64,000 bases of DNA from Saprospiraceae bacterium (lineage in GTDB: Bacteria > Bacteroidota > Bacteroidia > Chitinophagales > Saprospiraceae): positions 1 to 64,000 of the forward strand of contig JAHDDE010000012.1 of NCBI GenBank assembly GCA_020629515.1, read 5' to 3'. This document shows, piece by piece, positions 1-64,000 of the stretch. How positions within the stretch are numbered: the stretch's first letter is position 1; the number at the start of each line of letters is the position of its first letter. The notes under the pieces were generated by a model. That model did not search any database, was not told the origin of the DNA, and was given only the letters and a program-made list of their open reading frames with translations. The position numbers and the translations under genes are program-made.

Positions 1-71
1 AAGACTGGTTAGCTGAAAAAATCGAAGAATTAGAGAAAATCATTCCAAAGACCAATACAAAGTCTTCATAA
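1..71 (+). CDS. 3' end of an unidentified CDS (partial)
   Basis: An open frame enters from the left edge, reading in the third frame, and stops at a TAA. Only about 22 residues are visible, with the tail LAEKIEELEKIIPK, a charged and probably helical sequence. Nothing in it identifies a family. It runs in the same direction as the ABC exporter that follows after about 70 bases. Its reality rests only on the open frame up to the edge, so the call is tentative. Confidence 0.4.
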   Translation, partial: DWLAEKIEELEKIIPKTNTKSS

Positions 72-113
72 CAGGCCTCCCTATAAATACCTTAAGCTTG
101 TCTATATTAGCTG

Positions 114-127
114 CTGTCAATTGACAG
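114..127. repeat. 14-bp perfect palindrome upstream of the exporter gene
   Basis: CTGTCAATTGACAG is a perfect palindrome with no loop, about 17 bases before the ATG of the ABC exporter. The same 14-mer is the centre of the terminator after yajC near 36.19 kb. Here it is not followed by a T-run, so an operator or chance are both possible. It also makes the in-frame TTG at 121 an unlikely start codon. Confidence 0.4.
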
Positions 128-144
128 ATGGAGTTTTAACTTTT

Positions 145-1881
145 ATGAAGCAATATAGACCCACTCAATTTAGCTTTCGTTACCTTATATCCCTAATGGT
201 TCAGTATCAATCAGGGATAACTTTAGTAGTGCTCCTGAATATTCTATGGTCCATCCTACAAATTTCTATCCCATTTATTACCAAAGCATTGGTAGACACA
301 GGTATTCAAAATCAAGACATGGATATCGTCTGGATTTTGTTGATTTCTCAGTTTTTAATTTTTATCGGAATTACTATCGCCGACATATTCAGAAAATGGT
401 TGTTAAGACATATAGGCGTACGAGTGAATCTCCAATTGATTTTAAAATTTCTCTCAGGTATCATTAAAAAGCCGTACAGTTTTTTCAGTCTCAAAGAACA
501 AGGTAATACGATCCAACATTTTAATGACAATCTTAGGATTGAATCATTTTTGACCAATCATAGTTCCAATTTTTTCAATGCTATCATTAAGCTCTTAATG
601 TTCGGGATTCTATTATTCATATTTGATGCCTACATAGGCTGGGTTTTTGTGGCATTCAACATTTTACTTATTATCTGGGTCAATCTATTTATTTCGACCA
701 GAGAATATGTAGACGAAAATAGATTCAAACTGAGTGCTGTGGTACGATCCGAATTAATTGAAATCTTCTCTGGGATAATAGATCTGAAATCTTATAATCA
801 AGAAATCAATAGAATCAATGCATGGGATCAAGTACAAACTAAATTTTCTGATATCCGATTGAATATGCTCCGCATTAATCAGCTCATTTTTGGTGGAATC
901 GATTCATTATCACAGATGAGAGATATAGCCATACTTTTCATCGCGGCAAAATTAACTATAGAGAGTTCCATGACATTAGGAACATTAATTGCCATACAAT
1001 ACATATTGGGAAATCTGAATCAACCAATTAGAAAGATCATCGACTTTGTACCTCAATATCAAGATGCCAAATTAAGTCTGAAAAGAATCAATGCTGCCTT
1101 ATCTTTTGATCAAGGATCAGCAACTGATCAGCTCAGCGTAGATATCCCTAAGACCGCAGGTATCACTTTAGAGAATGTGGGCTATGCCTATTCAGAAAAA
1201 AAATATGCAGTTAAGGATATCAATATGGACATCCCATTCGGGAAATCTATTGCTATACTTGGTGAAAGCGGAAGTGGCAAATCCACCCTCATGAAGATGA
1301 TGCTCAAGCTCCTTCCAGTCGGAACGGGCAAAATCTTCATAGGACCTAAAAAGTTGAGCATAATTGATTCTAAAAGTTGGCTAAACAACTGTAGTGTAGT
1401 ACTCCAAGAGAGTATTCTTTTTCAAAGGAGCGTTTTATATAACATCACCTTTGAAGAAGAATCGGCCAATACAGATTTAGAGCGTGTATATCGATGCTTA
1501 GAGTTATGTGAAGTTTTAGATGTAGTAGAAGCCTTGGCACATGGCTTGCGATCAATAGTGGGGGAAGAAGGTATTAATTTTAGTCGCGGCCAAGCTCAAA
1601 GAATAATCTTAGCTCGGGCAATGTATAAGAATGTAGATTATTATTTTCTTGACGAACCCTTTAGCGCACTTGATAGACTCACCTATAAGAAAGTATTCAA
1701 AAACTTGAGAGATGGGTTGGAGAAAAAAACACTAATAATAGTTACGCACAAGATGGAAGTTGCTAAGAAAATGGATATGATATATTTATTAGAAGAGGGA
1801 GAATTAGTCGAAAAAGGCAACCATGAAAGCTTGAGCAAATTAGGGAAAAAATATTCTGATATTTTTCTATCTGAAGATTAA
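145..1881 (+). CDS. ABC exporter, fused permease and ATPase (no peptidase domain)
   Basis: Inner-membrane ATP-driven exporter of about 578 residues. The N-terminal two thirds form a six-helix exporter membrane domain; the C-terminal third is the nucleotide-binding domain. Walker A is GESGSGKST near residue 375, Walker B is YYFLDEP, and a switch histidine lies in IVTHK. The signature motif reads FSRGQ instead of LSGGQ. There is no N-terminal C39 peptidase, which the bacteriocin exporters it otherwise resembles often have. The HlyD-type adaptor gene follows after 14 bases, so the two probably form a type I secretion pair; no TolC-like partner or substrate gene is in view. I chose the ATG at 145; an in-frame TTG lies 24 bases upstream inside a palindrome. 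The substrate is unknown. Confidence 0.88.
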   Translation: MKQYRPTQFSFRYLISLMVQYQSGITLVVLLNILWSILQISIPFITKALVDTGIQNQDMDIVWILLISQFLIFIGITIADIFRKWLLRHIGVRVNLQLILKFLSGIIKKPYSFFSLKEQGNTIQHFNDNLRIESFLTNHSSNFFNAIIKLLMFGILLFIFDAYIGWVFVAFNILLIIWVNLFISTREYVDENRFKLSAVVRSELIEIFSGIIDLKSYNQEINRINAWDQVQTKFSDIRLNMLRINQLIFGGIDSLSQMRDIAILFIAAKLTIESSMTLGTLIAIQYILGNLNQPIRKIIDFVPQYQDAKLSLKRINAALSFDQGSATDQLSVDIPKTAGITLENVGYAYSEKKYAVKDINMDIPFGKSIAILGESGSGKSTLMKMMLKLLPVGTGKIFIGPKKLSIIDSKSWLNNCSVVLQESILFQRSVLYNITFEEESANTDLERVYRCLELCEVLDVVEALAHGLRSIVGEEGINFSRGQAQRIILARAMYKNVDYYFLDEPFSALDRLTYKKVFKNLRDGLEKKTLIIVTHKMEVAKKMDMIYLLEEGELVEKGNHESLSKLGKKYSDIFLSED

Positions 1882-1895
1882 TTAAATAGAGTCAG

Positions 1896-3194
1896 TTGAA
1901 AATAGGAATTAAACATTATGAAATAGATAAAGAAAAGCTACCTCGTAGTTTGATCAGACAAGGTTTAATTAATGCTATTATCGTCTTGTCAATTACTTTG
2001 TTCATACTATTTTTTATCCCGATTCAAGATAAAATCACAGGGACTGCGATCATACAGTTGAAAGGGAAAGTTAGAGCTGTTCATTCTACATATCAAGGAA
2101 TAATTAATTATCAGGTTAGTGATGGACAAGTAGTGGATCCAGGTGACCTCCTCGGCTTGATTGATTGGGATTTGCCTCTCCAAGAAATTTTCTTATATCA
2201 AAAAGTCAATAACTTCAGTTTTGACAAAACGCGTATCCAACATCTGATACAAGTTGTTGATTCAATCAAAAATATCCAAAGTCCAATATCCGAAATTAAT
2301 GGAGAAGTCTATGGACTGAGCAATGCATTGCAACAATATCAGAATATAGTGTCATCCTCCTATCGCACATTAACTTCAAGGGCAATGGAGAAAGAAATTG
2401 ATCAAAAAAAGAGAATTATTGAGCAAATAGTCCAACAACAATTAAAGATCAATGAGAATGTCAAATTGCTTAAAGAACAGTCCAGAAATGATTTAAAATT
2501 ATATAACACAGGCTCAATATCACATAGGGAATATCAAAGCCGAATAATGGAGTTATCTAAGTCTGAAGAACAAGTTCTTGCTTATGAATCCCAAAAAGAA
2601 ATGATAAATGCTGAAATAAATGAATTATTGACTTCTAAACAGGAATTAATCGACAATACGACAATCCAAACAACCTCCTCATTAAATATTGTACTATCCG
2701 CATTGGATTCTTACCAGAAAAAATTTTCTACGCTATCAAATGAAAAAATCATTAGATCTCCTATTAAAGGTAGGGTCTCTATTGATTCTGATTTCCTAAA
2801 TAAACGATTTGTTCAAGCCAATGAACATATATTATCACTTTTACCTATTTCGTCTAATCAAGTGCACGGTAATAACTATATCTCTATAGCTAAAGAGAAA
2901 AAAAACAAGATACTTCCAGGTCAAAAAGTATTAATCAAAATTGATCAGGTAGATGTTGATGAATATGGTTTTATCATATCTGAAGTGATCAGCACTTCGC
3001 AGATTGAAGATAATAAAGGTATGTACAAAGCGTATGTAAACATAGATACTGATACAAAAAGTACTAAAGGGCATGCCCTACCTTCTAATCACGAATTATC
3101 AGGAGAGGCTGCTATCATCCTCTCCAATAAGTCGATTGGTCAAAATATTCTAACTCAAATGATGAATAAAAAACAAGAATTAATCATCGACTAA
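1896..3194 (+). CDS. HlyD-family periplasmic adaptor (membrane fusion protein)
   Basis: Periplasmic adaptor linking an inner-membrane ABC exporter to an outer-membrane channel. One membrane segment lies near residues 24-45. It is followed by a biotinyl-lipoyl-like half-motif (TYQGIINYQVSDGQVVDPGD), a long coiled-coil hairpin around residues 100-260, the second half of the barrel (IIRSPIKGRVSI) and a beta-barrel C-terminus. The 432-residue length suits the family. Start is TTG; the nearest ATG is out of frame. It lies 14 bases after the exporter and is probably co-transcribed with it. Its stop overlaps the stop of the opposing glutamate dehydrogenase gene by 4 bases. Confidence 0.87.
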   Translation: MKIGIKHYEIDKEKLPRSLIRQGLINAIIVLSITLFILFFIPIQDKITGTAIIQLKGKVRAVHSTYQGIINYQVSDGQVVDPGDLLGLIDWDLPLQEIFLYQKVNNFSFDKTRIQHLIQVVDSIKNIQSPISEINGEVYGLSNALQQYQNIVSSSYRTLTSRAMEKEIDQKKRIIEQIVQQQLKINENVKLLKEQSRNDLKLYNTGSISHREYQSRIMELSKSEEQVLAYESQKEMINAEINELLTSKQELIDNTTIQTTSSLNIVLSALDSYQKKFSTLSNEKIIRSPIKGRVSIDSDFLNKRFVQANEHILSLLPISSNQVHGNNYISIAKEKKNKILPGQKVLIKIDQVDVDEYGFIISEVISTSQIEDNKGMYKAYVNIDTDTKSTKGHALPSNHELSGEAAIILSNKSIGQNILTQMMNKKQELIID

Positions 3195-4609
3195 GGAAAC
3201 ACTCCCATACTGATATAATCGTTAGCGACCTTATCAATAGAGTTGATGAACGCTGCCGAACGCAAATCCTTTACCTTATGCCTATTAATTAATACATCTC
3301 TGATATTGGCGTAAGCGGTTACCATAGTTTCTTCTAACCCTGACCTAACCAAGTCAATCTCATCAGCTCCCCGAGTAATTAGTTTCTTCTCGCTGGCATT
3401 AATAGACTTATCTGTTAATCTTTCCACTGCATTAATTATGCTGGAGTAGGTATTTTGATTAAATCTCTTCTCCATTCGACCGAATCTCATATGTGATAAA
3501 TTCTTCAACCATTCGAAATATGATACGGTTACCCCACCGGCGTTCAGATACATATCAGGTAAAATCATTATACCCTTATCATTTAAAATCTGCTCCGCCT
3601 CCGCTGTAATTGGACCATTGGCTGCCTCAGCGATAATTTTTGCTTTGATCTGATGCACATTGTCTGCATGGATCTGATTTTCTAATGCAGCTGGAATCAA
3701 TATATCACAATCTATTCCAATCCAATCATGTTTATTTTCTAATAGCTTTGCACCTTTAAACCCTTTGATCGATTTATTCTCTTTTTTAAATTCAATCAAG
3801 GCGTCAATATCGATGCCATCAGGATTGTATAATGTGCCATCGTATTCTGCCACCCCAACTATCTTTGCATTGCCTTCATTTCGAGATATCTGTGCTGAAA
3901 AAGAACCCACATTACCAAAACCCTGGACAACAATCCTTTTACCTTCTATACCTGGGGATAGACCTAATGAGATTAAGTCATCTTCATAACTTAAAGCTTC
4001 TCTAATTCCATAATAGACTCCCCTACCTGTTGCCTCTGTACGACCTCTGATTCCATTTTGATTAACTGGTTTCCCGGTCACGCAACCCACCGCATCTATC
4101 TCACCTTTTGAAAAAGTTTGATAGGTATCTAATATCCACGCCATTTCTCTCGAACCTGTACCATAGTCTGGCGCAGGAACATCTACACTTGGTCCGATAA
4201 AACCTTTTTTAATTAACTCTACTGTATAGCGTCTTGTAATTCTTTGTAGTTCATCAACAGAGTATTTATTGGGGTCAATTTTAATCCCTCCTTTAGCTCC
4301 ACCAAAAGGCACATCCACAATGGCACATTTGAATGTCATTAATGAAGCTAACGCCATTACCTCTTCTTGATCCACCATGTTGCTGTATCTTATTCCTCCC
4401 TTGGTAGGCTGTCTATGCTGACTATGTTGGACTCTATAGGCTTCTATAACCTCGTAAGAATCTCCAATCTTAACTGGAAAGCGCATCTGATATACCGAAT
4501 TGCATGCCTTGATCTGCGCAATCAATCCTTTAGGCCATTCTGTTAAAGCCGCAGCTTTATCAAAATTGGTTTGGACAGTTTCGAAAAAGCTAACTGCTTT
4601 TTTATTCAT
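3191..4609 (-). CDS. Glu/Leu/Phe/Val-type dehydrogenase, probably glutamate dehydrogenase
   Basis: Cytosolic NAD(P)-dependent oxidative deamination of glutamate to 2-oxoglutarate, or the reverse. The substrate-binding stretch TKGGIRYS is near residue 70 and the catalytic lysine lies in PFGGAKGGIKIDP near residue 106. A Rossmann nucleotide-binding motif (VVQGFGNVGS) opens the second domain. At 472 residues it has a normal size for the ELFV family. Leucine or valine dehydrogenase is less likely because those enzymes are shorter. Its start overlaps the 3' end of the small ccmD-like gene by 8 bases, so it appears translationally coupled to the cytochrome c maturation genes, which is an unexpected partner. 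Gene choice between gdhA, gdhB and rocG cannot be made from sequence alone. Confidence 0.9.
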   Translation of the reverse strand: MNKKAVSFFETVQTNFDKAAALTEWPKGLIAQIKACNSVYQMRFPVKIGDSYEVIEAYRVQHSQHRQPTKGGIRYSNMVDQEEVMALASLMTFKCAIVDVPFGGAKGGIKIDPNKYSVDELQRITRRYTVELIKKGFIGPSVDVPAPDYGTGSREMAWILDTYQTFSKGEIDAVGCVTGKPVNQNGIRGRTEATGRGVYYGIREALSYEDDLISLGLSPGIEGKRIVVQGFGNVGSFSAQISRNEGNAKIVGVAEYDGTLYNPDGIDIDALIEFKKENKSIKGFKGAKLLENKHDWIGIDCDILIPAALENQIHADNVHQIKAKIIAEAANGPITAEAEQILNDKGIMILPDMYLNAGGVTVSYFEWLKNLSHMRFGRMEKRFNQNTYSSIINAVERLTDKSINASEKKLITRGADEIDLVRSGLEETMVTAYANIRDVLINRHKVKDLRSAAFINSIDKVANDYISMGVFP

Positions 4610-4802
4610 CTTCTAATTGTTTTTCTAATGAATTAATACGACGTTCTAAATAAAATAAAAAAGCCGCTATCCCTAAAAGGGTGATGGCCACAACAGCAAC
4701 TACGGCATAAATTTTACCAATGTTGTCATAATGATCCGTCGCCCCAAATAGAGACATATGGATAAAACAAAATGAGACTATGGCTATAAGCTTGTTTTTC
4801 AT
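4602..4802 (-). CDS. ccmD: CcmD-like small membrane protein
   Basis: A 66-residue protein with a signal-like hydrophobic N-terminus, a membrane helix near residues 32-51 (YAVVAVVAITLLGIAAFLFY) and a charged tail ending LEKQLEDE. CcmD proteins are small single-span partners of the CcmABC haem-handling complex in cytochrome c maturation. The assignment rests on size, topology and position: 6 bases separate it from the CcmC-like gene upstream. The 3' end overlaps glutamate dehydrogenase by 8 bases. Sequence alone would be too short for confidence. Confidence 0.7.
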   Translation of the reverse strand: MKNKLIAIVSFCFIHMSLFGATDHYDNIGKIYAVVAVVAITLLGIAAFLFYLERRINSLEKQLEDE

Positions 4803-4808
4803 AGTTAA

Positions 4809-5888
4809 TTAGTTAAGACTTCTATCAATTATCTTTAATTGTATCTTCCTAATACGATATAATAAAGTAGAAATCCATGTACCCAATAAGGTTAATCCTA
4901 TTATCGCAGGATAAAAAATAAGTCTTAATGTATGATCTAAATCTTCTCCTCCTAAAGCAGGATTTCCTCCATTGCCAGGATGTAAACTACTCGTCATCCT
5001 AGGTATTATGAATATAAGAGGTATCATCGCGGCAAAAGCGAAAATATTGAAAGCAGCACTAACTTGAGCTCGTCGATCATCTCCTGCGATCGAAGACCTC
5101 AAAATGGAGTAAGCTAAATATATCATAAGAGCTACGACTGACATATTTAATTTTGGATCATTAGTCCAATAAACTCCCCAAGTATTCTTGGCCCACACAG
5201 AACCCGTTGCAACTCCTAACAATCCAAATACTACTGCCACATGAGTAAATGAAGCGGCCACTGCATCATGATTGAGTTGTCTTCCATATAGATATTTGAC
5301 ACTATATATTAATCCTACAATCAACAAAACAAACATTGCAAACCAAATCGCCACATGAAAAAAAGTGTTCCTAATGGTTTCGTAAAGAATACTTCTAAAA
5401 GGAAAGGCAAAACTCCAATGGCCTGAAAAGCTATCAATCTCATCATTCCACTGTCCGTAAAATGGATAATTAGAAGGTTCAGATTGTGTAATTGCAATAG
5501 CCGATGGTGTGATTAAAAAGCCCTGATCAACATCCAAAATTACTAAAGTCGCCCTCTCTGAAGTTTTCGATGTATCTGGGAGATGCGAAGGAATATCAAA
5601 GACAATATCTAACTCCTTTCTATTCAAAACCCTAATGTCTGCCGCTTCTATTTGGTTTATTGAATCTATTTTTAAATAGGCCTTTAACTTTTTAACTTCA
5701 TTGAAATGAGAATTGTAAGCAGAAATATGGAGGATAGCTGAAGAACCACATTCGATCTCCAAGGGCTCAATCGATAATACTCCTGGTTTAAGTGGAACAA
5801 TAAATCCGGCAATCAACACATACAGCATGATTATTATGCCCAATAATTTCCACCAAGATTGTAATAGTAGTTTTTGCATATAATTCAA
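4809..5888 (-). CDS. ccmC: Cytochrome c maturation haem protein, CcmC/CcsA family
   Basis: Inner-membrane haem-handling protein for cytochrome c assembly. It has one N-terminal membrane helix, a periplasmic domain of about 130 residues, then a block of roughly five membrane helices. The tryptophan-rich haem-binding segment is visible as WAKNTWGVYWTNDPKLN near residue 235, corresponding to the WGxxWxWD region of the family with some substitutions. Candidate axial histidines flank it. At 359 residues it is longer than proteobacterial CcmC because of the added N-terminal periplasmic part. It sits between the CcmB gene and the CcmD-like gene, which supports the role. Confidence 0.85.
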   Translation of the reverse strand: MNYMQKLLLQSWWKLLGIIIMLYVLIAGFIVPLKPGVLSIEPLEIECGSSAILHISAYNSHFNEVKKLKAYLKIDSINQIEAADIRVLNRKELDIVFDIPSHLPDTSKTSERATLVILDVDQGFLITPSAIAITQSEPSNYPFYGQWNDEIDSFSGHWSFAFPFRSILYETIRNTFFHVAIWFAMFVLLIVGLIYSVKYLYGRQLNHDAVAASFTHVAVVFGLLGVATGSVWAKNTWGVYWTNDPKLNMSVVALMIYLAYSILRSSIAGDDRRAQVSAAFNIFAFAAMIPLIFIIPRMTSSLHPGNGGNPALGGEDLDHTLRLIFYPAIIGLTLLGTWISTLLYRIRKIQLKIIDRSLN

Positions 5889-5971
5889 TAAGTCTTTTAA
5901 AAGCTCTTTATGAAAAATAAAACGTTCTCAAAAACTCTCAAATATAACATTCGACATTATTTCACTTGTTT

Positions 5972-6619
5972 TTATTCTTTCCAGACAAATGGAAACAAAA
6001 TCAATGATAAAGCTCCTGTTATAAATGAAATACTAATTAAAGTCAAATATTTCAAATATTCGATATTTTCATTTAGAAATATCTCGTCCGTAAGTGATTT
6101 TAAAATCAATATGACGGGTATTAAGAGCGGTAGCGCCAAAATACTGAGAAGTGTATTTTGACCTCCCGCATAAGAATTAATGGCGGACACAAAACTCATA
6201 GAAGCGCTTAATGAAATAGAGCCCACTATGAGAACTAATAGAAATTCTAAATGAAAAATTATTGCGGAGCTGAAGTATATTATAAAGAATATATAAAACA
6301 AGAATCCTAATATAAAGATGTACATCGCATTGAAAACGATCTTAGCCACCAGGACGTTGTTAGGCTCCGAATGTTGATATAAAAATAGATGTTCAGCAGA
6401 ACCATGATGAGATTCGATCCTCAGGCAAATATTCACGCATAAAATCATTAAAAATATCCAATAAACATATCCAAACTCCATCACATCCATACCAGGATGT
6501 ACTCGATAGATCAAATAACACACGATCCAACTAAATAATACAACACCACCTAATTGAGCGTATCTCCTATACTCTACATTGATATTGTACTTTAATAGAG
6601 TGATGATGGAATTTAGCAT
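5972..6619 (-). CDS. ccmB: Haem exporter protein CcmB
   Basis: Polytopic membrane protein of 215 residues with about six hydrophobic segments, the usual size of the CcmB permease. Conserved-looking features include the N-terminal amphipathic stretch ending EYRRYAQLGG, and an ESHHGSAEHLFLYQHSE loop after the second helix, near residue 70. It acts with CcmC and CcmD in delivering haem for cytochrome c maturation. It is the first of the ccmB-ccmC-ccmD-gdh series on this strand; 83 bases separate it from ccmC. No CcmA ATPase gene is adjacent, so that subunit must be elsewhere. Confidence 0.85.
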   Translation of the reverse strand: MLNSIITLLKYNINVEYRRYAQLGGVVLFSWIVCYLIYRVHPGMDVMEFGYVYWIFLMILCVNICLRIESHHGSAEHLFLYQHSEPNNVLVAKIVFNAMYIFILGFLFYIFFIIYFSSAIIFHLEFLLVLIVGSISLSASMSFVSAINSYAGGQNTLLSILALPLLIPVILILKSLTDEIFLNENIEYLKYLTLISISFITGALSLILFPFVWKE

Positions 6620-6674
6620 ATCATATTAAATATTTTTATAATTTGTATATATTTGTATTACAGACTTTTAAGTT

Positions 6675-7901
6675 ATGACATTATTGAATTTACTATTTGT
6701 TCTTTTTTCTGGTGTTACATTTAATTCTAACAACAATCTTAATACGTCATATACTCATGAAATTAAAGCTCTAAAAGGAGATGGTATAATCTCACTACTA
6801 CGAAGGTACAAACTGAATCAACATCAATCCAATGTTCTGAAGTTTTATGAATTGAATAATATCTCCTCCGAAAAAGCATATCTACATAAAGGAAAAAAAT
6901 ACAAAGTACCTATCAAAATATATCAATATGATGGTATAAGTATTAGAACGACTATTGGCAATAATGATTGGGATAAGGCGAAAAGAATAAAGTCATATAA
7001 TGAGTATTTATTGGAGAAGGGATTACGATCAACTCACTATACAAAGAGTAAAATACTTTGGGTACCATTTCATGAATTAAATGATATTGAAAAGGCACAA
7101 AAGATATCTGAAGAAATAGTAATGAACAAAGAACGATCCGACATCATAAAATATGACTTATTTGGATCTAATCACAGAGAATTTGTTGTTAAAGACACCA
7201 AATTGAAAAATAGAGTTTTCTATCTTATAAGTGGTCATGGCGGTCCAGATCCTGGAGCTATGTGCAGTGATTGTGACAAAACACTTTGTGAAGACGAGTA
7301 TGCTTATGATGTCACCCTTAGATTAGCAAAAAACTTAATGGAACATGGAGCTATCGTAGAAATAATCATACAAGATAAAAATGATGGAATAAGAGATGGT
7401 AGTTATCTAAAGTGTGACAACGACGAAAAAATGCCTGATGGATCATCTCTACATTTAAATCAAATTAAAAGACTCAATCAAAGATGTGCGAAAGTCAATC
7501 ACCTATATAAAAAATATAGTCAGCAAGGAGTTGTTGATCAATCCATGGTAGTAATACATGTCGACTCAAGATCCAAGTCACAAAGACAAGATGTATTTTT
7601 TAATTATTTCCCAAAGAGTAATTCTTCCAAAAAAATGGCAATAGATATAATGGAAACCTTTGAAGCCAAATATGCGGAGCACCAAAAAGGCCGAAATTAT
7701 AAAGGCTATATCAATGCTAGAAACTTACATGTATTAAGAAATACACAACCTAAAGGCGTATTTATAGAATTGGCAAATATTAAGAATCCACATGACCATA
7801 AAAGAATATTGCTTCATGAAAATCGTCAAGCATTAGCCAACTGGATTTTTCAAGGAATTACGAAAAGAATTAAATCAGATCAAATAATTGCATCCTCTTA
7901 G
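6675..7901 (+). CDS. N-acetylmuramoyl-L-alanine amidase with LysM-like N-terminus
   Basis: Exported peptidoglycan hydrolase of the Amidase_3 zinc family, cutting the bond between N-acetylmuramate and L-alanine. A hydrophobic signal-like segment opens the protein. Residues 30-80 resemble a LysM peptidoglycan-binding unit (GDGIISLLRRYKLN, then LHKGKKYKVPI). The catalytic domain starts near 180: the zinc histidine is in SGHGGPDPGAM (about H188), an acidic ligand in CEDEYAYD, a second histidine in VIHVDSRS (about H295) and the catalytic glutamate in FIELANIKNPHD (about E365). A cysteine-bearing insertion (CSDCDKTLC) just after the first motif is unusual. Its 3' end overlaps the opposing LuxE-like gene by 27 bases. 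Confidence 0.88.
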   Translation: MTLLNLLFVLFSGVTFNSNNNLNTSYTHEIKALKGDGIISLLRRYKLNQHQSNVLKFYELNNISSEKAYLHKGKKYKVPIKIYQYDGISIRTTIGNNDWDKAKRIKSYNEYLLEKGLRSTHYTKSKILWVPFHELNDIEKAQKISEEIVMNKERSDIIKYDLFGSNHREFVVKDTKLKNRVFYLISGHGGPDPGAMCSDCDKTLCEDEYAYDVTLRLAKNLMEHGAIVEIIIQDKNDGIRDGSYLKCDNDEKMPDGSSLHLNQIKRLNQRCAKVNHLYKKYSQQGVVDQSMVVIHVDSRSKSQRQDVFFNYFPKSNSSKKMAIDIMETFEAKYAEHQKGRNYKGYINARNLHVLRNTQPKGVFIELANIKNPHDHKRILLHENRQALANWIFQGITKRIKSDQIIASS

Positions 7902-8861
7902 ATCACTATTATCTATTCTACCTAGCACATTCAATTCTCCCAGATCATTGATAACTCCTAAATCATCAGTAGCTATAAAAGATAAACTATCAATATTGGC
8001 GAGATCTATTATATTAATCCTTCCTTTCTGATTAGCACTCAATACAGACATGGGATCAATTGGATCTGTTATCACAATTCTCAATCTATCGTTCATTTTG
8101 AGAAATGGAGTGTCTATGCTATATAATTGTGATAAAAGTTCAGTCATACCATATTCTGAGCATATCATTGATCCACTAAAAGATTTTCTCAAAGTTTCAT
8201 AAAGTTCAGACTTGGTAATTTCACGAGCAAACTTTTTCATACCTCCCGTTTCAATAACGGTCAAATGATCGCAATTGAAATGTGTATTGTCATCGACATA
8301 ATCCAAAAGAGCAAAACTTACACCAAAAAGTATAGTTTTAATTTGCTTTAGTTTATTTCTTTCGATTATTTCAAATAATTCATCATAATTATTCAAACAG
8401 TACTTACCTCCAAGAGCTGATGAGCTCATAAAATAATCAACCATGGCAATTAACGATGAATCTTGATTCTCCAAATAATTAGGTAATAATCCGATAAAAT
8501 AATAATTATCAATAGGACCAAAATTCATCTCAAATATCCGCTGTGCATTGGTTTGATATAGCTCCATATTTCTCACATAGTGCCTACTTCTCGCTCCCAT
8601 CGTACCACTACTTTTGAAAATTCTTTCTGGATTTGACCATTGGCCAGACTGGACACAATGATGCTTGAAAACTGAAATAGGGCAAAATGGAATTTCACTC
8701 AGGCTCTGGGGGATTAAAGCCGATTTACCTATAAGCTCTAAGAACTCTTTATATATGGGATTGTAAGTCTTTTGAAAATAAAAGACATTATTAAGGATAG
8801 AATCAAAGTGAGAATCTTTACTATTCAAAGAATTGATAATATCTTGATACAATTTATTCAA
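7875..8861 (-). CDS. LuxE-type acyl-protein synthetase-like protein
   Basis: Adenylate-forming protein of the LuxE/acyl-protein synthetase family, 328 residues. LuxE itself activates a fatty acid as acyl-AMP and passes it to the acyl transferase of the bioluminescence reductase complex. The phosphate-binding motif is IFKSSGTMGARSRHYV near residue 83. Typical segments such as SEIPFCPISVFKHH and MICSEYGMTELLSQLY follow. No lux genes are nearby, so the luminescence role does not apply; Bacteroidota LuxE-like genes usually stand alone and their substrate is not known to me. Start is TTG, supported by the N-terminal homology pattern. It is divergent from the small lipoprotein gene with only 9 bases between start codons. 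Confidence 0.8.
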   Translation of the reverse strand: MNKLYQDIINSLNSKDSHFDSILNNVFYFQKTYNPIYKEFLELIGKSALIPQSLSEIPFCPISVFKHHCVQSGQWSNPERIFKSSGTMGARSRHYVRNMELYQTNAQRIFEMNFGPIDNYYFIGLLPNYLENQDSSLIAMVDYFMSSSALGGKYCLNNYDELFEIIERNKLKQIKTILFGVSFALLDYVDDNTHFNCDHLTVIETGGMKKFAREITKSELYETLRKSFSGSMICSEYGMTELLSQLYSIDTPFLKMNDRLRIVITDPIDPMSVLSANQKGRINIIDLANIDSLSFIATDDLGVINDLGELNVLGRIDNSDLRGCNYLI

Positions 8862-8870
8862 AATTCCAAT

Positions 8871-9344
8871 ATGAGAATTTACATTTTCTTATTTCTCACA
8901 AGCTGCTTGATGCTTGCACAGTGCGAATCTGACAAGGCACAAGATAATGCTCCCGAGATATCTTTCATTGGAATGAATAAGGATAATATAAATCAAGGTA
9001 GCCTTGGTATCGAAGATACCTTGATTGTTGGATTTTCTTTTCTTGATATAGATGGTGACGTGGGAGGATTAAATAGCAATATTGTAGTCATAGATAATAG
9101 AAATGGTGAAGTTCACTTAACTAACTCTATGCCTGAATTACCTGCTTCTGACAATGGCAATAAAGGACAAGTAAGTATAGAGATTCCAACTCTTTGTTGT
9201 GTATTCGAAGACAACACACCTCCATGTTCTGCTCCATTTTCCCAACCTACCAACACATTAAGTTTTAATATTTACATCATTGATAAGGAAGGCAATCAGA
9301 GTAACGAAATTTCTACTCCTGATATAGTATTAAGATGTAACTAA
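8871..9344 (+). CDS. Small secreted lipoprotein of unknown function
   Basis: A protein of about 157 residues starting MRIYIFLFLTSCLMLAQC. The best lipobox is LTSC at residue 12, with a second cysteine (LAQC) at 19; one of these probably carries the lipid. After a short linker there is a beta-rich domain with ISFIGMNKDNINQGSLG, then a cysteine-rich stretch (CCVFEDNTPPC) and a closing cysteine. Bacteroidota carry many such small lipoproteins of unknown role and I do not recognise a specific domain. The ATG at 8871 was chosen because it starts the signal peptide; the frame is open upstream within luxE. Its stop overlaps the opposing hemF stop by 4 bases. Confidence 0.7.
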   Translation: MRIYIFLFLTSCLMLAQCESDKAQDNAPEISFIGMNKDNINQGSLGIEDTLIVGFSFLDIDGDVGGLNSNIVVIDNRNGEVHLTNSMPELPASDNGNKGQVSIEIPTLCCVFEDNTPPCSAPFSQPTNTLSFNIYIIDKEGNQSNEISTPDIVLRCN

Positions 9345-10234
9345 ATCCAACTAATACCTTTCTTTAAAAAAGATTGAGTAGTCAACTCAAACTCCTTACT
9401 GGGCCTGTAGTCATATCTATACTCAACCTGAGGAGGTAGACTCATTAAAATAGATTCTATTCTGCCATTAGTCTGCAACCCAAACTTTGTTCCACGATCA
9501 TAGACTAAATTAAACTCAACATAACGCCCCCTTCGCAATCTTTGCCATTTGATATGCTCTTCAGAATATTCAGTCTGAAATCGTTTTATGAATATATCAG
9601 AATATAAATCATAAAACGATTCTCCAACATTGACAACATAATTAAATATGTCAGTTTTAGTTCTTTCATTTTGTTGACCTAATCTATCAAAGAAAATGCC
9701 TCCAACTCCTCTTGTTTCATTTCTATGTGGGATATAAAAATAGTTATCTGCCCATTCTTTAAATTCGGCATAAGCCCCTTCTTCATACTGGTCACATACT
9801 TCCTTTAGTCCTTGATGAAAAGAAACCGCATCTTCCTCAATAACTATTAATGGAGTTAAATCTATTCCTCCCCCAAACCACCAAGATCCAGTGTCCGTTT
9901 CAAAGTATCTCACATTCATATGAATAATAGGGACGAAAGGGTTGCGAGCATGCAATACTATTGAAACCCCCGTAGCACTAAATTGATTAGGTTCTAATCC
10001 CAGTCCTTTTGCTATAGTTTCCGGCATCACCCCATGAACATGAGAAAAATTTACCCCACCCTTAACTATATGTTGTCCATTGATAATCCTCGTTCTGCCT
10101 CCTCCACCCTCTGGCCTTTTCCATAGATCTTCCTGAAATAGCCCTACACCATCTAACTTTTCTAATTCGCTACATATGTGATCCTGCAATATTTTAAATC
10201 TTTCAGCGACGTTATGTGCAGTGAGCATGTCCAT
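9341..10234 (-). CDS. hemF: Oxygen-dependent coproporphyrinogen III oxidase
   Basis: Converts coproporphyrinogen III to protoporphyrinogen IX in haem synthesis, using O2. The protein is 297 residues, the normal HemF size, with family segments GGGGRTRIINGQHIVKGGVN, VSIVLHARNPFVPIIHMNVR, WWFGGGIDLTP and GVGGIFFD. Conserved histidines in HARNP and HMNVRYFE are present. It is the last gene of a tight three-gene run after a transaldolase and an ArsC/Spx-like gene, with a 2-base gap to the latter. An O2-requiring form indicates an aerobic or facultative cell. Confidence 0.95.
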   Translation of the reverse strand: MDMLTAHNVAERFKILQDHICSELEKLDGVGLFQEDLWKRPEGGGGRTRIINGQHIVKGGVNFSHVHGVMPETIAKGLGLEPNQFSATGVSIVLHARNPFVPIIHMNVRYFETDTGSWWFGGGIDLTPLIVIEEDAVSFHQGLKEVCDQYEEGAYAEFKEWADNYFYIPHRNETRGVGGIFFDRLGQQNERTKTDIFNYVVNVGESFYDLYSDIFIKRFQTEYSEEHIKWQRLRRGRYVEFNLVYDRGTKFGLQTNGRIESILMSLPPQVEYRYDYRPSKEFELTTQSFLKKGISWI

Positions 10235-10236
10235 AT

Positions 10237-10596
10237 TTATGCATTAACTGTCATTACCATACTCTCAATAACATTTTTACTGTTTCCTACGAATACTTGG
10301 TTATTGTAGACTACAATAGGTCTCTTGAGAAAAGTATATTCTCCCGTTATTAAATCCATGTACATCTCCTCAGTTATAATATCATGAGAGCCTTTAATTT
10401 CTTTGAACTTTCTGGCTCTCTTATTGAATAGTTCTTCATATGATAGTTGGGAGATACTCTTTAACTCTCTAAGTTCCTCTTTTTTTATATGATGTTTTTT
10501 GATATCTACAAGTTGGAATTGATCCAGATCATTAATTAGTTTAATTATTCGTCTGCATGTATCACAAGTCGACAAATAGAATATCACATTATTCAT
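10237..10596 (-). CDS. ArsC/Spx-family thioredoxin-fold protein
   Basis: A 119-residue protein of the ArsC/Spx family. It begins with a beta strand and the redox motif STCDTCRRI (cysteines at 11 and 14), followed by KRARKFKEIK and the family-typical KRPIVV turn near residue 92. Glutaredoxin-dependent arsenate reductases carry a single N-terminal catalytic cysteine, whereas the CxxC seen here is more like Spx or YffB proteins. No arsenic resistance genes lie nearby, so a thiol-redox role is more likely than arsenate reduction. It is packed between the transaldolase (5-base gap) and hemF (2-base gap). Confidence 0.8.
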   Translation of the reverse strand: MNNVIFYLSTCDTCRRIIKLINDLDQFQLVDIKKHHIKKEELRELKSISQLSYEELFNKRARKFKEIKGSHDIITEEMYMDLITGEYTFLKRPIVVYNNQVFVGNSKNVIESMVMTVNA

Positions 10597-10601
10597 AAAG
10601 T

Positions 10602-11258
10602 CTAACTATTTGACTTTTTATGGTCCGCTAAAAACTTGGCTAAGCCAATGTCTGTTAATGGGTGCTTTAACAATCCTAAAATTGCACTCAACGGACAAGT
10701 AACAATATCAGCTCCAGATTGTGCCGACTGAACTATGTGACGACTATTTCTAATAGAAGCTGCCAAAATCTCTGTATCATATCCCTGAATAGCGTAAATT
10801 TCGGCTATTTGATGTATTAATTGAATACCATCCCAATTAGTATCATCAACGCGACCAATAAAAGGAGAAATATAAGTGGCACCTGCTTTCGCTGCCAAAA
10901 TTGCTTGCCCAGCAGAAAATACAAGCGTACAATTCGTCCGAATACCATTATCACTAAACCATCTAATTGCTCTTATGCCTTCTTTGATCATAGGCACTTT
11001 AACAACAATGTTAGGTGCAATTTTGACTAACTCTTTACCTTCAGCAACTATACCCTCAAAATCTGTAGAGATTACTTCTGCACTAACATCTCCATCAACC
11101 AAATCACAAATTTTCTTGTAGTGAGCTTTTATGTTACTGTCACCTGATATTCCCTCTTTGGCCATTAACGAAGGGTTGGTGGTTACACCGTCGAGTATAC
11201 CTAATTCTCTAGCCTCTTTAATATGATCTAATGAAGCTGTGTCAATAAAAAATCTCAT
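10602..11258 (-). CDS. Small transaldolase / fructose-6-phosphate aldolase (TalC/FSA type)
   Basis: Class I Schiff-base aldolase of 218 residues, the short decameric-type transaldolase subfamily. The start [16 protein letters not shown] and [13 protein letters not shown] are diagnostic. The Schiff-base lysine lies in NIVVKVPMI near residue 86, and the phosphate-binding end is marked by [12 protein letters not shown]. It either transfers dihydroxyacetone units in the pentose phosphate pathway or cleaves fructose 6-phosphate; the two activities cannot be told apart here. It opens a transaldolase-arsC-like-hemF run, with the SRP RNA gene just upstream on the same strand. Confidence 0.9.
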
Positions 11259-11298
11259 AGTATGGGAATGTCTTAAATAAAATCTGAAAAATAAAAAA

Positions 11299-11390
11299 GT
11301 GAGGAATCACACCAAACTGCTACGACCTCATACCCTTGCTGCGTTTCCACCCTGGGGGATTCTGAGGGAGCGAGCTGTATGACCCTCACC
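11299..11390 (-). ncRNA. ffs: Signal recognition particle RNA, small bacterial type
   Basis: On the minus strand a roughly 92-nt hairpin is closed by GUGAGG pairing with CCUCAC at its two ends. The apical part carries the conserved SRP domain IV signature CCCAGGGUGGAAACGCAGCA with a GAAA-type tetraloop and the asymmetric loop that binds Ffh. A run of six T follows the 3' end on the minus strand. A TATTTTTG -7 element lies 6 bases before the predicted 5' end. Together this is convincing for SRP RNA. Confidence 0.85.
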
Positions 11391-11395
11391 GGCCG

Positions 11396-11403
11396 CAAAA
11401 ATA
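11396..11403 (-). promoter_or_regulatory. -7 element (TATTTTTG) of the SRP RNA
   Basis: Minus-strand TATTTTTGCGGCC matches the Bacteroidota TAnnTTTG -7 consensus and is positioned to start transcription at the first base of the SRP helix. The same 13-base string occurs before hemE. Confidence 0.6.
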
Positions 11404-11421
11404 TACTTTTAAATTGAAGTC

Positions 11422-12108
11422 TCAAATGCTATGCAACAAACTTTTATATGAATTCCATCCTATATTATTTTGAGGCAAACAATTCACTCTTAGATTTGTC
11501 TTCTTTACAGGATGGATAAATCCGAGGCTATAACAATGAAGCGCTATGGCTTTTTTATTTTGCCACTTTATGCCACCATATTTAACGTCCCCAATTATTG
11601 GGCAACCTAATGAATTTAATTGAACTCGAATTTGGTGAGACCGCCCAGTTAGAGGTTTTATGCTAAACAAGCAAACTCTTTCTGAGGATAATACTTCATA
11701 AGACAGTTTAGCCCATTTAGAACCCTTATGTGCCTCATTTGTTGATTTAGAAATATTAAGAGATGAGTCTTTAAAAATATAAGATTCAATAATTCCCGAA
11801 TTTGACTGTGGGAAATGATTACTTAAGGCTATATATTCTTTCTGTACTTTTCTTTCTTTGAACTCTACATGCAGTCTTCCTAAAGCCTTAGAGGTTTTTC
11901 CTAAAATTATACAGCCACTAACTGGTCGATCCAACCTATGAGCAGGTGCCAAAAAAACATTACCTGGCTTACTATATTTATCCTTTATATATGATTTACA
12001 CATATCAAGAATAGTCAAATCTTGCGTCTTATCACTTTGTGTAAGCATTCCAGCAGGCTTATTAACCACTAAAAGATGATTATCTTCATATAATATGCTT
12101 AAATCCAT
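11422..12108 (-). CDS. RluA-family rRNA/tRNA pseudouridine synthase
   Basis: Isomerises specific uridines in structured RNA to pseudouridine. The catalytic aspartate sits in the family motif HRLDRPVSGCIIL near residue 64. The supporting motifs KEYIAL and the RSHQIRVQLNSLGCPIIGDVKYGG block near residue 160 are present. At 228 residues there is no room for an S4 domain, so it belongs with the short RluA/RluC-like single-domain forms; the target position cannot be deduced. It is transcribed away from the gene-free interval that follows. Confidence 0.9.
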   Translation of the reverse strand: MDLSILYEDNHLLVVNKPAGMLTQSDKTQDLTILDMCKSYIKDKYSKPGNVFLAPAHRLDRPVSGCIILGKTSKALGRLHVEFKERKVQKEYIALSNHFPQSNSGIIESYIFKDSSLNISKSTNEAHKGSKWAKLSYEVLSSERVCLFSIKPLTGRSHQIRVQLNSLGCPIIGDVKYGGIKWQNKKAIALHCYSLGFIHPVKKTNLRVNCLPQNNIGWNSYKSLLHSI

Positions 12109-12213
12109 TATGCAAAATTAACTGAATTTCAATTTGATATATATTGTAAAATAAAAATATATCATAAATATCTATTTTATAGCATTTTATATATTACTAT
12201 TTAAAATAATATG

Positions 12214-12221
12214 TATATTTG
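12214..12221 (+). promoter_or_regulatory. -7 element (TATATTTG) of sRNA-like unit 1
   Basis: TATATTTG is an exact TAnnTTTG match 10 bases before the shared 17-nt block. No clear -33 TTG is seen at the expected distance, so promoter strength is uncertain. Confidence 0.45.
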
Positions 12222-12225
12222 TATT

Positions 12226-12293
12226 GTGTAAGTTTTGGTTATTAAATTGTAAAATTCGTTTTGCTCGAGAGAAAGCTCTCGAGCATTTTTTTT
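12226..12293 (+). ncRNA. Candidate small RNA, unit 1 of a tandem pair
   Basis: A predicted transcript of about 65-70 nt. It carries AGTTTTGGTTATTAAAT near its 5' end, then a perfect 10-bp hairpin (TGCTCGAGAG, loop AAAG, CTCTCGAGCA) followed by eight T. The hairpin has a T-run only on the plus side, so it terminates plus-strand transcripts. No gene upstream on this strand needs it. Family unknown; the 5' boundary is an estimate from the -7 element. Confidence 0.5.
12262..12293 (+). terminator. Strong intrinsic terminator of sRNA-like unit 1
   Basis: Ten perfect base pairs, a 4-base loop and eight consecutive T. On the minus strand the hairpin is not followed by T, so it is directional. Confidence 0.85.
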
Positions 12294-12358
12294 ACAATAA
12301 AATTAAGAAGAACATACCTTCAATATTTATGTTACACTTGGCACAAATATTGCATATA

Positions 12359-12366
12359 TAATTTTG
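12359..12366 (+). promoter_or_regulatory. -7 element (TAATTTTG) of sRNA-like unit 2
   Basis: TAATTTTG fits TAnnTTTG, with a TTGGCA 18 bases upstream as a possible -33 element. It directly abuts the shared 17-nt block, unlike unit 1, so the start point of unit 2 would fall inside that block or the element differs. Confidence 0.4.
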
Positions 12367-12424
12367 AGTTTTGGTTATTAAATGATGAGTAGTGCCTATA
12401 TATGCTTTTATAGGCACTTTTTTT
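12367..12424 (+). ncRNA. Candidate small RNA, unit 2 of a tandem pair
   Basis: It repeats the AGTTTTGGTTATTAAAT block of unit 1 exactly, then carries a different 10-bp perfect hairpin (AGTGCCTATA with TATAGGCACT, 8-base loop) and a seven-T run. The hairpin sequences of the two units are unrelated, so only the 5' block and the architecture are shared. This pattern fits duplicated sRNA genes whose 5' block is the functional part, but no known family is recognised. Confidence 0.5.
12391..12424 (+). terminator. Intrinsic terminator of sRNA-like unit 2
   Basis: Ten-bp perfect stem, 8-base loop and T-run on the plus side only. Confidence 0.8.
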
Positions 12425-12442
12425 ATTCCATAATCCAAAATA

Positions 12443-12470
12443 AAAAAGCCCTCCTAATGGAAGGCTTTCA
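12443..12470 (-). terminator. Terminator of the Crp-like gene
   Basis: On the minus strand, after the Crp-like stop codon, AAGCCTTCC and GGAGGGCTT pair with one mismatch around a 4-base loop, and a T-rich run follows. Confidence 0.75.
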
Positions 12471-12514
12471 ATAATTCATATGACCAAATACTAATTATTT
12501 TATCCAAGGGTTTT

Positions 12515-13219
12515 CTAACTCAACTGAGCGAAGTCCCTTATTAATATTCTTCTTCTATCTAAACTTATAATGTTAGAACGCTTCAAATCATTCAGAACTG
12601 TAGTGACCGTCTGTCTCGAAGTACCTGTAAAATCTGCGATGTCTTGTTGTGTAAAACTATGCTTAAGCAGTAATTCATTAAAGCCTACTTTATTTCCAAA
12701 AGTCATAGCATTTTCTTTTAAAAAATTTATAACTCTGGTTCTTGCATCTTCAACTATTATAGACTCAAGACGTGAAGAAGTAGATCTTAATTTATTTCCT
12801 ACGATTTCTAAAAAATCAGTAGCTACTGCACCATTCTGCACAAATACTTTTTTCAAGCCTCGGCTTGATATTTTTAGAATTTCCGATTTTTTGTCGAGGA
12901 TTTGAGCTATTGAACTTCTTTGTTTTTCACCACATAGACTTCCCTCTCCAAATATCATGTTAGAATGTACTATTGCCCTTATCACCTCTTTGGCCACAAA
13001 AGAATGTACACTTACCTTAACAATACCTGATAGAACATGAAACACATGCTCACTTGGGTCATTTTTGTGATAAACAATTTCGAATCTGGAACATTTTAGC
13101 AACTCAGTATTCATTGCTAAAAATCTAAGTTCATTTTCATTGGCATTTTTGAGATAATGGATATCGCTTAGTTTATCCATCAATACCGACTGCTTTTCTT
13201 GGTGTAAGTTTGGTGTCAT
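12515..13219 (-). CDS. Crp/Fnr-family transcriptional regulator
   Basis: A 234-residue DNA-binding regulator. Residues 20-135 form a cyclic-nucleotide-binding-type beta barrel (FHVLSGIVKVSV, IFGEGSLCG). Residues 150-230 carry the winged helix with the recognition helix in SFTQQDIADFTGTSRQTVTT. I see no N-terminal cysteine cluster as in Fnr, so no iron-sulphur sensing is indicated. Whether cAMP is bound cannot be judged. An 8-bp inverted repeat lies just before its start codon and may be its own operator. Its 3' end faces the sRNA-like interval. Confidence 0.9.
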   Translation of the reverse strand: MTPNLHQEKQSVLMDKLSDIHYLKNANENELRFLAMNTELLKCSRFEIVYHKNDPSEHVFHVLSGIVKVSVHSFVAKEVIRAIVHSNMIFGEGSLCGEKQRSSIAQILDKKSEILKISSRGLKKVFVQNGAVATDFLEIVGNKLRSTSSRLESIIVEDARTRVINFLKENAMTFGNKVGFNELLLKHSFTQQDIADFTGTSRQTVTTVLNDLKRSNIISLDRRRILIRDFAQLS

Positions 13220-13224
13220 TGGTA

Positions 13225-13249
13225 TGTTTGTCTATAATAATGACAAACA
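13225..13249. promoter_or_regulatory. Inverted repeat, candidate autoregulatory operator of the Crp-like gene
   Basis: TGTTTGTC and GACAAACA form perfect 8-bp arms around a 9-base AT-only spacer. The repeat lies 5 to 30 bases upstream of the Crp-like start codon, a position where a bound dimer would block transcription or initiation. Confidence 0.5.
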
Positions 13250-13279
13250 AGCGACCAATACCCCCTATTAAACAATTGA

Positions 13280-14218
13280 TTATTGCACCTCTATAGTGCT
13301 ACTCTTAGAAGAAAAAGATCCCATAACCCCAAAACCATTTTCTACATTGGTGTAGTGATCTGCAGGAGTAAAAAAATCTGACTGACTATTTATCAATTGA
13401 GTACTTAGATTTAAATGATAATTATATAACTCCTCTGACAACGTATTTATCTTTATATCAAGTAGACTAAGTATTTCTCGACTATTATCTATAGGGTCAT
13501 CTGTTAATAGTGTCAATATGATTTTCTGCCCATTCAATCGGCTATAATCGACGAATACACCATCTTTATGATTAAACTCAAATACGGCATTTCGAGCTGT
13601 CTGAATCTGATCTACATTTAGTGGTAGGATATCTGAAGTATTGCTAACTATAGGGTTACCATTTTCATCCATTCGAAACGTCGACACTTTTCTACTTGGT
13701 AATATTTGGAAATATCCTGGTCTTTGTTTAGGAGTCTCCAATTCTATTTCAATCTCTACTTTTACATTTTCCTTAGTATCACTTATCCGATATTTTTCTA
13801 AAGAAATTATTTCTGCACTGCGCAATCCAATTGGTTCCGGAATAAAGGTTTGTGCAGAAATGGTATCCAAGTCACTATTAGGAATCCATGCACGCATCCA
13901 ATAGCTATTACCTGGCGAAGGTCTAAAGTCAGTATTCCTTAATATAAAATTATCATCAACTGCCCTGTATATTACTTTTGTGGACTTAGATGGAAAATCA
14001 GACCCTCCGAAATCAATCTCCGCCATAGTAAGGTCAATCTCACTATTGTTGCCAGTAAGACTGATTGTCTTAAATAAATCGACGGTTACAGGTTCTTCAG
14101 GATTTATTTCACTTATAAAATTTAATTCTTCGTTTACTTCAGTTGAATGAAATGTAAAATCCTCTCTACAAGAAACTAACACCAATGTCAATAATAATAT
14201 GTAAGATAGTTTGAACAC
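13280..14218 (-). CDS. DUF4249-type outer-membrane-associated lipoprotein
   Basis: A 312-residue lipoprotein with signal MFKLSYILLLTLVLVSC and a good lipobox (LVSC). The rest is beta-rich, with a DUF4249-like pattern: an N-terminal Ig-like part (VNEELNFISEINPEEPVTVD), the stretch SYWMRAWIPN and a C-terminal EELYNYHLNLSTQ segment. DUF4249 proteins are normally found directly after a carboxypeptidase-regulatory/TonB-dependent receptor, as here, and presumably help it take up its ligand; no biochemical role is established. The last gene of the sigma/FecR/receptor locus, 144 bases after the receptor. Confidence 0.8.
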   Translation of the reverse strand: MFKLSYILLLTLVLVSCREDFTFHSTEVNEELNFISEINPEEPVTVDLFKTISLTGNNSEIDLTMAEIDFGGSDFPSKSTKVIYRAVDDNFILRNTDFRPSPGNSYWMRAWIPNSDLDTISAQTFIPEPIGLRSAEIISLEKYRISDTKENVKVEIEIELETPKQRPGYFQILPSRKVSTFRMDENGNPIVSNTSDILPLNVDQIQTARNAVFEFNHKDGVFVDYSRLNGQKIILTLLTDDPIDNSREILSLLDIKINTLSEELYNYHLNLSTQLINSQSDFFTPADHYTNVENGFGVMGSFSSKSSTIEVQ

Positions 14219-14362
14219 AGTTATGTATTTATGACAAGGGTTATACTATTGTGACGTAATTAATGTATGCAAGATACATAAATCAATAATAAAATGACAC
14301 AATAAATTACAACCAATTATATGTCAAGGGATTTATACATTAAGAATAATTATTATATGTCG

Positions 14363-17041
14363 TCAAAGCGCTATACTTAAACTCACAAAAGGGAAAATTG
14401 GGATAATACTAACTGCCTCTTGTTCAAAACTGTTTGTATTTAAATCTCTCACTACATCGATGTAAAAAGGATTTTGTCTGTTATATGCATTATAAGCACC
14501 AAGACTAAGTTTCTGCCGGCCCCAACTATACTCATTGTATAAATTCACTGCAAAATCAAGTTTATGATAGGTTGGTAACGGAATATTGTTGATTGCCCCG
14601 AAGATTGGTATGTATTCGATGCCTCCTTGGACGGGTACTGGCACAAGGCTAACTGGACTAGTATATGGTAGTCCTGAAGCGATCTGCCAGCTAGCAGAAA
14701 GCTCTAAATTTTCATTGACCTGGTATATTCCATTCATTTTGAGAGAATGTCTCCTATCATTTCTTGAGCTAAAAGATATTCCATCATTTAATTCTTCAAA
14801 GGTCCTCTCTGATTTTGACAAAGTATAATTAATCCATCCTTTAAACTTGCCAGCTCTCTTTTCTAACTCTAACTCAAAACCGTAGGCTCTACCTCGTCCG
14901 ACTGGCAAATCCCTCTCCCAATTTTGACCATTTTGAATAGACAAAAATCCACCTTCGCTTATCGCACGAATATTATTGAAGTCTTTATAATAAAGCCCAA
15001 TTGACATGCTCCCTTTATCATTAAAATTTTGATACAAACCCAGCGAATACTCCTTGGATGATTGCGGAGCAATTCTTTCTGTACTCGGTATCCAAATATC
15101 ATTAGGCAATCCAAATCCAGATGAAGAGAGCAAATGAAAGTATTGATCCATTTCACTATATGAAGCCTTAAGAATAGTATTCTCGGTTAAAAATGTTTTT
15201 GCAGCAATTCGTGGTTGCAAATCAAAATAAGATGTCTGTTCTGTACTAATCTGGCTGGCATGAATTCCTACATTAAAAACCAAGCTTTTCAAAGTAATTT
15301 CATTTTCTACGTATGCCCTTAGTTCGCCGCCTCGAAATGAGCTAAACTCAGTTTCAGATTTTATTCTTTCTGGAGTAATTCTTCTCGATTCATCCAAAAA
15401 CTCACGATCTCTGGTACTGTTAAATGTAACTCCTGGCTGAATAGTATGATTTGTAAAGTTTATCCCACCTTTTAAATGATAGTTGGACGATATGAAATAA
15501 TCAACATCAGCGTTGAGGATTAAATCTTTTATATCTGACCTGAAAAATGTAGCTCCGTAAGCTAATATTTCATTTTCTGTGCCCTGGCTTATAATTGTTC
15601 TATCAAAATCAAAATTTTCAAAATTAAAAGAGGAATAACCTACATTTACATAGGACACCACTTTTTGACTAAAATAGTGACCCCATTTGATAGATGCGAT
15701 ACGATTGCCCCAATCCCAACTCACCACATCTAATTCTTGAATACTTTCATCTGTTCCATTATCAGTAATATTTCCTAAAACGTCATTAGTAAATTTATCC
15801 TTACCTATATATGTGCTAAAGTATATTTCATCTTTATCTCCTACAATGAAATTCATCTTAGCATTCAAGTCATAAAATAGATAATTTACAAATCCTTCCT
15901 GTTCATCTAATTCAAATGTATATCTCGATAATGGTTTAAGCCATGGATCTACAATGGTCCTCCTACCTGAGACTATAAAGCTACTTAAACCATCTTTTAT
16001 AGGCCCCTCTATTGTGGCTCTTGCTAAAATAGGGTTTACGGCAACTTCACCTGCCATGTGATGCTTATTTCCTTCCTTAACTCTGACATCCAATATGGAA
16101 GATAATCTACCTCCATATCTCGCTGGAAAACCACTTTTGATAAGTTTAGCGCTCTTTATTGCACTTGGATTAAATACTGAAAAAAGACCTAATGCATGTC
16201 CAGTATTGTATACTGGCACACCATCCATTAAGATTAAATTCTGATCTGGATCCCCTCCTCTAACATTTAAACCACCTAAACCATCCGCTCCAGAGGACAC
16301 CCCTGCCCTCATCTGTATCATCCTAAATAAGTCAGGTTCGCCCACTAATGAACTCATACCATTTAACATCTCGATTGGTACATTGTCGAACTGTTCAGCT
16401 TGTTTGGACTTTTGTGGAACTTTATCTGTTATCACTATCTCATTCAAAAGTGAGTTGGGTTCTAATTCTATATTTATTATCGAATCTTTTTGAATATCGA
16501 TTGAGATTATTTTTTTAGTGTATTGCACATAAGAAAAATGAATAAAATTTTGTCCTTTGGGCAAAGTCATACTGTAGTATCCATAGTCGTTACTTTGTAC
16601 GCCATAACTTATATCCTCGTTATATATACTTGCGTATAAAATGCGCTCACCATTAGTAGCATCTGTTACATAACCACTTATAGTTACTCGTTCTTCAACC
16701 TTAATATCTGGGTCTTTGATTATTATAAGTTGATTAGCAACTTGTTTATAGACCAATTCTGTTCCGAATAAAATATCATCAAGTATGAGTCCCAACTGCA
16801 ATTTTTGAGCTACGATCGTTCTTCGTGCGTCAACAGGAATAATATTAGAATCGTATGAAATATTAATATTACTAGCCTTCGTCAATAATAACAAAGCACT
16901 ATCAATGGAGATATCACTGAAGGTAACATCAACAGGTATTTCATCAGGGAGTGTTTGTTGGGCTTTCAACTGATAGATGATGCAAGTCTGCACCAATAAA
17001 ACCATGTAGAAAACATTCCTAATTTTAGCGATCATTAGCAA
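14363..17041 (-). CDS. TonB-dependent receptor with STN signalling domain (FecA-like)
   Basis: Outer-membrane active transporter of 892 residues. Order: signal peptide (1-27), STN secretin/TonB short domain (about 34-110, VDVTFSDISIDSALLLLTKA), carboxypeptidase-regulatory-like beta sandwich (about 120-200), plug (about 215-330, with GGLNVRGGDPDQNLILMDG) and a 22-strand barrel to the C-terminus. The STN domain signals to the FecR-like anti-sigma factor encoded just upstream, so this is a transport and surface-signalling receptor. There is no SusD partner; the neighbour is a DUF4249 lipoprotein. The ligand is unknown: siderophore, peptide or oligosaccharide are all possible. A TATCTTTG -7 element lies about 14 bases before the start codon. 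Confidence 0.92.
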   Translation of the reverse strand: MLMIAKIRNVFYMVLLVQTCIIYQLKAQQTLPDEIPVDVTFSDISIDSALLLLTKASNINISYDSNIIPVDARRTIVAQKLQLGLILDDILFGTELVYKQVANQLIIIKDPDIKVEERVTISGYVTDATNGERILYASIYNEDISYGVQSNDYGYYSMTLPKGQNFIHFSYVQYTKKIISIDIQKDSIINIELEPNSLLNEIVITDKVPQKSKQAEQFDNVPIEMLNGMSSLVGEPDLFRMIQMRAGVSSGADGLGGLNVRGGDPDQNLILMDGVPVYNTGHALGLFSVFNPSAIKSAKLIKSGFPARYGGRLSSILDVRVKEGNKHHMAGEVAVNPILARATIEGPIKDGLSSFIVSGRRTIVDPWLKPLSRYTFELDEQEGFVNYLFYDLNAKMNFIVGDKDEIYFSTYIGKDKFTNDVLGNITDNGTDESIQELDVVSWDWGNRIASIKWGHYFSQKVVSYVNVGYSSFNFENFDFDRTIISQGTENEILAYGATFFRSDIKDLILNADVDYFISSNYHLKGGINFTNHTIQPGVTFNSTRDREFLDESRRITPERIKSETEFSSFRGGELRAYVENEITLKSLVFNVGIHASQISTEQTSYFDLQPRIAAKTFLTENTILKASYSEMDQYFHLLSSSGFGLPNDIWIPSTERIAPQSSKEYSLGLYQNFNDKGSMSIGLYYKDFNNIRAISEGGFLSIQNGQNWERDLPVGRGRAYGFELELEKRAGKFKGWINYTLSKSERTFEELNDGISFSSRNDRRHSLKMNGIYQVNENLELSASWQIASGLPYTSPVSLVPVPVQGGIEYIPIFGAINNIPLPTYHKLDFAVNLYNEYSWGRQKLSLGAYNAYNRQNPFYIDVVRDLNTNSFEQEAVSIIPIFPFVSLSIAL

Positions 17042-17054
17042 TATCTAGTGATTA

Positions 17055-17062
17055 CAAAGATA
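17055..17062 (-). promoter_or_regulatory. -7 element (TATCTTTG) before the TonB receptor gene
   Basis: Exact TAnnTTTG match on the minus strand, close to the start codon, implying a very short leader. The receptor may thus have its own promoter in addition to read-through from fecR, which is limited by the terminator between them. Confidence 0.45.
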
Positions 17063-17100
17063 GTTGTATTGATTGGCTAAATTGAAAGATTTACTAAAAT

Positions 17101-17133
17101 AAAAAAGGGAGCTCTAAATGAGCTCCCTTTTTT
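17101..17133. terminator. Bidirectional terminator after fecR
   Basis: GGGAGCTC and GAGCTCCC form a perfect 8-bp stem with a 5-base loop, flanked by six A on one side and six T on the other, so it can work in both directions. It separates the sigma/FecR genes from the receptor gene. Confidence 0.8.
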
Positions 17134-17153
17134 ATATAATTTTGTATTCTTTG

Positions 17154-18173
17154 TTAGTCACAAGCAACTCCACTCACATTGTATGAGCCCGCCTCTGACT
17201 TTTCAATATTCAATCCTATATAGTAATTCTGTATTATCTCTAAGATCTCATCCACACTCATATTGTCAAGCAATGGAGAATTAAAACCACAACTGTTATA
17301 ATCGTCTTCTTCAAAATTAAATGTAACTGAATATACCTCTGATAGTTCATTAAATACATCGCTTAACACTGCATCTCTAAAACTCAAAGAAGTACCTAAC
17401 AATGAGTATACTTTTGAACTATGCTCCTTATTTAGAGTCTCTGTATTACCATTGATAGTAGAAGATTCTCCAGCAGTAACAATAGTTGACAATGACTTAT
17501 TGAACTCATTATACAACCTCACGCTACCCTCTTTGACATCAACCTTTGCCGTACCATCACCTATATCAGTTCTTACATTAAATGCTGTACCTAATACCTC
17601 GATATGATTACCATTTCCTAAAGAAACATGAAAAGGCTGTGAAGGATTTGAAGTAACATCAAAAAAGGCTTCTCCAGATAGACTTAATTGTCTTTTGTCT
17701 TTTCCATCAAATGATTCTGCTTTCAATTCTGCATCAGGAGAGAGCCATACCTCCGAATTATCTTCAAGCATAGCATACTCAATATTATTATTTTCTAATA
17801 TCTCAGTTTGCACTTCTTTTAATGGAGATTGACTAAATGTATATACCAAGTAGGACAAAGCACCAAAGAGCAACAATGCCCCTATTACTATAGGCCATCT
17901 GTTTGATCTGCTGTCAGACGAACTAACTGATGTTTGTTCATCTACAACTTCTTCCTGCTTTAATTTTTGTTTGAATTTTGCTTTTGCTGCATTCACATCA
18001 AAAGCCTTTTGAGGGAAATAATCCTTACTACCTATCCAAAGAGACTCTATCTCTTCGTAAGTAGTCTGATATTCCGAAGTGTTTTCTAAGGCTTTTAACT
18101 CAAGTTTTTCAGCTTCACTGATTTCTCCAGTTAAATCCTTGTGTATAAGATTATATATTCTAAGATCTGTCAT
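17154..18173 (-). CDS. FecR-family anti-sigma factor
   Basis: Inner-membrane sigma regulator of 339 residues. A cytoplasmic N-terminal part of about 90 residues that would bind the sigma factor is followed by one membrane helix (WPIVIGALLLFGALSYLVYT, about 92-112). The periplasmic FecR domain follows (QLSLSGEAFFDVTSNPSQPF; VLGTAFNVRTD), then a C-terminal DUF4974-like domain (SFRDAVLSDVFNELSEVY) related in fold to STN. It lies between the sigma gene and its receptor, as expected for a cell-surface signalling trio. The signal is transmitted from the receptor's STN domain. Confidence 0.92.
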   Translation of the reverse strand: MTDLRIYNLIHKDLTGEISEAEKLELKALENTSEYQTTYEEIESLWIGSKDYFPQKAFDVNAAKAKFKQKLKQEEVVDEQTSVSSSDSRSNRWPIVIGALLLFGALSYLVYTFSQSPLKEVQTEILENNNIEYAMLEDNSEVWLSPDAELKAESFDGKDKRQLSLSGEAFFDVTSNPSQPFHVSLGNGNHIEVLGTAFNVRTDIGDGTAKVDVKEGSVRLYNEFNKSLSTIVTAGESSTINGNTETLNKEHSSKVYSLLGTSLSFRDAVLSDVFNELSEVYSVTFNFEEDDYNSCGFNSPLLDNMSVDEILEIIQNYYIGLNIEKSEAGSYNVSGVACD

Positions 18174-18256
18174 GATTAAAAAAGGTTACATAATGAAGAC
18201 AACCTTTAGGCACCCTCCCCCTATGTACGACCTGTTTTTTTTATTTAATACTAATT

Positions 18257-18802
18257 TCATACCAAATATGATTGCACAGCACTCCTCAAAATACGCAAAG
18301 CTTTTGATATTTGATTCTCTACTGTCTTTATTGAAATCCCCAACGCATCAGCAATTTCTTGATACGACATGTTTTCAAATCTACTCATACTGAATACTAA
18401 TTTACACTTGGGAGGTAACGCATCTATACTCTCATGAATCCTCCTCTCCAGCTCATTTTTCTCCATTGTAGTTTGGCCATCTATAGTAGACGACTCTATA
18501 TCAAGTACCGCATCTTCATCATCATCAAATTTCATTCTTTGCTTTCGAATATGATTTAATGATCTATTCACCGCAGCTCTTCTTAGATAGGCCCTTAGGG
18601 ATGTCTGTACATTTATTTTTTCACGCTTTTTCCAAATATCCATAAAAATCTCTTGGACTATGTCTTCTGCATAATCAGAATCATTTATCACACGATATAT
18701 TACATTGCACAGATATGTATAATATTTATCGAATAACAAATCAATGGACTTCTCATCATTGGAAGCTAATAGGGATAATATATGTTCGTCTTCTTGGAGC
18801 AT
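18257..18802 (-). CDS. ECF sigma-70 factor (FecI-like)
   Basis: A 181-residue extracytoplasmic-function sigma factor with region 2 (LFDKYYTYLCNVIYRV, DYAEDIVQEIFMDIWKK; about 20-85) and region 4 (MSYQEIADALGISIKTVENQ; about 130-175). It is the first gene of the surface-signalling locus and should direct transcription of the receptor and DUF4249 genes when FecR releases it. 83 bases separate it from fecR. Confidence 0.93.
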   Translation of the reverse strand: MLQEDEHILSLLASNDEKSIDLLFDKYYTYLCNVIYRVINDSDYAEDIVQEIFMDIWKKREKINVQTSLRAYLRRAAVNRSLNHIRKQRMKFDDDEDAVLDIESSTIDGQTTMEKNELERRIHESIDALPPKCKLVFSMSRFENMSYQEIADALGISIKTVENQISKALRILRSAVQSYLV

Positions 18803-18952
18803 TTTAATTATAAGATGTAAAGTTAGTGATTCTTACTCAATCCCTGCACAACAATTTAGACTGTTTTATTATATGTATAAGTCACATTTTTTAATAAGAT
18901 TTCGGTTTTCTTGATTTATCGGAAATTCTTCATTTAATTTGCAGCCAAATTT

Positions 18953-19029
18953 GGTGATTGTAGCTCAGTTGGTTAGAGCATCGGTTTGTGGTTCCGAGGG
19001 CCGCCGGTTCGAATCCGGTCTTTCACCCC
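18953..19029 (+). tRNA. tRNA-His (anticodon GTG)
   Basis: The cloverleaf reads through: D-arm TAGCTCAGTTGGTTAGAGC, anticodon arm with loop TTGTGGT giving GTG at 34-36, and T-arm CCGGTTCGAATCCGG. The extra 5' G at position -1, opposite C73, is typical of tRNA-His. The acceptor stem has two adjacent U-U mismatches at pairs 5-68 and 6-67, and U-U also at 31-39. A CCCCA follows; CCA register is off by one C, so CCA may be added enzymatically. A bidirectional terminator follows. Confidence 0.85.
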
Positions 19030-19033
19030 CAAT

Positions 19034-19067
19034 AAAAAGGGTTGATTACTAAAATCAACCCTTTTTT
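19034..19067. terminator. Terminator of tRNA-His
   Basis: AAAAGGGTTGATT pairs with AATCAACCCTTTT around a short loop, with a T-run on the plus side and an A-run on the other, so it may act in both directions. Confidence 0.8.
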
Positions 19068-19105
19068 AGTTAATTTTCATCTCTTGTAACTTCTAAATAA
19101 AAACC

Positions 19106-19930
19106 TTGAGAAGAATTCTTAGTAGAATCCATATTATTTGTGATTTCATCAAATTCTTTATCAGCGCCAAGACAATAGACCAAATCGACTCTCCTTTCTA
19201 TTTTGAATTTCATCAAAGAGTCATTAAATCTTATCAGAGTTACAACGATAAAAGTATCTCACTATATAGAGAAGCTTTAAAATCGGACCAAACTATAGTT
19301 AAAGTTGGAAATGTTGGCGCAAAATCACAAATCACTAAAAAAAACAAAGTGAGCGTAAGTCACATTTCGCAAAATGCCGTTTCTAAAGACTTTAAATGCA
19401 AACTTCTACTATTTATAGTTAACTTTTTCAAAAGTCAAACAATATTGGAGCTTGGAACATCCCTTGGTGTATCAACACTTTACTTGGCTAAGGCAGATAA
19501 CTTGAAAAAAATCATATCAGTAGAGGGAGAAATGGATATCTATCGCTACATCCAAAATAAAGTCGCAGATGGTAAGTTGACTCTATTAAATTCAACATTT
19601 ACTGATTTTTTCGTCAAAGCTATAAATGATAGTGAGCTATATGATTGTATTGTAATTGACGGTGATCATACCTACAATGCTACAATCGATAATTTCAATC
19701 AGTCAAGGAAAATTTTATCAGAAAATGGTATCATTATTTTGGATGACATCTATTGGTCAAAAGGAATGAAAAATGCGTGGAAATATATTCAAAATGAACA
19801 TCACGAATTCCACACTATAAATTTGTTCTTTTATGGTATAGTTTTTAAAAATGCTCGATTGAAAAAGCCTCAACGGATAAACATTACTCCTTTCCCCATT
19901 AGATGGAAACTTGGATTATTCAGAAGATGA
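19106..19930 (+). CDS. Class I SAM-dependent methyltransferase, O-methyltransferase-like
   Basis: A 274-residue protein whose core from about residue 100 is a Rossmann-type methyltransferase: ILELGTSLGVSTLYLA is the SAM-binding glycine motif, ISVEGE the acidic ribose-binding residue, and IVIDGDHTYNA and IIILDDIYW follow. The N-terminal SPFYFEFHQRVI segment corresponds to the HSPFxxD stretch seen in a common Bacteroidota group of these enzymes, which supports the TTG start because the next ATG would remove it. Substrate unknown. It overlaps the opposing gldC gene by 15 bases at the 3' end. Confidence 0.8.
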   Translation: MRRILSRIHIICDFIKFFISAKTIDQIDSPFYFEFHQRVIKSYQSYNDKSISLYREALKSDQTIVKVGNVGAKSQITKKNKVSVSHISQNAVSKDFKCKLLLFIVNFFKSQTILELGTSLGVSTLYLAKADNLKKIISVEGEMDIYRYIQNKVADGKLTLLNSTFTDFFVKAINDSELYDCIVIDGDHTYNATIDNFNQSRKILSENGIIILDDIYWSKGMKNAWKYIQNEHHEFHTINLFFYGIVFKNARLKKPQRINITPFPIRWKLGLFRR

Positions 19931-20272
19931 TTTATTATCTTTTTTTAATACTCCAGTCTCTTCTCCAAAATATTGAGCAAAACGCCCTAAGTCATTGGAC
20001 ATTCCTTGGTTTTTGGTGGCATTATAATAGCTATCTGCCATTCCCTTTAAAGAATAATAACATAAACGATTCATCTCGCCTATTTCCAATTTCTTGTTCC
20101 AAAGATCTATTTTTAATGTCTCTAATGATTTTTCGTCAAAAAGTGAAAGAAAAAAACCTTTAGCTGTAGCTTCAACTCCTTTAGAAGGAGGATCATCACT
20201 TTTCCATGTAATTTCTTCAGGGACATTTTCCTCATTCAACTTTATAGAAAGTGTGATATCAACTTTTTTCAT
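19916..20272 (-). CDS. gldC: Gliding motility protein GldC
   Basis: A 118-residue soluble protein matching the GldC pattern: an N-terminal strand with LSIKLNEENVPEEITWKSDD, a middle TLKIDLWNKKLEIGEMNRL segment and a helical end. In Flavobacterium, gldC helps gliding but is not essential, and its biochemical role is not known. It is found widely in Bacteroidota, including non-gliders. It is the last gene of an lrp/traB-like/gldC run, 1 base after the TraB-like stop codon. Confidence 0.85.
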   Translation of the reverse strand: MKKVDITLSIKLNEENVPEEITWKSDDPPSKGVEATAKGFFLSLFDEKSLETLKIDLWNKKLEIGEMNRLCYYSLKGMADSYYNATKNQGMSNDLGRFAQYFGEETGVLKKDNKSSSE

Positions 20273-20273
20273 A

Positions 20274-21059
20274 CTATATACTTAATACTTTACAATCAGC
20301 GCTTTTAAGCTGCGATAGAACACCATTTTGTCCTGACAGGTGACCTGCGCCAAAAGAAAAAAAACAGCCACCTTTTTGATTATGAAAAGAAATCAATCTT
20401 TGTGCCATCAACAAATTCCTTTCATCTAATAATAGTTTTCTTAAACCTCCAAGAGATCTTCGCGAATGCTTATACAAACTAATAATATCCTGCATCTTAT
20501 AGTATTCCATCAATTGTTTGAGATTCCTATTCATCTTTGATATATTCTTTACCCATCTTTTTAACTGTGAGAACTCATAAGAAAGATCAATTGAGTTAAG
20601 GATAGCTATCTGCTCATATATCGATTCAATTCCATCACAACTTTTTTGTTGGCTTAACGCATAATTCCAGATTACTTGGTCCAACTTCTCCCCTGCCCCT
20701 TGGTTGAGGTAATTGGCTTGCACCATAGACATCACTATCAAGGGTCTTAGATATTCCAAACTCTCCACTTCTACATTGTATACCTTTTTCAAGATGTGAC
20801 GAGTACGTATGAGTTGTTTTTGAGATAAAAAATCCTGCCATCTTTGCAATTCTTTCATCCTCATATGAGGCAATAATACGTTTGCATTTGATGAATCCAA
20901 GGATGTTTCGGTAAAAACAGAATCAAACCCATCAATTAGATGGAACGCCTTGTCAACTATACTTTTATCTTGAAAATTTAAATGAACAGTTCCAAATACT
21001 ACGGAGAATGATTTGTTTTCTGGAGTATTAAACTTCCAAAAAAGGCTCTCTTTAATCAA
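20274..21059 (-). CDS. TraB/GumN-family protein
   Basis: A 261-residue protein of the TraB/GumN superfamily. Diagnostic pieces are the N-terminal SVVFGTVHLNF with a conserved GTxH, a FTETSLDSSN segment near residue 50 and the C-terminal FFSFGAGHLSGQNG. Family members are thought to be metal-dependent peptidase-like proteins on structural grounds, but function is not settled. No clear signal peptide, so it may be cytoplasmic, unlike many GumN proteins. The ATG overlaps the end of the lrp gene by 4 bases, and gldC follows 1 base later. Confidence 0.8.
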   Translation of the reverse strand: MIKESLFWKFNTPENKSFSVVFGTVHLNFQDKSIVDKAFHLIDGFDSVFTETSLDSSNANVLLPHMRMKELQRWQDFLSQKQLIRTRHILKKVYNVEVESLEYLRPLIVMSMVQANYLNQGAGEKLDQVIWNYALSQQKSCDGIESIYEQIAILNSIDLSYEFSQLKRWVKNISKMNRNLKQLMEYYKMQDIISLYKHSRRSLGGLRKLLLDERNLLMAQRLISFHNQKGGCFFSFGAGHLSGQNGVLSQLKSADCKVLSI

Positions 21060-21538
21060 TCCACTTCGTATTGATAAGGTAGAATTTTTGACTTTTTAAC
21101 CTTTGATAGTGTCATTAAAGTTTTTAATCGTTCTACCTCTTCTATCTGTGATAGTTTCTTAAATAAGAGTTGTTCATAAGCGGGAATATCGTGACATACT
21201 ATTCGCAGTAAAAAATCACCGTCACCAGTTATAATATATCCCTCAGTAACCTCATCAATTGTCTGAATTTTTTCAATGAAATTGTCTAAAGCGTTCTCTT
21301 TTTGCCAAGCCAATGAAACCAGTACAAAAGTGCTCACATTCAAGCCTAATTTACTCCCATCCACTTTAGCATGATAGGATTGAATCACTCCAGCTTGCTC
21401 TAACTTCTTTACCCTTTCCAATGTTGGAGCAGGAGAAAGACCAATTCTTTTAGACAAATCGAGATTAGTAATTTTACTATTCTCTTGTAAAAGTTTTAGA
21501 ATTTTCAAATCTATATTATCTAACTTGGTTTCAAGCAT
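21056..21538 (-). CDS. Lrp/AsnC-family transcriptional regulator
   Basis: A 160-residue regulator with an N-terminal winged helix (DLKILKLLQENSKITNLDLS, IGLSPAPTLERVKKLEQAG) and a C-terminal RAM/AsnC ligand-binding domain (EVTEGYIITGDGDFLLRIVC). The effector is usually an amino acid; which one cannot be told. It heads a three-gene run with the TraB-like gene and gldC, overlapping the former by 4 bases. A TAATTTTG -7 element lies about 30 bases before the start codon. Confidence 0.92.
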   Translation of the reverse strand: MLETKLDNIDLKILKLLQENSKITNLDLSKRIGLSPAPTLERVKKLEQAGVIQSYHAKVDGSKLGLNVSTFVLVSLAWQKENALDNFIEKIQTIDEVTEGYIITGDGDFLLRIVCHDIPAYEQLLFKKLSQIEEVERLKTLMTLSKVKKSKILPYQYEVD

Positions 21539-21566
21539 TTTTCTTAGTTTTAAAATAATATTTTAG

Positions 21567-21574
21567 CAAAATTA
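21567..21574 (-). promoter_or_regulatory. -7 element (TAATTTTG) of the lrp operon
   Basis: Exact TAnnTTTG match followed by C on the minus strand, giving a leader of about 20 bases before the lrp start codon. Confidence 0.5.
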
Positions 21575-21736
21575 AAATAAAATATCTTATATTTTATAAG
21601 TTCTGCATTTAAAAGAATATAAATCTATTTTTATATTATTTCGATAAATTCTCACGCAATGTTAACAGCCTCCCATGCTCCAATAAGTTGAGTATTCTCA
21701 TAGCCTTAATGGACTTAATATATATAAGACTTCTTT

Positions 21737-22492
21737 TTAAAAGCTATTGACTATGATACTAAATCCTTCAGCATTAAGGCTTGCTCCACCTACTAATCCA
21801 CCATCCACATTCGGCTTAGAGAAAATGTCTTTAGCATTACCCGGCTTTACCGATCCACCATACAAAATTGGTGTAGTATCTGCCAACTCTTGATCATAGG
21901 CGTTGCTTAGAAACTTACGTATTTCTAATTGCATTTCTTCCGCTTGTTCTGGAGAAGCAGTTTCTCCGGTACCGATCGCCCATATTGGCTCATATGCAAT
22001 GATTAATTCTTTTAAATCATCTTTAGAACAGCCACTAAATGATCGTGTTAACTGACTAATCACGTGTTTAATATGATTACCTTCTTTTCGAATAGATAAT
22101 TGCTCACCACAACAGAATATTGGAGTTATGTTATTCTCTATTGCTTTTTTCAATTTTCGTCCTAAGAGCTCATCAGATTCATTAAAATATTCTCTCCTCT
22201 CTGAGTGCCCAATTACCACATGAGTCACTCCAACTGAAAGCAACATTGCTGCAGAAACCTCACCAGTATAGGCCCCTTTATCATGGTCACTCATGTTCTG
22301 AGCAGCGATTTTTACCTGATCATTTCCATTTACTTGCTTACAAAGCGAAGCTAAATGGGTGAAAGGCGCACAGACAATAATATCGGTTGACCGATCTAAT
22401 TTTTTATTTACCAGTTGAGTTAAAAGTTCTTCTCCCTCTTGCAGATTGGTATTCATTTTCCAATTTGCCGCAGCAATTCTTTTTCTTGACAT
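21737..22492 (-). CDS. tpiA: Triosephosphate isomerase
   Basis: Interconverts dihydroxyacetone phosphate and glyceraldehyde 3-phosphate in glycolysis and gluconeogenesis. All catalytic parts of the 251-residue barrel are visible: lysine in AANWKMNTN near residue 12, histidine in IGHSERREYF near residue 97, glutamate in AYEPIWAIGTG near residue 168 and the phosphate loop GGSVKPGN plus GGLVGGASL. Divergent from ppk1. Confidence 0.97.
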   Translation of the reverse strand: MSRKRIAAANWKMNTNLQEGEELLTQLVNKKLDRSTDIIVCAPFTHLASLCKQVNGNDQVKIAAQNMSDHDKGAYTGEVSAAMLLSVGVTHVVIGHSERREYFNESDELLGRKLKKAIENNITPIFCCGEQLSIRKEGNHIKHVISQLTRSFSGCSKDDLKELIIAYEPIWAIGTGETASPEQAEEMQLEIRKFLSNAYDQELADTTPILYGGSVKPGNAKDIFSKPNVDGGLVGGASLNAEGFSIIVNSF

Positions 22493-22617
22493 GATTATAC
22501 TTTTTTATAAATAATGACGGATTACTAAGAATAACTATTCTTGGCGAATCAACAGCGAAAGTATTAAAATCCATTGTTTTATCATTTACTTTGCACTTCA
22601 ATTTAGAACTTAACAAT

Positions 22618-24672
22618 ATGGATCCGATTTCTCCATACATTCATCGTGACATAAGTTGGTTAGGATTTAATTATCGAGTGCTACAAGAAGCAAAAGATGT
22701 TTCTGTACCTCTATTAGATAGACTTAAGTTTTTAGCCATTTATTCTTCAAATTTGGATGAATTTTTTCGGGTTCGAGTAGCTAATCATCGAAATTTGCTC
22801 AGACTTGGAAAGAAGGCCAGAAGAGATTTAGGTTTTGAACCTGCTACTCTTCTTAAGCAAATTCTAAAGATCGTTAATCGACAGCAGAAAGAGTTCAGTG
22901 ACATTTTCTTCTCTCAGATACTTCCTTCGTTAAAAAAAGAGGGAATCCATGTCATCCGAAGACAAGAGATGAATGAAGAGCAACAAGCATTCATTGAAGA
23001 CTATTTTAAAGAAAATATGCTTCCTTATGTTCAACCTGTCTTATTAGTCAAGCAAAAGATAAAACCATTCCTTAATAATGGATCGCTCTATTTGGCACTA
23101 CATTTAGAGGACCAAAAAAGTGGTGAAAAAAATCACGCAATTGTTAAAGTTCCTTCGGACGAATTAGAACGATTTATAGAATTACCTCATCATGATGAAG
23201 ACACACATGTAGTTATCATGATTGACGATGTAGTGAGACATTGTATAAGCTGGATATTTCCTGGATACGATATTAAAGAATCCTACAGCATCAAATTAAC
23301 TCGTGATGCGGAACTGTATATCGATGATGAATTTTCAGGAGACTTGTTATCCAAAATCAAAGAAAGTATAAAAAAGCGAAAAATAGGTCCTGCATCAAGA
23401 TTGGTTTATGATCGGACTATGCCATCAGGCTTTCTCAAAGTTCTTCAAAAAGTATTTGATTTAACTGATTTTGACCTCCTCCCTGAAGGAAGATATCACA
23501 ATAATTCAGATTTTTTCGGATTCCCAGATTATGGGAAGAGGGGGCTAAAGGAGATACCATTAAGTCCAATTGCCGTACCAGCATTAGAGTCAAAAGGTAC
23601 TATTTTTGATGAGATCTCAAAACGTGATCACTTAATTCACCCACCCTATCATTCTTATCTTCCTGTAGTTAATTTCTTTGAATCTGCTGCACATGATCCT
23701 AATGTAACACACATCAAAATTGTACAATACAGAGTTGCTCGACAAAGTCGCATTATGAACGCTCTAATCGATGCAGCCAACAATGGAAAACAAGTATTCG
23801 TATTTATTGAGGTAAAAGCGAGATTTGATGAAGAGGCTAATCTTGTATGGGGTGAAAAGTTAGAAAAAGCAGGGGTTAAAGTTCATTATAGCATTCCTGG
23901 TATCAAAGTGCATGCTAAGATGGCGTCTGTCTTAAGGCGAGAAAATGGAAACTTCAAAATATACAGTTATTATAGCACAGGTAATTTTCATGAAAAAACT
24001 GCCAATATATATTCAGATTTTGGATTATTTACAGCAGACACAAGATTGAACAATGAGAGTATCAAGCTTTTTAACTATTTAGAAACCAAAGAGAAAAGCG
24101 GAATTGAATTCAAACATCTCAATGTTGGAATGTTCAATATGACTCCTAATTTAATCGATCTGATAAAGCAAGAGATGAGCAATGCTAAAGCCGGAAAGCC
24201 AGCTAAAATATTTTTGAAGATGAATAGTCTTCAAGATCCTAAAATGATTGATTTGCTCTATGAAGCCAGTCAAGCCGGTGTGAAAATAAAAATGATAGTC
24301 AGAGGCATTTGCTCTATCGTACCCAAAGTAAAAATGTTCAGTGAAAATATAAAAGCCATAAGTATTGTGGATAGGTTCTTAGAGCATGCTCGTGTATTCA
24401 TTTTTCATAACAACGGAGATCCTAAATATTTCATGTCTTCTGCAGACTTTATGTATAGAAACTTATACAGGAGAATAGAGGTTGTATTTCCTATCTATGA
24501 TAAAGCCATCCAACGTCATGTGCAAAACTTAATGGACCTACAGTTAGCTGATAATGTTAAGGCTCGATCACTCGATTATCAAGAAGAAAATAAATACGTT
24601 GTGCAAAAAGACAGACTCCAAATACGAAGCCAGATGGAAACCTATTTATACATTAAAAGAAATGAATCCTAA
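22618..24672 (+). CDS. ppk1: Polyphosphate kinase 1
   Basis: Reversible polymerisation of ATP terminal phosphate into polyphosphate, 684 residues, membrane-associated. The N-terminal domain begins YIHRDISWLGFNYRVLQEA. The two PLD-like C-terminal domains carry the active-site histidine that is autophosphorylated in IPGIKVHAKMA near residue 435 and the STGNFHEKTA segment. The second conserved histidine lies in RFLEHARVFIF. I chose the ATG at 22618 over an upstream TTG because the homology begins there. It overlaps purB by one base (TAATG), indicating translational coupling with a purine gene. Confidence 0.95.
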   Translation: MDPISPYIHRDISWLGFNYRVLQEAKDVSVPLLDRLKFLAIYSSNLDEFFRVRVANHRNLLRLGKKARRDLGFEPATLLKQILKIVNRQQKEFSDIFFSQILPSLKKEGIHVIRRQEMNEEQQAFIEDYFKENMLPYVQPVLLVKQKIKPFLNNGSLYLALHLEDQKSGEKNHAIVKVPSDELERFIELPHHDEDTHVVIMIDDVVRHCISWIFPGYDIKESYSIKLTRDAELYIDDEFSGDLLSKIKESIKKRKIGPASRLVYDRTMPSGFLKVLQKVFDLTDFDLLPEGRYHNNSDFFGFPDYGKRGLKEIPLSPIAVPALESKGTIFDEISKRDHLIHPPYHSYLPVVNFFESAAHDPNVTHIKIVQYRVARQSRIMNALIDAANNGKQVFVFIEVKARFDEEANLVWGEKLEKAGVKVHYSIPGIKVHAKMASVLRRENGNFKIYSYYSTGNFHEKTANIYSDFGLFTADTRLNNESIKLFNYLETKEKSGIEFKHLNVGMFNMTPNLIDLIKQEMSNAKAGKPAKIFLKMNSLQDPKMIDLLYEASQAGVKIKMIVRGICSIVPKVKMFSENIKAISIVDRFLEHARVFIFHNNGDPKYFMSSADFMYRNLYRRIEVVFPIYDKAIQRHVQNLMDLQLADNVKARSLDYQEENKYVVQKDRLQIRSQMETYLYIKRNES

Positions 24673-25991
24673 TGATAGATGCTATATCCCCGATTGATGG
24701 AAGATATTCTAATAAAACTGGAGACCTTAAAAATTACTTTTCCGAAGTTGCATTGATAAAGTATAGGATAAAGGTTGAGCTCACTTACTTTAATTATCTC
24801 GGCCAGATTGGTGTCGTCAAAAATTTAAATTCACCAATTAACACTGATGAGATAATTGAAAATTTTGATATTTCAGAGGCTCAAAAGGTAAAGGATATAG
24901 AGAAAGTAACCAATCATGATGTAAAAGCAGTAGAATATTATATAAAGGAAAAATTAAAAAATTCTGTAGCCAACGATCAACTCGAATTTATTCATTTTGG
25001 GTTAACCTCACAGGATGTAAATAATACAGCTGTGCCTATGTCCATAAAAGATGCAATTAATCAAGTCATAAAACCTACCCTTGATGATATATTAGCATTG
25101 CTGAACAAAAAGTCTAAGGAATATAAGACTATACCTATGCTCGCGAGAACGCATGGCCAGGCCGCCTCTCCAACTACTTTGGGAAAGGAGCTGGAGGTAT
25201 TTGCCCACCGACTAAGCATCCAGCTCAATAAATTAAGTGATTACCACTTCACTGCTAAATTTGGAGGAGCCACAGGAAATTTCAACGCACACAAAGTGGC
25301 CTATCCAAACATAAAGTGGCCAGAACAAATGGATAAATATATCTCTTCATTAGGGATGAAACGTCAAGCTATTACTACGCAGATTGAGCACTATGATGGG
25401 CTCTCCGAGCTATTCCAGATATTCAGTCGGATAAATACTTTGCTTATTGATTTCAGTAGAGACATCTGGACTTACATATCTATGAATTACTTCAAACAAA
25501 AAGTAATTGCTAACGAAGTAGGAAGTAGTGCTATGCCTCATAAAGTAAATCCTATAGACTTTGAAAATGCAGAAGGTAATCTAAGCTTGAGTATTGCTAT
25601 ATTTAATTACTTAGCTAATAAGCTTCCGATTTCAAGATTACAAAGAGATCTTACAGATAGTACTGTATCAAGAAATATAGGTGTCCCATTTGCTCATCTT
25701 CTAATTGCCCTAAAAAGTTTACAAAAAGGAATTAGCAAGCTTGAAATAAACGAAAAAGCAATCAATTTAGATCTTGAGTCTAATTGGGCCGTTGTATCAG
25801 AAGGAATTCAAACTATACTTCGTCGCGAAGGATTTGAAAAACCATATGAACTTTTAAAAGAATTCTCAAGAGGTAAGGGACAACTCAAGAAAGAAGATTT
25901 TGAACTCTTTGTATCAAATCTTGATGTGAGTGACACCGTAAAGTCAGAATTAAATTCAATTACTCCATTTAATTATATTGGTTACGCCTAA
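24672..25991 (+). CDS. purB: Adenylosuccinate lyase
   Basis: Catalyses two fumarate-releasing steps of purine synthesis: SAICAR to AICAR and adenylosuccinate to AMP. The 439-residue protein begins AISPIDGRYSNKTGDL, typical of the E. coli-type PurB subgroup. The fumarase-superfamily signature is GSSAMPHKVNPIDFENAEGN near residue 282, and the TSQDVNNTA and ARTHGQAASPTTLG blocks supply catalytic residues. The ATG shares its A with the ppk1 stop codon. Its end lies 3 bases from the opposing purM gene. Confidence 0.95.
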   Translation: MIDAISPIDGRYSNKTGDLKNYFSEVALIKYRIKVELTYFNYLGQIGVVKNLNSPINTDEIIENFDISEAQKVKDIEKVTNHDVKAVEYYIKEKLKNSVANDQLEFIHFGLTSQDVNNTAVPMSIKDAINQVIKPTLDDILALLNKKSKEYKTIPMLARTHGQAASPTTLGKELEVFAHRLSIQLNKLSDYHFTAKFGGATGNFNAHKVAYPNIKWPEQMDKYISSLGMKRQAITTQIEHYDGLSELFQIFSRINTLLIDFSRDIWTYISMNYFKQKVIANEVGSSAMPHKVNPIDFENAEGNLSLSIAIFNYLANKLPISRLQRDLTDSTVSRNIGVPFAHLLIALKSLQKGISKLEINEKAINLDLESNWAVVSEGIQTILRREGFEKPYELLKEFSRGKGQLKKEDFELFVSNLDVSDTVKSELNSITPFNYIGYA

Positions 25992-25994
25992 GAA

Positions 25995-27170
25995 TTAATT
26001 ATACAGGTACGTTCCAGTATTATCTTTTATGGTGAGTTGGTTGGTATTAGATTCCTCTACTGAACCTATAATTTTGGCATCTACTCCGTATGATTTTGAG
26101 ATGCCTATAATCTCTTCTGCAGTTTGAGCATCTGTATAAATTTCAAGTCTATGCCCCATATTAAAGACCTCATACATTTCCTGCCGACTTGTACCAGACT
26201 CCCTTTCTATAAGCTGAAACAATGGAGGCATATCAAATAAGTCATCTTTTATAACATGTTTATTATTTACAAACTTTAACACCTTGGTTTGAGCACCTCC
26301 GGTACAATGAATAATGCCAGAAATATATTTTCGATAATCAGGTATGATTTTTTTAAGTATTGGCAAATAAGTCCTTGTTGGCGAAAGAATGAGTTTTCCT
26401 ACAGTCGTTGGACCATATCCATCAATCTCAATTGAGTCAGTTAATTTCTTCGACCCTGAATAGATCAAGTCCTGATTAATGGAAGGATCATACGTTTCTG
26501 GATATTTAGACAAATATGACTTCTCAAGCACATCATGACGCGCAGATGTTAGGCCATTGCTTCCCATTCCACCATTGTATTCATCTTCGTATGTTGCTTT
26601 ACCATAAGATGACAACCCAACTATCACATCTCCGGCTTTGATATCATTTGATATAACTGATTCTTTAGGCAACCGCCCAAAAGCAGTGATTCCTACATCT
26701 ATTGTTCTGACTATATCACCTACATCCGCAGTCTCCCCTCCCGCCAGAATTAAATTAACCCCATTGGAGCTCATACGATCTATAAATAATTGGGCAGCTT
26801 GTATAACTTCCTTGATTACTTCTCCAGATATTTTAGACTTGTTACGTCCCACTGTAGATGAAAGGACTATGTCATCTATACAACCTACACATGCCATATC
26901 GTCGACGTTCATGACTATGCTATCTTGTACTACACCCTGCCACACTGATATATCTCCAGTTTCTTTCCAATATAGGTAGGCTAAGCTTGTCTTAGTACCA
27001 GCTGTATCTGCATGCATTATATTACAAAAATCTGGATGGCCAGCTACGATATCTGGAAGCACCTTACAGAAGGCATTAGGGAACAAGCCTTTGTCCATAT
27101 TTTTAATCGCGTCATGTACTTCGCTTTTAGAGGCCGATACACCCCTTAGTCCATAGCGAGAATCATCCAT
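25995..27170 (-). CDS. purM: Phosphoribosylformylglycinamidine cyclo-ligase (AIR synthase)
   Basis: ATP-dependent ring closure of FGAM to AIR in purine synthesis. The 391-residue protein is of the longer Bacteroidota form rather than the 345-residue enterobacterial form. It has a PurM N-terminal domain (MHADTAGTKTSLAYLYWK; DDMACVGC; LAGGETADVGDIVRTIDVG) and C-terminal domain (GPTTVGKLILSPTRTY; HCTGGAQTKVLKF; FNMGHRLEIY). The convergent purB next to it adds a second purine gene, though on the other strand. It follows the DppB-like permease by 12 bases. Confidence 0.88.
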   Translation of the reverse strand: MDDSRYGLRGVSASKSEVHDAIKNMDKGLFPNAFCKVLPDIVAGHPDFCNIMHADTAGTKTSLAYLYWKETGDISVWQGVVQDSIVMNVDDMACVGCIDDIVLSSTVGRNKSKISGEVIKEVIQAAQLFIDRMSSNGVNLILAGGETADVGDIVRTIDVGITAFGRLPKESVISNDIKAGDVIVGLSSYGKATYEDEYNGGMGSNGLTSARHDVLEKSYLSKYPETYDPSINQDLIYSGSKKLTDSIEIDGYGPTTVGKLILSPTRTYLPILKKIIPDYRKYISGIIHCTGGAQTKVLKFVNNKHVIKDDLFDMPPLFQLIERESGTSRQEMYEVFNMGHRLEIYTDAQTAEEIIGISKSYGVDAKIIGSVEESNTNQLTIKDNTGTYLYN

Positions 27171-27182
27171 TTTTCTTCTTAT

Positions 27183-28226
27183 TTAACTGACCCTTGGGTC
27201 TATTAATTTGTAAATCAAATCTACTGCAATGTTAATGAGAATAAATAAACTACTGGTTAATAATAGTGCACCGATTATAACCGGAATATCATAGTTGAGC
27301 AATGCATTCACCGTTAGAAAACCTAATCCTTTAAAATTGAAAATATATTCAACAAAAAAAGCTCCCGCCAAAAGTGCGGCGAACCAACCACTCAAAGCAG
27401 TTATCACAGGATTTAAAGCATTAAAGAGTACATGTTGATAAAGCAGTCTGGATGTTTTCACTCCTTTTGCTCTTGCTGTGAGAATAAATTTTTCATTCAT
27501 AACATCTATCACAGCGCTGCGCATCAATTGGGCAATAATAGCAATAGGCCGAATACCAAGCGCAATAGTAGGTAGTATAAGGTTTTTCCATACCACCACA
27601 TCGTTACCTAAGTTGTCAATTTCAAAAAGTGAACCTTGAATATTTAACCCAAGAAAATTATTAAAATAATACCCAAACATCACCCCTAATACTATAGCCG
27701 TAACATAACTCGGCACGGAGTATCCTATTGTCGAAAAACCGATAATTAATCTATCTATCCAAGTACCCATATTAGTGGCAGCCACAAAACCTAAAACTAT
27801 TCCTATGCAACTGGCTAATGTTAAAGCTGAAATCGCCAAAATCAAAGTCAAAGGAAATGCATCATACAACAAGTTGAATACTGATCTTCCCGATTGAAAT
27901 GATTCTCTGAGGTAAGGAACTTTAACTCCTAATCTGTATCCATAAATGGACATAAATAAGCCGTTATACCGTTCCTTCCAATTAGTGTCCCTCCCTAAAA
28001 ATATCGGAGAAACATCTCTTAAATATCTTAAAAGTTGAACATTCAACGGTTGATCCAATCCCAATTGCTTCTTTTTTAGTTCCAAACTCGATTCTGACAT
28101 CTGTTGTCCAAATGTTAATCGAGCAGGATCTACGGGAGCCGCATAAATAATGGATGATATGATAATGACAACAAATACAAGAACCACTCCCCCATAAAAC
28201 AACTTATTTAGTATTAAAGAAAACAT
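27183..28226 (-). CDS. DppB/OppB-type ABC transporter permease (orphan)
   Basis: Inner-membrane permease of 347 residues with about six helices, of the binding-protein-dependent peptide/nickel class. The start has the typical first helix followed by SAAPVDPARL-like sequence (IIYAAPVDPARLTFGQQ). The C-terminal half carries the coupling region (AKGVKTSRLLYQHVLFNALN) and ends with the FKGLGFLTVNALLNYDIPVI block. Normally a DppC permease, ATPases and a binding protein accompany it; none is adjacent here. It is followed by purM with a 12-base gap, a functionally odd partner. Substrate unknown. Confidence 0.87.
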   Translation of the reverse strand: MFSLILNKLFYGGVVLVFVVIIISSIIYAAPVDPARLTFGQQMSESSLELKKKQLGLDQPLNVQLLRYLRDVSPIFLGRDTNWKERYNGLFMSIYGYRLGVKVPYLRESFQSGRSVFNLLYDAFPLTLILAISALTLASCIGIVLGFVAATNMGTWIDRLIIGFSTIGYSVPSYVTAIVLGVMFGYYFNNFLGLNIQGSLFEIDNLGNDVVVWKNLILPTIALGIRPIAIIAQLMRSAVIDVMNEKFILTARAKGVKTSRLLYQHVLFNALNPVITALSGWFAALLAGAFFVEYIFNFKGLGFLTVNALLNYDIPVIIGALLLTSSLFILINIAVDLIYKLIDPRVS

Positions 28227-28282
28227 TTGAGAGATAATTAACGCTTCAGATTAAACACAAGATAGATTTAATCATTTGTTTT

Positions 28283-29911
28283 GTGGTTAAATTATTTGAT
28301 AAGCTCAAACAAAGTAAAGTGTTTAAAAAAATCGAACTGCCGTTTTCCGAAATTCCTCATTTCTCACAACGAGATAAAGCTTATCAAGAAAGTAATGAAA
28401 TATTAAAACCATTTTACAAACATGAAGTTAATATCGACCGCTTTGAAAAGGTCATAGAAGAAAGACAATCATTCCAATGTAACAGGGCTTTACTGCACAG
28501 TGTATTGCTCCAACAATATCAAAGCTTACCTAATAGTGAGCAAAGTGTGCGAAACATAGATAAGCTTAAAGAAAAAAACTGTTATACCGTTATCACTGCT
28601 CATCAACCATCTCTTCTCACTGGACCATTGTATTATATCATAAAGATATGTAGCACTATAAATCTTGCACAACAACTCAATAAGAAATACAGTGAATTAG
28701 AAATTGTACCTGTGTTTATAGTTGGAGGCGAAGACCATGATTTTGAAGAAATTGCTTCTGTTAATTTTTTTGGTAAGAAATTCACATGGGAAACAGATCA
28801 AAAAGGGGCCGTTGGTCGCATGGACATTTCAGATCTCTCCATTGTACTCGAAGAAGTAAAAAATACCTTTGGTTCCATGCCCTTTGCGGAGGATTTAAAA
28901 ACAAAAATCGACCAATGCTATAAAGTGTCAGATTCATATGGGGATTTTATGCGAAGACTGACGCACTCAATCTTTGGATCTTATGGATTGATAGTTGCCA
29001 ATATGGATCATTACGAATTAAAAAAAGCCTTCTTCCCTATTGTAAAAAAAGAAATCGAATCTAATATATCTTTTAAAGAAGTAAATGTCGATCAGAAAAA
29101 AATTGAAGCGGCAGGATTAAAAAAACAAGCACATGCCCGAGAGGTAAACTTATTCTATCATGATCTGGATAGGCATAGGATAATAAAAGTTGACAAAGAT
29201 CAATATGAAATCGGAGAGCATACATATACACGGAGTGAGTTGATTCAACTAATTGAGCACAATGTTCAAAATATAAGTCCCAATGTCATTCTTCGTCCAG
29301 TTTTCCAAGAATTAATATTTCCTAACCTGGCATACATTGGAGGAGGTGGAGAATTGGCTTACTGGATGGAAAGAATTTCACTCTTCGAGAAATTAGAGTT
29401 ACCATTTCCAATGTTAATAAGAAGAGACTCCGTGCTTATATCTGATGCTAATACTGAAAATACATTAGAGAAATTTGGACTTTCGTTTAGTGACCTATTT
29501 GATAGAGAAGAGCAGTTGATCATACACGTGACAAAAGAGGAAAGCACTGTTGATCTTTCATTGGATCCTTTTAAATCTGAACTGATTCAAATTTTTGACA
29601 AAGTTAGAAGTCAAGTCCAAGCTGTCGATAAAACTTTAGTAGGGACCGTCAATGCGGAACAGTCTAAAAGTTTAAAGTCTTTAGAAAATATTGAGAATAA
29701 AATTCTAAAAGCAGAAAAAAGGAAAAAAGAAACTGAAACAACTAAAATCAAAAAGATAAAATCAAAGCTTTTTCCTGGCAACAACAGTCTTCAAGAGCGA
29801 CATGATAATTTCATTCCCTATTATTTAAAATATGGGCCAAAGTGGATAGATCATTTGATAGATTCAGTTGACCCTCTTGATAAAAATTTTAAAATATTAG
29901 TGATTCAGTAG
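28283..29911 (+). CDS. bshC: Bacillithiol biosynthesis cysteine-adding enzyme BshC
   Basis: Probable last step of bacillithiol synthesis, adding cysteine to glucosaminyl-malate. The 542-residue protein has the BshC core: VITAHQPSLLTGPLYYIIK with the HQP motif near residue 112, VPVFIVGGEDHDFEEIASVN near 154, and the C-terminal coiled coil (LENIENKILKAEKRKKETE). The gene starts with GTG. BshA and BshB are not in the window. Presence of bacillithiol in Bacteroidota is known from BshC homologues; the thiol also fits the redox-type ArsC/Spx protein nearby only loosely. Confidence 0.9.
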   Translation: MVKLFDKLKQSKVFKKIELPFSEIPHFSQRDKAYQESNEILKPFYKHEVNIDRFEKVIEERQSFQCNRALLHSVLLQQYQSLPNSEQSVRNIDKLKEKNCYTVITAHQPSLLTGPLYYIIKICSTINLAQQLNKKYSELEIVPVFIVGGEDHDFEEIASVNFFGKKFTWETDQKGAVGRMDISDLSIVLEEVKNTFGSMPFAEDLKTKIDQCYKVSDSYGDFMRRLTHSIFGSYGLIVANMDHYELKKAFFPIVKKEIESNISFKEVNVDQKKIEAAGLKKQAHAREVNLFYHDLDRHRIIKVDKDQYEIGEHTYTRSELIQLIEHNVQNISPNVILRPVFQELIFPNLAYIGGGGELAYWMERISLFEKLELPFPMLIRRDSVLISDANTENTLEKFGLSFSDLFDREEQLIIHVTKEESTVDLSLDPFKSELIQIFDKVRSQVQAVDKTLVGTVNAEQSKSLKSLENIENKILKAEKRKKETETTKIKKIKSKLFPGNNSLQERHDNFIPYYLKYGPKWIDHLIDSVDPLDKNFKILVIQ

Positions 29912-29919
29912 GATTAAGC

Positions 29920-30768
29920 TTAATCGAGCTTATCAAAATAAGAAAGTAAATGATCTAATTTGGCTTTTAATTCACTGCGATGTACTATAAAGTCCAAAAA
30001 CCCGTGATCTAATAAAAACTCTGATCTTTGGAATCCTTCTGGCAAATCTTTTTTTATCGTTTCTTTTATAACCCGAGGGCCTGCGAATCCGATCAAAGCA
30101 TTTGGCTCAGAAAAATTAATATCTCCTAACATCGCAAACGAAGCAGTAACACCTCCAGTAGTTGGATCGGTCAGAAATGAAAAATAAGGTATTTTTTCAC
30201 GCGCTAATTGCGCAAGCTTAGTCGAAGTTTTAGCTAATTGCATTAAGGAAAAAGCAGACTCCATCATTCTTGCACCTCCAGACTTAGAGATAATCATCAA
30301 TGGTACTCTATGCGCTATACAGTAATCCACACTTCGGGCTATTTTTTCTCCTACTACAGAGCCCATCGATCCTCCAATGAACGAAAAATCCATTGCCGTA
30401 ACCAGCAAAGGTTTTTTATTAATCTTTCCAATTGCCACACTAATAGCATCTGATAATGAAGTCTTTTCATATGCTTTTTCCAACCTTTCATCATAAGATT
30501 TAAGATCAGTCCAGTTTAAGAAGTTAGTAGACTTAATATCATCAAATAGCAGTTTATATCTACTTCCAAATAAAATATTGAAATAATCATGGGATCCAAT
30601 CCGCATATGATTATCACAATCTGGACAAACAAACAGATTTTTTTCTAACTCAAGGATAGTAAATGTACCTCCACACGATCCACACTTCTGCCAAAAACCA
30701 TCTGGCACTTCTTTTTTCTCGCTTGTAGTTGTTTGTATTCCTTCTCTGAGCCTTTTAAACCAACCCAT
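29920..30768 (-). CDS. accD: Acetyl-CoA carboxylase carboxyltransferase subunit beta
   Basis: Transfers carboxyl from biotin carboxyl carrier to acetyl-CoA, forming malonyl-CoA for fatty acid synthesis. The N-terminal four-cysteine zinc ribbon is visible (CGSCGG near residue 28 and CPDCDNH near 50). The crotonase-like core follows with MDFSFIGGSMGSVVGEK, SKSGGARMMES and TTGGVTASFAMLGD. At 282 residues it is complete and of usual length. A partner accA is not in the window. Confidence 0.96.
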   Translation of the reverse strand: MGWFKRLREGIQTTTSEKKEVPDGFWQKCGSCGGTFTILELEKNLFVCPDCDNHMRIGSHDYFNILFGSRYKLLFDDIKSTNFLNWTDLKSYDERLEKAYEKTSLSDAISVAIGKINKKPLLVTAMDFSFIGGSMGSVVGEKIARSVDYCIAHRVPLMIISKSGGARMMESAFSLMQLAKTSTKLAQLAREKIPYFSFLTDPTTGGVTASFAMLGDINFSEPNALIGFAGPRVIKETIKKDLPEGFQRSEFLLDHGFLDFIVHRSELKAKLDHLLSYFDKLD

Positions 30769-30832
30769 TTATCTGTATTTGTATTTGGTAATAACTATTA
30801 TAAGATGTATTGAGAGGATAATTTGCTATTGG

Positions 30833-30840
30833 CAAAAGTA
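30833..30840 (-). promoter_or_regulatory. -7 element (TACTTTTG) candidate for accD
   Basis: Exact TAnnTTTG match followed by C, about 65 bases before the accD start codon on the minus strand. It implies a leader near 55 bases. Confidence 0.35.
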
Positions 30841-30887
30841 ATAATTTAATCCAAACGCATAAGTTAATTAAATAATAGTCTTACGTC

Positions 30888-31919
30888 TTATGAATAGCGA
30901 TAGCCTTTTACAGTGTCAATATAGACCTTAACGTGATCAGACGAAGTATCTGGATAGACGCCATGCCCTAAATTAGCTATATGATTTCTTCCCATCACTT
31001 TCATCATTTCTTCGGCAGCTAATCCTATTTCTTCTGGTGTACCGTATAGTTGACATGGGTCTAAATTACCTTGAATAATTATAGATTCGCCGAGATGATG
31101 TCTTATATATTCTGGGGATGTTTTCCAATCTATGCTTATGGCATCCATTTTCACATCTTTCAAATGAGGAATTACGGACCAAGCACCTTTAGGAAAAAAG
31201 ATCTTTGGTACATCATTAGTTTCTTGGAAAATGCGTTTGATATAGGGCAATGAAAACTCCAAATACTGATTAACAGGGAGCATTTCTGCCCAAGAATCGA
31301 AAAGTTGTATTAGATCTACACCACACTTTATTTTTTCGTTGAGGTAGTAAATTATACTATCTGTTATTTTTTCCATCAAAAGATGAGATGATTTAGGGTG
31401 CTCGTACAAAAATCTCCGTGCTTTTGAAAAAGTCTTACTACCTGTACCTTCTATCATGTAAGCAAAAAGTGTCCATGGAGCTCCACTAAAACCTATTAGT
31501 GGATTGCTACCATTAATTCTTTTCTTAGTCTTGTGAATGGATTCGAATACATATTGTAATTTGTCTAAAACACTCTCTCCATAGTTGAGATTTTCTATAT
31601 CAGATGGAGAACTAATGACCTTATCAAAGACTGGTCCTTTTTTTTCTACAATCTCATAATCCAGCCCCATTGATTCAGGAATAACCAGTATATCCGAAAA
31701 TAGTATCGCTGCATCTACTCCTAATACATGAAGAGGTTCTACTGTAACTTCAGCTATCAAATCTGGATTTTGAACTAATTCTTTGAACCCAGAAACAGAC
31801 GATCTTACCGATCGATACCCTGGCAATATTCTTCCAGCTTGACGCATAACCCAAATTGGAGGTCTTTCTATACTTTTAGACTTGAAAACGTCTAATAAAA
31901 TCTCATTTTTGTAGCTCAT
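30888..31919 (-). CDS. hemE: Uroporphyrinogen III decarboxylase
   Basis: Removes four acetate carboxyls from uroporphyrinogen III to give coproporphyrinogen III. The 343-residue sequence has the diagnostic RPPIWVMRQAGRILPGYR near residue 20, IGFSGAPWTLFAYMIEG near 142 and IQLFDSWAEMLP near 205. It is divergent from dapB. A clear TATTTTTGCGGCC -7 element precedes it, the same as for the SRP RNA. Together with hemF and the partial hemL it shows haem genes dispersed along this region instead of clustered. Confidence 0.96.
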   Translation of the reverse strand: MSYKNEILLDVFKSKSIERPPIWVMRQAGRILPGYRSVRSSVSGFKELVQNPDLIAEVTVEPLHVLGVDAAILFSDILVIPESMGLDYEIVEKKGPVFDKVISSPSDIENLNYGESVLDKLQYVFESIHKTKKRINGSNPLIGFSGAPWTLFAYMIEGTGSKTFSKARRFLYEHPKSSHLLMEKITDSIIYYLNEKIKCGVDLIQLFDSWAEMLPVNQYLEFSLPYIKRIFQETNDVPKIFFPKGAWSVIPHLKDVKMDAISIDWKTSPEYIRHHLGESIIIQGNLDPCQLYGTPEEIGLAAEEMMKVMGRNHIANLGHGVYPDTSSDHVKVYIDTVKGYRYS

Positions 31920-31945
31920 AATATTACTTCAAGAAATATTGGCCG

Positions 31946-31953
31946 CAAAAATA
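31946..31953 (-). promoter_or_regulatory. -7 element (TATTTTTG) of hemE
   Basis: Exact TAnnTTTG match 27 bases before the start codon; the 13-base string TATTTTTGCGGCC is shared with the SRP RNA promoter. Confidence 0.55.
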
Positions 31954-31971
31954 CATTAATAAGAAATAGTT

Positions 31972-32685
31972 ATGAGGATACTCTTAATAGGTTATGGCAA
32001 AATGGGAAAAACTATAGAACGTTTAGCTGAAGCCAAAGGACATCAAATAGTTGGGAAAATTGATATGAATAATGCTAAGGATCTACGATTGAGCCTTGAA
32101 AACGCAGATGTCGCTATAGAATTCACTAATCCAGAATCTGCATTAAATAATATAACTACTTGTATAGAAAAAAAAGTGCCTGTGATCTGCGGTACTACAG
32201 GTTGGCTCAAAGAAATAGATGTAGTTAAAAGAGCTCTTGAGACATCAGGTGGCGCTTTTTTCTATGCATCCAATTATAGTATAGGTGTTAATATTTTCTT
32301 TGAACTCAATAAAAAACTTGCAAAGATGATGAATCATTATCCTGAATATACCATTCAAATCGATGAAACCCATCATACTGAAAAATTGGACGCACCGAGT
32401 GGAACAGCCATTACTCTGGCAGAGGGAGTATGCGAAAATGTAGATAGAAAGGCTAGCTGGATATTATCCCAACCAGATCAACAAGATAAAGTAAATATCG
32501 ATTCTCATCGAATTGGGAAAGTATATGGCAAACATACTGTAACGTATAATTCTCAAATTGACCATATATCAATAACCCATGACGCACATACAAGAGATGG
32601 CTTTGCTATGGGGGCATTGCTTGCAGCAGAATGGATTATTGGGAAGGAAGGTTTTTATGGCATGAAGGATTTATTGGGTATTTGA
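31972..32685 (+). CDS. dapB: 4-hydroxy-tetrahydrodipicolinate reductase
   Basis: NAD(P)H-dependent step of lysine and diaminopimelate synthesis. The 237-residue protein has the Rossmann start ILLIGYGKMGKTIE, the CGTTGW loop near residue 74 and the catalytic ETHHTEKLDAPSGTA block near residue 130. It is short relative to the E. coli enzyme (273) but normal for Bacteroidota. dnaG follows after 13 bases, so the two probably share a transcript. Confidence 0.95.
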   Translation: MRILLIGYGKMGKTIERLAEAKGHQIVGKIDMNNAKDLRLSLENADVAIEFTNPESALNNITTCIEKKVPVICGTTGWLKEIDVVKRALETSGGAFFYASNYSIGVNIFFELNKKLAKMMNHYPEYTIQIDETHHTEKLDAPSGTAITLAEGVCENVDRKASWILSQPDQQDKVNIDSHRIGKVYGKHTVTYNSQIDHISITHDAHTRDGFAMGALLAAEWIIGKEGFYGMKDLLGI

Positions 32686-32698
32686 TACATTTGTAATC

Positions 32699-34639
32699 GT
32701 GATCCCTCCAGAAATAATAGAAGAAATAAATTCAACCGCCAAGATTGAGGAGGTCATAGACGAATTTGTCAATCTCAAAAGAAGAGGGGTCAATATGATT
32801 GGGCTTTGTCCATTTCATAATGAAAAAACACCTTCATTCACCGTTTCACCATCAAAGAATCTTTTCAAATGTTTTGGATGTGGCAAAGGAGGCAATGCGG
32901 TTCATTTCTTAATGGAGCATGAACAATTTTCTTATCCTGAGGCCCTCAAATTTCTGGCAGAAAGGTATAATATCAAAATACCTGAGATCGAACGAACTGA
33001 TGAACAAAAGCAAGCTGATCAAGAAAAGCAAAGTCTTTTAATCATTAATGAATATGCCCAAAAGTTTTTCACAAAAAATCTTTTTGAGTCCGATGAAGGA
33101 AGAACTATAGGTTTAAGCTATTTTAAGCATCGTGGGTTATTAGAATCAACGATTGAAACCTTTAAACTCGGCTATTCTCCAAAAAGTCGAGATCAATTTA
33201 CTCAAGAAGCCATTAAAAATGGATACAATTTAGACAAACTAAAATCGCTCGGATTAGTTTCTCAAAGTGGATATGATTTTTATCGTGAGAGAGTTATTTT
33301 CCCATTCCATAATATTAGTGGAAAAGTGATTGGATTTGGAGGGCGAATACTAAAAGATCAAGCCAAAGCTCCAAAATATCTTAATTCTCCTGAATCAAGT
33401 ATATATAACAAAAGAAAAACTCTTTACGGGCTTTATCAGGCAAAATCCGAGATTAGAAAATTAAATCAATGTATCCTTGTCGAAGGCTATACAGATGTTT
33501 TAAGTCTATATCAAAATGGGATTAAGAATGTAGTTGCATCCTCCGGCACCTCACTAACGATAGAACAAGTAAAACTGATTAAAAGATTTTCTGACAATAC
33601 GGTTGTTCTTTATGATGGTGACCAAGCAGGACAAAATGCGGCGTTACGAGGACTGGATATATTCTTAGAGAACAACTTGAATGTCAAAGTTGTCGTGTTA
33701 CCCGATAATAGTGACCCCGACAGCTATATTCAAAAAGTTGGTACAGAATCTTTCAAACAATATATTTCGGATAATGCGAAGGATTTCATATTAAAGCTAG
33801 CCAAAAATATACAAGATACTCTTGCTAATGATCCTGTAAATAAAAGCATTCAAATTAAGGAACTGGTAAAAAGTCTATCCAAAATTAGCGACCAGTTGAA
33901 GAGATCTCTGTATATAAAAGAGTGTGCCAACATCCTGGAGTTAGCTGAAAATTCACTTATTAAAGAGGTTAATAGAGGTGTAAGAAACGAAATTGGAAAG
34001 AAAACGAAAGAAATAAATAGAGCTCGACCGGCTTTTAAAGAAAATGTTGAATATTTTAACAAAACCATTCCAGAGGATCATTCTCAAAAAGATGAGGGAA
34101 TTCAACTCGATAGTGAAAGATATCAAGAAAGAGATATTATAAGAGCTCTGCTCCAACACGGTCAAAAAGAATGTACGCATCACGAGAATATTAGCGGCTT
34201 AGAATATTTAAGGCTATTAATCGGTGAAAGCTTTTTGGAATTCAAGAATAAAACATATCTAAAAATAATTTCTAAAGCATTTGAGGACCATGACAATGGG
34301 ATATCCTTTTCTGCTAATCGGTTTATTGATCATTCGGACAAGCATATAAGTTCATTGGCAGTAGATCTTTTATCTGACCCAAACTCTTACGCAAACTGGG
34401 AAGAAAAAGGTGTTCAGCTTCAAACACAAAGACCTATTGATGAAAATCATGAAAAAGACATTTTTCAATCTGTTATGAGATTTTTCATGACATACTTTAA
34501 AGAACAAAACTTAATCTGGAAGGAAAAAATTTCAGAATGTACCGATGATGCAACAAGAATCATTCTTCTCACAGCTTACAAAAAATTCAAAGACGAAATG
34601 AGAGAGCACGCCTCTAAGCTCAACACAGTTATAATATAA
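32699..34639 (+). CDS. dnaG: DNA primase
   Basis: Synthesises RNA primers at the replication fork. Domains in order: CHC2 zinc finger (LCPFHNEKTPSFTVSPSK near residue 37 and CFGCGKGG near 58), the RNA-polymerase domain, the TOPRIM fold (LVEGYTDVLSLYQNG near 261, YDGDQAGQNAALRGLD near 304) and a C-terminal helicase-binding region. GTG is the start codon. 646 residues is a normal length. A strong bidirectional terminator follows immediately. Confidence 0.96.
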   Translation: MIPPEIIEEINSTAKIEEVIDEFVNLKRRGVNMIGLCPFHNEKTPSFTVSPSKNLFKCFGCGKGGNAVHFLMEHEQFSYPEALKFLAERYNIKIPEIERTDEQKQADQEKQSLLIINEYAQKFFTKNLFESDEGRTIGLSYFKHRGLLESTIETFKLGYSPKSRDQFTQEAIKNGYNLDKLKSLGLVSQSGYDFYRERVIFPFHNISGKVIGFGGRILKDQAKAPKYLNSPESSIYNKRKTLYGLYQAKSEIRKLNQCILVEGYTDVLSLYQNGIKNVVASSGTSLTIEQVKLIKRFSDNTVVLYDGDQAGQNAALRGLDIFLENNLNVKVVVLPDNSDPDSYIQKVGTESFKQYISDNAKDFILKLAKNIQDTLANDPVNKSIQIKELVKSLSKISDQLKRSLYIKECANILELAENSLIKEVNRGVRNEIGKKTKEINRARPAFKENVEYFNKTIPEDHSQKDEGIQLDSERYQERDIIRALLQHGQKECTHHENISGLEYLRLLIGESFLEFKNKTYLKIISKAFEDHDNGISFSANRFIDHSDKHISSLAVDLLSDPNSYANWEEKGVQLQTQRPIDENHEKDIFQSVMRFFMTYFKEQNLIWKEKISECTDDATRIILLTAYKKFKDEMREHASKLNTVII

Positions 34640-34669
34640 AAAGGCTCAGCAATTCTGCTGAGCCTTTTT
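34640..34669. terminator. Bidirectional terminator between dnaG and fbaA
   Basis: AAGGCTCAGCA and TGCTGAGCCTT form a perfect 11-bp stem with a 4-base loop, with A-runs before and T-runs after, so it can end both convergent transcripts. Confidence 0.9.
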
Positions 34670-34673
34670 ATTA

Positions 34674-35747
34674 TTAATTTCTATCAATACAATTGAGATC
34701 TTCAAAAGCTTTGATGAGCCGTTTTTTGAACGCTCCTTCGCCTTCTCTCAACCATTTTCTTGGATCATAGTATTTTTTATTAGGTACATCATCGCCCTCA
34801 GGATTTCCTAATTGTGATTGTAGATAAGCCTGATTTTTAGTGTAGTAATCTTTAACACCAGTCCAAAATGCCCATTGCATATCTGTATCAATATTCATCT
34901 TAATAGCTCCGTAACCTATAGCTTCTCTTATTTCTTCAGTTGAACAACCTGATCCCCCATGAAAAACAAAATTGACTGGTTGAGAAGATGTATTAAATTT
35001 CTGCTGTATGTACTCTTGCGAATTTTTTAGAATTACTGGCTTTAATTCTACATTTCCAGGTTTATAGACCCCATGAACATTACCAAAAGCAGCAGCTACA
35101 GTAAATCGGTCTGAAATTTTACTGAGACGTTCATAAGCATAAGCCACCTCTTCTGGTTGAGTATATAATCTCGAGCTATCCACATCCGTATTATCTACAC
35201 CATCTTCTTCTCCTCCAGTAACGCCCAATTCAATTTCAATCATCATACCCATCTTATTCATCTCCTCAAAATAATCACAACAGATATCTATATTTTCTTC
35301 TAAGCTTTCTTCAGACAAATCAAGCATATGAGAGCTATATAATGGCTTGCCATATACGCTATGAAACTTTTTACCTTCATCTATTAAGCCTTTAATCCAT
35401 GGCAAAATTTTCTTAGCACAGTGATCAGTATGAAGCACAACGGTTACACCATAATGCTCTGCTAACTCGTGTACATGAAGGGCTCCAGCCTTAGCACCTA
35501 TTATGGAAGCACGTTGATTATCATTTGACAATCCTTTACCTGCGTTAAAACTTGATCCCCCATGTGAAAATTGAATAATAACAGGAGAATTCACCTCCCT
35601 TGCAGATTCTAAAACTCCATTGATTGAATTGGTACCTACAACATTGACTGCAGGGATAGCGAAATCATTTTCATTGGCATAGTCAAATAAATCTTTCACC
35701 TCTTGACCATAAATGACTCCTTTACTAAAACTCTTTGATGACGACAT
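34674..35747 (-). CDS. fbaA: Class II fructose-bisphosphate aldolase
   Basis: Zinc-dependent aldol cleavage of fructose 1,6-bisphosphate in glycolysis. The 357-residue protein belongs to the long class IIA form. Zinc and catalytic residues are visible in VVLHTDHCAKKILPW near residue 107, IEIELGVTGGEEDGVDN near 172, AFGNVHGVYKPGN near 222 and FVFHGGSGCS near 259. It lies convergent to dnaG and divergent from yajC. A TATCTTTG -7 element precedes it. Confidence 0.96.
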   Translation of the reverse strand: MSSSKSFSKGVIYGQEVKDLFDYANENDFAIPAVNVVGTNSINGVLESAREVNSPVIIQFSHGGSSFNAGKGLSNDNQRASIIGAKAGALHVHELAEHYGVTVVLHTDHCAKKILPWIKGLIDEGKKFHSVYGKPLYSSHMLDLSEESLEENIDICCDYFEEMNKMGMMIEIELGVTGGEEDGVDNTDVDSSRLYTQPEEVAYAYERLSKISDRFTVAAAFGNVHGVYKPGNVELKPVILKNSQEYIQQKFNTSSQPVNFVFHGGSGCSTEEIREAIGYGAIKMNIDTDMQWAFWTGVKDYYTKNQAYLQSQLGNPEGDDVPNKKYYDPRKWLREGEGAFKKRLIKAFEDLNCIDRN

Positions 35748-35778
35748 TTAGTTAAAGTTGAATATTTTAAAAAAGTGA

Positions 35779-35786
35779 CAAAGATA
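35779..35786 (-). promoter_or_regulatory. -7 element (TATCTTTG) of fbaA
   Basis: Exact TAnnTTTG match 32 bases before the start codon on the minus strand; identical to the element before the TonB receptor gene. Confidence 0.5.
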
Positions 35787-35842
35787 GCAACATTTAGAAA
35801 TGCACTTCACTTTAATTGCTCAAACAGAATAAAATATATTCT

Positions 35843-35850
35843 TAGTTTTG
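35843..35850 (+). promoter_or_regulatory. -7 element (TAGTTTTG) of yajC
   Basis: Exact TAnnTTTG match 25 bases before the yajC start codon. Confidence 0.5.
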
Positions 35851-35874
35851 GTGCTTCATCAATTATAAAGCTAT

Positions 35875-36177
35875 ATGGTCTACATTTTATTACAAGGAAA
35901 TTCAGGAGCACTGCCTATCAATTTAATATTCATGGGCTTATTACTTGGAGTAATGTATTTTTTCTTTATCCGTCCTCAAGCCAAAAAACAAAAAGAACAG
36001 ATACAGTTTGAAAATGATCTATCAAAAGGGGATAAAATAGTGACTACCTCTGGTATTATAGGAACTATTACTAAAATGGACGAAAAATTCGTAACCCTTC
36101 AGATTAGTCAAAAAGGAGTTATTGACATACTTAAAACAAGTATTTCTAAAGAGTTAACTGAATCATTTGAAAAATAA
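35875..36177 (+). CDS. yajC: Preprotein translocase accessory subunit YajC
   Basis: Small single-span inner-membrane protein associated with SecDF and SecYEG. The 100-residue protein has the membrane segment at about residues 15-32 (LIFMGLLLGVMYFFFIRPQ) and the family hallmark FFFIRPQAKKQKEQ, followed by GDKIVTTSGIIGTITKMDE. The ATG at 35875 gives the usual YajC N-terminus. A palindromic terminator follows at once. Confidence 0.94.
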   Translation: MVYILLQGNSGALPINLIFMGLLLGVMYFFFIRPQAKKQKEQIQFENDLSKGDKIVTTSGIIGTITKMDEKFVTLQISQKGVIDILKTSISKELTESFEK

Positions 36178-36180
36178 AAA

Positions 36181-36202
36181 AAGGCTGTCAATTGACAGCC
36201 TT
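36181..36202. terminator. 22-bp palindromic terminator between yajC and the giant surface gene
   Basis: AAGGCTGTCAA is followed directly by its complement, forming an 11-bp perfect inverted repeat with no spacer. A-runs precede it and a T-rich tail follows, so it can terminate both convergent transcripts. Its core 14-mer recurs before the exporter gene at 114. Confidence 0.8.
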
Positions 36203-36228
36203 CTTATTCTCTTTAAGTGTTTATCAAT

Positions 36229-39200
36229 CTATCTCATTAAAGTGACATTACCCGCTTTGATGAATTCTTTTCCATCTACACAAGTAACTTTTACACAATA
36301 GGCATAAACATCAGGTTCCATTTCTCTGCCCGTGCCTCCAAATCTTCCATTCCACCCATCTCTTTGATTTACTGAGCGGAATACTTCTTGACCCCATCTA
36401 TTTACAATTTGAAAATCCATTTCCTCAACGAAATTACTTCGCACAAATAAAACATCATTATTCCCATCATTATTTGGACTAAACGCAGAAGGGATAAATA
36501 CATCAGTCTCATCACATAATGGTTGCTCCACTGTTATTGTAATTTGGCTCGTGGCACTACATCCATTGATATCAGTCACAATGACTGTGTAGGTTGTTGT
36601 CTCAGTAGGACTCACTATCTGGCTCATTTCAACACCTCCGTTATCCCATTCATAAGACACGATTTCTCCAGATGAGTTCGCAATAATGGTAACAGATTCA
36701 CCTAAGAATATATCTGAATCTGGATCAGCTACGACCTCAACATCTAATTCTGTAACTGTTGGATTAATCAATATAGTCTCGCTGCATCCTGACGACAAAT
36801 CTGTTACAATAACTGAAATTTCAGTTTGTTGATCTAAAGAAATCATAACATCACTGGTACCTTGCCCTGATATTACAGCAGAGGCAGGAGCCCATTCATA
36901 TGACAACATTGCATTTGTGGTATCTCTAATGGATACAGAGAAAGGTTGTCCTGCACAAACAATGGTATCGTTACCTATTTGATCTGGAAATAAAATATCC
37001 AAGTCGATATCAAATCCAGCCTTGGTAAATGTCAACATTTCAGAACAGCCATTTTCATCTGTTGCAATAACTGTGATAGAATCAAATTCTGAAGTATTAA
37101 TTGTCAAGGAATCTATCATGCTAAGCGTATCCCCAGACTGATTTACCCATACAACTGGTAAATCCAAATTATTGCTAATTCCAAATTCGATATCTTGGTC
37201 CCCTTCACATACACTTATTGATGTTTCATTATCTGTCATAAAAGTTATAATCTCTGGCACCTCAACTTCTATCATAAATGTTTCAAATTGACAAGTAGAA
37301 GAAATCGATGTCAATGTAACATTATAAGTACCTGCTCCACCGAAATCAAATGTAGGATTGGCCAAATTTGAATTATCTGAATCATCATCAGCTACCCCAA
37401 AATCCCAAGAAATATCCCCATCAATAAAATCTGGCCCCACATCAAAACTCAAGCCATAAGTGCCGCAATTATTCGCAACTTCTGGAGCTGGAGTAATTAT
37501 ATCACCGTATGGTATAACAATTGTTCCTTCGTCAATACATCCGTCAGTTGAAGTTGCAGTATAATCCAATCTTATCGTGTCTTGATCAGGCAAAGTTTGT
37601 ATAGACACTATTTTACCATTTACAGATGTTATGTTATCAGAAGGTTCCCAGATTATGTCAAAGTCTCTCATAGAATTGGATGTAGTGATATCCACCATAT
37701 CTCCATCACATATTTTACGAGGGGCATCTGATTCGACCATAAACCCATTTTCTGATAGGATTACACTATCAATCTGACTTTCACACAGCTCCGTAGAAGC
37801 TCTCAAAAAGATAGGTTGTCCTTCTGGAAGGCTTATACTTATAGTTTCTTCAGTGCTTATTACAGAACTAAAGTCCGAGAATAGAGACCATTCGTAATTG
37901 GCTTCACTCCCGTTAACACTTCCCGACAATACACCAAAGTCTCCGTTACAGGAAGTAGAATCAATTATTATATCAGCAATTAACTCATCAATTACTTCAA
38001 TTTCCAAAATATCATCAACCGAACATCCTTCTGAGTCCATTGCATTATAAGCCAAAACAATAATCTCATCTCCCTCCATAGCTGTAACGAGGATCGGCAA
38101 AGAATTAAGATCACTGGTGATACGATCATTCTCCTCCCAAGTTATTGTAACCGGATTCTGTGGATCTCCACTCACTACGTCAATTTCAGTACTATTAGAA
38201 ATACATGTGTTGAGTGGATCAAATTCAAATTCAAAATCAGGTCTATCATTTTCTATTTCTATAGAGCCAATTTCGCTATCGCAATACTCTGGATGTTCTC
38301 CACGAACATAAACAGTGACCGGTCCCTCTTGAGTCAAGTTTACCTCTACTTGAGAACCCATAGCTATAATCTCACTAAACTCATTATCAAAAGACCATTC
38401 ATAGGTAGCATCTTCTTCTTGAGAAGTCACAGACAACATCGCAGTTCCACAAACCTCTCCGTTATTATCCAACATAACATCAAGATCCAAAACATTGTCT
38501 ATCGGTATTATAAGATTATCACTTATTTCGCAACCCATCCCATCAGTAATCGTGTAGGCCAAATTAACCTCAGTCGTATGAGGTGTAGTTTGAATCATTA
38601 TAGGGTTGACAGTAATATCCGAAATAATATTGTCCGATGGCTCCCACTCTATCATCAAGTCTTGAGATACATCATTGTTAACAAAAGTAACCGTAGACAT
38701 ATCAGTTATACAGATATCTATACTATCAAATAAGATATCGTAATCAGGTTCTATCTTAAACACGTCTATAAAAGCGATATTACTCTCACAGAAGTTACGA
38801 TCAGTAGCTCTTACAAAAACCCGAGTACTATCGTTGACAACTCTTATGGCCACAAATTGAGATGTAGCCACAACATTATCAAAACTTTCTGCTAAAGCCC
38901 ATTCATACATCGTATTAGACGAGTGATCAGGATTATTGACCATTAAATTAGTAATGTCATTACAAGCTGTTGCTGAAGTATTACTAAATGTAAGCTCTAT
39001 TTCATCAGTTGTAATACGCATAAAAATTGTATCTGTAATGGTGCTCATACCATCTGTAACAGATACCACATAAGTCCTAGACTCTGTACCAACGAATGTA
39101 GGGTTTGATTTATCCTCAGAAGATTCAAAAATTAAATCATCTTCAGGCATCCAAGTATAAGTCCAAGATGAATTAGGATTAGCAATGATCCGACTCGATT

Positions 39201-42200
39201 CTCCCAGACAAACCGTTATACTATCTTCATAAATAAATTCTAAAGAAAGTACGTCTTCTTCATTATCGGGATTTAAGTCTATCACATAAGTAATACTGTA
39301 TTCACATCCTTGACTATCTGTAAAGTAATAAGTAACTCGTGCCTCCTCAGCTCCTTCTGGCAATACAATATCAATATCTCCTCCTTCTCCAGTATAGAGC
39401 TCTCCTCCTGACTCAACAGTCCATCTAATTGAAACTATATCAAATTGACTAATTAACTCTTCTTCATTAATGCTGAAAATAAACTGATTTGTAAGTGTAT
39501 CAAAACTATAGCTCGTATCTATCGATGCCTCTACTTCATCCACTTCCGTAGGTATAAGATCTATGGTAACAATCCCTGTTACCTCACAAAATCCATTACT
39601 TACAAAAAATGTATACTGCGACACACTATCATTTGCTCTAAAACCTGGATTAGTCGTACTAAATGGACTAGTTACTATCAAACCTTCTGCATCAAGCCAT
39701 GTGACCGTATTGCTTGACTCTGTATTAATCATAATGGTCTCTGTAGCCCCTTCACAAACTACTAATGTATCACGAGAAACTGTGTACTCTGGATATTCTG
39801 ACAAAATCACACTAATCGTATCCATCTGAGTAGTAATACCGTCCGTTGCACTTACTACATAGTCCGTAGCTTCACTTGGCGAAGCAATTGGATCTGAAAA
39901 GAATATTGTATCTCCAAATGTAAGTCCTTCCAATGGTGTCCATGTATAGGTTATTCCCTCTACCGCACTATTCAATAACGCAACTGGATCTCCAGAACAG
40001 ACGGCCACAGTATCACTTCCCCCACCAGCTAAATCGATGAAATCATTTGTATCATCGTCTCCATTGTTTAGATCTATCACATAAGTAATACTGTATTCAC
40101 ATCCTTGACTATCTGTAAAGTAATAAGTAACTCGTGCCTCCTCAGCTCCTTCTGGCAATACAATATCAATATCTCCTCCTTCTCCAGTATAGAGCTCTCC
40201 TCCTGACTCAACAGTCCATCTAATTGAAACTATATCAAATTGACTAATTAACTCTTCTTCATTAATGCTGAAAATAAACTGATTTGTAAGTGTATCAAAA
40301 CTATAGCTCGTATCTATCGATGCCTCTACTTCATCCACTTCCGTAGGTATAAGATCTATGGTAACAATCCCTGTTACCTCACAAAATCCATTACTTACAA
40401 AAAATGTATACTGCGACACACTATCATTTGCTCTAAAACCTGGATTAGTCGTACTAAATGGACTAGTTACTATCAAACCTTCTGCATCAAGCCATGTGAC
40501 CGTATTGCTTGACTCTGTATTAATCATAATGGTCTCTGTAGCCCCTTCACAAACTACTAATGTATCACGAGAAACTGTGTACTCTGGATATTCTGACAAA
40601 ATCACACTAATCGTATCCATCTGAGTAGTAATACCGTCCGTTGCACTTACTACATAGTCCGTAGCTTCACTTGGCGAAGCAATTGGATCTGAAAAGAATA
40701 TTGTATCTCCAAATGTAAGTCCTTCCAATGGTGTCCATGTATAGGTTATTCCCTCTACCGCACTATTCAATAACGCAACTGGATCTCCAGAACAGACGGC
40801 CACAGTATCACTTCCCCCACCAGCTAAATCGATGAAATCACTTAAAATATCATCAAATAAATACTCCGCATTATAGCAAATAAAATACTCACACCCTTGG
40901 CTATCTGTGAAGTAATAAGTCACTTTAACATCTGATAAGTAGGGCAAATTAATATCTATAAATGTTCCTTCACCACTAAATACTAAATCGTCTAATTCTG
41001 CCACCCATCGTATTGAAACAATATCAAAAAGACTAAATAACTCAGATTCATTTATTGAAAAGGTGAATTGATTATTGATAGTATCAAAAATAAAATTCGC
41101 TTCTATCGCTTCGGATACTTCATCAAATTCTGTAGGTATTAGATCTATTGTTATGGTATCAAAAACTTCACAAAATCCATTAGAAACAACGAATACATAT
41201 TCATTTGTACCTTCAGTCCCTATAAAACCAGGATTGGTAGGACTATATGGATCGGATATTACTAAACCTTCTGTAGTCAACCATGTTACGGTGTTACTTG
41301 GATTGGTATTAATCAAAATGTTCTCTAATGCGCCTTCACAAAGCTCAAGCGTATCTCTTGAAATATCGTATTCCGGGTAATCAGATAGAATAACTGTTAT
41401 CTCTCCTCTCACTGTATCTTCTTCATTGTAAGCTAATACAGAGTAAACAGTATTCTCCGATGGCGCCGCCATAGGATCAGAAAAGAATTCGTTGTCTTCA
41501 AAAGTTAAACCTTCTAAAGGAGTCCATTCATAAGTTACTCCAGGTCTTGCACTTTCTAATAGCGCAACTGGATCACCAGAACAACTGGCTACTGTATCGG
41601 CTACAAAGTCTATTTCAAGGGCTTTATTCAGACAAGCTCTAACATTATATTCAAAATCCCTTCTTGTCGCGGATAAAAGTTCGCCGTCTCGCCATTCTTC
41701 AACCATGACACCTACAAGAAATTGACCTATTGTATTTGGAACTGCGGTAATTAATCCAGTATTGACATCCACTTCTAATGGAGTTCCACCTAACAAATTA
41801 TCTAAACCATAACCTGGTGCAAATGCAACTTCATCATATGGGCGCCCTGCAGGTGGTTGTGGTTTAGGATCATCAATAGTAGCTCCAGCATGTGGGATAT
41901 ATAGTTTATAAGCTAATGAGTCACCATCTATGTCAATAGCGCTGTGATCAAATGACAAAGGCTCATTTGCACAAATAACAACTTCCGGCCATTCTATAAA
42001 TTCTGGACTACTATTACATTCATTTAAAGTCTTTTCGGTAAGACAAATGAATTTTGTAGTACCGGTTTCTAACGGATTAATAATATTATTAAGGGTGATA
42101 TTCCTACAACACCTTTGATAAGCTAAAACATATCCCTTTTCTCTAAAAGGTAAGAATACCTGAGCCTTATATACTGCTTCTGACACGCAAATTGGTCCAC

Positions 42201-42549
42201 CTAAAAACTCGCAGTCCTCACTTTGCACATCAACTTCGACAACTTCATCATAGGTCATTACTACTTGACCAAATCGGCCTAAAAACTGCAAGGGACGACC
42301 ATTATTATCAAATATTCCGACTATTGCTGGATTATCAAAAGGTGCATCGGGTGCTCCATTAATACAGTCACGTCGCACAATCAACGTAATTTCATAGAAG
42401 TCATTACCCAGACACTTAAAACTCATATCAGTGCCTACCAAATGCGTTGCATTAAGCGGGTTAATAGAGAAAAAGAATCCTATTAGTATTAGACTACTAA
42501 TTCGTGTGACAATATTTTGATATGCTTTACTCATTCTTGGAAATATCAT
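36229..42549 (-). CDS. Giant secreted multi-repeat protein with gliding-motility/T9SS type B C-terminal domain
   Basis: A 2106-residue exported surface protein. The signal peptide ends near residue 34; a second in-frame ATG five codons in is also possible. Residues 35-310 form an N-terminal module seen in this protein class, with the cysteine motif YQRCCRN. Residues 315-1095 hold three units of about 265 residues: the first diverged, the next two identical. More Ig/PKD-like beta domains follow, including a PKD-like stretch with GDISWDFG. The last 90 residues are the gliding-motility-associated C-terminal domain (FIPSAFSPNNDGNNDVLF, FQIVNRWGQEVFRS, DGWNG), a type IX secretion sorting signal that anchors or releases proteins at the surface. 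It is third in a PorP/SprF-OmpA-like-giant series, 15 bases after the OmpA-like gene. Probably an adhesin; no enzyme domain seen. Confidence 0.9.
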   Translation of the reverse strand: MIFPRMSKAYQNIVTRISSLILIGFFFSINPLNATHLVGTDMSFKCLGNDFYEITLIVRRDCINGAPDAPFDNPAIVGIFDNNGRPLQFLGRFGQVVMTYDEVVEVDVQSEDCEFLGGPICVSEAVYKAQVFLPFREKGYVLAYQRCCRNITLNNIINPLETGTTKFICLTEKTLNECNSSPEFIEWPEVVICANEPLSFDHSAIDIDGDSLAYKLYIPHAGATIDDPKPQPPAGRPYDEVAFAPGYGLDNLLGGTPLEVDVNTGLITAVPNTIGQFLVGVMVEEWRDGELLSATRRDFEYNVRACLNKALEIDFVADTVASCSGDPVALLESARPGVTYEWTPLEGLTFEDNEFFSDPMAAPSENTVYSVLAYNEEDTVRGEITVILSDYPEYDISRDTLELCEGALENILINTNPSNTVTWLTTEGLVISDPYSPTNPGFIGTEGTNEYVFVVSNGFCEVFDTITIDLIPTEFDEVSEAIEANFIFDTINNQFTFSINESELFSLFDIVSIRWVAELDDLVFSGEGTFIDINLPYLSDVKVTYYFTDSQGCEYFICYNAEYLFDDILSDFIDLAGGGSDTVAVCSGDPVALLNSAVEGITYTWTPLEGLTFGDTIFFSDPIASPSEATDYVVSATDGITTQMDTISVILSEYPEYTVSRDTLVVCEGATETIMINTESSNTVTWLDAEGLIVTSPFSTTNPGFRANDSVSQYTFFVSNGFCEVTGIVTIDLIPTEVDEVEASIDTSYSFDTLTNQFIFSINEEELISQFDIVSIRWTVESGGELYTGEGGDIDIVLPEGAEEARVTYYFTDSQGCEYSITYVIDLNNGDDDTNDFIDLAGGGSDTVAVCSGDPVALLNSAVEGITYTWTPLEGLTFGDTIFFSDPIASPSEATDYVVSATDGITTQMDTISVILSEYPEYTVSRDTLVVCEGATETIMINTESSNTVTWLDAEGLIVTSPFSTTNPGFRANDSVSQYTFFVSNGFCEVTGIVTIDLIPTEVDEVEASIDTSYSFDTLTNQFIFSINEEELISQFDIVSIRWTVESGGELYTGEGGDIDIVLPEGAEEARVTYYFTDSQGCEYSITYVIDLNPDNEEDVLSLEFIYEDSITVCLGESSRIIANPNSSWTYTWMPEDDLIFESSEDKSNPTFVGTESRTYVVSVTDGMSTITDTIFMRITTDEIELTFSNTSATACNDITNLMVNNPDHSSNTMYEWALAESFDNVVATSQFVAIRVVNDSTRVFVRATDRNFCESNIAFIDVFKIEPDYDILFDSIDICITDMSTVTFVNNDVSQDLMIEWEPSDNIISDITVNPIMIQTTPHTTEVNLAYTITDGMGCEISDNLIIPIDNVLDLDVMLDNNGEVCGTAMLSVTSQEEDATYEWSFDNEFSEIIAMGSQVEVNLTQEGPVTVYVRGEHPEYCDSEIGSIEIENDRPDFEFEFDPLNTCISNSTEIDVVSGDPQNPVTITWEENDRITSDLNSLPILVTAMEGDEIIVLAYNAMDSEGCSVDDILEIEVIDELIADIIIDSTSCNGDFGVLSGSVNGSEANYEWSLFSDFSSVISTEETISISLPEGQPIFLRASTELCESQIDSVILSENGFMVESDAPRKICDGDMVDITTSNSMRDFDIIWEPSDNITSVNGKIVSIQTLPDQDTIRLDYTATSTDGCIDEGTIVIPYGDIITPAPEVANNCGTYGLSFDVGPDFIDGDISWDFGVADDDSDNSNLANPTFDFGGAGTYNVTLTSISSTCQFETFMIEVEVPEIITFMTDNETSISVCEGDQDIEFGISNNLDLPVVWVNQSGDTLSMIDSLTINTSEFDSITVIATDENGCSEMLTFTKAGFDIDLDILFPDQIGNDTIVCAGQPFSVSIRDTTNAMLSYEWAPASAVISGQGTSDVMISLDQQTEISVIVTDLSSGCSETILINPTVTELDVEVVADPDSDIFLGESVTIIANSSGEIVSYEWDNGGVEMSQIVSPTETTTYTVIVTDINGCSATSQITITVEQPLCDETDVFIPSAFSPNNDGNNDVLFVRSNFVEEMDFQIVNRWGQEVFRSVNQRDGWNGRFGGTGREMEPDVYAYCVKVTCVDGKEFIKAGNVTLMR
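39278..40045. repeat. Tandem repeat copy A (768 bp) inside the giant gene
   Basis: Line-by-line reading finds no difference between this segment and copy B. They are spaced 795 bp apart (265 codons, in frame) and separated by a 27-bp unmatched spacer. It encodes about residues 835-1091 of the giant protein. Confidence 0.95.
40073..40840. repeat. Tandem repeat copy B (768 bp) inside the giant gene
   Basis: Apparently identical to copy A over all 768 bases; encodes about residues 570-826. A third, clearly diverged unit of the same kind lies next to it in the coding order, at about 40870-41605. Confidence 0.95.
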
Positions 42550-42564
42550 GATATGAGTGAATAA

Positions 42565-45009
42565 TTATTCGTTTAAAAATTGAGACTTAATCTCAACAAT
42601 CTCAACTCTTCGTTCTTTCGAAGCCTCAGGACTGTATACGGAATTTCTTCTATCATAGAAGACATCACTTACATTAGCTGGAGCCAAATTCTCACCGTAA
42701 GACAATTGTGTTATTTTCAACTGTCCATTGTCAATAAAAGGAACAAAAGCTCCATTTAAATAATTTCTTATGTCCCGCTCAACGGAGACTACTCTTCTTT
42801 GACTTAAAGCCAAATTATAACGACTATCAGCTCTTGGACTCGCAAAACCACGAATGGAGAGTTCAAATGTTTTTCCTTGATTCAATTGTTTGAGCATGGC
42901 TGATAAAAATGATTGAAAATTATCATACCCAGCTTTAACATCATTTTCAAAAAAATCATCAATCCTTTGTTCGCCTAAATATTTCTCCGATTCAGTCATA
43001 GAACTCACATACTCCTCTTTAAATTCAGCTTTTTTAATCACATAATCATCAAAAGTGGATGTATAATCTAAATTAGTTGTTAATGAGACAGATCTCTGAC
43101 CAGGCCTGTCATTATCAAAATATAATGCTAACGGTAGATAAATATTTAAATCTTTTCTACCTAAATATAAGTTCTTACTAACTATTCCTGTACCGTCATC
43201 ATCACGAGCTATAAACTCCATAACTGCATCTTCATATCTATCCCTCGAAGCTATCAAACGATACCTATGATCAGGTTTAATAACAAATTGATAGTCATGC
43301 CCACCATCATTAGTCACTACTACTTCTTGTATGGAGTTATCAGTTAGATCAATTAATCGTATGGTTGTACCTGGTAATGGCTCTTTGGATATGTCGTCGA
43401 AAGTAAATACCTCTAAATCCAAAGAAGTACGTTTCAAGAAAATCTTACGGACGATATCTTCAGATTTATAAATTCTATTTGTGTTGATATTGATGGTATC
43501 TGTAGCATAGCCCTCTTTTGAACTAACAATCAGGTATTCTTGCCCCCGCTCTAATTGAAAAACATGATCTCCTGCATCAATATTTGACAAGGTAGCAATG
43601 ACTCTTCCCGTTTCTGGATCTATAAGTCGCACGTCCACACCTCGCAAGGTATCAAGAGTGGTCCCATCAAAAGTCAGTGCATTTAGGTTAATATCAACAT
43701 CTTCTATGCTGCCTTCATAAATATCATAACAACATGATTCATTAAGAGGGTCAATATACTTAGTACCAATTCGATTGGAGGAAAACAGCACTTTGTCGCC
43801 ATTTTCATTTTCTGAATAGTAAATGTCATTAAAACTACTATTGATCGGCACCCCTAAGTTCTCTGGATTATCATATCCGGTACTTGACCTTTCGACCCGA
43901 TATATATCAAATCCACCTAAGGAAGTATATCCCTGGGAACTAAAATATAACGTTTGTGAGGTGCTATTAAAATAGGGAGTGATATCGTCTTCTGCAGTAT
44001 TAATCGAACCAATATTTTCAGGATTTGAGTATTTATTTACACCTTCTATAATACTATACCAAATATCCATTTGTCCTTCACCACCTTCCCTATCTGAACT
44101 AAAAAATAGTACTTCCTCACCAGAAATTCGGTCTAATCCAATGGATGGCTGGGTAGTAGTGTGAGAAGCTGAGTTAATGAAGTCAGGTAGTTTGGATTCT
44201 TCTCCAAGCGTACCGTCTCCAAGAATGGCACGGCTGTATAGATCACATCTAATATCACTCGAGTTTTTATAATCACAAATGGTATAATAAATTCTCGATT
44301 TATTAAGATTATAAGCTAAGTGCGCAGTATGTAGGTCCTCCTTGTTGAGACCGTTACCATATTGTTCAGATTCAATCTCTGAAGATTTTAAAATCTTAGA
44401 AATTACACGAGTTGGTATGTTTTGTTTGTTCTTTGGTGCAAAAGCTAAGGAAGAATATATAATTTCATTCTCATCATACAAGGCCCCAAATTCAGAAAAT
44501 TCTGTATTAATATTTTCACCTAATCGGTTAATCTTGACGTTTTGTGCTTCATTTAATAAAAGTTCTTTTGACCATTCAGAAGAACTAATTTGTTTTTTTG
44601 CTTTAGCAGTGAGATACTCATCTTCGTTTTCCTGTTCTGATAGATAGATGTTATAATAAGTAATAGCTTCATCATAATCACCCTGCATTTGTAACATTTC
44701 TGCTAAATGATAGGACGCCAAAGGATATATGCCATCACTATCCCGATCAACAACCTTTCGATAGTATTCTTCTGCAATGTTATATGATGAGAATTCACGT
44801 GCAGATTCAGCTACATTATACATAATCTCAATACTCGAAGTGTCAAACTCCAAAACCTCCAAGTAATACGACAAGGCACTGTAATAATCCTTTTCCATAA
44901 AGGCTTTTTCGGCAGCATTGCTATACTGTGACTGACTTTGAGATAATCCCAGAGACACGAAAAATCCAATACTAAATAGAGTTAATAAATACTTCATACA
45001 TTTCTTCAT
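42565..45009 (-). CDS. TPR/PD40/OmpA-like outer-membrane protein
   Basis: An envelope protein of about 814 residues. Order: signal peptide (LLTLFSIGFFVSLGLSQ), TPR-like helical repeats to about 150, a PD40/WD40-like beta-propeller region (IGLDRISGEEVLFFSSDREG; LYFSSQGYTSLGGFDIYRVE; about 200-440), two carboxypeptidase-regulatory-like repeats (FDGTTLDTLRGVDVRLIDPE; about 450-600) and a C-terminal OmpA-like peptidoglycan-binding domain (LSIRGFASPRADSRYNLALS). This architecture is common beside PorP/SprF genes in Bacteroidota. I chose the ATG overlapping the PorP stop (TAATG); an ATG 15 bases upstream is also in frame. Confidence 0.85.
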   Translation of the reverse strand: MKKCMKYLLTLFSIGFFVSLGLSQSQSQYSNAAEKAFMEKDYYSALSYYLEVLEFDTSSIEIMYNVAESAREFSSYNIAEEYYRKVVDRDSDGIYPLASYHLAEMLQMQGDYDEAITYYNIYLSEQENEDEYLTAKAKKQISSSEWSKELLLNEAQNVKINRLGENINTEFSEFGALYDENEIIYSSLAFAPKNKQNIPTRVISKILKSSEIESEQYGNGLNKEDLHTAHLAYNLNKSRIYYTICDYKNSSDIRCDLYSRAILGDGTLGEESKLPDFINSASHTTTQPSIGLDRISGEEVLFFSSDREGGEGQMDIWYSIIEGVNKYSNPENIGSINTAEDDITPYFNSTSQTLYFSSQGYTSLGGFDIYRVERSSTGYDNPENLGVPINSSFNDIYYSENENGDKVLFSSNRIGTKYIDPLNESCCYDIYEGSIEDVDINLNALTFDGTTLDTLRGVDVRLIDPETGRVIATLSNIDAGDHVFQLERGQEYLIVSSKEGYATDTININTNRIYKSEDIVRKIFLKRTSLDLEVFTFDDISKEPLPGTTIRLIDLTDNSIQEVVVTNDGGHDYQFVIKPDHRYRLIASRDRYEDAVMEFIARDDDGTGIVSKNLYLGRKDLNIYLPLALYFDNDRPGQRSVSLTTNLDYTSTFDDYVIKKAEFKEEYVSSMTESEKYLGEQRIDDFFENDVKAGYDNFQSFLSAMLKQLNQGKTFELSIRGFASPRADSRYNLALSQRRVVSVERDIRNYLNGAFVPFIDNGQLKITQLSYGENLAPANVSDVFYDRRNSVYSPEASKERRVEIVEIKSQFLNE

Positions 45010-46043
45010 TAGAATATTGGACATACCTTCACTTTTTTAAATGGTTTAACATTTGTGATGATATAGGTAAAATGAAGCTCAAAAGTCCTTGGACTATGTC
45101 TCCTATCTACCGGAAGTCCTCCATTTAAGTCTCGGAATCCGGAAACATCAATATCATAATTGGCTGAGAGATAATATTTCTCTTTGTATTTAAAAGCTAT
45201 TGTGGGCCAAAAGCTACCTGTATTTCTATATCCTAATCCAAGATGAAGCTCAAATTCTTTGCCCCTATCTTGATTAACATGAATGATACCTAAACCTCCA
45301 ATTTGGAATTCTTTATAATCTCCCTGCCACTGACCTAATGCATTTAATTGGAGATCGAATTTTTGTGCAAGTCTAAATGTACCAATTCCTGTAAGGGCAA
45401 ATCTCCTTGGTAAAGCAATGGGATCTAAATCATCTCTAAAGGCTACGTTTGGCTTAAATATGTGATAAAGTCCTGCCCCGATATCAAGTTTTGTCCGTTT
45501 TGATTTTTGCCATCGATAATTGAGGCCTATACCCGTCTCTAAAAAGTTCGCACTTTCAGCATTTAGATTTTCTCCTGGATCTAACGAGAGATCAAAAGTT
45601 CGGCCATTCCATTGGCTATCCCAAGTCAATGAATTGAGATCTAAGGCTCGGCTCGCATAACCAATTAAAAGGCCACCAGTAATAAGATTATTTTCATTTA
45701 AGATTTTAGTATAGCTCCCAGTCAGGTTTAAGTTGAATAAAGAGAGATTAGCTATTTCACTTTGGTCATCATAATTAAACAGGATCCCTCCCGAAAAAAA
45801 ATGATTAACATCTTTCTTTGGATAAAATTTGAGATCATAAGAGCCTGAAAATGTAGTCCAAGGGACTACCGAGGCCCATTGATTCCTATAACTCAAATTC
45901 AATCTTTTATCCCCATTGAAAATCCCAGTTTTTGCCGGATTAATGTTCAAAGGAGAATTGTAAAACTGAGAATAATGAATATCCTGCGCACCAATAGCAC
46001 TGGCTACTAACAAGAAAAGAATGTAGATAAAAAATCTCTTCAT
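45009..46043 (-). CDS. PorP/SprF-family type IX secretion outer-membrane protein
   Basis: A barrel protein of about 344 residues with signal peptide MKRFFIYILFLLVASAIGAQ. The family's opening DIHYSQFYNSPLNINPAKTG is followed by SYRNQWASV and a run of beta strands ending at the C-terminus. PorP/SprF proteins work with type IX secretion and are needed for surface localisation of partner adhesins such as SprB. Here the partner is very likely the giant protein two genes downstream. The ATG at 46043 was chosen because it begins the signal peptide; another lies eight codons upstream. First gene of the three-gene surface locus. Confidence 0.9.
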   Translation of the reverse strand: MKRFFIYILFLLVASAIGAQDIHYSQFYNSPLNINPAKTGIFNGDKRLNLSYRNQWASVVPWTTFSGSYDLKFYPKKDVNHFFSGGILFNYDDQSEIANLSLFNLNLTGSYTKILNENNLITGGLLIGYASRALDLNSLTWDSQWNGRTFDLSLDPGENLNAESANFLETGIGLNYRWQKSKRTKLDIGAGLYHIFKPNVAFRDDLDPIALPRRFALTGIGTFRLAQKFDLQLNALGQWQGDYKEFQIGGLGIIHVNQDRGKEFELHLGLGYRNTGSFWPTIAFKYKEKYYLSANYDIDVSGFRDLNGGLPVDRRHSPRTFELHFTYIITNVKPFKKVKVCPIF

Positions 46044-46067
46044 CTCAGGTTGTCTAGGTTTGTTCAT

Positions 46068-46433
46068 GAAATAAACGTCATGTATTTATCGATATATCAA
46101 AAAATGATCCTTTTTTTTGGTATAGGATAAAAATTAGGGGATAACCCTTGAGAGTCAACCCTACTTTAGACCCGTTTTCAGGGTAAAGTTACTTTATGAA
46201 GTTCTCTTTGAAGAGTGTATTTTTTAGTTGACTTAAATGATTTATATTATTTTTTTCAATATATCCCTAAATATGGAAATATTTTTTAGTGAAAAATTAA
46301 AGCAAATTGAATGTCTATTAGGAGTTTACTTACATTGACTTGTTGGAGATTTATATAAATCTGAATAAGATGACTACTCTCTTTCTCCTCCTACTTTATT
46401 AGATTACATACCAAATGCAGTAAAGACCTTGTT
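46068..46433. other. Intergenic region upstream of the PorP/SprF operon
   Basis: About 360 bases between the divergent PorP/SprF and sirtuin genes without a credible reading frame. Apart from AT-rich promoter-like sequence it contains AACCCT twice (46143 and 46157), ACCC at 46170 and an inverted AGGGT at 46180, at 12-14 base spacing, a possible regulator site for the operon. I see no structured RNA. Confidence 0.4.
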
Positions 46434-47135
46434 ATGAGTGAGAAAATATGTGTTTTAACTGGAGCAGGAATAAGCGCTGAGAGTGGTATTAAGACATTTA
46501 GAGATGCTAATGGGCTCTGGGAAGGTCATGATGTTATGAAAGTAGCAAGTCCGCAAGGATGGAATGATGATTCACAATTAGTCTTAGACTTTTATAATCA
46601 GCGAAGAAGACAATTGCTGAGTGTAGATGTCAATCAGGGTCATCTAGATGTTGCGAGCTTGGACCATAATTATGATACAATTGTTATCACACAAAATGTA
46701 GATGACCTCCATGAAAGAGCTGGATCTAAAAAAGTTATCCACCTACATGGAGAATTAATGAAAGTAAGAAGCTCGGGAGATCCTAATTACATATTAGAAT
46801 GGAAGAAAGATCTCAAAAAAGGAGACAAATGCCCATCAGGTTTTCAGCTACGCCCACACATTGTGTGGTTTGGGGAGGAAGTGCCTTTATTACCATTAGC
46901 TATAAGTCATATAACAAATGCTTCCGCGATAATAATTATTGGGACAAGTATGCAAGTTTACCCTGCCGCCAGTTTAACTGCTTACGCGCCTAAATCGATC
47001 CCAATAATATATGTTGATCCCAATCCAAGTATAAACTATGAATTAGGACAACTGCGAAATTTAAAGATTATAAGAGGGAATGCTACTACACACACAAAAA
47101 AAGCGATAGAACTTTTAAAGAACTATCGCTTTTAA
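46434..47135 (+). CDS. SIR2-family NAD-dependent protein deacylase, zinc cysteines missing
   Basis: NAD-dependent removal of acyl groups from lysine, 233 residues, cytosolic. NAD-binding motifs are GAGISAESGIKTFRDANGLW and TQNVDDLHERAG, and the catalytic histidine lies in HLHGEL near residue 104. The FYNQRRRQL segment contains the YxxR pair that marks class III desuccinylase/demalonylase activity. In E. coli CobB the region after the catalytic histidine contains zinc-binding cysteines; here only one cysteine (DKCPSG) remains, so the zinc site is probably lost. Its last codons form part of a terminator shared with nrdA. Confidence 0.9.
   Translation: MSEKICVLTGAGISAESGIKTFRDANGLWEGHDVMKVASPQGWNDDSQLVLDFYNQRRRQLLSVDVNQGHLDVASLDHNYDTIVITQNVDDLHERAGSKKVIHLHGELMKVRSSGDPNYILEWKKDLKKGDKCPSGFQLRPHIVWFGEEVPLLPLAISHITNASAIIIIGTSMQVYPAASLTAYAPKSIPIIYVDPNPSINYELGQLRNLKIIRGNATTHTKKAIELLKNYRF
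47096..47133. terminator. Terminator inside the sirtuin 3' end, serving nrdA
   Basis: AAAAGCGATAG and CTATCGCTTTT form an 11-bp stem with a 13-base loop inside the last coding bases. On the minus strand the stem is followed by a seven-T run, good for ending the nrdA message; on the plus strand only four T follow. Confidence 0.7.
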
Positions 47136-47155
47136 ATAACTAATATTTTTATTTC

Positions 47156-49519
47156 TTAGCTACCGCACATAAGACATCCCTCTTCCATTGTGCAAACCTC
47201 TCCTTCAACGATTTCTTCAACTGCACCCTCTTCTTTATTCACAAATTTCTGTTGATGCTTTTGGCTTAATGTGAACTTGATTGGATCAACAGCGGCTTTA
47301 GATCTCAGATAATACATACCTGTTTTCAGTCCTTTTTGCCATGCATAGAAATGCATCGAGGTTAACTTCCCGAAGTTAGGGTTCTCGACAAAAAGATTTA
47401 AGCTCTGCGATTGACAGACAAATGCACCTCGATCTGCTGCCAAATCTATGATAGCTTTTTGACTTAACTCCCATACAGTTTTGTACAAATCTTTGAGATT
47501 CTGCGGCACGTCAGGAAAATCCTGAACAGAACCATTGCTTGCCATTAATCTCTCTTTCATTTCATCACTCCATAATCCGGCGGCTATTAAATCTTTCAAG
47601 AGATGTTTATTTACTATAATGTACTCTCCAGATAATGTTCTTCTCGAATAAATATTAGATGTATATGGCTCTATACATTCATTATTTCCTAAGATCTGAG
47701 AGGTGGATGCCGTTGGCATAGGAGCCAACAACAAACTATTCCTCATTCCTGACTTTTTAATATCTTTCTTGAGAGCGTCCCAATCGTACCTATCAGAAGG
47801 TTTAACATTCCACATATCAAACTGAAGAATACCTTTACTCGCTGGAGAACCTTTGAAAGAGGAATAGGCTCCTTCTTTTTTAGATAATTCACAAGATTCC
47901 ATCACTGAGGCGTGATAAATGGTCTCAAAAATATCCTGATTTAATTTCTTGGCTTCAGGACTATCAAAAGGAAAACGCATCAATATGAATGCATCTGCTA
48001 ATCCCTGGACACCAATTCCTATCGGTCTATGTCTGAAGTTAGAATTTTCTGCTTCCGGGACTGGATAGTAATTGATATCAATTATCTTATTAAGATTACG
48101 AGTGATTACTCTTGTAATTCGATGTAGCTCTTCAAAATCGAATTCTCCATTGGTCACAAACTTTGGCAGTGAAATTGATGCCAAATTACATACAGCTACT
48201 TCGTCTGGGGCAGTATATTCAACTATTTCAGTACACAAGTTACTTGATCTAATGGTACCAAGGTTTTTCTGGTTAGACTTCTCATTGCACGCATCTTTAT
48301 AGAGTATATATGGATTGCCCGTTTCAATTTGAGACTCCAATATAGCAAACCAAAGATCCTGAGCTTTAACTGTCTTTCTTGCTCTACCTTCTTGTTCATA
48401 AGTATTATAAAGCTCTTCGAATTTAGATCCATAACAATCATAAAGGCCCGGCGCTTCGTTAGGGCAGAATAAAGACCATTGCCCATCTTCTTTTACCCTT
48501 TTCATGAATAAATCAGGAATCCAAAGAGCGTAAAACAAATCTCTAGCTCTCATCTCCTCCTTTCCATGATTTTTCTTCAAATCAAGAAAATCAAAAACAT
48601 CTGCATGCCATGGTTCGAGATATACTGCAAATGCACCTTTCCTCTTTCCTCCACCTTGATCAACGTATCTTGCTGTGTCATTAAATACTTTTAACATTGG
48701 AACAATACCATTTGACGTTCCACCAGTACCTTTTATGTACGAACCTTGAGCTCTCACATTGTGGATGCTCAAACCAATCCCTCCTGCTGATTGAGATATC
48801 TTCGCACATCTTGACAAGGTCTCAAATATACCAGGGATACTATCTTCTGTAGCTGATAGTAGAAAACACGAACTAAGCTGTGGCTTAGGTGTACCTGCGT
48901 TAAACAGTGTTGGCGTGGCGTGTATAAACCACTTTTCAGACATTAAGTTATACGTTTCAATCGCAGATTCTATGTCATCTCCATGTATCCCAATAGACGC
49001 TCGCATTAACATGTGCTGTGGTCGCTCTACAACAGCACCATCCATACGCAATAAATATGATCGTTCTAAGGTCTTGAAGCCGAAATAGTCAAAATTATAA
49101 TCTCTATCATATATAATTGCCGAGTCTATACGGTCTTTATATTTTTTTATGGTTTTCATGGTAGCATCCCCAATTAAACCTGCCTTTTCTCCAGTCTTAG
49201 GATCTATGTACGCATGTAGAGCCGTCATAGTCTTAACAAATGACTTGCTCGTGTTTTTATGTAAATTTGAAACCGCTATTCTAGCTGCAAGTTGAGCGTA
49301 ATCTGGATGAAAAGCAGCCATAGATGCTGCTGTTTCTGCTGCCAGATTATCCAATTCTGTAGTTGCCACCCCATCGTACAATCCTTGGATAACTTTCTTT
49401 GCAATTTCAATAGAATCAACATGTACAGGATCTAACCCATAACAAAGCTTTTTGACCCTTGCGGTTATTTTGTCAAAGCTCACCTTTTCTTTCTTGCCAC
49501 TTCTCTTAACTACTTGCAT
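47156..49519 (-). CDS. nrdA: Class Ia ribonucleotide reductase, large (alpha) subunit
   Basis: Reduces ribonucleoside diphosphates to deoxyribonucleotides. The 787-residue subunit has an N-terminal ATP cone ([20 protein letters not shown]), substrate and radical residues (STPK-like [11 protein letters not shown] near residue 213, [10 protein letters not shown] near 427) and a C-terminal redox pair in the tail EEGCLMCGS. Allosteric activity regulation is suggested by the cone. nrdB lies about 100 bases upstream on the same strand. A 9-base AGGGTGGTT motif precedes both genes. Confidence 0.96.
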
Positions 49520-49562
49520 AATTTGATATTGATATTTTTTTTAGAAATAGTTTAAACTTATA

Positions 49563-49570
49563 GGGTGGTT
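49563..49570. promoter_or_regulatory. GGGTGGTT motif upstream of nrdA
   Basis: AGGGTGGTT occurs about 44 bases before the nrdA start codon. The same 9-mer, preceded by a similar AACT-A stretch, is found upstream of nrdB. It is a candidate shared operator. Confidence 0.35.
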
Positions 49571-49625
49571 GGTTCTAAAAGTTTAACATCAATGAATTAA
49601 TATATTATCTATTTGAATTACTCTA

Positions 49626-50603
49626 TTAGAAATCTTCATCTAATGAGAATACTTGTTTATCCTTATCTGCCATAACTCCGGCCTTCTGATAATCTCCTAC
49701 TCTTTTCTCAAAGAAATTCGTTTTCCCTTGTAAGGAGATAAGATCCATCCATGGGAAAGGATTTTCTACATTATAGATTTTATCATTGCCAAGAGATAAC
49801 AATAATCTATCTGCAACAAATTCGATGTACGTACACATCATGTCTGAATTCATTCCTATCAAATTTACTGGCAAGGCATCTGACACGAACTCCTTTTCGA
49901 TTGTAACTGCACTTCTTATTAGATCTTCAATGGTCTTTTTAGGAAGCTTATTTTGTATGTGTTGATTATAAAGCAAGCACGCGAAATCGCAGTGCATTCC
50001 TTCGTCTCTTGAGATCAGTTCATTACTGAATGATAATCCCGGCATCAAACCTCTCTTTTTGAGCCAGAATATAGAGCAAAATGAGCCCGAGAAAAATATA
50101 CCTTCTACAGCTGCAAAAGCTATAAGTCTTTCAGCAAAAGTTCCATTTTCAATCCATCTGAACGCCCATTCTGCCTTCTTCTTCACACAGGGCAGATTTT
50201 CGATAGCATTAAATAGGTAATCTTTTTCTTTGGTATCTTTAATATATGTATCTATTAATAGTGAGTAAGTTTCTGAGTGGATATTTTCCATCATGATTTG
50301 AAAACCATAAAAAAACTTCGCTTCGGTATATTGCACCTCGCTTACCATATTCTCAGCTAAATTCTCATTTACGATACCATCGCTCGCAGCGAAGAAAGCC
50401 AATATGTGCTTTATAAAGTAGCGCTCATCATCATTAAGCTTATTGGCCCAGTCAGATATATCTTGATGTAAATCAATTTCCTCTGCAGTCCAAAAACTGG
50501 CTTCAGATTTTTTGTAAAATGCCCAGATATCATCATGCTCTATTGGAAATAGTACGAATCTGTTGGGATTTTCTGCTAAGATGGGCTCTACGTTTTGAGT
50601 CAT
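49626..50603 (-). CDS. nrdB: Class Ia ribonucleotide reductase, small (beta) subunit
   Basis: Di-iron tyrosyl-radical subunit, 325 residues. Metal ligands and radical tyrosine are recognisable: an acidic residue in [17 protein letters not shown], then [12 protein letters not shown] with glutamate, histidine and the radical tyrosine at the expected 3- and 4-residue spacing. Further ligands lie in [12 protein letters not shown] and [10 protein letters not shown]. The sequence is of the eukaryote-like R2 type, common in Bacteroidota. The redox tyrosine means oxygen is needed for activation. Confidence 0.96.
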
Positions 50604-50933
50604 GGAATAATTACTATTTTATATGTTTTAATAAATAATTATAACGCCGATGGTATTATAACTAAGGGTGGTTTTGCTACAATTTGGAAGAATTAATTCG
50701 TGATTATTTAGTCACACACTTTATCATTTCAAATCGTGAAACAAATAAATGCAAAAAAGTCTTAATGTATCGGAAATGAATGCCTTTAGTTATCAACATG
50801 GTGTTAGTAAATATTATAACATATTATAAATCAGCGATATATGAAAATATCATATTATTAAAAATGTTTATAACTACTGTAAATTGTTGAAAATGCGGCA
50901 ATAACGCTTTACTTAAAAATTTAATGCGTTCGT
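50604..50933. other. Intergenic region between corA and nrdB
   Basis: About 330 AT-rich bases with no credible gene. The nrdB-proximal end contains the AGGGTGGTT motif. I looked for an NrdR-box-like pair and a corA terminator and found neither. Confidence 0.5.
50665..50673. promoter_or_regulatory. AGGGTGGTT motif upstream of nrdB
   Basis: Identical 9-mer to that upstream of nrdA, about 62 bases before the nrdB start codon, preceded by TATAACTA. Confidence 0.35.
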
Positions 50934-51881
50934 CTATTTACCTCCGTTTCTCCTAAATAACATTATCAATAAAAATCCTAAAAGAATTGATATTAGAATT
51001 ATTATATAGAAAGCTGAGGGGTTATCTTTCAAGGGCAAATTGGTCAAATTCATCCCATAAAAGCTCGCTACTAAGGTAGGCACCATTAGGATAATGGTAA
51101 TCATTGTGAGCCTGTGAATGACAATGTTCAAATTGTTCGAAATTATAGATGCGTAGGCCTCCATTGTACCACTTAATATGTTAGTATGTACATTGGCCAT
51201 TTCTAAAGCTTGGCTATTGTCGATAATGATATCTTCAAAAAGATCTTGATACACCTCGTTTTCACGTATCCGTAAAAAGTCTGTTCTTCTGATCTTTTGA
51301 TTAAGAAGGTCATTATCACTTAATGAATTCATCAAGTAAACCAAACTTTTCTCAATTCTAAGTAGTTGTTGTAATTCTTTGTTTCTACTAGAATTATACA
51401 ATTCCTTTTCTATCAGATTTCTTTTGAGATTTAATTTTTTGAGACCATCTAAAAACTGTAAGACTGTCTGTTCGAATAATTGCAATACAAACAATCTTCG
51501 ATTCTTGGGATCAAAATTTTTTACCCGATTTCGCAGAAACTTAGTAATAACAGGTGTCTCCATAGAAGAGATTGTGATTATCCTACTATGATTTAGTATC
51601 ACACCTATTGGTGCCGTAATATACAAGGCGTCACTTTCTTTTTCGTCTTGATTAAGTACAGGGGTATTAATAACGATCAATTTGATCTCATCTTCTTTTT
51701 CATATCTCGAGCGTTCATCAATGTCTAAAGAATCAATCAAGAAATCCAACGGCACATTCTCATCAGCAGATATTCTCTCCAATTCAACATTGTCCAAAGG
51801 GGCATAAACATGCACCCATGTTGCTTGTTCCGCATCAACCTCTATTAAACTGTTATCTTTTTTTTGAAAATACTGTATCAT
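50934..51881 (-). CDS. CorA-family magnesium/divalent cation channel
   Basis: Inner-membrane cation channel of 315 residues. A large N-terminal cytoplasmic domain of alpha/beta type is followed by long helices and two C-terminal membrane segments. The selectivity motif YGMN is present in SFYGMNLTNLP near residue 274, and the tail after the last helix is basic (LFRRNGGK). Transport could be of Mg, Co or Ni; the family mostly moves Mg. A gap of almost 200 bases separates it from divergent yidC. Confidence 0.9.
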   Translation of the reverse strand: MIQYFQKKDNSLIEVDAEQATWVHVYAPLDNVELERISADENVPLDFLIDSLDIDERSRYEKEDEIKLIVINTPVLNQDEKESDALYITAPIGVILNHSRIITISSMETPVITKFLRNRVKNFDPKNRRLFVLQLFEQTVLQFLDGLKKLNLKRNLIEKELYNSSRNKELQQLLRIEKSLVYLMNSLSDNDLLNQKIRRTDFLRIRENEVYQDLFEDIIIDNSQALEMANVHTNILSGTMEAYASIISNNLNIVIHRLTMITIILMVPTLVASFYGMNLTNLPLKDNPSAFYIIILISILLGFLLIMLFRRNGGK

Positions 51882-52037
51882 TCTCGTCTTGTAGCTAAGA
51901 AGAAGAATCTATTGGTTTATAACAGGAGCAAAAATACTATAGTCTGTGTAAACACCTAATCTAATAGTCAATTAAGGCAGATATTACTCTTAATAGATAG
52001 ATTCCTATTATTCGTCTATAAGAATGTGTCAAAAGTG

Positions 52038-52045
52038 TACCTTTG
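52038..52045 (+). promoter_or_regulatory. -7 element (TACCTTTG) of yidC
   Basis: Exact TAnnTTTG match followed by C, 33 bases before the start codon. The leader contains the palindrome GAATTTTAAAATTC and a rare clear ribosome-binding site, GGAGAG, 7 bases before the ATG. Confidence 0.6.
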
Positions 52046-52078
52046 CACGAATTTTAAAATTCATCTGGAGAGACTGGT

Positions 52079-53932
52079 ATGGAAAAAAATCAAATTATAG
52101 GTTTTGCATTGATATTCGTCATTATCATGGCTTGGAGTGTGATCAACAAACCAGATATAGAACTCGAAGAAGCACCCAATACGTCAAATACTGAACAGAC
52201 ATATTCTGCCGATGAAAGTTCATATGATTCTAAAAGTATGTCTGAAACTATCAACACTCAGATACCTACAGAAAGCGATATCAATTTATTAAATGATCAG
52301 TATGGTGTTTTTAGCTCTAATGCACAAGGAACAGAATCTATAGATTTTTTAGAAAACGATAAGTTCAAAATTGCTTTTACAAACAAAGGCGGCAGAATAA
52401 AGTATGTAGAATTAAAGGACTACAAGAAACTAAAAGAAGATGAAAATGGTCAAGATATAGAATCTTTAGTCAGATTGTTTGAAGATGAAAAAAATCGATT
52501 CAATTATAAATTAAGTGTAGGAAATAGAACAATTAACACGGAAGAATTATATGGCTCAATCAATAAATCAAATAACTCCATCAGCTACAATTTCTTAGGT
52601 AATGACGGGTCCGTATTCAAACAAACATACACTATATCCCCTGATTCATATCTAATAGATTATAATCTAAGCACTAAAGGTTTGTCCTCAGATCTATCTA
52701 AAGCACAACTTGAAATTAAGAACTATCTCGATAAGATAGAGAAGAACTATACATTCGAGAAAACCGTATCTACCGTTTATTTTAAAGAAAGAGACGAAGA
52801 CAGTGATTACTGCAATTGTCGCTCCGATGATATCGAAGACCAATCAGACAAAAAAATCAAATGGTTCTCTTTTGCCAATCAATTCTTTAACACTTCAATA
52901 ATCGCAGATAATAGAAGCTTCGATGGATTAATAGCTTCCACAGAGGTTTATGACGAAAGTAATGAAGACATGAAGCTTACGAAAGCGTCAGTCTCAATAC
53001 CTATCGGAGATGGAGAGAATGACTTTGGGATGTCAATATTCGCAGGACCGAATGAATATGAACTATTGACTCAAGTCGACTCAGATTTAGAGCAGATTAT
53101 TCCTTTTGGGCGAAGTATTTTCGGAAGTATAAATAGGCATTTTATACGCCCATTTTTTAACCTACTGGCAGGTATGATCAGTAGTAAAGGTATCGTTATC
53201 ATACTGATCATTTTTATCATAAAAATGGCACTTTACCCATTGACTTATAAGATGCTTCACTCTCAGGCAAAAATGGGGGCATTGAAACCTGAAATTGCTA
53301 AAATGGGTGAAAAATTCAAAGATGACGCCCAAAAGAAGCAAATGGAGACCATGAAGCTATATCGAGAATATGGTGTCAATCCTATGGGTGGTTGTATGCC
53401 TATGTTCATTCAGATGCCAATTTGGTATGCATTGTTTAGATTCTTTCCAGCGTCTATTACCTTTAGACAAGAATCATTTCTTTGGGCGCAAGATTTGTCT
53501 TCTTTTGATGAGATATTAAGTCTACCATTTGCTATTCCTGGTTTTGGTTCACATCTCAGTTTATTCACAATATTATGGGCTATTACGACTGTTATCTACA
53601 CTTATTACAATATGAAGCACATGGATATGAGTGCTAACCCCGCTATGAAATACGTGCAATATCTCATGCCAATCATGTTTTTTGTATTCTTCAATAATTA
53701 CGCTTCTGGATTGACTTGCTATATGTTTTTCAGTCAATTATTCAATATCGCCCAAACAGTATTAACCAAAAAATATGTTTTTGACGATAAAAAAATTCTG
53801 GAAGAGTTGAACGTTAAAAAAGCTCAACCTAAAAAGAAGAGCGGTTTCCAAGCGAAACTAGCTGAAGCAATGGAAAAACAACAAAGATTACAGGAACAAA
53901 AAGCTGCTGCCAAAAAGAAAAAGAAAAAATAG
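52079..53932 (+). CDS. yidC: Membrane protein insertase YidC
   Basis: Inserts and folds inner-membrane proteins, alone or with SecYEG. The 617-residue protein has a first membrane helix at the start (IIGFALIFVIIMAWSVI), a large periplasmic beta domain (about 60-330) and the conserved five-helix core (about 350-590) with MKLYREYGVNPMGGCMPMFI and an arginine in PIWYALFRFFPAS that is likely the hydrophilic-groove residue. The tail is lysine-rich (AAAKKKKKK), typical for ribosome contact. The first gene of a same-strand series with gpsA, a DUF2130 gene and the PspA-like gene. Confidence 0.96.
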   Translation: MEKNQIIGFALIFVIIMAWSVINKPDIELEEAPNTSNTEQTYSADESSYDSKSMSETINTQIPTESDINLLNDQYGVFSSNAQGTESIDFLENDKFKIAFTNKGGRIKYVELKDYKKLKEDENGQDIESLVRLFEDEKNRFNYKLSVGNRTINTEELYGSINKSNNSISYNFLGNDGSVFKQTYTISPDSYLIDYNLSTKGLSSDLSKAQLEIKNYLDKIEKNYTFEKTVSTVYFKERDEDSDYCNCRSDDIEDQSDKKIKWFSFANQFFNTSIIADNRSFDGLIASTEVYDESNEDMKLTKASVSIPIGDGENDFGMSIFAGPNEYELLTQVDSDLEQIIPFGRSIFGSINRHFIRPFFNLLAGMISSKGIVIILIIFIIKMALYPLTYKMLHSQAKMGALKPEIAKMGEKFKDDAQKKQMETMKLYREYGVNPMGGCMPMFIQMPIWYALFRFFPASITFRQESFLWAQDLSSFDEILSLPFAIPGFGSHLSLFTILWAITTVIYTYYNMKHMDMSANPAMKYVQYLMPIMFFVFFNNYASGLTCYMFFSQLFNIAQTVLTKKYVFDDKKILEELNVKKAQPKKKSGFQAKLAEAMEKQQRLQEQKAAAKKKKKK

Positions 53933-53991
53933 TTTGCTCCGATCTATTCTATTGCCATTTTCAATGGACTAAGAATCTGTAAATTAGTTAA

Positions 53992-55041
53992 ATGATTAAT
54001 AAACCTCTTGGGGTAATAGGTGGCGGTAAATTTGGAATAGCTATTGCCAAATTACTCGCAGATAAAAGCGAAGTATTGTTATACTCTCGTCGCGAACAAA
54101 TCGTCAATGACATAAACCAAAACTCCAATTATTTAGACTATACCCTACCTACAAATATTAAAGGAACGACTGACATAGCTAAAGTTTGTGCTTCTTGTGA
54201 TGTATTGTTTGTGGTAATACCATCTATACACTTTAAAAAAGTCATCTTAGAAATGGAGAGCTTTCTCTCTCCTCAACACATCCTGGTTCATGGTACGAAA
54301 GGATTTCATCTCACTCCATCTATGGAAAAAAGTATTGGGGACGATGATCTTTCTTCTATTTTGGTGAGCGACGTCAAGACTATGAGCCAAGTGATTTTAG
54401 AAAATACTACAGTAATTAGAGTTGGAGCATTATGTGGACCAAATTTAGCTGTTGAAATATTGGATGAATTGCCCACAGCTACAGTAATAGCCAGCCCATA
54501 TGATGAAGTCATAAAAATTTGTAGAAAGTATCTAACCGGTCCAAAATTTTTTGTTTTTGGTTCTTATGACTTAAAAGGGGCAGAATTAGCAGGTGCATTA
54601 AAAAATGTAATCGCATTAGCATCAGGCATAATAGGTGGAATAAAAATGGGTAAAAATGCAGAGGCTATGCTTATAACCAAAGGGCTTAGTGAGATGATAA
54701 AAATATCGGAAGTTGTCGGAGTAAATTATCAAGCTTTTTTGGGAACTGCTGGTATTGGTGACTTAATTGCCACAGCGACTTCCGACAAAAGTAGAAACTA
54801 TAGCTGCGGATTGAGGATTGCAAATGGTGAGAATCTTAACGAAATTATAAGCTCGACTAACGAAAGTATTGAGGGACTGAGGTCACTTAAAGTAGCCTAT
54901 TCTATTATTAAAAAATACAAGATTGGGGCACCGATAATCTCAACGATCTATAGAATCATATATAATAATATTGATATCGTCGAGGCTATCAATAACTTAA
55001 TGAAATATCCTTACACAGAAGATGTAGACTTTATAAAATAA
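53992..55041 (+). CDS. gpsA: NAD(P)-dependent glycerol-3-phosphate dehydrogenase
   Basis: Reduces dihydroxyacetone phosphate to sn-glycerol 3-phosphate for phospholipid synthesis. The 349-residue protein has the Rossmann start GVIGGGKFGIAIAKLLAD, a VHGTKG loop, GALCGPNLAVEI and the catalytic lysine in AGALKNVIALASGI near residue 200, plus TAGIGDLIATATS. Size normal. It follows yidC by 59 bases, an association of membrane-lipid and membrane-protein biogenesis. Confidence 0.94.
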   Translation: MINKPLGVIGGGKFGIAIAKLLADKSEVLLYSRREQIVNDINQNSNYLDYTLPTNIKGTTDIAKVCASCDVLFVVIPSIHFKKVILEMESFLSPQHILVHGTKGFHLTPSMEKSIGDDDLSSILVSDVKTMSQVILENTTVIRVGALCGPNLAVEILDELPTATVIASPYDEVIKICRKYLTGPKFFVFGSYDLKGAELAGALKNVIALASGIIGGIKMGKNAEAMLITKGLSEMIKISEVVGVNYQAFLGTAGIGDLIATATSDKSRNYSCGLRIANGENLNEIISSTNESIEGLRSLKVAYSIIKKYKIGAPIISTIYRIIYNNIDIVEAINNLMKYPYTEDVDFIK

Positions 55042-55048
55042 GCTGAGA

Positions 55049-56293
55049 ATGGAAAAAATAACTTGCCCAAATTGCTCCTTTAAATTTGATATAGAAGGTG
55101 TCATTGCTCAGGACATAAAAACACAATTAGATAAAGAGCTTCAAGCAGAAAAATTGAAGATTCAGGAAGAAAAAAAACGTAACCAATTATTACTTATCAA
55201 AGAAAGAGAGGAGTTTGAGGAAAAGAAGAAAAGGGAAAACGAGATTTTCTCTGAGCGTCTCAGAAAAGCAAAAATGGAGCAAGAGACAGAGCTTAAGAAT
55301 AAAATCTCAGAAGATTTTCAATTTAAGCTAAAATCTCAGATTGATGAGTTGAATGAATCCAAATCAAAGATTAAAAAATTACAAGAAAAAGAACTTCAAT
55401 ATCTTAAACTTCAACGTGAGGTTGATGAAAAATTGAGAAGCAAAGAAATCGAACTTCAGAAAAAAATTATTGAGGAAAAAGATAGACTTTCTCAAGAACT
55501 AAGGAAGTCAATTGGGCAAGAACTCGAACTAAAACTTTTAGAAAAAGATAAAAAACTCGAAGATCAGCACAAGCTAATAGAAGAACTGAAAAGAAAATCA
55601 GAACAAGGTTCAATGCAACTTCAGGGTGAAATACAAGAGTTAGCCATAGAAGCCTACCTTAAAAATGAATTTCCATTTGATCAGATAGAAGAAATTAAAA
55701 AAGGAGCAACTGGTGCAGACACTGTGCAAACTGTAATTAACACTTATCAGGAGATATGTGGTAAAATTGTTTACGAATCTAAAAGAACCAAGGCTTTCAG
55801 TAATGAATGGATTAATAAATTAAAAAAAGATCAACGTCATGTACAAGCCGAAATTGCGGTCTTGGTCACTCAAGTAATGCCTAAAGATATGAGCAGATTT
55901 GGTCAAAAAGATGGAGTCTGGATCTGCAACTATGAAGAATTCAAAAGTTTGTCCTTTGTATTAAGATCTCTATTGCTAAAGACGGCGGCTGTTAAATCTT
56001 CGCAAAAAAATAAAGGAAACAAAATGGAAGTACTATACAGTTTTCTGACTAGCGAAGAATTTAAGCTCCAAATAAGCGGTATAGTTGATGGATTTCAGAA
56101 TATGAGGGCAGAATTAGAAAGAGAAAAGAATAGTATGAGAGCAATATGGAAAAGACGAGAAAAACAACTTGAAATGGTTATTTCAAATACTATAGACATG
56201 TATGGTAGCATCAAAGGTATAGCGGGCTCTGCGGTTCCTAATATTCCAAGTTTGGAGTTGGATGAAGGTATGGATTTATCAGAATTGGCATGA
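55049..56293 (+). CDS. DUF2130 coiled-coil protein
   Basis: A 414-residue protein. An N-terminal CPNC pair is followed by a long, charged coiled coil at about residues 25-200, very rich in Lys and Glu. From about residue 205 lies the DUF2130 domain (EIQELAIEAYLKNEFPFDQ; TVQTVINTYQEICGKIVYES; RHVQAEIAVLVTQVMP). The family's function is not established; structural resemblance to RmuC-like or restriction-type folds has been suggested and I cannot decide. Predicted cytoplasmic. 7 bases after gpsA, so co-transcribed. Confidence 0.85.
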   Translation: MEKITCPNCSFKFDIEGVIAQDIKTQLDKELQAEKLKIQEEKKRNQLLLIKEREEFEEKKKRENEIFSERLRKAKMEQETELKNKISEDFQFKLKSQIDELNESKSKIKKLQEKELQYLKLQREVDEKLRSKEIELQKKIIEEKDRLSQELRKSIGQELELKLLEKDKKLEDQHKLIEELKRKSEQGSMQLQGEIQELAIEAYLKNEFPFDQIEEIKKGATGADTVQTVINTYQEICGKIVYESKRTKAFSNEWINKLKKDQRHVQAEIAVLVTQVMPKDMSRFGQKDGVWICNYEEFKSLSFVLRSLLLKTAAVKSSQKNKGNKMEVLYSFLTSEEFKLQISGIVDGFQNMRAELEREKNSMRAIWKRREKQLEMVISNTIDMYGSIKGIAGSAVPNIPSLELDEGMDLSELA

Positions 56294-56403
56294 TTAATTT
56301 TAATATTAATCGAAATCTTTGAAACCCAAGTCTATTTTTTTTTCGTTTTGTATCACGATTGTAGATATTTAAATAACTTTTTAATAAATAAAGAATATTT
56401 AGC

Positions 56404-57423
56404 ATGGCAGATTTTTCGAGTGTGGATAATATGACTACAAAACCTAAATCGTTCTGGAGCAGACCAGAAGGGGTTACTGGGAGTATATTTTTATTGGCAA
56501 TTCTTGGTGCTGTTGGGTACTTACTATTCACCAGTATAGGAGCAATTGTGGCTTTTACATCTTCATTATTAGGACTTGTGGTTACCGTTTTAGCTTTGGG
56601 AGCGATCGTCTATATGGTACTCGACCCCAAAATGAGAGCATTAGTAGGATATATGTACAAAAGCTTCATGAGAAAAATAACTGGGCTATTCGTGACTATC
56701 GACCCAATTGGGATACTAAAAAATTATGTGGAAGACTTATCTGATAACCTGAAAAAAATGGGAAAGCAGATTGGGAATCTTAGAGGTCAAATGAGGAAAT
56801 TAAAAACGATGATGCTCGACAATACTAAAGAAATTGAGCAAAATCTAATGATCGCCAAAAAAGCTAAAGAATTAGGCAATCAAAAACAATTGATGCTCTC
56901 GAGTAGAAAAGCTGCCAGACTAAAAGAGAGTAATGGCAAATACGAGAACTTACACAGTAAAATGGGCTTATTATATAAAGTCTTAACCAAAATGTATGCT
57001 AATTCGGAAGTCTTATTAGAAGACACAAAAGATCAAGTAAAGGTTAAAGAACAAGAAAGAAAAGCTATCAGAATGTCACATTCAGCAATGAAATCTGCAA
57101 TGAATATTATATCTGGAAATTCTGATAAACGAGCCATGTTTGACCAGGCAATGGAAGTCATCGCTGATGATGTAGCCAATAAAGTAGGTGAAATGGAACA
57201 ATTTATGGAGCTATCAGCCAACTTTATGGATTCAGTAGATCTTCAAAATGGTATTTTTGAAGAACAGGGAATGAAAATGTTAGAAGAATACGAAAAGAAA
57301 AGTTCAATTCTTCTACTCGGTGGTCAAGAACAATATGATACCGAAACATTAGACTTGAATGAATATCAACAAGAAAAAGCAAAAATTGAAAAAGACTCAG
57401 ATTATAGTAGCTTGTTCGATTAA
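56404..57423 (+). CDS. Two-span membrane protein with PspA/ESCRT-III-like coiled coil
   Basis: A 339-residue protein I do not recognise by name. Two membrane segments lie at about residues 24-45 (SIFLLAILGAVGYLLF) and 47-73. The rest is almost wholly helical and strongly charged. After the spans the stretch DPIGILKNYVEDLSDNLKKM resembles the first helix region of PspA/Vipp1 proteins, which usually begins with DP and an amphipathic helix. Near residue 245 a FDQAMEVIADDVANKVGEME segment resembles the later PspA helix pair. If real, this would be a membrane-anchored PspA/ESCRT-III-like protein. This rests on pattern resemblance, not on a database match. It follows DUF2130 after 110 bases and ends 14 bases from the convergent CCA-adding gene. 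Confidence 0.6.
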   Translation: MADFSSVDNMTTKPKSFWSRPEGVTGSIFLLAILGAVGYLLFTSIGAIVAFTSSLLGLVVTVLALGAIVYMVLDPKMRALVGYMYKSFMRKITGLFVTIDPIGILKNYVEDLSDNLKKMGKQIGNLRGQMRKLKTMMLDNTKEIEQNLMIAKKAKELGNQKQLMLSSRKAARLKESNGKYENLHSKMGLLYKVLTKMYANSEVLLEDTKDQVKVKEQERKAIRMSHSAMKSAMNIISGNSDKRAMFDQAMEVIADDVANKVGEMEQFMELSANFMDSVDLQNGIFEEQGMKMLEEYEKKSSILLLGGQEQYDTETLDLNEYQQEKAKIEKDSDYSSLFD

Positions 57424-57437
57424 TTGAAGGATCCAAA

Positions 57438-58862
57438 TTATATAATGCCCATTTCTTTTGCCTTATTAAGCATGAAGGAATGGGCCTCTTTATATGAATT
57501 AGCTATATCACCATCTAATATGGCTTCCTTGATTGCGTTTTTAATAATTCCTACTTCCCTACTTGGCCCAATATTAAAGACATCCATAATTTCTTCCCCT
57601 GATATCGGTGGCTGCCAGTTTCTTATATGATCCTTTTCTTCAATTTCATTCATCTTCTCTTTGACTAACTCATAGTTGGCCAAGTACCTCTTTTGTTTGC
57701 CTTCATTCTTAGTAGTAATATCCGCTTCGCATAACATCATGAGCTGATCAATATCTTCTCCGGCTTCATATAACAGTCTACGTATAGCCGAATCAGTTAT
57801 ATTTTCTTTAGTTAGACTTATGGGCCTTAAGTGCAGTCGCACCAGTTTTTGGACAAACTTCATCTTATGATCCAAAGGGAGCTTGAGTTTTCTAAATATA
57901 CTCGGTGTCATCCCTGCTCCTACAGCATCGTGGCCATGAAAAGTCCAACCTATTTTATTATTAAACCTTTTGGTCTTAGGCTTACCGATATCATGCATTA
58001 TTGCGGCCCATCTCAACCAAAGATCATTGGATTTATAAGCCACATTATCTAATACCTGTAACGTGTGAAAATAATTATCCTTATGTCCCTTCCCGTTAAC
58101 GTAGTCGACTCCCCTTAGCCTCGCCATTGCAGGAAAAATTTTTTCAATGAGCCCTACCTCATGAAGCAATTTAAATCCGATAGACGGTTTGTCTGACAGT
58201 ATTATTTTATTCAGCTCTGTGGTGATCCTTTCCTGAGAGATAATTTCTATTCTATCAGCACATTCTTTTATGCCATTTAGGGTCTCTAACGAAATATCAA
58301 ATTTTAATTGTGAAGCAAACCGAATAGCCCTTAACATTCTTAGTGGGTCATCCGTAAAGGTTACTTTGGGACTTAAAGGAGTACGAATCACCCCATTTTT
58401 AAGATCTTCTATTCCTCTGAAAGGGTCCAACATTTTCCCCCAAGACACTTTATTTAGAGAAAATGCTAAAGCGTTGATCGTAAAATCTCTTCTATTCTGA
58501 TCGTCTTCTAATGAACCATTTTGAACTATTGGCTTCCTCGAATCCTTGTTGTAAGATTCTTTTCGAGCACCCACAAATTCTACTTCAAATTCCCCAGCTT
58601 TGATCATTGCCGTACCAAATCGCTTAAATATAGTAGGTGGCGGCAAATTATAAATGACCGCAACCTCCTTAGATAATTTTATTGCATCACCCACACATAC
58701 AATATCAATATCCATACATGCCCTTTTCAATAATTTATCCCTTACATAGCCACCAATCAAATAAGTTTCTAAGTTTAATTTGTCAGCTATTGCCCCTATT
58801 TTTTTAAGAAGACTTTCTTCTGATCGATTGAATCTGATCTTAGCCTGAGATAAATCCATCAT
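57438..58862 (-). CDS. tRNA nucleotidyltransferase / poly(A) polymerase family with HD domain
   Basis: Class II polymerase-beta-type nucleotidyltransferase, 474 residues, most likely the CCA-adding enzyme. The head has YLIGGYVRDKLLK and DIDIVC with the metal-binding aspartates; RRDFTINALAFSL lies near residue 130. An HD phosphohydrolase domain follows (HTLQVLDN, IMHDIGKPKTK near residue 280). The tRNA-His here lacks a standard encoded CCA register, which fits a need for CCA addition. The start ATG overlaps the dusB stop codon by 4 bases, so the two RNA-modifying genes are coupled. Confidence 0.88.
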   Translation of the reverse strand: MMDLSQAKIRFNRSEESLLKKIGAIADKLNLETYLIGGYVRDKLLKRACMDIDIVCVGDAIKLSKEVAVIYNLPPPTIFKRFGTAMIKAGEFEVEFVGARKESYNKDSRKPIVQNGSLEDDQNRRDFTINALAFSLNKVSWGKMLDPFRGIEDLKNGVIRTPLSPKVTFTDDPLRMLRAIRFASQLKFDISLETLNGIKECADRIEIISQERITTELNKIILSDKPSIGFKLLHEVGLIEKIFPAMARLRGVDYVNGKGHKDNYFHTLQVLDNVAYKSNDLWLRWAAIMHDIGKPKTKRFNNKIGWTFHGHDAVGAGMTPSIFRKLKLPLDHKMKFVQKLVRLHLRPISLTKENITDSAIRRLLYEAGEDIDQLMMLCEADITTKNEGKQKRYLANYELVKEKMNEIEEKDHIRNWQPPISGEEIMDVFNIGPSREVGIIKNAIKEAILDGDIANSYKEAHSFMLNKAKEMGII

Positions 58863-59854
58863 ACAGTCATAATCTCTTCTCCAGAATAGTGGAATTCAAT
58901 TTCGTCTATTATTTCAAACAAGTCTTTGGGATCATCCGTTGTTACAAGTTTACTTCTGAAGGACTTTATATTTCTTAATCCTCTAAAATAGTTGGTATAA
59001 TGTCTTCTCATTTCGAGAATGCCCAATCTCTCTCCTTTCCATTCAATACTATGTTTAAGATGTTGTTTAACAGCTCTCACTTTTTCTGTGAGACTTGGCG
59101 TCGGTAGTTTTTGGCCTGTTCGTACATAGTGTTTGATTTGACTAAAAATCCAAGGATTGCCTATACTTGCCCGCCCTATCATTAGGCCGTCAACACCGTA
59201 TTCATTTTTGTATTGTACTGCTTTTTCAGGACTATCTATATCACCATTTCCAATTACTGGAATAAATAATCTCGGATTCTCTTTTACTTCTCTTATGTAA
59301 GACCAATCCGCTTCTCCCTTATACATCTGTTTTCGAGTCCTGCCATGTATGGCAATGGCATGAATTCCTACGTCTTGTAATCTTTCTGCTACCTCGACTA
59401 TTTTAATACTGTTTTGATCCCATCCTAATCGAGTTTTTACTGTTACTGGAAGACTCGTAGATTTGACAATTTCCGCAGTTAACTTTACCATTCGAGGTAT
59501 ATCCTGCAATATACCAGCCCCAGCCATTCTGCAAACCACCTTTTTTACGGGACAGCCGAAATTAATATCAAGGACTTCTGGTTCCGCTTCTTCAACAATT
59601 TCAGCAGCTCTCTTCATAGAATCAATTTCTGCTCCAAAAATTTGGATACCTACTGGACGCTCATAGTTATATATATCCAGTTTTTGGACACTTTTTTTTG
59701 CATCTCTAATTAGGCCTTCAACTGAAATAAATTCTGTATACATCATGTCACACCCCTGCTCTTTGCATAAAGCTCTGAAAGGTGGATCAGACACATCTTC
59801 CATTGGAGCCAATAACAATGGAAAATCATCGAATTCTATAGGACCAATTTTCAT
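58859..59854 (-). CDS. dusB: tRNA-dihydrouridine synthase DusB-type
   Basis: FMN-dependent reduction of uridines in the tRNA D-arm. The 331-residue barrel has PLLLAPMEDVSDPPFRALC, the catalytic cysteine in LDINFGCPVKKVV near residue 98, the MAGAGILQD loop, VTVKTRLGW and the FMN phosphate site VIGNGDI with DGLMIGRASIGNPWIF. DusA or DusC are less likely because the motif set and length fit DusB. Upstream partner of the CCA-adding gene. Confidence 0.93.
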   Translation of the reverse strand: MKIGPIEFDDFPLLLAPMEDVSDPPFRALCKEQGCDMMYTEFISVEGLIRDAKKSVQKLDIYNYERPVGIQIFGAEIDSMKRAAEIVEEAEPEVLDINFGCPVKKVVCRMAGAGILQDIPRMVKLTAEIVKSTSLPVTVKTRLGWDQNSIKIVEVAERLQDVGIHAIAIHGRTRKQMYKGEADWSYIREVKENPRLFIPVIGNGDIDSPEKAVQYKNEYGVDGLMIGRASIGNPWIFSQIKHYVRTGQKLPTPSLTEKVRAVKQHLKHSIEWKGERLGILEMRRHYTNYFRGLRNIKSFRSKLVTTDDPKDLFEIIDEIEFHYSGEEIMTV

Positions 59855-59964
59855 ATCATAATTACTCTACGTCAATACAACTTCATACTGATTATGAAAG
59901 GATAACATATTTTGATTTGATTGTATATAACCTGCAAATTTATTATATTTCATTAGATCTTAAT

Positions 59965-60082
59965 TAATTGTTAAGCATTAGCAACTACATAAGATCAACA
60001 ACTGATCAACGTTTAATAAATGGTTAGATAGTTTTTTCATACTTTTCGGTTTAGGAGCTTACTTTTTGTAAGCTTCTTTTTT
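59965..60082 (+). ncRNA. Possible plus-strand small RNA ending at an orphan terminator
   Basis: A hairpin of 10 pairs with a 5-T loop (60053-60077) and a following T-run faces the plus strand, though both neighbouring genes read minus. Upstream TTG, 20 bases, then TATATTTC resembles a -33/-7 pair (near 59922-59952). The interval also has a GATCAAC direct repeat. A short transcript of about 100 nt is possible, but the -7 match is imperfect and the evidence is weak. Confidence 0.3.
60053..60082 (+). terminator. Orphan terminator at the DUF2905 3' end
   Basis: AGGAGCTTAC pairs with GTAAGCTTCT (one G-U pair) around TTTTT, followed by T-run on the plus strand that runs into the antisense of the DUF2905 stop codon. 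On the minus strand it can only act as a hairpin without a T-run. Confidence 0.6.
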
Positions 60083-60305
60083 ACCACAACTTTTGCACTA
60101 CTCGTACAATTATACTGAAGGCAACACTTAACAATATCATTGTAGTTATTGGTATGTATAGAGAAAAATTATCTTTCTCTATTTTTATATCTCCAGGTAG
60201 GTTTCCGATAAAATTTAGTTTGTCACCAAATAAATAAAATACGACACCTAAAGAAAATAATACAAGTCCAAATAACATCAAATACTTGGCATATGACGAG
60301 TTCAT
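60081..60305 (-). CDS. DUF2905 small membrane protein
   Basis: About 74 residues with two membrane helices (YLMLFGLVLFSLGVVFYLF and IPITTMILLSVAFSIIVRVV) separated by the diagnostic FIGNLPGDIKIEKDNFSLYI loop of DUF2905. Function is unknown. I chose the ATG one base after the nucleotidyltransferase stop (TAA T ATG); a longer frame would overlap that gene. Likely translated with it. Confidence 0.85.
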   Translation of the reverse strand: MNSSYAKYLMLFGLVLFSLGVVFYLFGDKLNFIGNLPGDIKIEKDNFSLYIPITTMILLSVAFSIIVRVVQKLW

Positions 60306-60306
60306 A

Positions 60307-61209
60307 TTACCAAAGCTTTTCTGGGTATATTCCAGATTCAATTAATTTATTAAGCTTTGCGATAACTATAGGCTTATCCTCTTTATACGTAACACCAAAC
60401 CATTCTTCACCACAATGAAGCACATCCACACTTTTAGTATTAGAGTTTATTAATTCATCTACCAATAATGGAATGAAGAATTCTGATTTCAATTCTTGAC
60501 CTCGTTCTTTTAAAAAGCTGGTAAACATCTCCTCACAATAATTAAAATAATCTGGATAAAATGCCCACATATTCATAGAAACTGGCGTATTAGGTTCGAG
60601 GAATATCTTTTTTCCCTCCTTAATAAAAGCAATCTTCCTATCGCTTTCGTACCCAATTTTTATACACTCTTCTATATTTTTTAATTGATTATTTTCATCA
60701 GTTGTACATACACCACGATTCACTGTTCCGTGATCGGACAATGTTTTTTCAAGTTCATACCCCACTAAGGCATATTTACTATCTGAATCTGCTTTATTAA
60801 AAAAATCAAAAAGGACTCGGTAAGAGTCTTTACCATAAAAATCATCAGCGTTTATTACAGCAAATGGTTCATTGATTACATTTTTCGCAACCAGTACGGC
60901 ATGAGCAGTTCCCCATGGTTTTTCTCTTTCAGGTGTATACTTACAACCCTGAGGTATGTCTGAAATGTCTTGAGTTACATATTCCACTTTTACCTTGTCC
61001 TCAAATTTATTAGCAAAGAACTTTTTAAAATCTTCCTTAAAGCTCTCGCGAATTACAAAAACAATTTTGCCAAATCCTGCTTGTATTGCGTCGTATATGG
61101 AATAATCTAATATGGTTTCTCCATTTGGTCCAAATTCGTCCATTTGTTTTAATCCGCCATATCTGCTCCCCATTCCAGCAGCAAGAATTAGTAATGTTGG
61201 TTTAGTCAT
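60307..61209 (-). CDS. Sugar-phosphate nucleotidyltransferase-like protein
   Basis: A 300-residue NTP-transferase-fold protein that activates a sugar phosphate or similar substrate. The glycine-rich nucleotide loop is LILAAGMGSRYGGLKQMDEF at the start, and the acidic metal site lies in FAVINADDFYGKD near residue 122. The distinctive KQMDEFGPNGETILDYSIYD is seen in a large, poorly characterised Bacteroidota group, so the substrate is not assigned. Followed by DUF2905. Confidence 0.85.
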   Translation of the reverse strand: MTKPTLLILAAGMGSRYGGLKQMDEFGPNGETILDYSIYDAIQAGFGKIVFVIRESFKEDFKKFFANKFEDKVKVEYVTQDISDIPQGCKYTPEREKPWGTAHAVLVAKNVINEPFAVINADDFYGKDSYRVLFDFFNKADSDSKYALVGYELEKTLSDHGTVNRGVCTTDENNQLKNIEECIKIGYESDRKIAFIKEGKKIFLEPNTPVSMNMWAFYPDYFNYCEEMFTSFLKERGQELKSEFFIPLLVDELINSNTKSVDVLHCGEEWFGVTYKEDKPIVIAKLNKLIESGIYPEKLW

Positions 61210-61271
61210 TTTTTAACTTATTAGAATTAATGATTAGGAAACCTATTGCTTGCTCAATTAATACAGAAGTA

Positions 61272-61279
61272 CAAAGGTA
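61272..61279 (-). promoter_or_regulatory. -7 element (TACCTTTG) before the nucleotidyltransferase gene
   Basis: Exact TAnnTTTG match on the minus strand, about 63 bases before the start codon; same octamer as for yidC. Confidence 0.45.
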
Positions 61280-61458
61280 GACCATTAAAGTCAGTTAAGG
61301 AAGCCTTAAAAACGTATTGACGTCAATTATCTATCAAATTTTTCCAAGGTTTCTTTTGGTTTTATATCTTTTACATTCTTATTTTTGGGAAGCCAATCTT
61401 ACGACTATATCTAACTAAGTTACAATTTATATTAAGATTTTTTATAAAGTATAACTCA

Positions 61459-62823
61459 TTGAAAGATAACTATTACTCCAGTCAAATAAAATTATCCTTA
61501 GGATGCTTGCTTGCAGTTCTATTGATAGGTAGCTGTGCTAAGGACGTTACTTCTGAGGAGGTACAATTAGACGTAAGTCTTAAAAGGCTCATATCAAATG
61601 TCGCTCCTACGGGCAATTATGACTACTATATCGTACCTGACAATACCGAGTTAGATCTGATACCGCAAGATTTACGCAATCCCCTTACACCGGCTAAAGT
61701 TGAGCTGGGTAAGATGCTTTTCTTCGAAACAGGATTAGCTATGGAAGCAAGATATTCTACAGGAATAGGCACTTACTCGTGCGCTACTTGTCATTTGCCT
61801 GAAGCCGGTTTTCGTCCAGGAGCACCGCAAGGTGTGGCAGATGGTGGCGAAGGATTCGGGTTGAATGGAGAAAATCGTGTCAAAAATAATGTTTACACAG
61901 AAGACGAGTTGGATACCCAAAGCGCCAGACCATTAAGTCTAATAAACGTTGCCTATGTGACTAATACATTTTGGAATGGACAATTTGGAAGTAGAGGGGC
62001 TAACGAGGGTACTGAAGAACTATGGCATGAATTAGAAGAGTTAGAATTAAACTCTTTGGGATATGAAGCTATAGAAACACAAAACATCGAAGGAGTTCAA
62101 GTACATAGGATTGCAACGACCAAAAGCTTATTGGACCAATATGGATATACAGAAATGTATGATGAAGTATTTAGTGACTTGAGAGAAGAGGACAGGTACT
62201 CTACCTTTGCCACATCATTAGCTCTATCTGCATATATACGTTCTATTACTTCCAGCAAAGCCCCATTTCAAGAATGGCTAAAAGGTGCTTCTGAGGCAAT
62301 GTCTATGCAGGAAAAATTGGGCGCTGAGGTATTCTTTGGCAAAGCAAGATGTTCTAATTGTCATTATGAACAGAACCTTGGTTCAAATGAATTTCATCGT
62401 CTCGGAGTAAAAGATCTGTATCAAAGACCATCATTCAGTACGAGTGCCTCAGATCGCAGAAACTTAGGAAGAGGTGGATTTACATTAAATGAAGAGGATT
62501 ATTATAAATTCAAAGTTCCTCAACTATACAACTTAGCCGATGCCCCATTCTATTTTCATGGAAGCTCTAAACATTCTATAGAAGAAGTAATAGATTACAA
62601 AATAGACGCGATTTCAGAAAATCCAAATGTTGATAGTGGTACCCTATCCGATAAATTCTTACCAATAGAAATCTCCGAAGAAGAGAGAGAAAATTTAATA
62701 ATTTTTCTAAAAAGCGGTCTTCGAGATCCGGACTTATTGAGGTACAAACCTGCTTTTGTGCTTTCAGGTAATTGTTTCCCCAATAATGATTTTCAATCAA
62801 GGGTAGATCTTGGATGTCTTTAA
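61459..62823 (+). CDS. Di-haem cytochrome c peroxidase / MauG-family lipoprotein
   Basis: A periplasmic or outer-membrane lipoprotein of 454 residues with signal ending LLIGSC (lipobox IGSC). Two c-type haem sites are seen: CATCH at residues 108-112 and CSNCH at 298-302. The first haem domain contains ELGKMLFFETGLA, and FKVPQLYNLADAPFYFHGSS follows the second site. This is the bacterial cytochrome c peroxidase/MauG family, which reduces peroxide or oxidises protein substrates. Start is TTG because the signal peptide begins there. The haem attachment would rely on the Ccm proteins at 4.6-6.6 kb. It overlaps the SPOR-domain gene by 4 bases. Confidence 0.9.
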   Translation: MKDNYYSSQIKLSLGCLLAVLLIGSCAKDVTSEEVQLDVSLKRLISNVAPTGNYDYYIVPDNTELDLIPQDLRNPLTPAKVELGKMLFFETGLAMEARYSTGIGTYSCATCHLPEAGFRPGAPQGVADGGEGFGLNGENRVKNNVYTEDELDTQSARPLSLINVAYVTNTFWNGQFGSRGANEGTEELWHELEELELNSLGYEAIETQNIEGVQVHRIATTKSLLDQYGYTEMYDEVFSDLREEDRYSTFATSLALSAYIRSITSSKAPFQEWLKGASEAMSMQEKLGAEVFFGKARCSNCHYEQNLGSNEFHRLGVKDLYQRPSFSTSASDRRNLGRGGFTLNEEDYYKFKVPQLYNLADAPFYFHGSSKHSIEEVIDYKIDAISENPNVDSGTLSDKFLPIEISEEERENLIIFLKSGLRDPDLLRYKPAFVLSGNCFPNNDFQSRVDLGCL

Positions 62824-63431
62824 AAGTCTATTCTCGGTCTTAAATACCATGCGGATTGGGACAACTCTGATCTAATTTTATTTAAATATTCTTCTAAGTT
62901 CACGCCTTCACATGTGAAACTTATACCAATCCTTATTAGATCTTTATAATCCTCAGCTATGCCCGTATGACCCATCTCATTTAATCTATTCAACATTTCT
63001 TTGGCATTTAAGTCATTCCTAAACGTACCAACAACAATTACACAAGTACTGTCCAAGATTTTATCTGAACCTATATCACGCTTTCTTAATGTTTGTGATA
63101 GATTAATTATCGAATCTGTAGAAATGATATCCGTAGTTAAAGAGTTATTTTCACCATGAAAAACACTTTTTGCGTTTGAATTCAAATAATTGCTAAAAAT
63201 TGAACCTAAACCAATTAAGATCAAAAGAATTATGGCTCCAAATAAAAATCCGAACCTATTCGCAAATGATCTGCTATCTCTTTCTGTCGGAACAGGAATA
63301 CCGGCAACCTTTAAATTATTTTGATCTGTTATTAATACCTTCTCTTTGACTATTTTGGAGATACTTATACTGGGCAAATAATAAAGATCTTTTTCACTCC
63401 GGGCATCATTCAACTTAATCTCTTCTTTCAT
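62820..63431 (-). CDS. SPOR-domain membrane protein
   Basis: A bitopic protein of about 203 residues. A cytoplasmic N-terminus of about 75 residues is followed by one membrane helix (FGFLFGAIILLILIGLGSIF) and a periplasmic linker. The C-terminal SPOR-like peptidoglycan-binding domain (CVIVVGTFRNDLNAKEMLNR; DLIRIGISFTCEGVNLEEYL) ends the protein. SPOR domains bind denuded glycan strands at division sites. The ATG at 63431 gives MKEEIKLND; an upstream in-frame ATG nine codons earlier is less likely. Specific function not known. Confidence 0.75.
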   Translation of the reverse strand: MKEEIKLNDARSEKDLYYLPSISISKIVKEKVLITDQNNLKVAGIPVPTERDSRSFANRFGFLFGAIILLILIGLGSIFSNYLNSNAKSVFHGENNSLTTDIISTDSIINLSQTLRKRDIGSDKILDSTCVIVVGTFRNDLNAKEMLNRLNEMGHTGIAEDYKDLIRIGISFTCEGVNLEEYLNKIRSELSQSAWYLRPRIDF

Positions 63432-63605
63432 TATAAATCTTCCAATAATAGTTATCAATATTAGTCTAATTAAAGAAATAATTAAAAGAATTATTAACCT
63501 AAGAGATTCTTCTACTTATTTGTAATCAGTCAATAAAAAAAGATATATTCCTAAAAGAAAATAGAGAAAGGCTTTTTATTTACATTGCGAAGAGAACGTT
63601 ATGTT

Positions 63606-64000
63606 ATGAAAAACAGAAATATATCAAAAGCGCTTTTTGAACGAGCCAAAACCTTATTCCCTGGTGGTGTGAATTCACCAGTAAGAGCGTTTAAATCAGT
63701 ATATGGGCCACCTTTGTTCATCAAAAACGGCAATGGATGTAGAATATATGATGAAGATGATAACGAGTACATTGATTTTTGTTGTTCTTGGGGACCATTA
63801 ATACACGGACACAATGCACCATTTATTAAAGATGCAGTAATCAAAACAATCTCCAATGGAATGTCCTTTGGTACACCAACGAAGCACGGTAATGAACTTG
63901 GAGCACTCATTATTGATAACCATAGGTTTATTGATAAAATAAGATTTGTTAGTAGTGGTACAGAAGCGGTAATGTCTGCTATACGATTAGCCCGAGGGTA
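63606..64000 (+). CDS. hemL: Glutamate-1-semialdehyde 2,1-aminomutase (partial, 5' part)
   Basis: Converts glutamate 1-semialdehyde to 5-aminolevulinate, the first dedicated step of C5-route haem synthesis. The 131 residues in view have the diagnostic [20 protein letters not shown] near the start, [14 protein letters not shown] near 57, [12 protein letters not shown] and [17 protein letters not shown] at the end. The PLP-binding lysine lies beyond the edge. An ATG five bases upstream reads into an immediate stop, so the ATG at 63606 is the start. Confidence 0.96.

Follow-up and report, generated by a model that had tools for sequence, protein, structure and literature searches.

Activated sludge and marine samples commonly contain Saprospiraceae, and a locus in one member of this family raises the question of what two short tandem units with an identical 17-nt block (AGTTTTGGTTATTAAAT) are doing in the gap between a minus-strand gene for a pseudouridine synthase (11422-12108) and a minus-strand gene for a Crp/Fnr-type regulator (12515-13219). 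In the window, i.e., the whole stretch of 64,000 nucleotides that was analyzed, the block was found as two exact copies (12231-12247 and 12367-12383), and no other match to it was detected there with three mismatches allowed. Plus-strand terminator-like hairpins of 10 bp are present at 12262-12285 in the first unit (T1) and at 12391-12418 in the second (T2); terminator-like sites numbered 5 within 1500 bases versus a mean of 0.6 in shuffles. An earlier note on this DNA, made from the letters alone, had described the repeated block, one such terminator per unit and the flanking minus-strand genes, and this description proved accurate. The features assigned to the two units are as follows.

12190..12214, plus strand: inverted-repeat-like element TATATTAC..N9..TAATATGT, 5' of T1; possible transcription-factor site
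12214..12221, plus strand: -7 element of the T1 promoter, TATATTTG, of the Bacteroidota type TAnnTTTG (39/39 T1 copies)
12226..12293, plus strand: putative sRNA T1, ~68 nt, matched by covariance model R1; 5' end predicted from the conserved GTGTAAG start
12231..12247, plus strand: 17-nt shared block of T1 (exact copy), proposed seed, complementary to target leaders
12262..12293, plus strand: intrinsic terminator of T1 (hairpin of 10 bp followed by a U run), from hairpin scan and covariation
12339..12355, plus strand: T2 sigma-54 promoter TGGCACAAATATTGCAT (-24/-12), motif in 66/69 T2 copies
12366..12424, plus strand: putative sRNA T2, ~59 nt, matched by covariance model R2; 5' end predicted from the -12 element
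12367..12383, plus strand: 17-nt shared block of T2 (exact copy), proposed seed, predicted to pair with target leaders
12384..12396, plus strand: T2-specific segment GATGAGTAGTGCC, which would lengthen the pairing with the giant-protein leader
12391..12424, plus strand: intrinsic terminator of T2 (hairpin of 10 bp followed by a U run), from hairpin scan and covariation

The two further congeneric genomes in the set compared keep both units in the same order, and the T1-T2 tandem was found in other genera too. When 298 genomes from the family were searched for the block followed by a T-run, 69 genomes representing 28/112 genera were matched, while the reversed-pattern control gave few matches, at the chance level; in a scan of named genomes, furthermore, 102 stretches were found, and most among the 80 listed were labelled Saprospiraceae or Saprospirales. 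Phage records had no match to the region. The exact-block search showed that 109 of the 118 distinct units (those with an identical 62-nt key being merged) fall into the T1 or T2 type; the nine units outside both types, which were set aside, come for the most part from organisms other than Saprospiraceae and resemble chance matches. With covariance models built from 26 copies each, T2 (model R2) was detected in 70/298 family genomes at E<=1e-5, T1 (model R1) in 55/298 at E<=2.5e-8, and both in 39/298. The two units are conserved across Saprospiraceae.

T1 is laid out as GTGTAAG, the block, TGTAAAATTCG, a spacer and the hairpin, and T2 as GAG, the block, TGAGTAATGCCCG and the hairpin, each with variants; the folds of T1 (68 nt) and T2 (12366-12425) both have a z value of -3.1. 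In the T1 hairpin, all of the 8 counted pairs were paired in 100% of 26 sequences, 5 pairs were changed on both sides, and 31 cells had both-side changes against a shuffle mean of 7.0. Correspondingly, 94.7% of the cells were paired in the 26 sequences of the T2 hairpin, with 6 pairs changed on both sides and 29 cells with both-side changes (shuffle mean, 9.3), and pairing in slid controls was far lower for both hairpins. Loops and stems vary freely while the 5' part is constant, but the invariance of the block in these sets is by selection because the units were collected by the exact block; indeed, model searches, which do not require it, revealed block variants mainly in the 3' half (GGTTAAAGAAT, GGTTAAAAAAT and GGTTAATAAAT). 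From their conservation and the covarying hairpins, T1 and T2 are judged to be non-coding RNA genes conserved in Saprospiraceae. The family had not been recognized in the earlier note, and an Rfam search (gathering scores and E<=5) likewise assigned neither unit to a family, the only matches being SRP RNA, tRNA and chance matches far below the cut-offs. The SRP RNA is a small gene at 11294-11397 on the minus strand (Bacteroidales_small_SRP, 67.9 bits), located between the transaldolase-like and pseudouridine synthase genes.

The promoters of the two units differ. A TAnnTTTG element had been ascribed to each unit, and this holds for T1 but not for T2: the element TAnn[TC]TT[GA] lies within 25 nt 5' of the block in 39/39 T1 copies but occurs in only 2/69 T2 copies, one of which is that of the window. 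The TAnnTTTG-like TAATTTTG at 12359-12366 was thus rejected as a T2 promoter and is regarded as incidental. T2 looks instead to be driven by sigma-54, which the earlier reading had missed; the motif TGGCA[CT]-N5-TTG was present in 66/69 T2 copies (one copy at a contig edge with no upstream DNA being left out) and in 0/39 T1 copies. This -24/-12 promoter, TGGCAC-N5-TTGC, is at a fitting spacing, with its TTG ending 14-24 nt before the block, and reads TGGCACAAATATTGCAT in the window. L089, L090 and L197 are T2 copies without the motif; the former two are from one genus (g3), whose RNA seems to have changed its promoter. Ahead of the -7 element of T1, the consensus of 39 copies reads tACATATT...ATAATATGTT, and a rough pattern for the inverted repeat ACATATT...AATATGT fits 23/39 copies.

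In distant genera, furthermore, T1-like RNAs carry near-perfect sigma-54 promoters (e.g., TTGGCACAGATATTGCA) and often stand in tandem sets of two to four. Such sets of 2-4 near-identical T1-like units were seen in distant genera of the family at L392 (G205:C7), L393 (G126:C24), L394, L400 and L401, nearly all of the units having a sigma-54 promoter. T1 therefore seems to have switched its promoter class, and the simplest history suggested by these sequences would be a sigma-54 ancestor followed by a change of the T1 promoter in the clade of the window.

What, then, could the shared block recognize? Its complement, TTTAATAACCAAAACT, is found immediately 5' of the start codon of a giant protein in 22 of the 30 best matches, including that of the own genome (TAACCAAAACTTTTTAAAATG at C30:30454). 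The protein has about 1400 residues; the three copies studied at full length measure 1351, 1439 and 1409 aa, and each combines a dockerin-like repeat with a type A sorting domain of the T9SS. The mRNA leader runs up to the start as TTTTTTAATAACCAAAACTTTTTCCC-ATG, or nearly so, with ACCAAAA directly before the start in these 22 of the 30 best matches; the 30 come from 29 sRNA-bearing genomes and G014. Among the eight exceptions, the site is degraded in G071 and replaced with AACCCAAAA in G101 and G288, the best matches in G076 and G002 are paralogs, and the start position is ambiguous in G148, G021 and G014; the G002 ortholog (L537) does have ACCAAAA before its start. In a second genome set, ACCAAAA preceded the start in 4/26 matches, all 4 from sRNA-carrying genera, as against 0 of the 22 matches outside sRNA-bearing genera, which are mostly paralogs or have ambiguous starts. 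ACCAAAA was also absent from all 19 leaders of paralogs in the same genome set (20 leaders were examined, of which one is a target ortholog and was counted with the targets; the start of the paralog L525 is ambiguous). Many of the paralogs (L523-L540) share a different leader end, GATCTC-ATG or TATCTC-ATG, perhaps a separate translation-start motif.

When T2 was paired with the giant-protein leader by RNAduplex, only 0-1 of 200 dinucleotide shuffles were as good in 21/21 genomes, and the pairing of T1 was weaker (0-15 of 200 shuffles as good, 14 genomes). In most giant-protein leaders, indeed, the complementarity runs past the block into T2-specific sequence, as in G034, where the leader reads TACTCAATTTATTAACCAAAACT against TTACTCAATTTAATAACCAAAACT in the reverse complement of its T2. 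T2 of the window genus has an insertion, AAATGATGAG, opposite which the leaders have CTCATCATTT (G002) and CTCATACATCATTT (G000), while T2 of the other genera compared has AAATTGAG and several of their leaders have CTCA(A)TTT. With T2 from other genera in place of that of their own genus, leaders of the window genus paired on average 7 kcal/mol more weakly (-23.1 versus -30.1 kcal/mol), whereas leaders of the other genera gave -28.3 with window-genus T2 and -28.1 with their own, and several leaders ranked their own T2 poorly. Because the exchange costs the other leaders nothing, the covariation of seed and leader represents one event in one genus and is not family-wide.

A likely second target, judged from its leader, is an mRNA for a small protein (34-35 aa) that has a single hydrophobic stretch. 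This protein is encoded beside pyrD, was found in 191/298 family genomes at E<=0.05 and matched no Pfam or NCBIfam family. One such gene, L322 (G000:C17:163163-163261, minus strand), and its orthologs have a conserved D.RFW...SYPG and adjoin pyrD and a Crp/Fnr gene. ACCAAAA was present within the last 45 nt of the leader in 31/49 sRNA-bearing versus 5/21 other genomes, where such co-occurrence counts are raw and ignore kinship between genomes, so that the Fisher value (0.004) overstates the case because the genomes are related. The five sRNA-less genomes with the site belong to genera having sRNA-bearing members, and the block in the sense orientation (TTTTGGT) was found in 0/70 leaders of this gene. 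The leader in the window genome has a 7-nt match only. A loose sigma-54-like match lies upstream of the gene in 40/70 cases, as an uncontrolled count.

In genome-wide counts, neither AATAACCAAAA-N-ATG nor TAACCAAAACT-N-ATG was in excess over the reversed pattern, and therefore no large regulon is visible; these patterns served as a source of leads only, and the two recurring leads were tested with further data as above. The own genome has a third exact 15-nt match to the block (C63:16009; L001 1501-1515), which is not followed by a terminator of the T1/T2 kind; it lies antisense, 11 nt 5' of the start codon (ATG) of an HTH-like ORF of 66 aa, and is possibly an extra target or a chance match. 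In G034, three dispersed near-identical copies of TAACCAAAACTCTAGTTCATTAAAAGGTCTTTATG (C13:109159, C14:139162 and C32:288) are probably part of a mobile element.

Taken together, we favor, with a probability of about 0.8, the reading that T1 and T2 are sibling sRNAs with differing promoters and a shared seed that pairs at the ribosome site of mRNAs, probably repressing them. By sequence, the two are separate short genes, each with its own promoter motif and terminator, and the segment they share is complementary to the start regions of orthologous mRNAs under shuffle and paralog controls, as expected of trans-acting siblings. T1 would be transcribed from the TAnnTTTG promoter beside a probable regulator site and T2 from the sigma-54 promoter; since the promoters differ, two signals would feed one shared seed. 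This seed would pair with the mRNA leader a few nucleotides 5' of the start codon, chiefly in the mRNA of the ~1400-aa type IX-secreted surface protein, where T2 could pair over about 20-30 nt, and also in that of the 34-35-aa membrane protein beside pyrD, and pairing at the start region would block ribosome loading and so repress translation. Beyond the observed conservation, structural covariation, promoter motifs and complementarity with its controls, we infer that the units are transcribed, where exactly they end, that they pair in the cell and that they repress rather than activate. Repression is what usually follows from pairing at such a position, and it was found for FopS sRNAs in Bacteroides (PMC11697453).

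Other readings need to be weighed against this one. The block could be the site of an RNA-binding protein, a chaperone like RbpB or Hfq, with the siblings acting as decoys or needing the block for stability and the leader pairing being secondary. Such a role would be consistent with the AU-rich block being mostly unpaired in centroid folds, and has parallels in the decoy function of GlmY for GlmZ (PMC4211561) and in RbpB, which binds the FopS sRNAs of Bacteroides in their 5' part (PMC11697453). It leaves unexplained, however, why the reverse complement of the block, and not the block, stands at orthologous mRNA start codons and why the complementarity passes into T2-specific sequence, and we regard it as improbable. 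Between the two roles that the earlier note had offered for the block, seed or protein-binding site, the leader complementarity thus speaks for the seed, which is how the block is best read from these sequences, while the protein site explains less.

Alternatively, the mRNA sites might represent a leader motif general in Bacteroidota, or else a DNA element, the complementarity to the block being an AT-rich coincidence. The genome-wide counts, which did not exceed their reversed-pattern controls, and some exact 15-nt matches 5' of ATG in distant genomes as well would agree with this; the site is nonetheless missing from all 19 paralog leaders of the same genomes, shuffled leaders almost never match the real T2 pairing, the site in the 34-35-aa leader tracks the presence of the sRNA, and its sense orientation never appears in the 70 leaders, all of which make a coincidence very unlikely. 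Hardly credible at all is that the units are terminators with residual promoters or short-peptide genes and not regulatory RNAs. Plus-strand ORFs of 43-45 aa do overlap the units, but they run through the hairpins, most T1 copies have stops in two of the three frames, and conservation is centred on the promoter, the 5' block and the stem, not on codons. The block-to-element distance, furthermore, takes values of 22 or 23 nt for T1 and of 7, 8 or 10 nt for T2, and a reading frame would not survive such shifts, by as little as 1 nt, in the spacing of conserved elements. Peptide coding was rejected on the basis of these length changes and the stops. The proposal of sibling sRNAs, already made in the earlier note, is accordingly supported by the family-wide conservation, the covarying terminators, the frame-breaking length changes and the complementarity of the block to orthologous mRNA leaders.

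A different and rather doubtful extension is that T2 shares its origin with the giant-protein leader and that the two, as a dedicated pair, have co-evolved since. The leader complement passes the seed into the T2 spacer and, in some genomes, reaches the T2 terminator stem; the sRNA gene might thus have arisen from the leader by inverted duplication, or the leader from the sRNA gene. On this view, an ancestral sigma-54 sRNA family of Saprospiraceae would have split into a copy tied to the surface-protein mRNA and a copy that left sigma-54 for another regulator.

If T1 and T2 are sibling sRNAs, as we prefer, Saprospiraceae gain an sRNA family that is conserved, has a named candidate target and shows a change of promoter class between siblings. 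T1/T2 would offer a way to test how the synthesis of a surface protein is tied to sigma-54 signals, and the mirrored leader is a clean target for compensatory mutations. No paper on sRNAs of Saprospiraceae was found in our literature search; as far as it shows, the kind of regulator is known, while the T1/T2 family, its sigma-54 link and its target have not been described.

Several known systems come close to T1/T2. FopS/GibS of Bacteroides thetaiotaomicron, from the same phylum, is also a multicopy family, in which the translation of cell-surface proteins is repressed through seed pairing close to the mRNA start codon (PMC11697453). FopS, however, was deposited in Rfam according to that paper, uses sigma-ABfr promoters and targets SusC transporters (PMC11697453), whereas T1/T2 have no match in Rfam 15, T2 and the distant T1-like copies have sigma-54 promoters, and the candidate target is a T9SS-sorted giant protein. 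OmrA/OmrB of enterobacteria resemble T1/T2 as tandem siblings with a shared 5' segment, different downstream parts, differing promoters and surface-protein targets; they act with Hfq under EnvZ/OmpR and share nearly identical last 35 nt (PMC4211561), whereas the 3' parts of T1 and T2 differ. The OmrA-B covariance model of Rfam found no match in T1/T2 (gathering scores, E<=5). GlmY/GlmZ and Qrr are at least partly sigma-54-driven and are longer, differently structured RNAs of Gammaproteobacteria. These are sibling sRNAs like T1/T2 (PMC4211561), from which the window units differ in having no Rfam match. Rfp18 of Flavobacterium psychrophilum is likewise a Bacteroidota sRNA tied to exported proteins and an adhesin, but it pairs through its third stem-loop (PMC9723704), while T1 and T2 each have one terminator hairpin. 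In the same bacterium, gliding-adhesin genes are driven by sigma-54 promoters (PMC9723704), and a link between sigma-54 and surface proteins therefore has a precedent in the phylum. Other sibling sRNAs with differential promoters are described as letting separate signals act on shared targets (PMC4211561), as T1 and T2 would do for another regulator and for sigma-54 signals.

Follow-up and report, generated by a model that had tools for sequence, protein, structure and literature searches.

Two copies of a 768-bp block, identical at every position, lie in the gene of a giant predicted T9SS type-B surface protein, whose stalk is an array of units with three domains each. The identity probably reflects recent homogenisation of units within this array, which we take to be a standing one. 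The window analysed here is the whole 64,000-nucleotide stretch of DNA; its relevant features are collected in Table 1. We infer that recombination between units, and not one fresh duplication, produced the identity.

A scripted self-comparison of the window confirmed that the two copies (W2 and W3 in Table 1) match over 768 bp without any difference. The offset of 795 bp corresponds to 265 codons, so that the reading frame is kept. Both points had been made in a sequence-only reading of the window, which had also placed a third, diverged unit beside the pair; this unit (W1) is present as described. The fourth, degenerate unit was absent from that reading. The 768-bp pair was the sole exact direct repeat of at least 30 bp in the window, which excludes chance as the source of the identity. 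The identical block encodes 256 residues of the 265-codon period, and the 27 nt left over from the 795-bp period occur a single time. There were no differences between W2 and W3 at approximately 172 silent sites (Nei-Gojobori count), corresponding to a silent divergence below about 1.8% per site (95% bound). Silent divergence between W1 and W2 was near saturation (dS of about 1.5), and no recent tract shared between W1 and W2/W3 was found. The array is made up of three near-full units (W1, W2 and W3) and the degenerate fourth unit, which adjoins the identical pair and is weakly matched at the corresponding position in the sister species. Over the 3.9-Mb assembly, the unit DNA matched only the two copies and an adjoining 68%-matching stretch, while the protein sequence of one unit matched W1, both copies and the degenerate unit, with only remote domain matches elsewhere.

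Table 1. Features of the giant-protein locus (positions in the window)
Feature	Position	Strand	Remarks
ORF of 2106 aa, predicted T9SS type-B substrate	36229..42549	-	conserved N-terminal head, beta-domain repeats forming the stalk, CHU_C signal at the C terminus
CHU_C / type-B T9SS sorting domain	36274..36495	-	
Degenerate fourth unit, with Ig_7-like domain	38494..39228	-	33% aa identity
Identical block, copy W3 (C-terminal copy)	39278..40045	-	codons 835-1091
27-nt spacer, LNNGDDDT linker	40046..40072	-	present once only, unlike either outer flank
Identical block, copy W2 (N-terminal copy)	40073..40840	-	codons 570-826
Diverged unit W1	40870..41601	-	61% aa and 64% nt identity to W2/W3
N-terminal head domain, residues 33-312	41614..42453	-	41-72% identity in 36 syntenic relatives; AlphaFold2 mean pLDDT 90.6
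TPR + PD40 + carboxypeptidase-regulatory-like + OmpA-like protein (819 aa), PorE-like	42565..45024	-	
PorP/SprF-family carrier, 352 aa	45009..46067	-	C-tail KVCPIF

The sequences at the edges of the block do not fit a clean 795-bp tandem duplication, as the arrangement had been read before. A clean head-to-tail copy of this length would also leave a second spacer outside the pair, on one side or the other. The spacer between the copies (TCTAAACAATGGAGACGATGATACAAA) was sought in both outer flanks, that before W2 (TTTGATGATATTTTAAG) and that after W3 (CTTAAATCCCGATAATGAAG), and it matched neither; the spacer was not duplicated, indicating that this was not a clean tandem duplication. Moreover, homology passes one edge of the block with synonymous differences. 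Past the C-terminal edge, Asp-Leu-Asn is encoded on both sides (GAT CTA AAC vs. GAC TTA AAT), all three codons differing synonymously. In the sister species, each unit is likewise followed by Asp-Leu, and both residues behind a junction would agree by chance in about 0.6% of cases (random pairs in the 2106-aa protein). Homology that continues beyond an identical block with silent differences looks like the end of a conversion tract, and these few bases, a short piece of evidence, are suggestive of one.

Next, we compared the array with its orthologue (locus L019) in genome G002, which is, apart from the genome studied here, the single near-complete one of the genus. This orthologue is 2509 aa long and contains four units with a period of 253 aa. 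Exact tracts of up to 98 bp alternate with diverged tracts in this array. Units 2 and 4 (G2 vs. G4) were 90-100% identical over approximately the first two thirds and about 45-65% identical in the remainder, and units 1 and 3 (G1 vs. G3) were about 89-96% identical in the last third and 53-80% identical earlier. Runs of concordant polymorphic sites were longer than permuted ones in five of the six unit pairs (p <= 0.0015, four of them at the floor of 2000 permutations), in a test that is also sensitive to uneven constraint along the unit. In unit trees, domains 1 and 2 grouped by genome of origin (support 99 and 100). In the domain 3 tree, the last unit of the sister array split from the other three (support 100); its domain 3 was 53% identical to W2/W3, vs. 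44-48% to its three counterparts in the same array. This fits an array edge escaping homogenisation. Clustering by genome, with the last domain of the last unit excepted, suggests that the arrays turn over within each lineage while the edge lags, and hence that the array has persisted through repeated homogenisation and changes in size. A third genome of the same genus (58% complete) contained nothing that matched the unit.

Homologous recombination between units of one gene would account for these observations, be it gene conversion or an unequal exchange involving several of them. One unit would have been replaced by a copy of the neighbouring unit, in either direction and in one or more events, and the short acidic linker, unlike both flanks, would have stayed behind after the replacement. 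Since the unit comprises an integral number of codons, such recombination could also gain or lose blocks of 253-265 residues. Stalk length would then drift between lineages, while the N-terminal head and the C-terminal signal remain conserved. The comparison covers a single genome for each of the two species, and the sister array is distant (about 45% aa identity between units).

The main competing account is a single fresh tandem duplication of one unit, with the 27-nt spacer as a short insertion or slipped junction and with neither an earlier second unit nor ongoing homogenisation. It would explain the perfect identity over almost the whole period and the far greater divergence of W1, which shows no recent exchange, and a junction with filler bases is possible. 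However, the linker encoded by the spacer is acidic, as is usual, and opens with the Asp-Leu that follows the sister-species units; three codons in a row are synonymously changed relative to the right flank; and the sister species has a multi-unit array with recombination-like mosaics. We regard this account as possible, and clearly less likely than homogenisation. The earlier reading had offered two routes, a duplication in the very recent past or gene conversion that is still going on: a recent shared origin of the copies is supported and the second route is favoured. Selection on the protein sequence alone can be rejected on the silent sites and is next to impossible as the cause; the units are structured domains, whose sequence selection could keep alike, but the complete silent identity of W2 and W3 contrasts with the W1-W2 divergence.

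It is also improbable that the identity is an effect of assembly, with a wrong copy number or with two moderately different copies merged so that identity is overstated. The 3.9-Mb assembly is in 98 contigs, 768 bp is longer than short reads, and assemblers can merge near-identical repeats. Against this, the locus has three different junctions (left flank-unit, unit-spacer-unit and unit-right flank), so that a faithful assembly graph has to traverse the unit at least twice, and the assembly holds no stray contig with a variant copy. Shared k-mers, sought at 20 contig starts as a mark of assembler type, were not found. The three junctions make at least two copies likely, while a higher copy number, or a few substitutions masked by the consensus, is possible; copy number and perfect identity rest on this one 98-contig assembly.

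Each unit of the array corresponds to about three small beta domains, with moderate confidence in the model: the predicted structure of the W2-W3 pair was all-beta and compatible with three small domains per unit (mean pLDDT 67 and pTM 0.30, from a shallow alignment). In Pfam/NCBIfam searches the degenerate unit matched Ig_7, and a PKD match stayed below the threshold. A profile built from the unit pair matched the grappling hook protein GhpA of Aureispira sp. CCB-QB1 (5898 aa; PDB 9flp, 9flw, 9fly and others) with an E-value of 9.8e-49; six stretches were individually significant, mainly in unit domains 1-2, and the best stretch spanned domains 1 and 2. Aureispira belongs to the Saprospiraceae, the family of the bacterium studied here. 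GhpA fragments were among the top fold matches, alongside many animal Ig chains, which are expected for strings of Ig-like domains; the TM-scores of this fold search were low and carry no weight alone. By this profile match, the first two domains of the unit are related in sequence to the stalk domains of GhpA. Neither a head-domain profile nor a phmmer search with the whole protein matched GhpA. We therefore rejected the giant protein as a GhpA orthologue, as only the repeat-unit profile matches; the two proteins differ in size (5898 vs. 2106 aa) and have related stalk domains.

The earlier view of the protein as a secreted surface protein is supported by a type-B C-terminal signal and a PorP/SprF partner gene. 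The type-B sorting domain lies at residues 2019-2106 (TIGR04131, 37.8 bits, cut-off 35; PF13585, 52.8 bits, cut-off 27). The head domain is family-wide and has many invariant cysteines, including a Cys-Cys pair; a PDB structure search with it gave no convincing match, the weak ones being cadherin- and Ig-like. The carrier scored 135.6 bits with TIGR03519 (cut-off 90.55) and 107.7 with PF11751 (cut-off 22.3). In the direction of transcription (36229-46067, minus strand) the carrier gene comes first, followed by the PorE-like gene and then by the substrate gene. There are 16 bases of overlap between the carrier and PorE-like genes, and only 15 bases separate the PorE-like gene from the giant gene, which makes it likely that the three form one operon. 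The 819-aa neighbour scored 112.8 bits with the NCBIfam model T9SS_PorE, below the cut-off of 600, and was also below the CHU_0125 cut-off, though related; its identification as PorE was therefore rejected and we refer to it as PorE-like only.

Type-B proteins are known to have dedicated PorP/SprF-like carriers, and a complex of PorE, PorP and a type-B protein has been isolated (PMC9143113, PMC12618676). As in the SprB-SprF and PG1035-PorP-PorE systems (PMC9143113, PMC12618676), a type-B CTD protein is encoded here near a PorP/SprF carrier, and the PorE-PorP-PG1035 complex has the same three kinds of protein as this locus, including a PorE-like OmpA protein. By analogy, the carrier, the PorE-like protein and the giant protein may work as such a complex does, in which case the PorP-like neighbour would display the giant protein on the surface. 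The gene order differs from that of F. johnsoniae, in which the carrier is commonly directly downstream of its substrate (PMC12618676), whereas here it is first in the run. All eight carriers recovered (the one here and those of L019, L058, L060, L068, L070, L071 and L077) end in a K-x-C-P-I-F/Y C-tail. The Cys-x-Cys of the SprF C-tail bonds to the gliding track in F. johnsoniae (PMC12635249), and the C-tail cysteine here could possibly be a similar tether.

Periscope Proteins (SasG, Rib, Sgo_0707, Esp, CdrA) alter stalk length through near-identical DNA repeats (PMC8201768). The protein described here shares with them long tandem repeats of structured domains, near-identical at the DNA level, in the stalk of a surface protein (768 bp identical, a 265-codon period and predicted beta domains related to the GhpA stalk). 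It also shares conserved ends, the conserved head being a candidate for the functional N-terminal domain that anchored Periscope Proteins have. Variation of repeat number from strain to strain is what defines these proteins; here the number differs between lineages, three vs. four in two species of the genus, each represented by one genome, and the protein is thus a candidate member. It differs from them in being a Bacteroidota T9SS type-B protein with other anchoring and with only two fully identical units. Another protein of this phylum, associated with gliding and the T9SS, also varies in repeat length (PMC8400371); that system has many more units, and the unit here has 265 aa. It is a speculative and rather unlikely extension that the protein, with its GhpA-related stalk, is a length-switching ('periscope') adhesin on a PorP-like carrier, perhaps tethered to a moving internal track via the conserved C-terminal cysteine. 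If its length varies between isolates, the principle of the variable-length adhesin would extend to the T9SS. For now, the locus is a clear, though not unusual, example of homogenised repeats within the gene of a surface protein, variable-length repeat surface proteins being already known. What the locus offers is a Bacteroidota T9SS type-B protein whose stalk units turn over visibly at the DNA level within one genus, with stalk domains tied by sequence to a structurally solved grappling hook of the same family.

Length variation, which the sequence-only reading had expected from in-frame recombination, was seen between species only. A scan of genome contigs with the giant protein as query found no relative. 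The gene neighbourhood is common in the wider family, of which 144 of 150 genomes carry a relative of the PorE-like gene at E <= 1e-60. In 40 syntenic relatives the next large ORF had 833-3360 aa (one cut by a contig end). The ends of the protein align in 81-97% of the relatives and residues 401-1600 in approximately 47-83%, at 23-32% identity. Length variation from isolate to isolate is plausible, and stalk length may affect reach or adhesion. Exact repeats over 34 bp occurred in none of the 40 relatives but the sister. A general occurrence of exact repeats in CHU_C genes of the genus was rejected, as none of 17 other large CHU_C loci in the two genomes (this one and the sister) has an internal exact repeat of at least 24 bp. 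Several relatives carry strong protein repeats of their own with other periods, found by ungapped self-windows: in L090, L080, L086 and L117, 59, 57, 52 and 52 of 60 residues were identical, at periods of 356, 732, 613 and 157 aa respectively.
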